DNA from: Rhyzopertha dominica
Taxonomy: Eukaryota > Arthropoda > Insecta > Coleoptera > Bostrichidae
NCBI GenBank assembly: GCA_025024175.1
Contig: QCXZ01000064.1
Coordinates: forward strand, 21,634,286 to 21,698,285
Direction: 5' to 3'
DNA length: 64,000 nt
The notes under the pieces were generated by a model. That model was given only the letters and a program-made list of their open reading frames with translations. It was not told the DNA's origin and searched no databases. Numbering within the stretch: the first letter of the stretch is position 1; each line of letters opens with the position of its first letter. The position numbers and the translations under genes were made by a program. Positions 1 to 64,000 of this stretch are shown piece after piece.

Positions 1-698
1 TATTTCAATTTTGACAATGTTAGTTTTATAAATTCTTTTGTATTCCTGTTTTTACATTATGAGGCACTGATGATGGCTAATTATAGCTGAAAGCGCATTT
101 ATTAAATGAATTTGATAGACTTCGGGGAGATTTATTGTAGAAGTAAACATTAATAAGATTATTGATAAACTGCTGCAAAATCTGCATTTGCGCCAAGACC
201 GCAAAGATGAACTTTTGTAAAAAAAAATCATATTGGAAACAATGTTTCTTGGAAAAAAGAAAGATTTCAAGCAACAGAAATAATGTAAAATGTATAAGCT
301 ATAATCTTATGATACACTTCTTACGATGACATGTTCTGATTATTCAACTACTATACTATACGTGTATATCATATATAACTGTATGACATATTTTAAAGCA
401 TTTACGCTCATACCCTATGTTCTTATATGTACAGTTATATAATTTCATCTTGGAAATAATATAATATCACACACAAGATTTACGAACACTTCAACAAATC
501 TACACCAGCACATAAATGTTATTTGGTCCATTGTTTAAGTCCAATTTAAGTTAAATTCATCAATTTATTTAGAATTAACAAGCACTACAAAACTTTTATA
601 TTATACCTTTGACGTATATTATACTTAAAATTTCATCTCAAGTTCATTTTTTCTAGTAACCGTTTTCACCTTTTGGTTACATATTATGTCTGTTTTAG
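1..698. other. AT-rich upstream sequence, no gene seen
   Basis: I see no convincing exon here; the open frames are short and resemble nothing I know. It is probably intron of the P450 gene that begins further upstream, because the first recognisable P450 exon at 699 starts at a splice acceptor (TGTTTTAG) and codes for a middle part of the protein. Confidence 0.5.
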
Positions 699-3600
699 CA
701 TGGAAGAATCTTTAGACGGCAACCAAGAGCTACCTGAAAACTTTTTGTCTGAAATCTACAAATGGGCTTTAGAATGTAAGTAAAATTTATTCACTGGCAA
801 ACAAAACGCGTACTACGTTTACTTTCAGCTGTTGCGCGAGTTTCTTTGGATACTCGATTGGGTTGCTTGAAGCCCGATCTACCAAAAGATTCCGAATCAC
901 AAAGGATCATAGATTCCATTAACACGTTCTTCTGGAATGTCGCAGAAGTGGAGCTGAAGTTTCCAGTATGGAGAGTTTACCAGAATAAAGCGTTTAGGAA
1001 ATATATTGGGGCTTTAGAAGACTTCAGGACGTAAGTAGGACACCTGCTTTACTGGGATTTTTTCACGAAATCTTCGCTACTACAGCTTTTTGTTGTTTTA
1101 CTGCATAGGCTCTTATTCAAGCGTGTCCTCAACATATGCATATTGCAAAAACATTCATGGTCCAACATTTAAAGGCGTTTGCCCAAGATCACTTACGAAA
1201 ACTATTCAAATGTTTACCTACAAATAAGTCCTTTGTTAAGACACTAAATCTTGCAAACAGCTGTGCCAGATTTACTTTCCGTTTCGTTGACGCTGGTTGT
1301 TAGCAAAACTATTCAAACAAATCCATTCTTGGACTGCGAAATTGCCGACTAATTCAATACTAACAACCGTGTTAACGAGGTGTGTTTTCTGTTTCTTTGG
1401 CGGTATTTGCCATCATAAGTGAAAGCTGGCATTGACATTGACCGCTCTGGTGGTTCAGGTTGCGCAACTTAGACCGCGAAGGAAATTGGCACAGTTTCGT
1501 GTTGCATAACGGTGCCAAATTTAAATTAAACAAAATACAAATGTCGAGTAAATGTGAGTGCTTTCGTAAATTGTAATCACTCGCTTATATATTGTACTTA
1601 GTGAGTAAACGCAACTCTTGTGTAACTTATAAAAATAGACCAGATTTTTCTTGTAACAGGCTGATCATTTTATATATTATACTGTACAGGGTGTCCCGCA
1701 TTATGTCGGCAACCTCTCGGAATCTGAAAACTGGTGTAAAAATAACACCATAATTTTACGGTATAACTTTTTCAAAATACTGAGATATTGACTCTTAAAC
1801 ATGGGCGAAAAGAAAAAATTTTTTCAAAAATGTCTCTTCGGCCGGCTGATATAATTACTTCCACACCTAACGGATGAGAAGTATTGTATCGGAAAAAAAA
1901 TTTTCATTTGCTCATTCGCTTTAAAACGAAAACGCAAAAAACATAATTTGAGCAAAAAAAAATTTCTTGTCTGTATGTGTGTGTCTATGGTTTTGTTTAA
2001 GGACACGATAACTTTGGAAAGACTTAATGTATGAACTTGAAATTTGGCAAACCTATAAATCTCAACTACCCAAAGCGACGTATTGTTTGTGGGGTAAGTA
2101 GGGTATTGGGAAGGAGGCGAAATTGGGGGGTAACTATCCTTTTTTGCAAATTTTTATTTTTTTTCGTTTTAGTATGTGATTAGAAGTATAACTGCCAGAA
2201 TTATTCATTCTTATAAATTTTCAGTGCAGCAAACTGTTTAGACCATATTAGCAAAAAAGTATCACTTACAGAAAACGGCATTTCCTAAATATTTCCGAAT
2301 ATATTTAATATATTCAAAAAATGAAAATACCATCAGATAGGAAATAAAATTTCCCACAAAAAGTGTCTTAGAAAATTTATCCAGAGAAAGAAAAAATGCT
2401 CATAGCCTGATTACTAATTATTGTATAGTATAAGAAATAAAAAAGTAAATGTCATTTGACAATTGGATGTGGAAGTATTGATTCAACTTGCAGCGTTTTT
2501 TTTTCAAAAATATCTGTTTATTAATCTTCAGGCCTTATAAAAAAGATACTATGCTCAAGCGCCATTAATTGACCCTTTCCAAGAAAATTGCAGTTGAATG
2601 TTAAGCTTCACATTTTTACTGCTTAACTAAATCATTTTTATTAATTTGTCCGTGATAAATAATAAAACTCAGTTAGTTGTCGCTGTTATATTGACATTTA
2701 GATAATACCTTACATTATTTGTTAAAAAATTCTGAAATAACAATAATCGAATATTTATATAAATGAGTCAAATTTTGTGCAGATATGAGAAGTGATCATT
2801 CACAAATTTTATTTATCACTGCAAATTTGATAAAACCAAAAAGATATTAGATAAGCAGTGAAAATGTGAACCCTAACATTCAACTGCAATTTTCTCGGAA
2901 AGGGTCAATTTTAGCCGCATGAACAAAGAGTATCTTTTTTGTTTACAAGGCCCGAAGATTAAAAAAAAAACATATTTTTGAGAAAAATGCCCGTTTTAAA
3001 GTTAAGAGCTAAAATGTGGGGAGTTGGCCCTCCCTTCCCCCCCCCCAAAAAAAACATTTATTAAAAAATATGCGCATCTCTTTAACGGCTTCCACTTCAA
3101 ATAATAATAACCAAAATTTGATGTGATTATATCAACCGGCCTAAAAGATATTTTGAAAAACTGTTTATCTTCCTTCACGTTTAAGAGTGAATACCTCAGT
3201 AGGTAGGCGGATGTTATTTCTAAAAAGTTATACTTTAAAATAGTATCATTTTTACACCGGATTTCAAATTCCGATAGGTTGCTCACATAATGCGGGACGC
3301 CCTGTATAATAACCTTAATATCCAACATTGAAATGAAACTACTTATCTAATGTAGTTACCTAATAGATTCATTACTTAGGCACCAGTTTTTTTTTACAAT
3401 ATCATTCAAAATGTGTTGTCAAAAACAGCTCGACACATACTGTTAGAATGCAACTTTCTTCGTGCGCGAGACGTGATGTGAATTTCAAGAGATTTACGTC
3501 CTGATTTGTAATCGTACGCCGGAGATCAGAGCCTTCGTTAAAATAATACTTCCTGTTTGAATTTCATCATCAAGAGGATCGTATTTATGCCGTACCACTT

Positions 3601-6600
3601 TTCCTATCTTGACTCACATAACGTGCACGGAAACCCGATGGAAAAGATGTTTGCTTTATTATTATGGCTTAAGTATCGCTTGTTCGTACTTAATCTATGT
3701 AGGATTTACAAACTTGTTTGCTATCATAGGAATAAATGGGTATTTATCTAGCTAGCTATCTTGAATACGAGATGAGTGAAATAAGCATTTTGTGTCCCTA
3801 TCTATCCAGATAGATTTTTCACTTTCACAATTTAATAATACAAAATACTTTTAAATTTAACGTCTATAACAAAATGTGACTTTTCACATACACTTACTGA
3901 AAAAACATTTGGCAATACATTGCACTTTATTGAGAAGGAAGTAAACAAGGTTCTGCTAAAAACCCAAATACCCATCTTGTGTTTTATAAAAGACGTCAAA
4001 CTTCTTCGAACCCATTGTTGGTTGTTGGTTAGTATTATCTCTTACTCAGAATTGTTTAGCACGAGCTATAAAATGAACCATTATGTTTTAAAGAATATTT
4101 TCTTATTACACAGCATGTTTTTAAATCGCTCACTATTTACAGACAGTGTAAATGAAACTTAGAGAACGACTTTGTATAGAACCGCTTAATGTTTGAGCAA
4201 GACCGTACAACAACACATTATGCTCTTGTGGTATCTGTAACATTAATATGTTCGACAGTTTGCTAGCCTTTTTGGTATACAAATAGATATTTATCCATTT
4301 TTTGCTTAAATATAAAAACATTGCGAAACGAATATCAGCAGTAAGCTTGTATGTTATTTAATTGTGCCCTGTTTTATCAACGGCTTTCTGAATATATATA
4401 AATAATGAAACTGATTTTAACCCGTACAATTGATGAGGTTGAACGTTATAAATGAGCACTACGAGTGAATGGACTATAATAGAACTATTCTGTTTAAAAC
4501 CAAACTTATATCGTACTTCTGATACGCGGTTTTGCTTGCATTACCCCATACTGGTGCCAAATATTTTAGATGTGAACTGTACGTATAAATAGTAAATTAA
4601 TGATTTCGTGTTTTTAATATATAATATATGGGTCGCTCTTCGAATGTGTGCAATTATTTAACTTTCTTGTTTTATAGTATGAGGTTCAAATGTAAGTTTT
4701 TATCAATTTTTACACCTAAATATTTAGTATTCTAGGCTGTTCTAATTAATTTACCATAAACAGTAATATTGCTTATTCGTCTAAAATTATCCACATTAAA
4801 AAATTACATAGTGTGTCATTTCCGTATTACAAAATACGCCTTTTGAGATCGGCCATTTCCAAATCATTTATATATACCTATTTTTTAAAAAGTCTCGGGC
4901 CCAGAATAGAGCCTTGGGGTACCCCGTACTTGATTTGCCTGTGATAATTAGTGAATTCTTGTGTACTACTACCGATTCTGCAGGTAACTGTTAAATAACT
5001 GTATAGTGACGATCCACTTTTTCTCATTGTTTTCATCTTTTAAGAATGTTCACGTCTATTACCTATATCAAAAGCTTTTTTAAGGTCGAAAACTAAGGAG
5101 CTAACATTGTTGTTATTTTCTAGGTTACTGCATATGACGCTTAAAAGACCCATAGCTGCAGTTAGAGTACTTTGTTTTTCTTGGTAACTAGTCTGGCTAT
5201 TTTGTTTAATTTAATGTCGTCTTAAATACATATTAGTCTTTGGTGAATTACTTTTTCATAAATTTTTGAAATTATTGAAAGCATTGAGACAGTTATTTGG
5301 GTCTTGCGTGTTACCGCATTTGTACAACGATGTTATTATCGAAGTTTCGTTATAATGATTCCTGAACAAACATTACATTATGAAAGTTACCATTTCTCAA
5401 AATAAACTAATAATATTGATTTTGCTGTTTAAAAACACGTCCAGTACCTATTTAGTTTGATAAGTTGAGGTAAATTGTACTGACAAGTAACAAAAATGTA
5501 CAAAATTAGCAATTAATGTAAGTATATGCAACAAAAGTTATACAGATGTGGAAAAACTTTTGAAATATACGACACATTTTCTGTAAAGAGTAAACCTCAG
5601 CCGTAAGGCTGTTATGATCGAATTAGACTTTTGAAAGATACTTTTTTGTTCGTACCCTTCCATAACTGTAATAGGAAGTTAAGTTGCAGCAGTACACGGG
5701 CAGTACTTGCAGTAAATACTGCCAAATTGGCAAGTTTTGAGCAAATGGATAATCCCTTGATTTTGATCTTCTAGTATAAAGTCTATAGCAACAAACGTTA
5801 TTGCCTATAAATCACACAAAGCAAAACATACGTACCTATAAATAACGGTTTAGAAATGATGGAATCATTACATCTAGTGCAACATAATATACATATACAT
5901 TCAATTGTTGCAATTAAATGTTTCAGGCTTTGCATGAAATATATATCCCAAACAATGTGCAAAATGGAAACAAAAAACTATGAAAATACTAAAGAAGAAA
6001 ACATATCAATAGTGGAACGAATACTTCTAAAAACAGGAAATCCTAAGCTGGCAGCAGTTCTAGCTTTAGATTTATTACTAGTTGGAGTTGATACCGTAAT
6101 AAGTGCAATATCATTGATGTTATTAGGTCTTAACTACATTTTGTTTTAGACATCTATAGCAGCAGCTTCTACATTATATCAATTATCAAAAAATCCTGAA
6201 AAGCAAGAGAAACTTTTTAGAGAACTGCAAACAATTATACCCGATAGAAATGCTAAAATTGATAGCTTCGCCCAAGAGAATATGTCATACATGAAGGCGT
6301 GTATCAAAGAAACTTTAAGGTAAGGAGCTCAATAAAACATTTCGCTTGACTTTTAAACTATGATGTGTTTTAGAATGTATCCCGTTATAATTGGTAATGG
6401 TAGAAGTTTGCAATCGGATGCCATTATTTCAGGCTATCAGGTTCCTAAAGGAGTATGTATAAATTAATAAGTTCGTTCATATAGCTAATAGGACTAATAA
6501 TATTCTATATTTCTATAAAATTTTAATTCAATATTTACCTGTCTTTTTTTCAGACTCACATTATATTCCCCCACTTGGTTGTAAGTAACACAGACGAATA

Positions 6601-6941
6601 TTTCGACAATCCAAAAAAATTTATTCCTGAAAGATGGTTAAAAAGCGATTCTAAGAGCTGCCCTATTCGAAATCAAAAGAGAATACACCCTTTCGTTAGC
6701 TTACCATTTGGATATGGGAGGCGATCATGTCTTGGCAGGAGATTTGCAGAAATTGAATTACAAATACTTCTCGCGAAGGTCTGTTTATTTAGGGTAATTA
6801 AATAGAAAATAATTTGTTCCTTTTTTTCAGATTTTTCGAAAATATAAAGTGGAATATAACTACGGTGAACTAACATACAAAATTACACCTACGTATGTAC
6901 CTGAACAACCGTTAAAATTCAAACTGACCGTAAGAGACTGA
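699..6941 (+). CDS. Mitochondrial-clan cytochrome P450 (CYP12-like), 3' part
   Basis: Exons at 699-775, 829-1030, 5927-6095, 6150-6319, 6374-6452, 6554-6778 and 6831-6941 (TGA) join in phase with GT-AG introns. Visible hallmarks are the mitochondrial-clan core ALESVARVSLDTRLGCL, the I-helix LLLVGVDTTS, the K-helix ExxR as KETLR, the PERF-type stretch FIPERW, and the haem-binding loop FGYGRRSCLG with its ligand Cys. Family knowledge: such enzymes sit in the mitochondrial matrix, take electrons from adrenodoxin, and act on steroids or xenobiotics. The substrate cannot be told from sequence. The N-terminal third (targeting peptide, A to about C helices) is not in the window, so the gene is either cut by the window edge or truncated. 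AATAAA signals lie at 7041 and 7066. CYP12 versus a neighbouring family (CYP301, CYP49) is not settled. Confidence 0.88.
1685..3306. mobile_element. 1.6 kb foldback element with CAGGGTGTC-type ends
   Basis: The left end (TACAGGGTGTCCCGCATTAT at 1685) is matched in reverse complement by the right end (GCGGGACGCCCTGTA ending at 3306). Homology continues inward: 1685-1857 pairs with roughly 3120-3306, and after an interruption 2480-2650 pairs with about 2840-3000. The element is therefore one long, diverged inverted repeat. The ends abut TA, compatible with a Tc1/mariner-type target duplication (inference). No transposase reading frame remains. It lies in the large P450 intron. Confidence 0.72.
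1858..2476. repeat. Element nested in the left arm of the foldback
   Basis: The left arm of the foldback is interrupted by a block beginning ACTTCCACACCTAACGG and ending ATTGGATGTGGAAGTATTG, so its ends are a short inverted repeat around ACTTCCACA. The right arm lacks the block, which shows a later insertion. A second, diverged copy lies at 25372-26225. Confidence 0.62.
4770..5230 (-). pseudogene. LINE reverse transcriptase remnant
   Basis: Read on the minus strand, broken frames give non-LTR reverse transcriptase landmarks in the right order: an entry region with QSTLTAAMGLL, motif A as VFDLKKAFD, then GVPQGSILGPRLF, YINDL, and a decayed catalytic box reading YGNDT where YADDT is expected. 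Stops and frameshifts interrupt it. It looks like an old Jockey/CR1-type fragment in the P450 intron. Confidence 0.72.
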
Positions 6942-7630
6942 ACGTTTATATTGCATTAGGTATCTATTTAAACTAATCATATGCTTGTAATGTAAGAAAT
7001 ATAAACACGTTATGTTGTTATATAATTTTAGTATTAAATTAATAAATTTCCATTGTATGTACTACAATAAATAAAAAAAACACAATCTCTATGACGAAAC
7101 CATTAGCTTTTTCGGGATTAAAAAAAGTAAAATTTTATTACAGCAACACATCTCCCAAAGCTTTATTTTGTTCAAGGTATTTAGGGGTTTTGGTATTGTA
7201 TTATTTCAGTTTGTAATAATTGTAGTCGTTATACACAGTTTTGTATGATACATTACTTTTAAAAAATTATTTGTGCTATAAACACTTAACCACAATGAAA
7301 TCAACTTTCTACTTACACTACACTAAATCGTGTTCTTCGAGGATGCAAATAACGTACCAAATTATTAGGGGCTTGAATAACGTCGACGTTTCGCCCGCAC
7401 TTGTAAAGGGCGTCATCAGGACAGAAATAAGGAGTGGTACAAACCTTGTTTAAAAAAGTTACTAACGATATTGCTCGTTACTCCCAGACTGGTTATAGTG
7501 CATGCATTTCTGTAAATAAATTAACTAATGTCTTAGATAATTTTAACAATAGGATTACTTGGGGAGGTACTTAATATGGTATGATTTACGATGATCGAAA
7601 CAGGTAAAAAGAACTGGGTGTTTTCACATT
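6942..7630. other. P450 3' flank and intergenic AT-rich DNA
   Basis: It contains the likely P450 polyadenylation signals (7041, 7066, 7070). The segment around 7380-7425 (ACGTCGACGTTTCGCCCGCA, then GGGCGTCATCAGGAC) has a composition unlike its surroundings and resembles the 'gacgtttcg' tails seen in many insect repeats; I cannot assign it. No gene is seen. Confidence 0.35.
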
Positions 7631-7639
7631 TTTCAGAAA

Positions 7640-8400
7640 TCATGCCATGTGTATATTTGGAGCACCCTTGTTACGTCCTAAAAATTTCAAAATTTTTCTA
7701 GCACCCGTTTTCGAAAAAAAAGCGTTCTGAAGTTCTAATATAAAAATTGACCACACAAACGCAGTGTCCCGGGATGGAGACGGTGTGACGTAGCACCCCA
7801 TGTAAACAAAGAATATAGGTTATGTTACCTACGTGCCTTTGATTGTGCCGAGTGAAACGAGTTGTTTTCTTGCTTTTAACGGACTCCTCCTAACAACTGG
7901 GAGAATGTTTAAGCATGTACAAACCAGAAGCTAACAGCAGATGGTGCTTTGTGCCAGTGTTCAAATTTCAAATACATCCGTCAATAGTCTCAACAAAATA
8001 TTCGTAAGTGTACCCGGAGACTACGAACGCAAACGGAGATGGTTTAAAGCAGCCAGAAGGGGTATGACCAAGACAAAATCTACATTTTACTGTTGTGAGA
8101 CAATTACTTATACTGCTGCTTTAGCGCCTTTGATTTCGGCAGCATTAAAACGTGGGTCGCTCTTGATAAATTCGGTGACTATAAACATATCTACAGCCGG
8201 CAAATTGTTCGAAGCCGCTTTAACAAAGCATTCCGACGACATATTGTTGAATTCATAAAAAAAAACAAACGAGAACACTCTCAAATATAACCAATAACGC
8301 AAACGAAATACGGAAAGTAGCGGACGCTATCTTGTTTACATGGGGTGATACGTCACAGCCAGTCCTAGTCAATCTGAGCGTGTCTTAAAACTGCGTTGTT
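7640..8400 (+). mobile_element. Decayed THAP-bearing transposon fragment between inverted repeats
   Basis: An inverted repeat encloses this block: GTGACGTAGCACCCCATGTA near 7783 pairs with TACATGGGGTGATACGTCAC near 8336, and matching blocks further out include ACGCAG. Between them, from 7941, is a THAP-like stretch: LCASVQISNTS, then LNKIFVSVP, then RRWFKAARR, then FYCCE, where the family has CxxxxC, FxxP, W and CxxH. The second Cys and the final His are missing and the frame fails after FYCCE, so the domain is dead. It is probably a relic of a P-type or related element. Confidence 0.5.
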
Positions 8401-10702
8401 GCCACGTTGCGCACTGAGAAGTTGTAACCAATATATCTTGGTTAAAAAATTTTTTGCAGCGTTATGGATACAGATACACACTTAATTAATTAAGTACTCT
8501 TTTTTAATGTATAAAATTTTATATTTTATAACTAGTGAACACACCCAACTCTTCAACGACTAATCCCTATAGGTAAAGCAAACGGTCCGTCGTCATCGTA
8601 AATCACCAGAGCGGGTATCTTCCTAAGTAATCCTATTGTTAAAATTATTTAAGACTTTAGTCAAATTTTGTTACAGAAATGCATGGACTATATTTCTGTT
8701 GACCTGTTTATTACGTAGATATCATACCGGCCGTTGTATAGATACATGATAGAGGCTTAGCGATTGCTAACGCTTGGGGTAACAATAAGTGGTCGTTGAG
8801 GATATGTGCGTTGTTTTTAAACTAGAAATGGTTCGAAATAATTCTTGCTTAGAAACCTGGCAAGCAGTTATAATAGTAGTTTAAGATAACCTGATTGCTT
8901 TATTTAAATATAGAAGTTATTAAAAATACGATTCATAAGTTACTACATCAAATACATGTTTTTGTAGGTGCCTAGAGTGAATTTTTCTGAACATTGCAGG
9001 ACATACGTCGTAAGAAGGTTCTCCTACACTATTGGGATCAAATAGAAAATTTTCATATTCAGTCTGGTAATAGAACATTGTCATCTGAGTTATCGTTAGT
9101 GCTAGTGCCGCTAACAATGAAGTGCAAGTTTGCTAAAACAACAGAGAATGTGCGAGAAGTGGGTCTACGTCCCCGAAGACTGAAACAACCCCCAACCTGA
9201 AGAATAAATAAATAACCATCTGGTGACCGCCTGATTTGGATAGAGGTCAAACAAGGAATAAATATATTTCGAATGGGAAAAATATAAATAACTTAATGAC
9301 CTGGCTAATTGTCACCTCAGACAGGGCCAAATTAAGAAGAGATTCAAATTGAATACTAATTTGAAAGTCCCGATGACAGCTTTTTACACCTAACTTTCCC
9401 GTATTGCTTACCTTATTGAGTTTTTGCCACACTCACCACTAATTCCATGAATATATGTATAAATGAATTTAAATGATATGTAAGTAATAGGGAATAATTT
9501 GTTTGTTTATGCATATTCAATATTACAAATAAGCTAGCGTACTAGTTATTAGTGCTATGCTTTCACAGCAATAACTATTTACGTAACAGAGACTTGATGA
9601 GGACATTTCGGTTACATACGAGTTGTGTACAGAACTTTGTTTGATTTGAAAAAAATTGTATTACATGTTACTAGCTTAAAGTTCTTAATTATGAAGTGTG
9701 GGGAATGTCTTAGCGGAGGGCATTTAAACGTCTAGATGGTGTATATATTTATTATTCGTTTACATAAAACAGTTGGCTTCGTAAAAATCATAACGCCGCC
9801 ATCTTTCTTAACCTCTTCTAATTCTAACCTCCAAGCGTCCAAGCTCTAATACCAACTTAACTCCTTAGTCCCAGTCCCAACTGCCACTGCATCTAACATC
9901 ACACAGTTTACACGCGCGGAATTTTAAATTTCTGCCTAGAGAAGAATATTTTTTAACGTCTGACAACGCTGCATAACCGCTGTTTGTATTATTTTTTGAC
10001 AAATGACAATTCTCGTATTTTTGATTTCGTGAAATAGCATTCAAGAAACTTAAGCTTATTGCCCAAAAGAAGAAAAAGCCAGTGATCAATGTATGTGTAC
10101 ATAGCGGGGCGTTAAAAACGCGTCGTGAGCTGGCCGGAAGTGAAAATTTGTTGTGCAAATGTGGCGTTTATTCATACGTTGGCAACCGTGAATCATAAAT
10201 GCCTGTAAAGGGAAAGTGAAAGGGACTAGTCCAGTAAATAGTAAATTCTATATCATGTCCTCTAAACATTTCGGTCAAGTCGAACACAAAATAAATTCCT
10301 AATTGCTCAGGAGTCACCATTCATACAAGTGAGTAGTTCTTATGTCACACAGTAGTTTTAATGAGCCATCGGCCATAGTTATAGGAGAAAAACCATGGAA
10401 CTACTGAAACCAGCAATTGAAAAGTTAAAACCATTTTATATTTTTTATAATAAATATAAGTGCATGGTTAAAACAAAACAAAACCACTACTTTTTCCCAA
10501 AAAACGTTAAACGCACGAAAAACCATATAATATCAACGTGAATTCTGTATTCTGAGTGTCAAATGTTGACAAATTGAACTGACATTGACACCATCTTGAA
10601 AGTTGAGAACTGCAATTCGCACGAAAACACAACGCCAAGCATCAGGCTAATCAGTAAAATTTACAAAATTTACGGCTTGCTACCTAAAGAAAAGCAGAAA
10701 CC
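8401..10702. other. Intergenic region upstream of the zinc finger-lyase gene
   Basis: I see no supported gene. Short open frames at 8994-9200 (+) and 9865-10158 (-) have no recognisable content. The proximal promoter holds four TGTCA/TGACA words within 10557-10590. Confidence 0.4.
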
Positions 10703-13216
10703 ATGGAAACTATGGAAAGCGGAAAATCGGATGGCGAGGTAAGGGAGAAAATGCCGCGAACAGTAAAAGATCTTATAGCGGACTTCAATGAGAGCCTGGC
10801 CGACTCCGATACAGAGGTCGATATTAAGAAAGAAGCAAGGGATTCTCAAGAAGACGATGGAGCAAGTGATGCTGAAATTAAGACCCCGCCAAAAAAGAGG
10901 GGACGGAAAAATCAAAACGATAACGACACTAGTGTAACAGACACTACAGGGAAAAAGAAATGCTACAAGCAAAAGTACATAAAAGACTGGGAAAAAATAC
11001 CAGCTTTTAAGCCATGGTTGACAGAAAGCCTGTTGGGTAGCACATATTTTTATTGCAAANTTTGNAAGGCCGATAACAAATGCGGAAGGACAGAACTGGA
11101 AAAACACATGTCATCGANAAAGCACATGCGCAACGCCACACAGCCTACTGTTAAAGTACAAGTAAACACTCCAGGGATTTTAGTTTATAGTATGCTTTAA
11201 AAAACACTGTTTTAGAGGAAATTTACATTCCGAGGGTTATTATGTCCAGTTTTTACTCCATTTAATACAGCTGGGTAAATATTTACTTCATTTTTCTATG
11301 TGATCCTGTCTACATTCAACTAACTGTGCTGTACTGTTTCCCTGCTATACTAATCAGTATAACTAATATGCACTCATGTAAATATTTTTTTCTTTAAAAT
11401 GTTAAAGGATAAATCTTTTAGGGACATTAATTATGAAATCATTTCTTCATATGCAAATTATCTTGCCCAATGTGGAGTCAAAGGAATATTAGGTATGAGG
11501 AGAGTGACAACTGTAATAATTACATTAAAATGTATTCATTTCTGAATTTAGTGAATGATGTAGTTGGTGAAGGAATGTCACTGACTACAACTGAAAGAAT
11601 GCATATCACAGAAATTTGGATAAAGGAATGTGAAAAACATGGTATGATGTTAATGGTTCATGTTGGAGGTGCACCAATGAAAGATGTCAAAGAAATGGTA
11701 AGCCAGTTCTTATTACCTACATACATGCATTACAAGCTAGGTCAAATATTTTGTGTATTTGAGGCGAAGCATGCTGAACGAAAGAAAGCTGGTGCAATAG
11801 TAGTATTGCCTGATGTTTATAATGGTCCTGAGAACCACTACGATTTGATGAGATACTTAAAAACAGTCAGCAATGTTGCAAATACTACTCCATTGTTGTA
11901 TCATCATTTTCCAAAACAAACAAGGGTTGACAGTAAGTATTTTAGTAATCATTCTAATCTAAATACAATGTACGGACGCATCCTAGGTATCCTCCTTTAC
12001 TATGTTGTAAAAATAAAATTCAGGTATATATGTTGAACATCAAAAAAGTTTTTGATTCCTAATATCAATTAAAATTGAACCAACTTTCCCAATGCTCTGA
12101 AATTTTAGTTATGATAGTGTTTAAATAATTATTAATAAATATTTCTAGTTAGGGGACAGATCAGTCACAAAAATTAAGCTATATAGTATCAGAAGCCTTC
12201 AGCACTTTTACTTTTAGTGTACCTACATAGAATTTTTAATATTTTAGTAAAAAATATTACCTATTAAAAATGTATCTCTCTGCAAGATTAAATGTTGGTG
12301 CAAAATTGACTGTTGCGTGCAAGATTTAATTAAAACAAAAGTTAAACATGCAAAACATATTGGTAATATCTTATTAATAAATTAGATCAGTCGTCTGCAC
12401 TAGACTTAAACTGCACTGATGAGCTGTAATGACAGTGAAATAGATCTATCTGCAGTTGGTTGAGGCTTAGACATGCATTACAATAATTTGAAATTTAAAT
12501 TTTTTGTATATGTGCTTTTTTATAATAGTGATTGTAAAATATTGGGCGTATTTTAACTTGTAATGCTTTTCTACATATTGTTGCATGTTTTGTATACCTA
12601 CCCTTTCTGCATAAAATAAATCATGTTTTAGTTGACATGACCCGGTTTTTATTCGATATGATCGGAGAAATCGATTCATTCGTTGGAATAATCTATAGCT
12701 CAAATGATTTTAAAGAAGCAGCTTCTGCATTGGCAGTTAATGAAGACAAATACACTGTGTTCATGGGTACAGACGAAGTAAGTCACTTATCAATTACATA
12801 TAAGGATATTTCGATCCTTGCATTGTAGTTTATTTTAGGTTCCACAGCTCTTGGCTTTAACTCGATAATGAGTGCAAGTCTGAATTTTGTACCAAAGTTT
12901 GTACAATCAATTAGAACATCTGTTAAAGATGGTAACATACATTCAGCTAAAGTAACTCAGAAATACTTGACAGAAATCTGTGATGCTGTCATGCAACAAG
13001 GTAAATATTTCTTACAATAAAATTTTTGGTTAATGACAATTTTNTTCAGGACAAAGGGTCCCATCCCTTAAGTGTGCGATGAACATATTAAGCCCTGTTC
13101 AAGTGGGNGTGTGTAGAGAACCTTTGGTTAACATATGGGAAGACAAAGTGAACAAACTGAAAAGAGACTTGGAAAACATGATGAAAAGTAACGCGACATT
13201 TTCTGCAACCGAGTAA
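10703..13216 (+). CDS. BED-like zinc finger fused to a catalytically dead N-acetylneuraminate-lyase fold
   Basis: Exons 10703-11161, 11216-11274, 11422-11492, 11552-11697, 11764-11932, 12632-12777, 12829-13000 and 13050-13216 (TAA) join in phase into 462 codons. Residues 1-90 are acidic/basic linker with a KKRGRK stretch. Residues 90-145 form a C-x2-C-x13-H-x5-H finger of the type common in transposon-derived proteins: YIKDW, FKPWL, YFYC, KHMSS. The second Cys is the ambiguous codon TGN. Residues 154-462 match the DapA/NPL TIM-barrel family throughout: TFRGLLCPVFTPFN, GVKGILVNDVVGEG, HVGG, PLLYHHFP, MGTDEFILG, LNFVP. Mapped on the family, the substrate-binding T-T is V200-V201, the catalytic Tyr is H292 and the Schiff-base Lys is I322. 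A lyase is therefore not expected; a DNA- or ligand-binding role is inference. The start has a good context (ACCATGG). Confidence 0.85.
12392..12481. repeat. Half-copy of the 19.75 kb hairpin family
   Basis: Ninety bases in the long intron of the zinc finger-lyase gene match one arm of the hairpin at 19750-20005: AAACTGCACTGATGAGCTGT, then CTGCAGTTGGTTGAGG, then AGACATGCAT. Only one arm is present. Confidence 0.7.
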
Positions 13217-16200
13217 GATAAGAATAGTTTTGCCTATAGCAATTTGGTTAAGTGTTATACATATACTTCAATAAGCATGCACTAGTATATTTGTGAAGGA
13301 ATAAGACTTTTATAAAATAACATTCGAAATAAATATATGGAAACATTATACATTATGAGTGTGTATTACTCTCTAAGATTATTAAATTAATACCAGTTGT
13401 AATTATTGATTTATTACTTTCTGTTGTGAATATCATTGTATGTATAGCATTGATTTTAATGTGTCATATGACCCTTTTCAAAATTTGGAAAGTTTATCTG
13501 CAATGCTATCGTCTATTTTAATTCATAATATATAATCAGATAATAATATGCTGAGCCATAGCTGATAAAAGATTAAAACCCTGATCTCAACAGAATATAT
13601 GTCTAAATTCGAAGTAATTATACGTAAAATCAAAAGTTTTCCAAAAGTGAGATGACAATGATATTGAATTCGGTACCAGTCCTGCATTTTTGATGAATAT
13701 ATTTTTACATTATTTTGTTATGTGACATGGACTAACTCTTTAATATAAGAAGACTGTGCACAAATAGTAAGAAATAAAATTTGTGTCTGGACATTAGCAT
13801 GGGTCTATAAACCTTTATACATAAATTTAATCATTAAAATACTGAACTGCATAAAACTTCATTCCAAACCTCATTCCAAACCTTTTTGTCATTTGACTTT
13901 CTGGCATTAAGAAGACATCAGACCGGTCCCTAAAATCCCCAATGCTGTCAAATGTTGGTAATCTGACCACACTTTTTAGTGATTTGTTTAGCTGAAAGTG
14001 CCAGCAGNTAGCANCAATAAAATGAGAATATTTGTNGTTTCAACAAGACTTATTTTTTGAAATCTGCTGTATTTCTATTATTTATTCANAAGATTGAATG
14101 AATTATTATGAATTAGTATCTCCAAAACCAAAATGCTACAGCTAGTACAGATTGTAAATTTAACAAAGTAGGCAACTATTTTTTAATACAAAATGTATCT
14201 TATAATATAAAGGGTACTTCATATAAAACAAAACATATACCTGGAAGTTTTCCAATAATTGGCAGTTTCCAGGATAGCAAGTAATCAAATCAATTGACAT
14301 TGGCAACACTGAACTGCACATACAAAGCAGTATTGTCAGAATGGGCAGGTTCCTGCCAATGGAGGGGCAGCTTTGCACTGACTGGCAGGTCAAAATTTCT
14401 GTATAAAACCGAGAGTTACTTTTAGATCTTTATAGGTATATGACATCTTTAGCCTTACAATTTTCCAGGTTCTCTGAATATACGTTTGCAATCATCTTTT
14501 ACTTGTTACTTATTACTGTTTTCTGCTTTACACTTAATACAATGACCATGCACCCGTTTATATTATTATATATTGTATTCATGCGATTAACCAGATATTT
14601 GTTTATATATCCAAATAAGGTCAGCTATTGTTTCTACATCATAATAATTTTTGCAAAATACATCTAATTTTTTAAAGACAACTTTTCAACTATCCACTAA
14701 TTTCAAAAAGACCACTATGAGAATAGTGTTTGGTTAAAATAAATTCGTACCTGTTCCCACTATCCTTTAGCATATTATTTCTTCAACCACAGGAAAACAG
14801 AGGGGCTGGCTTTGTACACTCAAATTAGTAAATTTTGGTCATGCAGCAGGTACCTTCAGATATGTTCAAAATAGGATCGTTAGGAGAACGCAAAATGACA
14901 AAAATGGATACAATGTTATGCAGCATTTAGTGTAAATGAATGACGAACCACTTGAATATTACAAAACTTACTAAACTGGTAGATAAAGAATGACTGCAGG
15001 TTTTCAGAATAAAAACTGATGAAATGCTATTATTTGGTAATTGTGTANCTTGCAGCTAGACCAATGTGTATTTGTATTTGTAATAATCTGAATAAGGATT
15101 TTACAGAAAGAAATGGAAAATTTAGGGAAAACGAATTGCCTTGTTCTGTGAGGTTTTGCATGAACTCCCGAATATAACTCGCAATACACATAATTATTTT
15201 TTTGTTTTGTTCATTATAGTCCTCGGAGAGTTATCAGCAAAAGAAAATTCAGGATTTATGGAAAGTTAGAAAAATCAAAATTTTATATGCACCTCTCGAT
15301 CGTCATAACTGATGATAGGAACAACATATTTGTTTTTTTTTTATTTTTGTTTCTTTTGCTCTCAGGAAAGCTTTTAGCAAAAGAAAATTGGGGAAAATTT
15401 CAAAAGAAAGTAGGAAATTTTAGAAAACCATAAAATTGGATAGGTCATTTGAATGTTTTCGGTAAAACAAAAACTTTGGAAGAACACATTCCAGTCCAAT
15501 AAAATTAAATTTGTTTCTGCTTATGTGTTGATTCACAATCATATAAAAGCAATGTTTGTATTTAATTTTGATTCAAGTATCCAGTGTTAGATAAATGTTT
15601 GGCAGCTGATCTATTTGCACGGTCTTTCTTTTGCTATCTGTCAACACACGTATTTCATTCGGACAATACATTCGACAGTTTTATCTAGTTTTAATTGGTT
15701 TAAAGTTAATTTCAAAATGTGAATCAAGTTTCATTTCATAAAATTAATAGTTTAGTCAATTTTTACTTTCTTATTGTTGAATCAATGAAATATGGTGAGT
15801 TCTAAAGTTTGATTCAGATTTCAAATTTAATGGAATAAAATAAATCATTTGGTTGACATGAAATTCTGATTTAATTCAATTGTGACTTAAATTTTTTAAT
15901 GAAACTGCATGATTCCAAGTCGATCACATTCCAGGCATATCACACATTTTCAACATTTCAGTGGTGTACTGTTGATAGAAATAATCTGGTATGTAAAATT
16001 TACCATTAGCATATTTGAGAATGTATTCCTCTCAACCAAATACTCGAACAACTTAATATCCATAGTCAAGATCTTTAATACAAATTTCCATAAGCTTTTC
16101 TCAAATTAAAAAAATGATTAAAAATTGATTGAAATTTGAAATAGTGAAAATTATGGAACAGATTTAATTTTTTTTTTGGTATATATTTATAGGAATACCG

Positions 16201-17201
16201 TAGTAAAATACTGAAGACTAGTCTCACCTCAACCACCTTTTTGTAGTTGATTGTCAGTTGACACAGCAGCTTTAAATCTAGTTACCTACCTACATATGTA
16301 GGTACTTGACAGATTGTGAAACTAAAAATAACTACACAACAATGAGTAAAAGGGCGAGTTCAAATTATTTATTTGAGAAAACAAGATTATTTATACTGAA
16401 ATATCTAAATGTTAAAGATGTTGGTAGGTGCATTTCAAAATGCACTAATACAGCATCGAAAAACTGCTGTGAATACTGACAAAAAATGTCTAGGCACCCA
16501 AAAAATACAACTCAAAGGATTGACAAGATTTATGCCATTAGCAAAGGTGATCAATTGAAGTTTCTCAATATTTGGGTTTGTCATTTTCCCTAACTACAAT
16601 TAAATGGCCACTTCCAATAAATAAAAGAGACTTGATTTTGCTAACTGGACCATTGATAAGTGGAAATCGGTGTTGTGGAGTACAAAATCATTGAAGAAGT
16701 CATGAATAGAACCAGTTCCTCAATATTTTGCAATGCTACACGATACCATTTAAAACCTACTTGTAACTGATTGGTCGTTAATTTGTTTTTCAGCAATATA
16801 ACCCCAAACACACTTCTCCTAATTATACTGATCATTTAGAGCAAAAATGAAGGGACGGTATGCTTACAATATAAGTTGAAGAAAAGGAAAACCTGTGATA
16901 TGCAGCTTTTTTTGGGAAAACAGAAAAAATGTAGTAATCTTTAAACTCAGAATTTGTTAATTTTATTTTATTTCACAAATAGATAAATGTATAATGCATT
17001 CATAATACGCTGTAATAATACATGTTGTATAAAAATAACTACTAAAAAACTGTTCGTTTCGTTTGTGCCAACATTACTTTGTGCACAGATATAAGGCTTA
17101 AAGAACAGGCAAAGTCTCATCCGTTAAACTGAACCAGCAGCAGGAACAAAACTTTTAAATACTATGTTGACAATCTGAACTTTTAATAGATTCAACATCT
17201 T
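13217..17201. other. Intergenic region between convergent genes
   Basis: This is the 3' flank of the zinc finger-lyase gene (AATAAA near 13329) and of GMP reductase (minus-strand AATAAA at 16962-16967, about 235 nt past its stop). Several N bases occur around 14007-14090. At 15230-15460 two blocks share AGCAAAAGAAAATT and look like a decayed duplication. I see no gene or recognisable transposon. Confidence 0.4.
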
Positions 17202-28364
<11,163 letters not shown>

Positions 28365-28375
28365 TGCGAAACTGG

Positions 28376-28716
28376 TTAACCGTATCCAAACCTTGCACAA
28401 AATGTACTGACAAAACGCTTTTGATATAAATAACTTTCAGCTGACTTTAGCGGTGTGACGTCATGCGTCGCCGCTACATCAACGGGTTGGGGTTTGAGCT
28501 CTTTCAACGAAGTGCGCGCGATTCCAACAGTAGATCCTAAAATAAAATTAAATTTTAAGGAATAATTCTGTTCGGGTTGCATACTAATATGTTTAAGCAA
28601 TTTGTTTGGTTTTACCCTTGGGCTTTTCAATAATGTTAAGCGGTCTAAAAACCACTAATTCTAATTTATTCTCCAACTTATAGATGTAATAATCAAACAA
28701 TAAACTTACTTATCAT
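28376..28716 (-). CDS. Small basic protein, possibly mitochondrial; unknown
   Basis: Proposed exons are 28710-28716 (only ATGATAA's first seven coding bases), 28585-28644 and 28376-28536 (TAA), giving 75 residues. If the 48 nt intron 28537-28584 is retained the frame stays open and the protein has 91. The N-terminus, [20 protein letters not shown], is rich in Arg/Lys/Leu and lacks acids, like a mitochondrial targeting peptide. The rest includes [20 protein letters not shown] and ends [13 protein letters not shown] do not recognise the family. Its stop is 11 nt upstream of the GMP reductase ATG, in a different frame, on the same strand. It shares a 314 bp divergent promoter region with DDX27. 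Confidence 0.55.
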
Positions 28717-29030
28717 CGTAAAAATGTTTCTTAAGCTATTAAAATAAACGTTCTCAGTTGAATTACTGACAGTTGTGTACTATTCAAATTCAAGTTATTA
28801 TTTGAATTAATTTTAACAGCGGGAAGTTTGCCTTACGTCATTCGCATCTACATTTGTCACTTGTCAGTAGTGTGTGTCAGTGTCAGTCTGTCAGATGCCA
28901 GATGTCTAAACCGTCTCAGAATAGCAGCACGTGTGGGGTTTGTTTTTGCTATTTCTAATTTTTAAAACAGCATTACGTGGTATTTTACTTGCAATTATTT
29001 AGTGTAACATAAACTAATTACGTTAAGAAA
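28717..29030. promoter_or_regulatory. Bidirectional promoter region with clustered TGTCA words
   Basis: The 314 bp between two divergent genes (small ORF plus GMP reductase to the left, DDX27 to the right) contain TGACA at 28767 and TGTCA at 28855, 28862, 28875, 28881 and 28889. No TATA box is obvious. The promoter role is inferred from position. Confidence 0.5.
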
Positions 29031-32000
29031 ATGATTCAACAGAATAAGCTCAAACATAAACCAGTAAGTTCAGTTTTTGATATTAGAACCATTGATGATG
29101 ATCAGGAAGTAGAAGACTTCTCAGAAGAATCAGATGTTGAAGTTGAGGTAAAACATAAAATTTTGTTTAATAAAACATTTACCCTATACAAAAAATTATA
29201 TCAGTTTCAGCCGTCAAAGCAAAAGAACAAAAAGAAGGTGGATTTCGATACAGAATTTGAATTTGTAAGTTCTGTTGAAGAGTACAACAAAGATGCTTGG
29301 AACGATCTTACAAAATATGTGAAACGAAAAGCCAAAACTAAAACTGATGATAAGATAAAAAAGGCAAGAAAACAGAAGATAGCAGATGATACAGAAGAAG
29401 AAAAACCAGCTGAAATCAATGGAAAAGATGAATCTTCAAATATAGTACTTTCTGACGATGAGTTAAAGTATGACAGCATCAAGATTAAGGACAGAAAAGG
29501 AAAGAAACGAAAAATCGAGGAGGTAGACGTAGCAACTGATGAATTTTTTGAAGATGTACAGCCACAAGATGAAAACGTCAGCTTTTATCNAATGAACTTA
29601 TCAAGACCACTTCTCAAAGCCATCGGAGAAATGAAATTTGTTCATCCAACTCCTATTCAGGGTGCAACAATACCTCTTGCTCTTTTAGGTGAGATTTTAA
29701 ATAAATAAGTCTTATAAAGCAGTTATAAAAAATATATTTACCTTATATTTTTTTTTATCTTATTCGGTGTAATGAGATTCATAATAATCTCCATTAAAAT
29801 AGCACCACAGCATCAGACATCATGCTATAATTTGTTGCTATTTAATTACCCATTACTTAACAAAATTTGTTTAGAGGTCATTGACGCTTGTGTGGACAAC
29901 CTGCAACGACAGCTAGTTTGCCAGTGACTATTTGAGCGTTAATCATATTTATGAATGCAGTTTGTGTCGATTTATTAGCATTTATTTGCTAGAGATAGCC
30001 TTCGAATGGAAATAACGAATAGTAATGGCCAAGTAATGTGTAATTATCACTTACTGCAAAGGTATGTTTCATATCAAAGTTTTAAAACCTGGCAATAAAT
30101 TGCAACTGACAACCAAGCAGAGCAAATGTTTTTAGGAGCGTCTTTCTCTAAACTTTGTCTATTGCACATTTAAAGTCTAGCGACTTGAGAAATTGTGTAA
30201 GCTATATATAAGATTATTTGTTTCGAACAAAAAAAATACTTTCTAAATAATTTATTTTTATTATCATAGTGTACAACAAAAGGCAGTATGTGATGATGAC
30301 TTTTGAAAAGGTAGAAGTAATAACCAGCAAAATTATTATAATACATAAAAGCTGATGTTCCTGAAATATTTTCTTCCCAATAATCTCAGTCCACTTTCCT
30401 AATCTTAAAGTATTAACTGTTCAGAATGTTTTTCTTTCTTTACCATCTGTGTAATGACGGTTAGTTTCTGTCACATGTTCTTCGTAGTTATTCACTTTTA
30501 GAAGAAAGTTAGTGTGATTATGCCTACATCTTCTGCACTCAGAATCATTGTTTCACAACCATATCCACTATTTCTTTCTTTGTTTAGTAATTATCAGCAT
30601 GGCACAAATAGATCCCGGTTTAACTGTAACTCCAAATTAGATTTGCAACAATTAGCCTTATGTTGCAATATCACTTGCAGAAAATAATTTAGATATACAG
30701 TGCATCTTAGTCTTTCTCTTTGAATATAGCTTTATTTTAAACAAAAGGAGAAGTAAACTAGTTGCGTTTACTATTGTATTGATAATTATATGAAAGCTGC
30801 ATAAGAAGTAAAGATACGATTGTTACTGTATATTACAGATAACTGTACTAAGGATAGCAAACAACGATTCGGTAGAGTCCCTGTTTTTGCTGGTGAATTT
30901 AAGTCCCTATGTATTGCCGATAGGTGGCACCCCATATTAAATGTATATTTTTTCAATAAGTAAAGCACAATGTAACACAATGTCCTGTTTACTGAGGAAA
31001 CTTTATGTTTTATTTTCATTTCAAGTAATAAACTACAAATACCAACCTTTGAGTTTATCGTCATAAGTGTAAAATTACCATATAATAAGATCACTTATCG
31101 TTATATAATAATTAAGAAGCTTATGTATTACCACACATATATTTGTTTGTCTGCTCTAAGCGACCTTAGAACAAATGTTAAACAAGGAATTTATCCAGAC
31201 TCAAATTGAAATAAGTTCAATAACACTCAATATAGAAATGCAACTTGTGAAATAGTACTTATTTAATATTGAGCACCTAACCGGTTCCGTGTCGTAACTG
31301 CCCAGAGCACATTGAAAGCTCATATTAAATATTCCTATGTCATGTCCTATAGCATTATCATTATGTGTTTCACTCTAAATATGACAAAAAAAGAGCAAAA
31401 AATGTGAAAATCATATCCTTCTAAATTGCCGCCATCTACCGGTGAAATTTGGAACCTCTATCTACATAGTGCCATTTTTTTTGTAGCAGACAGGTGGTAA
31501 AGATGGTTAACCCTAGTAGTTATCTACTACATATAATGAGGCCTAGAAGGAAAGCTCGCTTATTGTGTGAAAATTTATCCTCAATATAACAAATGAATAA
31601 TTTTTTAATATTGTCTATATTTGTACAAAAAATTACCTTTGGCTTTTATAAATTATATCTTTTGTCTTTGATTTTTTTGTGACTATTTTCTTAATCATAA
31701 CCTAATGTATTGGATTTGTTTTATGTGATGCATTTTAAGTAATTGTAATTATTATTGTCATTTTTCATTTACATCAGAGTACAAATGACAATATTTACAA
31801 TATAGCTATAAACAAAGCCAATATTCATATATAGTTGCACCTAAGTAACTAAACACCTGTGTGTGCATCTAAGTTTTCTTATCTATACTATATCAAAAAG
31901 AAATATATGTGAAAACCAAAACAAGGACATGCAGGCAAATCGGATATAGTATAGATCATTTGATAGTAAAATATCTTATAAATTTGTCCTGGTGCCGTGT

Positions 32001-33858
32001 AACAAATACCCTACTTTACAAACATCTCGACTGTAGTTATCTGTCTCATATTTTCTGGTAGCAAGTTATAAAATATATTATAAAAAGTCCACACTATACT
32101 CATTGTTTAAGAATATATTCTTGAACAATGCTATACTTTCTATTACTGTAAATAAATTTATTGTAAATGTAACACATTAAAACGTAAATAAATGTCATTC
32201 ATGCACTGTTCAATATATAATTAGTTACAACTACTATAAATTACTGAAGTTGATGTTTTTCAGGTAGGGACATTTGTGGCTGTGCTGCCACTGGAACTGG
32301 AAAAACGGCTGCTTACATGCTACCAACATTGGAACGTTTAATATACAGACCATCTGGACCAAACGTCGTAACTCGTGTGTTGGTTTTAGTGCCCACAAGA
32401 GAATTAGGTGTCCAAGTGTATCAGGTTACGAAGCAACTCTCCCAATTTACAGATATCGAAACTGGACTTGCCGTGGGAGGTTTAGACTTGAAAACGCAAG
32501 AGAATATTTTGCGGAAGAATCCCGATATAGTTATCGCAACCCCTGGACGTTTAATCGATCACCTAAAAAGTACTCCAAGTTTTACACTGGACTCGATTGA
32601 GGTTTTGATTTTGGATGAAGCTGACCGTATGCTGGACGAATATTTCGCTGAGCAGATGAAAGAAATTATCAAACAGTGTTCACGTACCCGACAGACGATG
32701 CTGTTCTCTGCAACTATGACTGAAGAAGTTCGTGATTTAGCTGCTGTCTCTCTGGTAAAACCAGCAAAAGTTTTTGTTGACAGTAATCGAGATGTAGCCT
32801 TTAATCTGCGTCAAGAATTTGTCCGGATAAGAAATGATAAAGACCGAGAACCCATTTTAGCTGCGTTAGTGTGCCGAACATTCCGAGACCACTGCATGAT
32901 CTTCGTACAAACAAAGAAACAAGCCCATCGTCTGCATGTACTTCTTGGTTTGCTGGGAGCATCTATAGCCGAGTTGCATGGCAATTTGACACAGCCTCAG
33001 AGATTGGATGCACTACAAAAATTTAAAAATCAAGAAGTGGACATCCTAGTTGCCACTGATGTTGCCGCACGTGGTTTGGACATACACGGAGTTCAAACCG
33101 TGATTAACTTTGTTATGCCTGCCACCTTGGAACACTACATTCATCGGGTAGGTCGAACAGCTCGAGCTGGTCGTGCAGGTGTCTCAGTCAGTTTAGCAGG
33201 TGAACAGGAACGAAAAATGGTGAAAGACATAATAAAACGTGCACGAAATCCAGTTAAAAGTCGAGTAATTCCTCCAGATATAGTGGACAAGTACAGGACT
33301 AAATTGGAGAACTTAGAGCCACAGATTCAGCAAATATTGCAGGAAGAATATGAAGAAAGGCTGTTGAGCAAAACTGAAAACCAAGCAAATCGTTTAGCCA
33401 ACAAGCTATCTGGAGAGAAGGACGAGAAACGGCCTTGGTTCCAAAGTAAGAAGGAACGGCAAGAAGAAAAACAAAGGCTTTCTTTGCAACCTAAAATTGA
33501 GGATAACAAGAATAAGAAAAAAGACAAGAAAAAGACAAAGAAACGAGGGAAGAATTCGGAGGAATCTGATGCAGTCAAGAACGAAGTTGAAAAAGTAGCT
33601 CTGTTACAGGCGAGGTTGGCAAAGCGTAAAACGAAGTTGAAGAAGCTTAAGGTTTGTCATGACCCAACACCCAGTGGAAGAACTGGTGAAACAAAGAAAA
33701 GGAAAAGCAACTTTGCTGATAATTTGTGTGATACTTCAAAGGGTAAGGCGAAGAAGCTTAGATATGCAGCCAATTTCAAACAGAAAATGAAAGTTCAAGC
33801 CAAGAAAGGTAGTGGTAAAGCTTTTGGGAAGCCACAGTCAAAGAAAAGAAGGAAGTGA
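29031..33858 (+). CDS. DDX27: DEAD-box RNA helicase DDX27 / Rs1 (yeast Drs1)
   Basis: Three exons (29031-29147, 29211-29688, 32264-33858) give 729 residues. The protein is a nucleolar ATP-dependent RNA helicase for large ribosomal subunit assembly. The acidic/basic N-terminus contains the family block FEFVSSVEEYNKDAWNDL. The Q-motif region follows as MNLSRPLLKAIGEM (one N base just before it). The helicase core has motif I AATGTGKT (about residue 206), PTRELG, TPGRL, DEAD in LDEADRML (about 316), SAT in LFSATM, ARGLDI, and HRVGRTARAGR (about 490). The tail is lysine-rich with repeated KKK/KKT runs, typical of a nucleolar protein. The 63 nt first intron has no stop and is a multiple of three, so an unspliced form would read through. 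AATAAA lies at 33886. The 2.6 kb second intron shows no gene. Confidence 0.97.
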
Positions 33859-33868
33859 TAAAACCATG

Positions 33869-35730
33869 TAAGAATGTTTTTTTTTAATAAATGTGTTCTG
33901 TTATGTAGTTTCTTATTTATAATGAAACCATTTGCAATGGTTTATAGTTTTGTAGCCGCCGCAATGAGTATCCAACATTATGTCTGTCTTGCTGCATTGT
34001 CTTAGTTTATATCTTTTTATGATACATTTTTGTATTATTATTAAATAAGCTCTGCATTTAAAAATATTTTTTGCTATTTGATTTTAACAGAAGTATCTTT
34101 ATTTCTAAAGTCATTGAGCCAGTTTCTCTTCAGTTTGTCAAAGTTGGTGTTAGGTAAAATCAACCCTATAACCATGACAATACCTTAAATTGCGTTATGT
34201 GATTAGTTTAGATTTTAAATACAGAGTTGATTTTACCTTAAAATAGAGAAGAGAAACGGGCCCAATGAATAGACATCAATTCCCTCTTTGCAGTTTAAAA
34301 GCAAATTTATATCACTTTTACCAGTTATTAATTGTGAAGGAAGAAAGTGCAGTATTTTTAGGTATATTATGTAGACAATTAAGTCTATGCATTGTAGTGG
34401 CTGTTTACACATTTTTTTACAATCATATCAGAGCATTACAAACATCTAGATATAGAATATCTTTTACTTCTATTATTACAAAACATATATGCTTTCAGAC
34501 AGATTTTAAAGAAATTAAGTACAATTTTTGCAGTTGTAACTTTTTCACATTGTACACAAGCTTGGCCGAAATAGATTGGACATTACTAAATGGTTCATAG
34601 AGCTGAGTAAGGTGTGTGCTAATTCTTATGATGTAATAGACATTGTATATTAGAAATGTTTTTCTGTTTACAATACTAATTCCAGAACTGCAGATGTAGA
34701 GCAAAGTATCAGTCTATTTAATGCAGTACAAAATAATAATAAATATAAAAGCATAGAATATGCATACAGCAGGAAATAACAATAATAGAGAAGGCAAGCA
34801 TCAGAAATAAATTTTACCAACACTCAGCTGCACTGGTAAAAGTTATGTATCGCCTGGAGATGACTATATAGCAGGGGTGACAAAACTTTTGATCACCACG
34901 AGCGACTTTTTGCATAAAATTTAGTTGAAAGGCTACAAATATCTTTTGAGATTTTGAAGAAATAAGTGTTAACCTAATGACTACTCAGTTTATTAAATGT
35001 TTGATAATTTAATATAATATCAGTGTTGGCCAACCTTTTAGCTACTTATAGCAAGTCTTCGATAGAACTACACATAGACTTCTATGATTCCCTGTGCTTT
35101 TTTAAATTATGAAAATGTTTTATGTCAGAGGTTTTCATTCTGTGTTCCAACACATTTTGTTGTCTACCATAATTAGGTATTGCATGACATTCTCACTCTC
35201 TACAATACATTTATATCAATGCATGGATGCGTTAAGTAAGTGTTCAGGAGAAAAGTTTAGTTCGTTGAACAAAACTTCAATTTGTATTCTTTGCTATTAC
35301 AAATCAAAATGGTAAAGGGCTGTGCCCTTAATATTCAATTTTTAAAAAAGCATTTCAACGGGGTATATCAGTAAAAAGCTAGATCTTTGTCTTGCACAAT
35401 GAATATTTTTATTTTGATATTTTAAACCCTACAGTTTTTGACAAAAAAGCAGAAACCCTGCTACATTTGTGTGGAACCTTACTAAAGGTATCTCTGTAAT
35501 ATAAATTTTGATGAAAATATATTGTGTCAGATAATGAAGATTATAACAAAATGTTTCAAGGGGGTCCTGAATTCTATGCGTAAAAGTAATGTCCTGTTCT
35601 ACCTTGAGAAAATTTATATATTGCAAATCTGTAGTATTATGTTAAACAAAAACAATTTTATTCCGTAACGATTGAGATCCCCAAGCAGCATTAGTAGACT
35701 TTTTATGGCAAAAGTTGTACCTATCTATAA
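33869..35730. other. Intergenic region after DDX27
   Basis: Apart from the DDX27 polyadenylation signal and the MITE at 34111-34268 I see no feature. Open frames at 34265-34600 and 35109-35315 have no recognisable content. Confidence 0.4.
34111..34268. repeat. 158 bp MITE, family B copy 1
   Basis: The ends are inverted repeats: TCATTGAGCCAGTTTCTCTT at the left and, reversed, TCATTGGGCCCGTTTCTCTT at the right. The interior arms AGGTAAAATCAAC and GTTGATTTTACC also pair, making a hairpin. A partial relative in opposite orientation begins at 43092. Confidence 0.7.
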
Positions 35731-35739
35731 AAGGGAGCA

Positions 35740-36200
35740 CAGGACTATCTAAACAACCACGGACCAACTTAGTACCATTAGCAAAAGCATTGAAAAAGTT
35801 CTAAAGAAAAGAATGGTTAATTTCTTTACACAAACAACCAACTTTGATAAATATCAGTATGGTTTCCTGGGAGGAAGCAGCATATTAAGAGGCTACTGTT
35901 GATCTGCTAGTGAAGGGAAAAAAAATCAATATGTTGCCATAATTTGTTGACTTGCAGAAGGCGTTTGACACCATAAGCATTGAGCTTCTATTGGACAAGC
36001 TTCACTAATTCAGATTTCATGATATTAGTCATAGATTTTTGGCAATCTATTCAACAAACAAAAAGCATTCATTTCATTGTTAATGGAGAAAAATGCAGTA
36101 GTGAACAAACTTTTAAGGTCCGAGTTGCCCAGGGTTCTGCCTTGGACCCCCTACAACATCTACTATATGTACAAATTTTTAAATTTGTTCAGTAAAAATC
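35740..36200 (+). pseudogene. LINE reverse transcriptase remnant, left piece
   Basis: Broken frames give a decayed reverse transcriptase: YGFLGG-like entry, LQKAFDTIS (motif A), FIVNGEKCSS and VAQGSALDPLQHLLYV, which corresponds to the family VPQGS.LGPLLF.LY. Frameshifts and stops are frequent. The 3' part of what may be the same element continues at 39929 after the P-type insertion. Confidence 0.62.
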
Positions 36201-36213
36201 AAGATGTTTTATA

Positions 36214-36250
36214 ATGCAAGTCTATGCGATGCTGTCTACACCGCAACCAA
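36214..36250. repeat. Short end-fragment of the 19.75 kb hairpin family
   Basis: AAGTCTATGCGATGCTGTCT, then CAACCAACTGCA, matches the outer end of the 19750-20005 hairpin. The next 60 bases (TCACTTCCTTCAGGAAGTAG, then ATGGCAGCTA) also match 20100-20145, so both loci share a composite repeat. Confidence 0.55.
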
Positions 36251-36342
36251 CTGCAAGTAGATTTATTTATTTATATCATTATACAAGTCACTTCCTTCAG
36301 GAAGTAGTTCCCATAATGGCAGCTAGGTGGCTTTGTTTATCG

Positions 36343-36350
36343 TGTAAGTG
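36343..36350. repeat. P-element target site duplication (left)
   Basis: TGTAAGTG immediately outside the left inverted repeat is repeated exactly at 39921-39928. An 8 bp duplication is the size made by P-superfamily and hAT transposases. Confidence 0.9.
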
Positions 36351-36447
36351 TAAAGTCCCTAGATAGATAAAGTACCGCAATTACCTCCATTTTGGCGCCA
36401 AAAAAACGCGGCAAATTTAAAATGAGCGAACTTTTTCACTCGATGTA

Positions 36448-36665
36448 CCGGCGCCACACATTCGGATATTTGTCAAATACATGAATATTTGTAATTGCTA
36501 CATTTATTCGGGTATTTGCCTCCTTTGATTTGTGTTTATTTACCGACTTCGAACGGAAAATTTTTATAGTTGTCGAATATACGGTTTTGTGCCAATATTT
36601 CTCTTTGAACACCCCATCCACATATTCGGATATTTGTCACAGATATCCGAATGTGTGGTGCCGGC
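36448..36665. repeat. 218 bp inverted-repeat segment inside the P element
   Basis: The left edge, CCGGCGCCACACATTCGGAT, is matched in reverse by the right edge, CATTCGGATATC pairing through GAATGTGTGGTGCCGGC. The arms are about 28 bases with few mismatches, and a third internal copy of CATATTCGGATATTTGTCA lies just inside the right arm. It sits between the transposase stop and the left terminus. It is either subterminal structure of the element or a nested MITE; I see no clear target duplication. Confidence 0.6.
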
Positions 36666-36774
36666 TTAATAACAACTAATATGCAACTTCTACAGTATCT
36701 GTTTATTTACAAATTAGTATCAAATACAAATTATTGTTTATGAGGAGTATTAAAATATTCACAAACAACTAAAC

Positions 36775-39654
36775 TTATTTTACATTTTTTACCAAGTCAC
36801 GCATTGCTACGCTTCTAGAACTTCTGTCTACAGTGTTGACCTTGGGCAGTCGATTTTTATTCAACTCCTTCAAAGCAAAGAAAAATCTCGTTCGAAAAAA
36901 GACTCGAACAAGGGCCTTGAAATGATTATCATGGCACAAGGACAAATCCAATAGGATATGGTTTGCCAGAAATGTTTCAGCAGCTTGCTCAAAATTACTC
37001 TTATTTTCTAGCAACTCCAATCGGATTTGGCGAAAATATTTTTCTGCGGTCAAAAAGTATGAAAACACTTTCAGTTGTGGATAAACCAATTTGTTTTCTT
37101 TAAATTCCTTGAAACAGGTTAGTAACGATGGGTCAATTCTTTCATTTGTTGAATAAGTCAGAGCAGAAAGACAGTCTTGGCAGCTTATTCTTAATGAGCA
37201 TATTAAACTTCCCAGCAAATAATATAACGTTTGCTTTAGTGTATCAGATTCTTCATCAGTATCATCTATCGTGTCTATTTCTGACAAAACACTTGCATTG
37301 TGTTCTTCTACATTATCACTTTTTTTATTTTTACAGTACCTAATTAAATGGGTGCTTGTATCTGTATCATAATTTCCGTGTATGATCTGACACTCATATT
37401 GAGATAGAGTAATCAATCTCAGTGACACTTTAAACTCATGAGGTCCAGGTACTGGCGTTCGGCTTCGAATAACGGAAAACAAATTCTCAACTGCATCTTG
37501 TGTAAGGCGACCGCCCATTACATATTTGTACCCATATTTATTCAAATATTCTTCTTGGATATCCAGTGCAGTTTTTGTAGCCAGTATTATTCCAGATTGA
37601 ACAGGTTTCCACTCAGCCTTACCTCCAATCTTAATATTATAAATAATACTCATGAAGTCATTCATAAAATTCACAGCGTTGTCATGTGTGTCCTCATTCA
37701 TGTGTGACCAGGCAAGTTTAGTGTTCCTGGAGGTTATTATTTTGAACCACTTAAACGCTGTTTTACAAAACCAAGCAGTGGTTGCATGGGTTTCATTGAT
37801 TTTGCCTTTTGCAATGAAATACTCAATACCAGCACCTGTGTCGTGATGTAAAAGAGCATATGCTGTACTGACATTCATTTTAGCAAAATGGTTAGGATGA
37901 AACATATGCTCCTTGAGGCGTGGGGCAATTTTTAAATCCATTTCTGAATCCAAATCGAACAATTGTTTTATGGCTTCAATGTCAATATAGTCACTAGGAA
38001 GATGATATTTTTGTTGAATTTCAAAATTAATCTGAAATTTTTTATGCCCAATCAATGATATTGCAAGATTTTTGAAGACGTGAACTGGATCAGGCATTAT
38101 GTATAATCTCTCTTGGTTGTTTAAAGGATGTGGACAAAAGTTGACTATTTTCTCATGTCTGTTGGCTGTAATGTGAAGTAGTTTCCAGAAACCTCTATTT
38201 AAGGGACCCATGTCGGATATTATTGTTTTTATTGTCACACCTACATCATCTGCTCGCTTAACATAATAAAAAAGTTTTCTCAGAACTTCATCCGCGCTAT
38301 ATGAGTTTGCCGTCAGTTCATAGCCAACTGTTTGTTTCCACCTGGTACTCATTCCGGCAAGCATAAATACTAAAGCATGTGATGCCAATTCCTTAGAACT
38401 GTCCAAGTTCCCAGACAGAAGCATTGTTGGCCTTCCTACTACTGATTTTGTGGAGTTGTCAAACTGAAGAGATGGTTTTATAGCCATTTCATCTAACAAT
38501 AATGCAGCATGCCTTTCATGCTCCTCAAATGTCGCCACCTGAAATACAAGAAAAACGTATTTTTATGTACGTAATACAAGTAAATTTTTTTATTTCAGTT
38601 TTTATGTACATGTTCGATTAATATCGGATTTCCACACTTGCATTATAATTAAAAAAAAAAAAAAATACGAAAATCACAAAACCCATCACCTTAGGTTTAA
38701 GTAATTCAAAAACGTCTTCTAGCAAACCTGGCTTAAATTTCAAATTTTCTATCCGACTTTGGAGTGTCCTGATGGCTGGTAGAGGATACTTTTGCTTGCA
38801 AAGCTCTTCATACCCTTTCTTTCCACATGCCATATACAGCTTAAGGGCATTCTGTATAGTTTCATCTGACCATTCTTTTCCTCGATGATTGCCATATTTT
38901 AAAAAATGAATTTGGTCTTCAGAAAAAATAACTTTGACCTTTCCCTCAATGTTGCTAATTTGTTTTTTTAAAGCTGCAATTTGTGCCTTAGCTGCTCGTA
39001 ATTCATTCTGCAAACATTTCAAGGGGATATTGTCCTCTTGGTCACTGTTGCTAGTTGATGAACCTAAAATTTTATTGTAATTTTTTTCTAGATATCTTGC
39101 ATTAGAATATCATATTCTACTAACCAGACTGTAATGTGGAAGTTGTTTTCAACTGTTCCTGGGTTGTAAAAATTTCAGAAGTTAAATCCTCACTTGGTGA
39201 GTCTGCAACATTTGCCAATTACACAATACTTGGTAGTTGTAGATAGTTGTTACAACACAAAGGTCATTCTACTTTAAATACCTGATAGTTTGCGTTTCAT
39301 TCCTTGATTCTGCAAAATGTCTGGTGTCCTAATAGTTGGAATTGCATTTCTTTTTAATAACTTTCGGTTATCCAGTCGGTTTAGCTCAAATTGGTCAGCC
39401 TCAAAATGTGCCTGAAAATAGCAATAAACACATCTTTACGTCAAATAACACTATAACAAAGTTAACACAGACAAATTAATTACAAATGGTATATTTACCT
39501 CACACAATAACGCTCGTTCAGGTAAGTCGCTTCGATTGATAAACGCAAGCCATGCTTTTCTACGTCGGTCATCACATTTTGCTGTAGGTATTCGGAATAA
39601 CCTATACCCGTTCTCGCCACGGTTTCGGCACCCGGTTAAACAACAGCTGGGCAT
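36775..39654 (-). CDS. P-type transposase with THAP domain (THAP9-like)
   Basis: Minus-strand exons 39499-39654, 39282-39411, 39125-39202, 38690-39063 and 36775-38538 (TAA) join in phase to 833 residues, within the range of P transposase and THAP9. Residues 1-80 are a THAP C2CH finger: MPSCCLTGCRNRG, then YRLFRIP, W in RRKAWLAFI, and CEAHF across the first splice. A Lys/Glu-rich probable coiled coil follows (LRAAKAQIAALKKQISNIEG), then the P-type block YGNHRGKEWSDETIQNAL. The RNase H-like region shows IISDMGPLNRGFW and the hallmark MPDPVHVFKNL, both with candidate catalytic Asp, and the late hallmark GRLTQDAVENLFSVIRSR. Introns of about 70-150 nt lie between the 5' exons. No stop or frameshift is seen. 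It cuts and pastes its own DNA in the nucleus; activity is not proven. Confidence 0.93.
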
Positions 39655-39920
39655 ATTTCTACACAAACACAGAAGCACCTATAATTCACAAAAAAAAACT
39701 CGCACTAGCACACCTTTCTCGATTTTTAACCCGTCACTAACCCCAAAGACTAACCCGGCNTTCAGTTTGAAACAGAACAAGTGTGATGTGTTTTTGACAG
39801 CTCTGTCACCATCTACCACAAATCCAATCCATGATAACGAAATTCCCCAAAACTCCGCCATTTTGGCGCCAATTACATGGGACAAACCAATTGCGGTACT
39901 TTATCTATCTAGGGACTTTA

Positions 39921-39928
39921 TGTAAGTG
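39921..39928. repeat. P-element target site duplication (right)
   Basis: TGTAAGTG, identical to 36343-36350. Confidence 0.9.
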
Positions 39929-40480
39929 TAAAGTGACCACATACAAATATTTGGGACTTGCTATATCCAATAAGTTAGCATGGAACATACACAATAGACA
40001 CAATCATTTAAAAAATCTCCTCAATTGTTGGAGCAATAACAAGATGTGTACACCAACTTAATGACAAGTATGATACTTGCTGTATAACAGTTGTGTGAAA
40101 CCCCACAATACTAGTGCTAGTGAGAAAATTGCAGAGTACAGAACAAAGCCATAAAATCAATTTTTCCTTTGGATTGCCTTACTCCCAGTGAAAAATAGTA
40201 CAGGCAGTTCCATTTTTGAATGTAAAACAAATCAAACAATTTGAACAAACTAAAATGTTGCAGAGACTGCCATGAAGATAGATAGCACACAAACAAGATA
40301 GTATCTAAAATAAGAACTAAATATGCCAGGACAAGAACAGGTCAAAATTCTCCGTTTGTAGTAGTTACAGACATTTAATAATATACCAAGGACTATCCTA
40401 GAAGGAAAACTTAGAAGAATGTGCCGCAGCCTTAAATATACATTAGAGGCTTGAATAGAATCTGTACTAAAATTTAATTA
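39929..40480 (+). pseudogene. LINE remnant, right piece beyond the P element
   Basis: Reading through the duplication gives TYKYLGLAISNKLAWNIH, the YLG..ID..L.W..H block found after the catalytic box of non-LTR reverse transcriptases. Further decayed sequence follows to about 40480 (LRRMCRSLKYT-like). With 35740-36200 on the same strand this looks like one LINE split by later insertions. Confidence 0.6.
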
Positions 40481-40489
40481 AACTTCTAT

Positions 40490-41141
40490 AATTTTCATGG
40501 GTTTCTTGTTACTTTTTTGTTTTAAGGGTTCAAGTTTAATAAAAAAATCTAGGACTCGATGCCAGTGTTAAGAGATAAGTAGTATTTGACAACAGAAATA
40601 ACGAAATATTTATAAATAAAAATCTTAATAATAAATAAATAAAATGTGATTGATTTAAGATTGTATTATTCTTTATCTCACTAGTGGAATAAAGGAATTT
40701 CATTATTCCACCAGCGGATAAAGTGATACTTTATATGATTCTTAAGTATGGATTAAACTTCAATTAAAAAGTGGTTATGGATAAATGTTTTTTATTGGTT
40801 TTAGGGGATATGTGATGGGAGATATTTTTATATAACTCACTAGTGCTATTCTACCTCTTCTGTAATGTGTGTATATTAAAACACAGTATTTAGAGTGCTT
40901 TTTTATTTATAATTACGTTAAAATAGTAAGACTCTGATTTTTCCCTTACGAATTAAATTGAGGCATATCCATATATTTATTTAAAAAGTTAGAAAATAAA
41001 AAATAGCAAACAATATCAATATCACATCTGTATCAAAAAATTAACCTATGTATCCATAAACAGAAAAAATAAAGACTAGCAAACAGAAAATCAAAAATAT
41101 CGAGAATTAATTGGCATATTTACATCTCACAATAAAAAAAA
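40490..41141. other. Intergenic, nessun dorma 3' flank
   Basis: A minus-strand AATAAA at 40976-40981, about 160 nt past the nessun dorma stop, is the probable polyadenylation signal. Nothing else is seen. Confidence 0.4.
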
Positions 41142-42863
41142 CTAGTTTTTCTCTATGACAGTATCGTTCTTCGTATCCTCATTCTCGAATGACATATCCA
41201 AACTCGAGTCGCCTTGCGNTGTGTTTTTAAAGTCGCGCAGCATGGAACCATTAAAAAGTTCTGAGAATGGGACAAGGTCCTTCTTGCTAAAGACCCTGGC
41301 GTTGCCCTTCGCATTCCCCTCGCCTTTGATGTTCTGGAGAAAGATATTGTCGAACCTGAAACAGAATTTGTGTGTTTCTGAGTCGTTAACATTTATCAGT
41401 ACGTTTGATTTTTACCGCTCCAAGCAACTGAAGTCTCCAATTTCACTGGTAACTTGTGCAGTGTCTTCAGTCTCCACTAGCACCCCATATTTTTTGCTAT
41501 GTACGATTTCAGTGTCTTTTACGTTGATTTTGCAATTGTCATGTATTTTTAGACCTGTACCACATCCAATGATGTTACTGCCTTCGACCGTTATGTTGGA
41601 GTAGGAATTTCCAACGATACCAAATGCAAAATTATTAATTTCACTATCGGTAATCTGCAAAACGCTTTTTCCCAGTGCAATTATAGCATGCTGAGAGTTC
41701 CCGTTGCTCACCACCTTGCAGTTTTTTATGTGTAACTTACCGCTGTGCACCAAAATGGCGCAATGCGACTTGCTCGCGTCAATTGTCAGATTTTCAAGCG
41801 TGACATTGCCACGCACGAAAAATATTACGTTTTCGTTTGTTCCTGCTATTACCGTGTCGGAATTTTCATATAGCCCAGTTATGATCCCGCCTCTTTCTAA
41901 GATTCCTGTGTATTTAATCTCGTGCCTCGACTTGCTCAAAAAAATGCAGTCATTCGGATTCATTTTGTTGAGGACCTCAGATAAAGTAGAGGATGCTGAC
42001 AATGTGCCGTTCCCAACACAATTCTGGACTCTCTTAATGAAATCAACGCATTCTGATGCTGCATATTTGTGAAACACAATCCACTGTCGGAATTCAGTAT
42101 CTATATTGTGTTGCTTCTTATAAATCATCCGTAACAATGGATTTTCTAAAAACTCAAACTCATTTTGTAATTCTTTCATTTCCACCTGTGCTTCGACAAA
42201 TTTATATATATTTTCATCATCTAAGTTATTGTAATCTAGTGCCAGTTCGTCCTCGTAATCTTCCAGTTCTTCCCTGAGCTTATCTCTTTTAATTTCCAAC
42301 CTCTTCACTTCAGGTACCAACGATTTCAAACGTTCAACAATCTCGGGAGCTAATGTAGCGTTCTTTGCATCGTAAAACAACCTCAAGCGACTTTCCAGAT
42401 GAGTGTCTATCCATACACAATCGTTCTCTTCATCCCATGGCATGTACAGGTTCAAATAAAAGAAGCGCAAAGTATCAAGTGCATTTGCTGTTGTATCAAT
42501 GTTGATTGCCACTGATTTGTCTTGCAGTTTGGTCGGCCAGAGCTCTACGAGTGGAACATAGTGATGATCTGGCAAGTGAATATCATCGTCTTGCACAGCA
42601 AGTATCTGTACGTAGCCCATCTGCTCTGTACAGTCAATATTCTCGACATAAACGAGTACGAAAGTGGGAAAAGGTATTTCAAATAGGGAACATGTGGTTC
42701 TTGGCATCTTCCATACCGCTTGCCATCCTGCTGTATCCAGCGTTAGGTCTAAATAAGACGACCAGTTTTTCCTTAAATCTGACACCTTACAATCGTTTAA
42801 GATATTACTATATTCTTCAAAACGTTCTTGAAAGCTTTTATCGTAGACCATGACTTGATCCAT
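41142..42863 (-). CDS. nesd: Nessun dorma / SHCBP1-like centralspindlin partner
   Basis: Two exons (41416-42863 and 41142-41355, TAG) give 553 residues. SHCBP1 family proteins bind centralspindlin at the intercellular bridge and are needed for cytokinesis in the fly male germ line. The N-terminal half carries the family blocks WSSYLDLTLDTAGWQAVWKM and ELWPTKLQDKSVAIN, then a charged probable coiled coil (EIKRDKLREELEDYEDELAL). From about residue 330 there is a right-handed beta-helix of repeating short strands: NVIFFVRGNVTLENLTID, CAILVHSGKLHIKNCKV, SVLQITDSEIN, SNITVEGSNIIGCGTGLKI. These are typical of carbohydrate-binding PbH1 repeats. The C-terminus is short and acidic with one ambiguous base (41219). 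Four TGACA/TGTCA words lie 96-153 bases upstream of the start. Confidence 0.9.
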
Positions 42864-43053
42864 CCTGATGAATTGTTGAAATTGGGAATCACAAATGAAC
42901 TAGATCGTTGTTCGTTAATAAAGTAATAACGAACTAAGAGCAATCAAAAATTTGAAAATGACAGGTTACAGAGGCAGTGACAATCAAGCTTGACAGTAAC
43001 TGCCGCGGTGTTGTCACATTGATGAACCGAATATTGTGTTATAATCTTATAGT

Positions 43054-43084
43054 CACTGATCTCTAAATAATTTAGAGATCATTG
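43054..43084. mobile_element. 31 bp micro-element: two transposon ends joined
   Basis: The sequence is an almost perfect palindrome: CACTGATCTCTAAAT, one A, then ATTTAGAGATCATTG. It is flanked by CTTATAGT (43046-43053) and CTTATAGG (43085-43092), a 7/8 match of target-duplication size. The arms equal the termini of the 600 bp element at 46913-47512. It looks like that element with nearly all internal sequence removed. Confidence 0.72.
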
Positions 43085-43091
43085 CTTATAG

Positions 43092-43205
43092 GTCCGGTTT
43101 CTCTTCTCTATTTTAAGCTAAAATCAACCCTGTTTTTGACATCTAAACCAATCACATACCTCAATTTAAGGGGTTATCATGGTTACTGGGTTAATTTTAG
43201 AGACA
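43092..43205. repeat. Family B MITE, partial copy
   Basis: GGTTTCTCTTCTCTATTTTA, then AAATCAACCCTG, ATCTAAACCAATCACATA and CAATTTAAGG matches the reverse complement of 34111-34268. The distal end is missing. Confidence 0.65.
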
Positions 43206-43944
43206 ACGATTTTAGCTTACATGAACTTTAATAAAGAGCTGATTGCTTAGTTAATTTTCCACATTTTCGTTTTGTGGACATGTCAGCGTACTTGTATCTG
43301 CTTGTATGTATATATATTTAAAAAAATTTAAATGAAAGTGATAGTGCAGGGTGGTTTTTCGAGTGCTCTGTTTAGTTTAGAAGCGAAAAAACAATGGCCG
43401 CAATAATAGCTTTAAAGCTATAGCCAACTTTTGAAAAATATAAAATTTCAGTTATCAATATCTCGCTTGACTATGTAGATACCAAAAAACTGTACCGACA
43501 TTTTTTATAGATATTTTTATTCTGAATCCAGTGGCGCACTCAGAATTTGTTTAGGGGGTCGTGTTTTGGAGATATAACAAACTTGCATTTTTAAATGGAA
43601 ACCACAGTTGGCTTTGCTATGGTTGAAAAGACCTATTTTTGTTTATTAAGAAAATGTGTACATTGTTAGGCTTATTTTTACTAATTTCGGTAGTATTCCA
43701 GTTTTTATAAAATTTAATGAATTTTACGTTTTTTCGTCAAAACGGATGAAAATAATTGACGAGAAACAATGCATAAGTAATTATCTAAAAATAAACAATA
43801 ATCTTCATTAGTTTGTGGTCTCCTAAATTACCCATAAAAAAACTGCATGACCTGACTTTCTTAGGCGTTTTATGTATGTATTCAAATATGCATATATTAT
43901 TTTCAATGGATTAAAATTTGTACATAATAATATAAATGATATTA

Positions 43945-44099
43945 CCCTGGTTGCAGAAACGCGGATCAATTTGATCGCGGTGTTAACCTTGGATCACACC
44001 ATGGCAACAACAATAAGAATGCTTAAAATTCGTTGTTACCATGGTTTGATCCGAGGTTAATACCGCGATCAAATTGACCTGCGTTTCTGCAACCGGCCC
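43945..44099. repeat. 155 bp MITE hairpin, family A copy 2
   Basis: Arms of about 62 bases: GGTTGCAGAAACGCGGATCA, then ATTTGATCGCGGTGTTAACC, pair with the right half ending GCGTTTCTGCAACCGGCCC with few mismatches. It is related to 24986-25138. Confidence 0.78.
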
Positions 44100-44439
44100 A
44101 TTGTGTGTTTTCTTATTCCATAGCCTCCTGGATTTTAACGTAAAATCTGATTGAATCATTAAAAAAGTTTGAACAATTCCGAAATTAATAAAAATAAACC
44201 TAACAATGTATACATTTTTTTAATCAGAAAAAATAGGTCTTTCTCAAAAAAATCGAGATTGAAAACTGAAGAAATGTTACATTTTTCAAAAATTGGCTAT
44301 AGCTTTAAAATAAAAGATGATACAAAGATGACTCAACTCACAAGAAAGTAATACAGTAATGTCGAAACTGCAACCGTCTAGCATTGATAGTTACCGAGAT
44401 ATCCTACAATTACAATGAAAATGGGACACCCTGTACAGC

Positions 44440-44760
44440 CAAAGAAGGGGCAATTTACAGAGCCATAGAAATATGTTTAAAAAGAACACGATTTTTTCTG
44501 GTTCTGCCAGTGATATAGTGAAAATTGTACAAAACTTTATCAATTACAATATACAATATGCCGCTGGGTATCAAAAACCTTATCTACATAGCTATATATA
44601 GTGGATTTGAATTAATACAGACCTGGATCCCTGATCATACTGATGTAAGAGGTAATAAAAAAGCTGACGTGCTAGCTAACATTGGAAAACTAATAAAGAA
44701 TCAGGANNAAACAATGATGAATAAATATGACATTTCTACCATGATTTAAAAAGTCAGCTG
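44440..44760 (+). pseudogene. LINE RNase H domain remnant
   Basis: Broken frames read EGAIYRAIEICL, as in the family E..A...ALE..., and ELIQTWIPDHTDVRGNKKAD, matching the W.P.H..I.GNE.AD signature of RNase H domains in insect non-LTR elements. Frameshifts and two N bases are present. Confidence 0.65.
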
Positions 44761-44769
44761 TTGTGTGAA

Positions 44770-45850
44770 CAACATAAAATGGAGACAAAGTTAAAGGCAA
44801 GTGCTACGGTCATTTACAAGAAAGCTTAGTATGCTTTCTGTAATATCACCTGTAAATGATAACCATATTTTTGTGTTTACAGAGATTACAAGAAATTATA
44901 GTTTGATACAATGTATTAAAATCCTAATTTTATCAATGGGAAGAAAAATAATCCTATTTAGATAGGTTCTATTATTACCTACCTTTAATGGAAGCTCCTT
45001 TTAGTCAAGCACATTTTTAACTTGGGCAATAGATTTCTAAATATTAAAACAAACTCTATGTATAACTGTCAAACTTTCCATACCTAGTAATGCTAGTAAC
45101 ACTTACAAACAGATGAAATGGAATAATAGACACATGTCATCAAACTAATCGTGTATTTTTACAAAGTAATTATAATAATCCAAAGCATTTATAGTTTTAT
45201 AATTTTGTTTAATTAAACTATGGAATTAAGTCCGTCAACTTGAAGAATAGTACATCACTTGCAAAAAATGAAAAAGTTAAAGAAAAAAAACCACAATTAA
45301 ATATTAAGATATTTCTATTTAACAATATATAGCTTATATTTCATCAACCTTTCCACAAATCTACAATTAAGAACATTACAATTGTATTTTACGTAAAGAA
45401 ACAAGAAACATTCTAGAAGGTTCCATTTTATAAATAAAACAAAAAAGAGATACTAAGCTAAAAAACATAAACAATATCTCAACAAATGTACAATAATTAT
45501 AATAAAAAAATATACAATAGAAATAAAATATTTACTGTTTATCCACGTAAAATGCAAAAAAATAATTAAAGTATATGCAGTTACCGTGTATGTAAAATAC
45601 AAATATTACTATATATAATATATTTTTCATATATACTCATTGTGACTCAACACGGGGGCTATGTACAATTCTTCTAGCTATGTACAAATTGGTATATCAC
45701 ATTCTCTATACAGTATCAGCGGATTTCTTTGTACTTTTATCTTCCGCGAGTATATTCAAGGCCGCAACACCTCTGTGTGAGTTACGTATATCGGCCTCAG
45801 CAGCTCTGGATTCGAACACGGGCTGCAACAGGAGCAGCCGGCCTGGCACT
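44770..45850. other. AT-rich DNA holding the NCOA6 3' region
   Basis: No gene is seen. If the terminal NCOA6 exon at 45852-45892 is right, this is its 3' untranslated region and flank. Confidence 0.35.
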
Positions 45851-45851
45851 G

Positions 45852-48800
45852 TCACTTAACGTCTCTCCTGCGCTTTCCCTCGCTTTCCGACACTACAAAA
45901 AAACATTATTTGTGATTCCATATACAGACTCACTAGAATGTGCTAGTAACACTTAGCGGCTTAACCTGAAGTGTATTCAATCCAATAATTAACATCTGCT
46001 AAAAGTACAGTCCTCCAAATAGTAAAAACATAAAAACTCGAAATTCTTTTTTGATACATTACATTCCTTTGACACCTAAATTTTAATATTGCTAGTTTAT
46101 TAAAAAGTTATGTTGCAAAGCTGTACAAAGCAATGCATACATAAATAAGTATGCTACAACTGTCAAGATTATTCTTATGTATCTATTAAGCAATGCTCAT
46201 TGAAAAATGTGCAAAAACAAGCAGTATCGAAAACGCATGTGACACATAAAGTCGTATAATCTCTCATTTTTAACAGTTGTCGAACCTTACTTCACATCCT
46301 TTTAGAATGCTTTTAAACGACTTGTTTGTGTCTGTAGTGTCAATGTCAACACCCAAGAATGCTTTTAATGTAAAAAATTACTTTTATTTTATTACTTTCT
46401 GGATACCCAAATTTTTTCTTTGTTACTACTTTTTAGGATGCCAACATAAAGCACTCTTTTTAAAAAATATTTTTTATACTTTTTATTTAGCATCAGGCTG
46501 CACCTTTTGCATTTATTCTACAATGTGTTGGGTGTTCATTCCATTTTGAAACCGGTAGGACAGCCAAAATGCAAATTGCAATTGGCAAATATGACAAATT
46601 ACGTCACAAGACTGCACAACTGCAAGAAGCTGTTTTATACAGGAATTTTCAGTTTTGAAGGTATTGTTAGTTATTCAGGTAATTACATCAAATAAAATGT
46701 TCAAAATACGTGATATGCATTTTAGGCCATATACACTTGCCCTTCACACGATTTTCAGAAATTGCGAAAATACCCAATTATTTGTGACAAATTCTCATTA
46801 TTTCTAATGAAATAATAAAAAATGGAAATTGTAAATACCAAAAGCATCTAAGCTAAAGTCTTCTTTATGTCTCTAAAATTGCTGTGTAACAAACAAATTG
46901 ATGCAATTTTTGCACTGATCTCTAAATAACTGGATGTCACTTAGATACCAAAATACATGTTAATTATTTGTGATAGATTTAAGCCACCTTAGCGCCTAGC
47001 CGCTGGTCCTTGTACTAAAATTTTAACAAAGGTTCGCTTCTGCGATAAATATGACGTTAGTGATTGACGGTTAAAATCGTGAACCTTTATAGTCCGCATT
47101 AACATTATACACCTTTTTTGTTACTGAATGGCATATTCGGCATCCACGGCGATTATATAACTTAAGTATGGTGCATTGAGAATTTTGTAAAAAAAAGATC
47201 TACTACATCGAAGCACCTCTTATTCCACTTGTAACTGTTTCTTATCTTTATAGTAATTGTGTGCAGTCAATACAACTAATCACCTGTCTGCAGATTTCCA
47301 AAACATGATCATTGCAGTGTTTGAGTGAGAAACGTGCCATACAAACTGGATATTAAACGTTTACTCATAACCATAAAGTTAAGGATATAACCTAAAATTT
47401 AGACGCGCCGTTAAATTGATAGTACGAGTACCAGCGGCATGGTGGCGCACATGTTTCTACTTATCACAGTTTTGAATGACTTATGCGATATCCAGTTATT
47501 TAGAGATCAGTGAATTTTTGTCACACTTATAATTGTTTTAGATATTTTGATGTATCAGTGCTAAAATAAATATATACATATGATAAATAGTTTTCAAACC
47601 TTATTTAAGATGCCCATGATTTATCACATGGAGCATCTGACTTAAACAAAAAAGTATGTGTAGCTAGCATCGATTTGCCATCACGAACAGAAAGATTACC
47701 AATTTGAACTGGGCACTGTGATGGTGGTAAATAAAACATTTTTTTCAATTACTAATAGAAAAGAACATCTGGTATGTTCCAAATTGTATATAGAGTAAAA
47801 TAACTCTTACATATATATGTTTTACAAACAAACTCTTTGACAAAGTCTTAGAAGGCCGAAACGTATCTGTAACTTTACAATGTTTGGATGCGAGTTTAAT
47901 AAATATGATTGTTTCTGTAGAAGATATTTAAAATAAGCTAACTCGAAATCTTTGATTATTTATATTATCTTTTCTACATTCAAACTCCAAAGCTAACAAT
48001 AAGTTGTTAAAAAATCCATCATGATGAAATTAAATTGAAAACTGCTACTGCTTTAAAAATTTAAAAAAAAATATAAATAGGTACCATTGTTATGTATCGT
48101 AATAACTAATGTTGGGATATATTCATTACAGTTGAATTATGCTTTTCTGTCTAAGACAGGCTTCATGGTAATTAAAAATTTATTTATTTGCACTGCAAAA
48201 CACATCAGTTTCATATTTGAAATAAATGGAATAATTAGTACATATTATTATTTTTATTCTATACAGGGTGTCGCAACCATTTCTGGATTGCTTAATCTTA
48301 AAATGTTTGAAAAAAAAATATATTAAAGGAAATTAGAAGTCACTAAATTAAATGTCAAGCTTCTAGCAGTACCATCGGGAGGAACTTTTGTCAATGTCAA
48401 TAACCACATTTAATTATAAATGTAAATTTTCAAGTACTTAAGAGGTATTTTCAGATTATTGTTAATGTAAAGTAGGAAGTCATAGATGTAAACAAACAAC
48501 TGTGCTGTATCAGTTTAGATTATCACATTTTAGCTAAGTTTGTTTTAAAAAAATGTATTGCAAAAATTATATGTTACCTCAAAGCTTATTGGTTAAATGA
48601 TAAAATTCTCAGATACTCTTGTAAATTACTCGAAATTTTCAGACAAAATAAAAAGGTTTATTAAGGTTTTATAAAACATTATAGAATAAGCTTCAAAACA
48701 CTATCTATATTCTTGGATGAGGTATCATCAAAATTATTATAAATTAGTAACAGCTAATGTAGCTGCAATTTATTTAAAAAATTCATCATGGTGAAATCAA

Positions 48801-51800
48801 AACTAGTAATGAATGCAGATTCCATTAATAACCATTATTATTACTAATAAACAAAATAAAGAATTTACAGGTAACCTAATAACTATCAGCGCATATTTTG
48901 AACAAACTGAGTATGCCATAAAAACAAAACTTAGATTACCATTTTTACAGTTTGTCGTTGTTGCTGTTTAGTAGACACTTTGGATTTAGTTTATCTTAAT
49001 ATAACAATACTGAAATTACGACATGCTTGCAATTTATTTTCCTTGTTTTGAAAATGCATATATGTATTACAAAATGAGAATATGCTGTTACTTAGAATAC
49101 CTTTTGAGAGGTGCAAGAAGTCTTTGAAGAGGAACTGTATTATTAAATGTGCNTGCTTATATAGACACAAATCCGGAGCCAAGTACTAGGAAAATTGCTT
49201 TGCATGTTGCACTAACTAAAAACACAGTTTACTGTATTTTAATGACATATTACATTTTCAGACTTTGTTTATGATGCAGATGTGTGAACAAAACAATAAT
49301 TTTTTATCTCGTGAGGAATGACGGATGAAGCTACATTTTAGTAACACCGGTGAAGCAAACTTACCACAATACATATTATTGATCTGAAACCTCGCTGGTT
49401 GCATCAAGTTGATGATGATTAAGAAATAAACTCAAATTTATTAATGGACAATGTATCTTTGGAAAACAAAAAAATATGTGGTCTCAATAGAATTTTTCCC
49501 AAAATGTGCATAATTTTTAGACGCAGTTTATGAATTGAGGGATATGGCGGGTTTATTTCTATGTCCGCTCAGATCACCAGATATTACGATGTTATATTTT
49601 AAGGTATGGGGAAGATCAAAGGAAATTATGTATAAAATTGTTCTCACTACTACAACTACAATGGACTGCCCAGGCAATTGACAACTTTTTAATATCAATA
49701 AATTAAATGTAACTAATTAAGTAATCAATCAAAAAGTATTCTACCAATGAAAAAATACATTTTGAAATTTACCAACTGAAATTTTCTCTTACATGGGGTG
49801 CAGTCAACAGACCCAACGGATGTGAAGCAGCTACCAAATTTTCTACTAAACACATTCGCTGCCTAACGATTCGTGCATTATTTTTTGTATTGTTCGAAAT
49901 TATCGTTCATTTGAAGAGAAGCTGAGATCGCTACCAACGTTATCTGCTGGCAAATTACAGTTTCTCTAGCTGTGGTATAAGTAGTCTTAACAATATTTGT
50001 TTAACTTAATATTACATTAAGCCAGCAAGGAAGAAACATCATGATAAGTGCAGTGAATTAATTCTGATCTGAAGAGCTGACAGTAAATTGATACACTGAT
50101 TCTCGTGCAAAGCCAAAACGTGGTGTAGCAAATCAGTAACTGTTCCCATGTATTAGCTGTAAAAGTCAATTAGGTATCTGCTAATTGTACCCATTGTAAT
50201 GTTTTTTTCTCATGTGTCAGATTGTTATTGTTGCTCTTAAGTTCAATTTTTTAAAATTTTTACTGTATGGTGTTTAATAACAGTTGTCCGTCCTTTAAAT
50301 ATTTTGTGTTTTCATCTCCTACATGGAATGGAATGAATACAAAACGTTTATGCTTTTATTAAGCTTTTTGTTTTTGCCATTCTGGATTTTAGTTCTCTTA
50401 ATGCAGTAAAAAATTTAGCATTTTAACTATAACTATTAAATATAAAACTAAGACACAAGTGTCTGTTTCTTTTTAAAGCATTTATGACGGTATGATCGTA
50501 ATATTCTTGATCAACAGTGAGTTATAAAATTTGAAATACCTGAGAATTGTGCCCTCTAACTAAAATGTGATTATCTAACCTGACACAGCAGTTATTTATT
50601 TACAGCAGATATACTCCCCCCCTCCACTCCACATTCACATTTAGGAAAATTGTTTTTGTCACATTCGAGTTGCATTCGGGTCTGTGACTGGCATTGCGAA
50701 AAGTGCTCCCTGGTGACAGTGCTAGAAGTTATCATAGATACAGCCATTCACCAAGCTTGCTGGGACACCCTGTTTATTTTTTTTTTAAAAAGAAGCATGT
50801 TTTAATAATTGAAGATTTGTTCCAACATTTACAAAAAAATGCCTACAGTTAGATTCAGTTTCAAAAACAACAGCTTCATTTATTTTAATGCTATACACGA
50901 TGTCCAATAACAAATGGGCCATGCGTTAACAGTAGCTTCCTAGGGGCGAAATAAGCCGAAATAGAGCAACTTACCTTAAAACAATATTGTATGTTTACAA
51001 AGTAAAACCCTTCAAAGTTATTTTTTTACTTTGTTTCCTTCAAATCCTCTTTTGTTTTTCAAGACATTTTATTCAAATTTGGTATAGAGGTACATATATG
51101 TAATAATTCCAAATAACGCAGGGCATTTACAATTTGAATAGGTCATGGAGGGCATTCTCGCCTGTATTACTTTTTATTTTTGCAATATTTTTTGTAGAAT
51201 AAATAATTATATAATACTTTGACATTTTCTTAAAAACTAGGGGATTTACTTTGAACAAGATATACTTGTCTTGTGTTGCTAAATTAAGCTGTATCAGAGA
51301 AAAATCAATTTAAATTTGTTGCTGCAGACTGAAGTATTGTTACTTAATAAGATTTTACTTTTTAATATTAGGTTTTATTTAACATGAATTTGACTGACAA
51401 CTTAATTAAATGCCCATAATAGATTAACAAGTATTTTATAACCATTAGATATCTTCAGGGTGCAGGGATAAATTTTAATCGACTTTTCTCTGAAACGCTT
51501 AATTTTGGTGACACATGTCAAGTATACCTTTTTTAAAGTAAATCGGCTACTTTTTAATAAATGTCAAAATATGTATTATTTAGTCTACAAAAATATATTC
51601 CAAATACAAAATAATAGGCATCTCGAGTTCCCCATCTGATGTATTCAAATTGTCAATGTCCTGCATTATTTGGAATAATAAAATATTTCTCTGTATCAAA
51701 TCTGAATAAAATGTCATAAAAAAAACAAAAGCGCAGTTGAAGGAAAAGAAGTAAAGAAAAATAACTTTGAAGGACTATAACTTGGTAAGCAGACAAAATT

Positions 51801-54800
51801 GCTCCAAGATATGTGGCTTTATTTCGACTTATTTTGATCTAAGAAAGCTACTATTAACATATGGCTCATTCGTTACTGGACACCCTGTATAGTGTAGTTG
51901 TTTACCTACAGGATTCAGTAACATTTATTCCTTTTCAGAGTTTAAACACTTGACTTACCTGGTTATTGTACAAGCTAGTGTATACTAATTAATTTAGGAC
52001 AAAACTGACAATCAAAAGGAAAACCAGTAATTTTCCATCAATAGCAATTCCTGCTTGCTTTGTTAGTAAACAAAAACAAAATTTAAATTGCAAAATGTAA
52101 CAGCTAATTTCATTTACGTACCTCTAANATCTTACAAGTGAAGCAAATGTACTAAATTGATTGATATAAGTAATGGCTTACAATCAAATTCTGTGAGTTT
52201 AAGTAAACCACATAGTTTTGTACTTACCAGCACTTCGAGTCTTCCTTCTCAAAACTTCAGTATCACCTTGAGTTTTCTCCCCTTTACTCCTAGTATTAAG
52301 TGCAGGAATAGTCCTAACAGATCGCCTAGTGTTTACAGTTCCACCTTTAACAACACCACCCGTCGCAGTTTTAACCTTAGCTTTTGCCATGTTCACACTA
52401 CTACTATTCTTCCTAACTTTTTCTATAAGAGGCTCGTCGCTGTCCGAACTCTCCTCCATCACCTTGTTGCTCTTCTTAAGCGCAGATTCCACGCCCATGC
52501 AGGCCTTTATCAACTCGGCGGTGTTCTCCGAGCACTTCCTGTGTTTCTTGTTCCGCACGTCCTCCAAGCTGTTGTTCGAACTGTCTGACTCGTGCCTTTT
52601 ACGTTTCGTCGTCGGATTCCTTGCCTGCTTCGGCACGACGGGCGAACTTAGCTCGGGACTGTGCATCTTCGAAGCAGCTCTGGTGCGCAACGATCGTGCT
52701 GATGGATTTGGACTGTTGGGCGTCTGATGTTCTGGTATCTCGATTAACAGCTGTTCGAGCAGACTCGTGCTCTTCATGATCGTTGGACACGAGTTGCTGT
52801 CCGAGTCAGAAAGACTCGGGCTTTCCGACCCGCGACTCTTGTCCGGATTCGAATAGGTATAAAGCGGAGGTGTTACCCTGACGGGTAAGGGTTCCAGGTC
52901 CTCCTCTTTCGCCTTTTTCAGGGGCACCAGGCTGACTTCTACTTGCGGCATCTGTTCTTTGAGTACGGGACTCGAGTGAGGCGTGAGGGTGACGGTTCCT
53001 TGCTTGAGACTGTCCTGGAGGGCGGACGTTATGGCACAGCATTGCTCCAACTTCACCTGACCGTTGTGCTTGTTCTCGTTCAGATCTTCTCCATTGAGGC
53101 CCTCCATTTTGGCCAGCTGGGCTTCTATATCCAACATGCCAGGCACTTCGGTTTTGGGTTGCTTCAGGGACTCGGGGATTTCTGCGTGGGGACTCTGACT
53201 CGCCTGGTTGGGCGATTTCTCGCTCAGGGCGTCCATGCTCTCTATGCCGCTGTCTTCGCCCTGCGCTCCCGAGTTGGGACTTCTTCCCGGCTGCTTCTCG
53301 GTTATGTCAGTCTTGCGGTCGGGCGTGTTGCACTTGTCTGGTTCTGGAGGTTTATCTTTCAAGGGAGGGGGATCCGCTAATGTTTGTATTAAAGTTGAAG
53401 GCTTCTCGGTGGGTTCCTGATTGAGGGTTTCGGTCCGGTGGGGAGGTCTCGGGACACCTTTTTCTCCATCTTCGAGTAATCTCTGCTTGAATTTAGCTTC
53501 CATGTCGATTTCTCCTGTGGGTAACGTGACTTGCTTCACGAGGTTTTTCGAGAAACTTTTGCTACGGCTTATATCCTTGCTTTTGAATGTTTCCTTGATT
53601 TTTAGTTTTTCCTTTCTCGGCTTGTGGGCTGGTAAAGCAGTAACCGTGCCCGTGTTGGTCGAGCCCAAGATCTGAGGTTGTGAGTCCACATCTAACTGCT
53701 CTGTTTGACTTAATCTCCTTTTCTTGTCTCCACTCACTATTCCGTTACTCTCGCTGTACTTTTTTGCTTGCCTAGCCAATTCAGAGTCACTACCCCGCCT
53801 CTCTTTCAGTTTTTCTTTGAAATGTGAGTTGTAAAGTGCCATTTTATGGGTATCCGAAGTGACAATGTGATTAGCCATAACAAGAGTCGAATCATAGCTA
53901 GGCTTGGGTTTCTTCAACTTTTTAAGTTCTGAAATCCCGCTTTTTGACTTCAGAGGATCATTCAACATAGTAAGAACATGTTCACTTAACACATCTTCAC
54001 TTTTAGTGTCCTTCATTGGATCTTGTGTTTTTCTAATTTTCGGCTTCACAGGACTCCCATCGGGATTAAATTTTGGTTTCTTCTTGTTGCTAATAACAGC
54101 ATGATTCCTCCCTCTCAAAGATATATGCAGTGGTGGTACCCTAGGCTCTTCACCAGTTGACACGGCACTAGTAGATGCTTTTTTTGGTTGTGTATTTATG
54201 AAGCTGACATCTACTTTGTAAGCGTGACTTACTGGCTCTGATTTTTCCAATTTCAATCTCAATTTTATCTTTTCCGTAGGTTTTAACACTGGCGATTCTC
54301 TGTCTTGTTCGATGCTCTTTTTCTTAAACCTCTTTCCACTGTCACTGTGTGAAGATCTCGTTTCACTGTCACTCTGATCAGTAGTATCCGGTCTGGTAGT
54401 TGAATTTGTATCTTCATCTGACAAAGCGGGAGACACCAGCCCGACAAATACGTCACCATGTTCTTCGGCATCACTCTCACTGCTCGACTGCAACTCCATC
54501 TCGCCCGTTGACGGATTTATAAGAAANTTACGTTTGCTCTCGGTGTGAATTAATTCCTCAGGTAATTCAGGAGGACTCCTTGCCAATTCTCTTTCCAAGG
54601 TCGGCAGCAGGTGGTCCAGGTCATCGGCCTTCAAATCCGTCAAAGAAGGGGTCAACTCCAAGAACTGAGGTTCCCAATCCTTGGCTGGGTAAGGTGGCGG
54701 CGGGGCATTATGCCTTTCAGGTGGTACGGCTGCTCTCAAAGGGGGTGCCGGTGGTACTGTCGTGGTTTCTGCACTTGTGTGAGGCACAGTTTTTATTTGG

Positions 54801-56612
54801 TGAGCTGGTGGTTTGGAAATCAGTGAATGGTGGTTGCTAGGTGAGGGAACCTTCGTTTTTACAAAACTCTGCTGCACACTACAGTTTGGTAACAGATTAT
54901 TGTTTACTTGAGTCACCGGTGAATTTGGTACAATAGGAGGATTTTGTGTTGGGGGTTTCACTTGCGGACTGGGTGCACTTTTAGTCTTCGAGGTGGCCTC
55001 TGGCGGCGTCACACTGGTCACGGAATTCACTAGTGTCGGTTTAGTAACACTCGCGTTCTTCGGCGTTAAACTGCTGGAAACTTTCGGTCTGCAATTCTGT
55101 TCACTAAATACAGCCGCCGACGAAACTACGGGTCCATTCGCTACACTGCTACATCCCGCGGGACTCTCTTTGACGGTCGTCGAGCCCTCGTTCTGCAACA
55201 GGTTCACAAGCAACGGGCTCGACAGCGTCACCGGCGGGTGTTTTCCGGGATAAGGAGGAGGCGGCGATGTGTAGCTGTTAGAAGTTGCACTAGAATTGTC
55301 CCGGCTGTGGATTGCTTGGTTCATGCTGGCGAAAGGGAAAGGTCCTGAGTACGACTTTGTGGTAGGTGGTGTGGTGCTGTTGGACGTGGCAACGGGCACG
55401 GGCACTTTTGGAACAATGCTGTCCGAAGGACAGATGACGTTCGGCGATCGGAATTGGATCTTTTCGCTGGCAGGGGGCTCAGGTGTCTGCGGTGTTGACG
55501 AGAGCAGCCGTGACAGACTTCCGTCTGCACCAGAGCTTGATGTTCCCTGACCATCTGCCAACACAAAAGTTTATAGCATGAATATCTGACTGTAACTAAG
55601 CCAGGCTAGTCATTGCCGTTTCTGAGTTATTACTTTATTAGCATGGCAAAAAACAATGCATAAGGAGGGCATTAATAATAAAAAAATCATGTATCATTTA
55701 CTGAGAAATTTATCAAAATATAATTTTCAGTCAAGATCTACTAATTTAAAACAGGGATTTTCCTTGTAAGAACATGAACCCATGCCAGGAATAATCCATC
55801 CAGATAATTTTTAGAAACCAAGACAATTATTGTTTGCATACAATGGTAATTACACTTTTAAAGTTATTTGTTCAAAGGTGTGGAATACATGATTTTGATA
55901 ATCTAAACCTCGACAATAAATGGTCAGACTATTAACAAACAAAAATCTTCATAGATACATGAAATGGATTACTAATTTGCTAGATAAATCAATTTGTCCA
56001 TGCTTTACAAAAATCAATAAGAAACAAATGACAGTTTTTATTAGTCACTTTAGTTATTATCCAAATTTACATGGTTATCTCTGGTTGCACCACTTGCTAT
56101 TTTTGAGCCAATTTGTGGTGCTCTTAAAGTAACAAATAATGCTCCGTTCCTATGCATGGTTTTTTAAAGGTTCTAACAAATTAAGAAGAATATTTTCACG
56201 AGGGCAAAGAATGCCACATTCCACATTATACCTAATGGTTATTAAAAATCTGCCACTAACCTTGCGCAGTCCTCAAGATGATCTCCTGCGGTTCCGAATT
56301 AACAGACGTCGCGAGCCGAAGAGATATGACCTGGTCCCCCTCGACCTGCACGCTGAGAATGCCCAAGGCACGTAGTTGTTGGGAGCCCTCATTGGCGAGC
56401 TGCCTCAAGCGCAACGCTGCCTCACGAGGAATGGACAGCGTTACCCTGACGGAATTCCAGGGCTCCAGTTTGCACACTTGTACTTTGCCTCCCAACAAAC
56501 CCCTCAGCTTGTCCAGGACCGTCTCGAACCGTCCCGGAAAGCTGGGATCCGACAAATCGCCCTCGCACGTTACAACAGTAGTTATGTTGTAGCCGTCGCT
56601 ATCTGCTGCCAT
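45852..56612 (-). CDS. NCOA6: Nuclear receptor coactivator 6
   Basis: Minus-strand exons 56261-56612, 52228-55554 and, less surely, 45852-45892 (TGA) total 1,240 codons in phase. NCOA6 is a scaffold of the nuclear MLL3/4 (Trr) histone H3K4 methyltransferase coactivator complex. The N-terminus is the conserved NCOA6 domain: [19 protein letters not shown], then [14 protein letters not shown]. Four LxxLL motifs occur: LSRLL (about 131), LVNLL in [13 protein letters not shown] (about 233, matching the main receptor-binding box of the human protein), LDHLL (about 430) and LEQLL in the C-terminal third. The middle is Pro/Ser/Thr-rich and disordered, and the C-terminus is basic. The polyglutamine tract of vertebrates is absent. 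The start ATG directly follows a splice acceptor, so the 5' UTR is spliced. The last exon, encoding [13 protein letters not shown], lies 6.3 kb away and is inferred from splice phase alone. Confidence 0.9.
46913..47512. mobile_element. 600 bp non-autonomous hAT-like element
   Basis: Perfect 23 bp inverted ends begin CACTGATCTCTAAATAACTG (46913-46935 and 47490-47512) and are flanked by an exact 8 bp duplication AATTTTTG (46905-46912 and 47513-47520). Subterminal sequence also pairs imperfectly (GCCGCTGGTCCTTGTACTA on the left, TGCCGCTGGTACTCGTACTA reversed on the right). No reading frame of note. The 8 bp duplication and CA...TG ends suggest hAT; P-type is the alternative. Confidence 0.87.
48263..50778 (+). 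mobile_element. Decayed mariner-like element with CAGGGTGTC ends
   Basis: ACAGGGTGTCGCAACC (48264) and, reversed, ACAGGGTGTCCCAGCAAGCT (near 50775) may be its ends. Inside, at 49310-49700, broken frames read MTDEATF, then NLPQYILL (family HN.RYW-like), RDMAGLFL, and [17 protein letters not shown], the family PPRSPDL.PLDF.LWG block that holds the second catalytic Asp. Stops abound, so it is dead. The link between these ends and this coding remnant is inference. Confidence 0.5.
50891..51890. mobile_element. 1.0 kb foldback element, CAGGGTGTC family
   Basis: CTATACACGATGTCCAATAA at the left pairs with reversed CTATACAGGGTGTCCAGTAA at the right. The arms then run in parallel for about 250 bases, sharing CCTTCAAAGTTATTTTT, GACATTTTATTCA and ATTCCAAATAA. 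No coding capacity. It lies in the last NCOA6 intron. Confidence 0.75.
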
Positions 56613-57772
56613 CTAAAAAACAGTATTCATCAGTTTGCGATGGACATATTAAAAGTTTTACGGTTCTTACAGCTCTTCAAATTACATGCCGAATGGTGAT
56701 GATGCGTTCCATTCTAGTGAAACGCTCAATTGTGGTGAAATCTGAAAATTTTGCGGAAATCAGTGCATGTGCATTTTATGTGCAAGGTATCAATATCACA
56801 AAAACTACTGAGTAGCGGAAGTACGGAGTAAGCCGCGTAATAAAGCATGCTGGATGAGGAATTCATCGATTTAGTAACTTTCAACATGAACTTCCCAAGT
56901 ATTTCATCCCGGGAAGTACCAAAATGTAACATAATTTGATGAGAATAAAAGATGGTTCTGATCGCAGCCATCTTGTATGCAAGACGGGGGAGTGTATTTT
57001 CCATGTGTTCAAGTGCCAAATAATGTGTTATTTACCAAAGTACGCACTATGTTGAGGAAAAAGTATAGCTCGCATCGATCTCTACATGATACATGTCAAG
57101 TTTCATTCGACTATGCCTCATACAAAATGCCACAATTATTACGGAAATTGATTTGCTTACGGGCAAGACTTACATACCCCATTTTTATATGACACACTTT
57201 TGAACACAGAAAAGCCCCTCCTGGTATCCGAAACCACTATATTTTAGAACTAGACAAACAATGATCTAAGATTAACACGCAACTGTTTGTGAAAAATTAG
57301 CAAAAACGTACATAATCTCGTTACAATTACTTTAACGCTTTCAACAATAACAACTCGACGCCATTCGCAATGCGCGGTAACTGTGCGCAATTGGTGGTAA
57401 TTGAACCGCGATGCATCATGGGGCCCGTATTTTGACATTTTACAGGATTTTTTTAACTTCTAGAAATTACCGAATACTTCATCATAATCCGCTATTATTC
57501 GATAAATAAAATTCAGATACGGCGTAAAAAAAGCAAAAATGTAATCAATTGAGGCTGAAACAATGAACTCACGGAAGTGCTTCCGATTGATCAGCTGATC
57601 AAGTTTAATTGACCTCTACCCTTTTCTTACAATCTACAAAACTTAGCGATCGGTTATTTATCTTTATGAAAACAAAATAATAAACTAGATATACTGTATA
57701 AGTTTTTATTTATTACATTAAATCTATTACAACAGGTAACTACACCCGACAAAACCTATATTTGAGATTCAA
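56613..57772. other. NCOA6 upstream region
   Basis: The NCOA6 5' UTR exon and promoter should lie here, since its coding start directly follows an acceptor (TTTTTTAG). I cannot place the UTR exon. The COX6C polyadenylation signal (minus-strand AATAAA, 57715-57720) is at the far end. Confidence 0.4.
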
Positions 57773-58059
57773 TTAACAGGAATCGAAAACACCTTTCTTC
57801 CTCATCGTTTCAAATTCCTTGTAAGGGTCATAATCCCTGTAGAGATTAATATTATTAATTAAATACAAAGTAAAACTATTTACCCTTACTTATAGAATTC
57901 AGCAAAACGTGCTTTACGGGGATCAGAAATTAAAAATTTCCAAGCAACACCACCAATGATACACAAACCAATGCCAACATACAGATTGGTTTTGATCTGT
58001 GAATGCAAAAGCCCTCTTAGTTGAGGTTTCTTGATTTTCGCCACCGCATCACCAGCCAT
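57773..58059 (-). CDS. COX6C: Cytochrome c oxidase subunit 6C (cyclope)
   Basis: Two exons (57890-58059 and 57773-57836, TAA) give 77 residues, the usual insect length. The protein is a small nuclear-encoded subunit of respiratory complex IV in the inner mitochondrial membrane. Visible are the N-terminus MAGDAVAKIKKPQLRGLLHS, one hydrophobic helix, LYVGIGLCIIGGVAWKFLI, then RKARFAEFYK, and, after the splice, DYDPYKEFETMRKKGVF. The gene is compact, with a 53 nt intron. The ATG immediately follows a splice acceptor (GTTTTAG), so a 5' UTR intron is expected. It is divergent from Sec10, with about 830 bp between. Confidence 0.95.
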
Positions 58060-58886
58060 CTAAAACAATAAGAACATGTTGCAATTACATAACACCAATG
58101 AGATCAAATGAGAAAATAAATCAGCAGATTTGCCTGTCTATTGTTTATTTTACTCAACACAGGTACCTTGAGATATGAGTATCTCTTTCTGAAATTAACG
58201 ATTGGAACTTCGATCACGTACGGATAACCTAGCTTAAAACTTAAGCTTAATAAAGCTCTTTTAATCCAAAGCTACCGACAAATATCTCGGTTTTCACTAT
58301 TGAGTGGGGGACTGAAGGAACAGCATACAAGAATCCTGCAAACAGTGGACGCGATAGTGGCGACATTTGTGTATTGCGGTATTGAGTAATGTGTAATTCA
58401 CTGAAAAAGGCATAGGTGGCAGTAGAACAGTAGAAGTCGCAACAAAAAAATGTTAGAGATGAAGAATTACTTTTCTAAAAATTTAGTTTTATTCACTTGA
58501 TAGTAGCCGTTAACGTTCTATTTAATTTAGCTATACTTTAAGAATAAGAAGTTTTACCTATACTTAGACACTTGTATTTTACCTCGGACCTCTAAATGTG
58601 CGCCGTGACGTATCATAGTGCGAGCCGTAGTGCGGTGGTCGGACGTAGAGCGTAGCCGGACCACTGGACTTTTTCTATGGCCTGGACACTGAACAGAACA
58701 TCTGTCATTTGCCAAAAAAAATTTTAACCTCAAACAAATACTTTACTATGACTACTTTTTCATAAACACGAACAAGTTGGAAGCAACCTTTTGGGATTGC
58801 TTTTGTATACTCTTTATAGTTTCTTTTAATACCTATTTTACGTGCTTTCTTTCTATTATCTGTGTTATAATATAGATTGTTTCAAA
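58060..58886. promoter_or_regulatory. Divergent promoter region of COX6C and Sec10
   Basis: The region should hold the COX6C 5' UTR intron and both start sites. A GC-richer patch at 58600-58680 (GTGACGTATCATAGTGCGAG onward) stands out from AT-rich surroundings and may mark a core promoter. One TGTCA lies at 58703. Confidence 0.45.
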
Positions 58887-61800
58887 ATGATGCAACAATA
58901 TATTAAAGAACTGGAGCAAGTAAGAAAATTATTATTAATTACGTTCTCTTAGAAACAAGTAAATGCCCTTTCCATAGGAGCCCTTTGATGCTGGTGAATT
59001 CGTAGAACGTCTTGCATGGCGAACCATAGCAGAAATGAAGAAAGATAACGAAGAAGATTTTAATCCTATTCTTCTTCATGATTCATTTGTGCAAGCGATT
59101 AAGTAAGTAATATTGTTGGAAATGATTGATCATAATTTTGTTGCTTTCAGAGATTTAACATTACTGCAAGAAAGGCAACAAAGAAAGTGTGAAAGGTTAG
59201 AAGCTGCAGTACGTGAAGATGAAGCTGTATTCTTCCAAGAGGTGCAAAAACTTCAAGAAGATAATAAAGTATAATAATTTATAATATAAGAATTACACAC
59301 TGTACGTACAGAACCCTTTTTAGCAAGCTATTAATACGTTTCAAGATTTGGATGGTAAAATTAATCATGTAGCTGCGAAAGTACTTCATTTAGGAGACCA
59401 ACTTGACAGTGTCAATGGTCCCCGTTCTAGAGTAGTTGATGCACAGCGTTTAATGACTCATTTGAATGAATTTTTGTCAATGGAACCTCTTCACTCTCCT
59501 TTATTTACTGATTTAAGCAGGGTAAGTATTTTCAGTCCAAATGATTACTTAATTTTAATAACCTACATTTTTTTATCATTTTCTTTGGAGAATGGTTTTT
59601 ACAGAAATCCCATACAATTTTTCTTCCCTATATAAATTGCAGTTACCTACATGCAGGCAAAATACGAACATTGTTGACGTTTTCATTGATTATATTATGG
59701 CTCTTATACTGTTTTGGCGCTTTTTAACAGTACAATATGTAACAATTTGTAACAGCTGTTTTGCAGTATTCTCTGTGTTGTAAATAAGAGGCAAAAATGT
59801 AATATGAAACATTATTGATTATACTGTTGTATAGATTTTCAGGCAGTGATTATGGTTTCTTATACATGAAAATTTGCACTTCCATATTTCATCAGAGTAT
59901 ACAAAACCACCTGCCTTTTATTTATTTATCTATAATGTCATCCTAATAACATAACTATATAATAAAATTTATAATGTATTCTCAAATGAATGCAATAATC
60001 ATGAAATACGGGACTAATCACTTACCAGTATTTGTGTGGAAACAAATAAGGTCTGTCTGAAAGAAATAAACATAATATCTTATAAATTAGGGAGTTAAAA
60101 ACATACAGAGTGCTTAGTAATGGCAAATAAAAAAAGGTGGTTAGATTGTGTAACAAGTTATTTTATGTATATTGTAATTATTATAATTTATACTGTATTA
60201 TCCATTTTGATGAATAATTAAAAATGTGCATACCTCTGTTAAACATCTGTAATGTTATTAAATTATTAGACTTTGATTTTGTCAAGAAAATATTTGTTTC
60301 CAGATTGATGAGGCAGCTGATGTAATTCAGAAACTACATATGATAGCACAGGATCTTCCTCCAAAGTCAGTACTAATAAGATTATGAATTCACTTGTTAT
60401 TCTTGACCTTTTTCAGATATGAATCTCTCAAAAAGAAGATCGATAGAAAATATGATGAAACTGAAAGAACTTTGATTGACCAATTTGTTGTAGCTCAAAG
60501 AAAGGAAGACTTAAATCGAATGAAAGAAATAGCAGATGTTCTATCTCAGTTCAAGGGCTACTCTCATTGTATTGATGCTTTTATTGAACAAAGTCAGTCT
60601 GTAAGTACAGCATGTAGTAATTATTGAAAATTATTTTGAATTTTTTAATTTTAAATTCAGTTTTCTTGAAAACATATCATGATTAATTAATCTTTTTCAG
60701 TCATTTCCCTTAAACAAAGATATATTTTCATATCTACTCCCAATGTGTCAGCATAATTATGAAATAATCAGAAAGGTGTTTAGTAGCCCAGAACAAGTTA
60801 TGGCAAAGTTCATTTTGAATATTTACCAACTGAAAATTAGGGAATACATAGATGGAAAACTGGGTGCTAAGCTAGACACATATGCTTATTTGAAAACTCT
60901 GTTTGAGTTCTATTCCAAGTTAGTATGTAACTTAACACCAATTCTTTTAAAAACTTGTAAATTAAATTTCAGAACGAATCAACTGTCTAACGAATTACTA
61001 GTATACAACATGGGGATTGATCGGAATTATCTAAATAAGCTAACGGGAAATATCTTCAACAAATATATAGACAATTACATTACGTAAGTACATGGGAACA
61101 ATTTTGAATATTTCTCTATGATATTCTGTTTTTAGTCTGGAATTGAAGTGTCTAAAAGAAAGAAATACAGCTAACCTTCAGAAATACTACGACTCTAAAC
61201 ATCATCAAAAGAAGCAAATACAATCTGGGGGGTAAGTAAATATAATCTGGCTTAAAATATTTATAATACTTGTTATTCTGTTATAATGTGCAAATGCAAA
61301 AGTTGCTTTAAATTAACTTTTTCTGGTCAATATTTAATGTATGATATATTACCTATAGAAAAAGTACCATAATTTGGAATATCGCTGCAAAACTACTTCA
61401 TTCAATTTTTTTTACTCCATATAACTAAATATAAGACAAGAACATACACTTTGAAGAAATATACGGTGTTATCATAATTTAATCAATTTGTACCTGTGTG
61501 ACAAGCAGTTATGAATAACTATTGTATTCCAACTTCTACAATTTTTTTAATCTAATTTTTTGATCTGGTAACACTGAACCACATGTTCTGTATTATACTA
61601 CCATTTTACAGTGTCATAATGCCTCAGTTTGTAGCAGTGGCACACGGTCCATGGAAACAAGGCAAGGTTACTTACTTACTTATTTATTACTTACTTTTAT
61701 TTGATGTAATTACTTCAAAAATTAATATTTTCAAAACTGAAAAAATTCTGTGTTAAACTGTCGCTTACGGTAGCATAGTTATGTGATGTTGTTTACCATA

Positions 61801-64000
61801 TGCGCCAGTTTCGACAACTGTGTTTTCAGGGTTAATATACAAGGGCTGTTTTTTAACTTCTGATGGGTTATAAGAATAAAATCCTTTTACATAGAAATGT
61901 TATTTTATTATTAAAAGTTGAATTAAGTCTTACCCATTTTTGTATAAAATCGCCAAATTGAAGCATCATGACACATGCTGCCAACTCGGTCAAGTACCTT
62001 TTGACCGCCTACTGGAACCCTTCGGTGGTGATGAAGCGTCGTCCACCCAAAAATGTCCGGCCTATGCTATGGACTGTCAAAAACTTCACACTTGAATTTT
62101 TTAATCATTGTCGTGGATCAAAAAATGCCAAATTATTCTACTCATAAATTGCTCAGGCAATCTAATATTTCACAATGAAATTCTGTTATCATATCATTTG
62201 CTTCATGGTTAAGCAGATAGCGTTTTGGCACCAGCAAAAAGCTCTTGAAAATGTACAGGCTGACCCGTTTTCGTTACACTTGTAAGGAACAGGCTAAACA
62301 GTCAATCTCTTTTTCTGAGCTTGATTCATTGGAAGAAACAAATAAAACTTATTTCATAAGACTGCCACTCCCTAATGTTAACCACGGTACTGTTTACAAT
62401 GCGACGGTTTGCTGAAAACTCAACTACTAATCTACAGTCTCCCGTCTCAAGTTAATATATCGGCGAATAAACACATAAATACTCGTCCCGCCAGATGCGG
62501 TTCACTCATTTCAAATTGTGGACAATGTTACATTTCTAATGTGCGACTTCTATTCTGGGGGGAACATTATTTGTTAATTTCAACATGTGATGTTTTGTCT
62601 AATTTAACTGAACCAGTTTTTTTTTATACACAAAATGATTTATTTTAGGCAAATAAAAATTATTTGAATCAAATAAACTATCTGTTTGTATATACACAAC
62701 AAAACATTTATTTGTATTAAGAAATATTTTTTTTGATTTTACTTGATACAAGTAAAAAAAACTTGCACCATTCATAGGTACTTGAGGTTTTGAACGAACG
62801 GTACTTTTATTTATTTCAAATAACATATTTTGTTGCATGAAATTAAACTTTTTCTTGTTTCTTATTGTATATTCTTTTGCACTAACTAAAGTTTTCCTTA
62901 AAATCCAAATAAATTTTCTTTGACTAAAGTTAGTTTGTTCCACAGAAAACAAAAATCGTTTTTTAAAACTTTGTATTACTTTTAAAAAAAGATAATTACA
63001 TTTGTTTAAAAATGTTTTATTTCACTTATAAATACATATTTATTTGGTACAAAGGTAACTAAACTCTGACAAACTAACAAAATGAATACATTATACCGAT
63101 CGCTAAGAAATAAAAAGAATGTGCACATAGAGTATACTCAACAACATAATATATACCTAAAAAGTGTGCTACTAAATTACCTTAGTATGCCGTATTAGTT
63201 TTTCGTTGTGTCATAATTACGTTACATCTTAGAACATAGGTTCTAGAAATATACTGCTCTTCAAAAAATTGTCCAAGTCCACCATATGTGAGCCATCTAC
63301 CTGTACCTACTGCACTGTTGAAAACAAATAATGGTTTGCAGAAACCACATAGGCTATACAATACAATGCCACCACCTTTCATTTACGAAACACATATAAA
63401 CAATTTAAATATGTATTGAGCCTAATGTGATTATTTTCAATCCAAGGAATATTTTGTTGAATTAATAAGTCCATATCTTAAACCAAACAGAAAAATACTT
63501 TATTCCTAACAAAATTTTTTTTGAAGTAACCAGTCCATTCTAAAACAAAGCAATTATGTGTTCCATCAAGCAAAAGTGTTTTGCATGAAACAAAAAATTG
63601 ATTAAATGTATAAGAAATAGAATGTTCATTTCAAGAGAACTCAGCTTGTAACAAAAATTTTATTTTGTACCTATGAGATAATTGTCTTCAATTCAAATGT
63701 AATTGCTAAAACTAAATTTTGTTTACAAGAAGAAAGTCATTATGCTAGAAATAAATCATTGATTTAAACTCAATAATTCTTCTTGAAGCACATAAATTTA
63801 ATTGTTTTCTTAAGTCAAAAATTTTCAAGTGTGCAAAAATTAACTTATCTTCTAACAGTTTCCAGGACTTGAGAAGAGACCTGCAAGCTGTTATTGGTAC
63901 AAGAGCCAACATAAACATTGCTCAAATTGAGAACTATGGTGGAGAAACCTTTCTGTCTGAAGAATTGGCAATCACAATCCTCCAGGATACTAAAAATGCC
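58887..64000 (+). CDS. EXOC5: Exocyst complex subunit Sec10, 5' part
   Basis: Ten exons are visible: 58887-58919, 58978-59102, 59151-59268, 59324-59521, 60304-60365, 60417-60600, 60701-60918, 60973-61083, 61136-61231 and 63859 to the window end. All join in phase; the gene runs past 64000, so roughly the C-terminal half is missing. Sec10 is part of the octameric exocyst that tethers secretory vesicles to the plasma membrane. Recognisable blocks are EPFDAGEFVERLAWRT, a long N-terminal coiled coil (LLQERQQRKCERLEAAVRED), VAAKVLHLGDQLDSVN, EAADVIQKLHMIAQDLP, LSQFKGYSHCIDAFIEQ, LQKYYDSKHHQKKQ and GGETFLSEELAITILQ. Introns are mostly 48-70 nt, apart from 0.8 and 2.6 kb ones without recognised elements. 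No defect is seen. Confidence 0.96.

What the first reader, a model, noticed from the sequence alone, without database searches (positions are those of the whole stretch)
10703..13216. A zinc finger fused to a sialic-acid-lyase fold stripped of its catalytic residues
Eight clean exons join a transposon-type C2H2/BED-like finger to a full N-acetylneuraminate lyase barrel. The joint is a 53 nt intron (11162-11215 borders) in phase 0, and the total is 462 codons without a stop. In the lyase family the barrel uses a T-T (or S-T) pair in the GxxGE loop, a Tyr before the (N/H)IP box and a Schiff-base Lys. Here they read V200-V201, H292 and I322. All three being lost while the fold and splice structure stay intact suggests a selected pseudoenzyme, perhaps a nuclear sensor or DNA-binding regulator built from a captured transposon finger. 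I do not know this architecture from described proteins.
Basis: partly seen in the sequence, partly recalled or inferred. Interest (0 to 1): 0.88.

Follow-up and report, generated by a model that had tools for sequence, protein, structure and literature searches.

The report
Dead sialic-acid lyase with zinc finger
Beetles carry a gene that joins a transposon-type zinc finger to a sialic-acid-cutting enzyme barrel whose catalytic lysine and tyrosine have been replaced, the same swap is kept in 28 of 28 sequences compared, and the protein likely works as a DNA-binding scaffold or sugar sensor instead of an enzyme.

Summary

Beyond the finding: that active NPL also has upstream exons for a different transposon-type domain (ZSWIM3_N/FAR1), seen too in a firefly and a longhorn beetle. 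Two ant NPL models carry Tc5/CENP-B-type and psq domains. All join at about the same place, near the start of the barrel.

The likely role, an oligomeric DNA-binding regulator, is inferred. No listing in the paper library searched describes the protein.

The parts
10703..11161 (+). Exon 1 (459 nt, residues 1-153): acidic N-terminus, basic cluster and the whole zinc finger; ends in phase 0
   Evidence: finger plus barrel in 27 relatives
10766..10786 (+). KDLIADF, a short motif in an acidic stretch (KDLF.DF and the like in relatives); resembles an acidic activation-type motif (inference)
   Evidence: found by a loose pattern in 24 of 28 rows
10892..10909 (+). Basic cluster KKRGRK, nuclear-localisation-like (inference)
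   Evidence: a loose basic-cluster pattern before the finger in all rows; in the partial model P0019 it lies at the finger itself, and in some rows it is weak (KKSR, KKPK)
10943..11140 (+). Region similar to the N-terminal finger of a hAT-like transposase ORF of the same genome (47% over 60 aa)
11054..11125 (+). C2H2 ligands C118, C121 (codon TGN), H135, H141: C-x2-C-x13-H-x5-H
   Evidence: C118, H135, H141 in 28 of 28; C121 in 27 of 27 readable rows
11162..11215 (+). 54-nt phase-0 intron at the finger/barrel joint; matches the intron behind the start codon of the active NPL paralogue
11216..11274 (+). Exon 2 (59 nt), start of the barrel; same length as the matching exon of the active paralogue
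11422..11492 (+). Exon 3 (71 nt; 77 nt in the active paralogue)
11552..11697 (+). Exon 4 (146 nt, same length as in the active paralogue)
11557..11565 (+). D199-V200-V201 where lyases have G-T-[TS]
   Evidence: D in 28/28, first Thr lost in 28/28, second Ser/Thr lost in 24/28
11764..11932 (+). Exon 5 (169 nt, same length as in the active paralogue)
11902..11904 (+). H292 in place of the catalytic Tyr
   Evidence: His 28/28 fused, Tyr 61/61 others
12632..12777 (+). Exon 6 (146 nt); exons 6+7 together equal one 318-nt exon of the active paralogue
12691..12693 (+). I322 in place of the Schiff-base Lys
   Evidence: Ile 28/28 fused, Lys 61/61 others
12829..13000 (+). Exon 7 (172 nt); acceptor at 12827-12828; the intron before it is not shared with the active paralogue
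13050..13216 (+). Exon 8 (167 nt) with stop codon 13214-13216

Best explanation
This gene encodes a conserved beetle protein in which a transposon-type C2H2 finger is joined to a sialic-acid-lyase barrel that lacks the catalytic Lys, Tyr and first Thr, and it likely works as a DNA-binding regulator, with the barrel predicted to hold several fingers together and perhaps to sense a sugar rather than cut it. Shown by sequence: the intact gene, the fusion, the catalytic losses, their invariance, one clade, and the linked active paralogue with shared introns. Predicted: the barrel fold and, with less confidence, the finger fold. Inferred: the finger binds DNA; the barrel keeps the tetramer known from bacterial lyases and so clusters up to four fingers; it may also mix with the active paralogue, which has its own DNA-binding-type isoform. 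Inferred for the pocket: the sugar-tail side (G-x-D-E) is retained while the pyruvate side is rebuilt with D199, mostly V/I200, H292 and I322, so it binds without aldol cleavage or is structural only. Inferred for the origin: an NPL gene was duplicated as DNA, and a transposon finger exon took the place of the tiny start-codon exon at its phase-0 first intron.
Against: No DNA-binding, localisation, oligomer or ligand data. No Pfam finger family reaches its cut-off in the window protein or in 6 relatives (weak C2H2 hits only), and no PDB sequence matches the finger. A lone finger of this kind may bind DNA weakly, or bind protein or RNA (recall). The first 76 residues of the model are disordered and the finger has only pLDDT 73-80. 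No fused protein was seen from Trypoxylus, Nicrophorus or Carabus, whose ordinary NPLs were found. That is weak evidence of loss, since one search also missed several proteins that one search had found, P0011 and P0019 among them. dN/dS was not computed (no orthologous DNA at hand).
Confidence: 0.55

Rival explanations
1. A cytoplasmic pseudo-subunit: it joins the active NPL in mixed tetramers and tunes sialic-acid breakdown; the finger binds protein or RNA.
For: The same genome keeps an intact active NPL about 140 kb away on the same strand; in the model of relative P0001 the barrel lies within 1.6 A of human NPL.
Against: Basic clusters lie before the finger (loose pattern), and the paralogue itself has a DNA-binding-type isoform, which points to the nucleus. 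Both points are indirect.
Confidence: 0.2
2. The barrel is not inert but has a new catalytic chemistry: D199, H292 and E203 form a new site on the old scaffold, and the finger only localises or regulates the enzyme.
For: D199 and H292 are as constant as catalytic residues (28/28 each); GEG and G-x-D-E stay nearly constant; the pocket is rebuilt rather than decayed.
Against: The Schiff-base Lys, the Tyr and the first Thr of class I aldolase chemistry are gone in 28/28. I did not search solved structures for a site of the new kind.
Confidence: 0.15
3. Gene-model artefact or decaying pseudogene: finger and barrel belong to separate genes or the gene is dead.
For: Three N in exon 1; my own first splice models were wrong at two borders.
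Against: The frame is intact once exon 7 starts at 12829; 27 relatives have finger and barrel in one protein; contigs of about 1.5 kb carry the whole frame.
Confidence: 0.03

Closest known systems
N-acetylneuraminate lyase (NPL/NAL), Pfam DHDPS PF00701
   Different: Schiff-base Lys, catalytic Tyr and first Thr replaced in 28 of 28; extra N-terminal finger
Host-transposase fusion genes (KRABINER, SETMAR, CSB-PGBD3; named in passages of PMC12062965)
   Same: A transposon-type DNA-binding domain spliced to a host protein
   Different: The host part is a metabolic enzyme barrel, here without its catalytic residues, and the captured part is a hAT-like finger; I recall no case with an enzyme barrel
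hAT-like transposase N-terminal (BED-like) finger
   Same: 47% identity over 60 aa to the start of a 531-aa ORF in the same genome, same W..P.FK.WL...C..C...H.....H layout
   Different: No transposase core follows it; only the finger is present
ZSWIM3_N/FAR1-NPL long form of the active paralogue
   Same: Transposon-type DNA-binding domain joined to NPL at the same phase-0 intron (conceptual splice)
   Different: Unrelated DNA-binding domain; catalytic residues intact; a short start exon would also allow the plain enzyme

Membership tests
N-acetylneuraminate lyase (active enzyme) | DHDPS/NAL barrel | tested here: met
N-acetylneuraminate lyase (active enzyme) | Schiff-base lysine (E. coli Lys165) | tested here: not met
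   Ile322; Ile in 28/28 fused, Lys in 61/61 others
N-acetylneuraminate lyase (active enzyme) | Catalytic tyrosine (Tyr137) and Ser/Thr pair (47/48) | tested here: not met
   H292, V200, V201; across the family the second Thr survives in 4/28; roles from passages of PMC3014015
N-acetylneuraminate lyase (active enzyme) | NCBIfam nanA equivalog cut-off | tested here: inconclusive
   78.7 bits against 382; but the Tribolium NPL P0022, with Lys and Tyr intact, scores 109, also below the cut-off
N-acetylneuraminate lyase (active enzyme) | Homotetramer | not testable with these tools
   No multimer prediction available
C2H2 zinc finger | Two Cys and two His in C2H2 spacing (here C-x2-C-x13-H-x5-H) | tested here: met
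   Constant in the rows, one Cys codon TGN in the window; strands and helix in the model
C2H2 zinc finger | Match to a curated Pfam finger family | tested here: not met
   Only weak C2H2 hits below the cut-offs in 6 relatives, none in the window protein
hAT-like transposase finger | Homology to the finger of a transposase ORF | tested here: met
   E 1.8e-11 in the own genome; ORF matches DUF4371/DUF659 below cut-off; the name hAT is recalled
Host-transposase fusion gene | Transposon-type domain in one protein with a host domain, conserved between species | tested here: met
   27 relatives; contigs of about 1.5 kb with the whole frame
Host-transposase fusion gene | Binds DNA and regulates genes | not testable with these tools
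   Needs experiment

The most novel reading that the evidence does not exclude
The insect sialic-acid lyase gene is a repeat trap for transposon DNA-binding domains. Its phase-0 first intron sits just behind the start codon, and unrelated DNA-binding domains (hAT-like finger, ZSWIM3_N/FAR1, Tc5/CENP-B, psq) have been spliced in there independently. Beetles keep a linked pair, one active and one dead, both with DNA-binding domains, which work together as sugar-responsive, tetrameric transcription regulators.
Probability: 0.3. Interest if true: 0.88.

Novelty: new variant of a known kind. Interest (0 to 1): 0.74.

Why it matters
Many database records call these proteins N-acetylneuraminate lyases, which their sequences contradict. 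If the inferred role holds, a sugar-cutting enzyme fold became the scaffold of a beetle DNA-binding protein that is shared by fireflies and weevils. If the captures at one intron are real, they would be a natural experiment showing that a start-codon intron makes a gene prone to domain capture. RNAi in Tribolium makes it testable: a fused relative is known in T. madens (P0016) and the ordinary NPL in T. castaneum (P0022).

Tried and rejected
First splice models took wrong borders: for exons 3, 6 and 7, for exons 6 and 7. The latter gave a 455-aa protein lacking 7 residues, used (its barrel). I briefly considered a frameshift or a collapsed repeat there. Rejected: the acceptor at 12828 gives FILGSTALGF, like the relatives (IILGACASGF), with no change to the DNA.

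Brassicogethes P0079 (lyase plus TFIID subunit) I took as a likely gene-prediction read-through; its barrel stays in the counts of 61. P0033 (Tenebrio, 266 aa) is a broken model and was left out of all counts. P0019 is a partial model, left out of the conservation means but kept and in the tree. P0031 and P0089 were left out of the mean over the 59 other rows. Nine short or distant rows were dropped before the tree (P0030, P0031, P0083 to P0089). P0037, an unnamed fused relative on a 2710-nt contig, says nothing about splicing.

Literature: searches found no paper; one search found one (a silkworm SoxE study, not opened); some searches listed 20 of 57, 4 of 5, 8 of 5418 and 10 of 56 papers, none of whose titles points to this protein; one search covered host-transposase fusions (4 of 4 listed) and active-site papers. 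Beyond listings I saw only passages of PMC12062965, PMC13214540, PMC6559660 and PMC3014015. Only open-licence papers are held, so absence from print is not shown. Rfam and tRNA scans of the window were empty.

Full report
Observation. The gene is real and intact. Eight exons with GT-AG borders encode 462 residues. The first exon carries an acidic N-terminus, a basic cluster and a C2H2 finger; a 54-nt phase-0 intron joins it to an NPL barrel (Pfam DHDPS E 1.8e-36). My first attempts misplaced borders and the relatives put them right.

Relatives. Searches with the window protein in its 455-aa form, with the finger region of a Tribolium relative and with a profile of 23 fused proteins gave together 27 proteins with the same architecture, plus one broken model (P0033). 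None of the three searches is complete: one search lacks several proteins. Of the 27, 22 carry names and all 22 are beetles: fireflies, weevils, leaf beetles, longhorns, ladybirds, darkling beetles (group names are my recall). The other 5 have no name. For four of these five the longest contig is 1534 to 1665 nt and encodes 454 to 478 residues, too short to include introns like those here (1125 nt in all), which suggests spliced RNA. That is inference; that the source 'lgn' holds assembled reads is recalled. The fifth (P0037, 2710 nt) is uninformative. The other 61 proteins found are other NPL-type barrels, the named ones all from insects; five of them carry other N-terminal domains or parts of one (see below).

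Catalytic residues. In an alignment of 28 fused rows (window included) and 61 others, the Schiff-base Lys is Ile in 28 of 28 and Lys in 61 of 61. The catalytic Tyr is His in 28 of 28 and Tyr in 61 of 61. The Gly before the Thr pair is Asp in 28 of 28 and Gly in 57 of 57 readable rows. The first Thr is lost in 28 of 28; the second place is not Ser/Thr in 24 and still Thr in 4. These swaps are as constant as catalytic residues normally are, so the pocket looks rebuilt, not left to decay. Of 54 barrel columns at least 95% constant in the others, 34 remain so in the fused rows, 11 are in between and 9 never show the old residue; the three catalytic columns in the test are all among the 9 (p 0.003; columns are not independent, so this is a guide only). 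The motif G-x-D-E, whose D and E contact the sugar part in bacterial NAL (passages of PMC3014015), is kept: G 28, D 27, E 27 of 28. The other 61 mostly have Gln or Thr in the last place (E in 3).

Finger. No Pfam finger family reaches its cut-off and no PDB sequence matches. In the same genome it matches the N-terminus of a 531-aa transposase-like ORF at E 1.8e-11 (47% over 60 aa). That ORF matches DUF4371 and DUF659 below their cut-offs. So the captured-transposon reading is well supported, although the exact element is not identified and the direction of capture is inferred.

Active paralogue. The same contig carries an ordinary NPL, on the same strand, with T-S, Y and K intact; conceptual joining gives 304 residues. 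Exon lengths match the fused gene: 59 and 59, 71 and 77, 146 and 146, 169 and 169, 146+172 and 318. Six of the seven introns of the fused gene lie at matching places and phases (the second next to a short length difference); only intron 6 is extra (read). The duplication was therefore DNA-based. In the firefly Abscondita the fused protein and the ordinary NPL bear locus tags LT06337 and LT06340 on contigs of the same length, so linkage may be old. A quick tree of 81 rows puts all 28 fused rows on one side of a branch (SH-aLRT 100, stem 0.84) among insect NPLs, with unresolved relations around it, so the age of the duplication is not fixed.

A second fusion. Upstream of the active NPL, at C64:21786499-21786908, lie exons for a ZSWIM3_N/FAR1 domain (Pfam E 4.4e-16 on the conceptual 466-aa product). 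They splice in frame to the barrel through a small acidic exon. Similar products are annotated in Abscondita (P0042) and Anoplophora (P0044) and partly present on a 1293-nt contig (P0046, whose domain part is too short for a Pfam hit). A separate 'ATG' exon would allow the plain enzyme. Two ant models carry Tc5/HTH_23 (Monomorium P0059) and psq (Vollenhovia P0067) domains. Each ant fusion is a single predicted isoform and might be a gene-model error. In all of these the joint falls just before the start of the barrel ([FY]-[RQK]-G), where 38 of the 61 other NPLs have only 3 to 6 residues. The intron itself was seen only in the window's genome. This suggests that a phase-0 intron behind the start codon lets upstream exons be captured repeatedly.

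Mechanism. Most likely the protein is a DNA-binding regulator: finger for DNA, barrel for oligomerisation and perhaps for sensing a sugar. The sequence facts are shown; the function is inferred. Main rivals are a cytoplasmic regulator of the active NPL and a new enzyme activity.

Verdict. Observation confirmed; interpretation partly supported. The architecture is present in databases, mostly under the name of the active enzyme, and I found no paper on it in the library searched.

Noticed in passing
L023 2499-2908 (G000 C64:21786499-21786908) and L002: The active NPL paralogue has upstream exons for a ZSWIM3_N/FAR1 DNA-binding domain, also seen in firefly P0042 and longhorn P0044.
   Followed up: yes
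P0059 and P0067 (ants): NPL isoform models fused to Tc5/CENP-B-type and psq helix-turn-helix domains at about the same joint; each seen in one species only.
   Followed up: partly
window 36778-38562 (-): 595-aa open frame matching Pfam TNP-like_RNaseH_N (E 1.9e-23); its kinship to P-element transposases is recalled.
   Followed up: no
window 11060, 11065, 11118 and 18 further places: Scattered single N bases (22 in all, one pair), three of them inside the finger exon and one in exon 8.
   Followed up: partly
window 32254-33855 (+), 41415-42899 (-), 6527-6802 (+), 60683-61084 (+), 23113-23466 (-): Neighbouring gene pieces: DEAD-box helicase, SHCBP-type protein, cytochrome P450, exocyst Sec10, and an IMPDH/GMP reductase piece just below its cut-off.
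   Followed up: no
P0079 (Brassicogethes): NPL joined to a TFIID subunit in one model; probably two genes merged by prediction.
   Followed up: no
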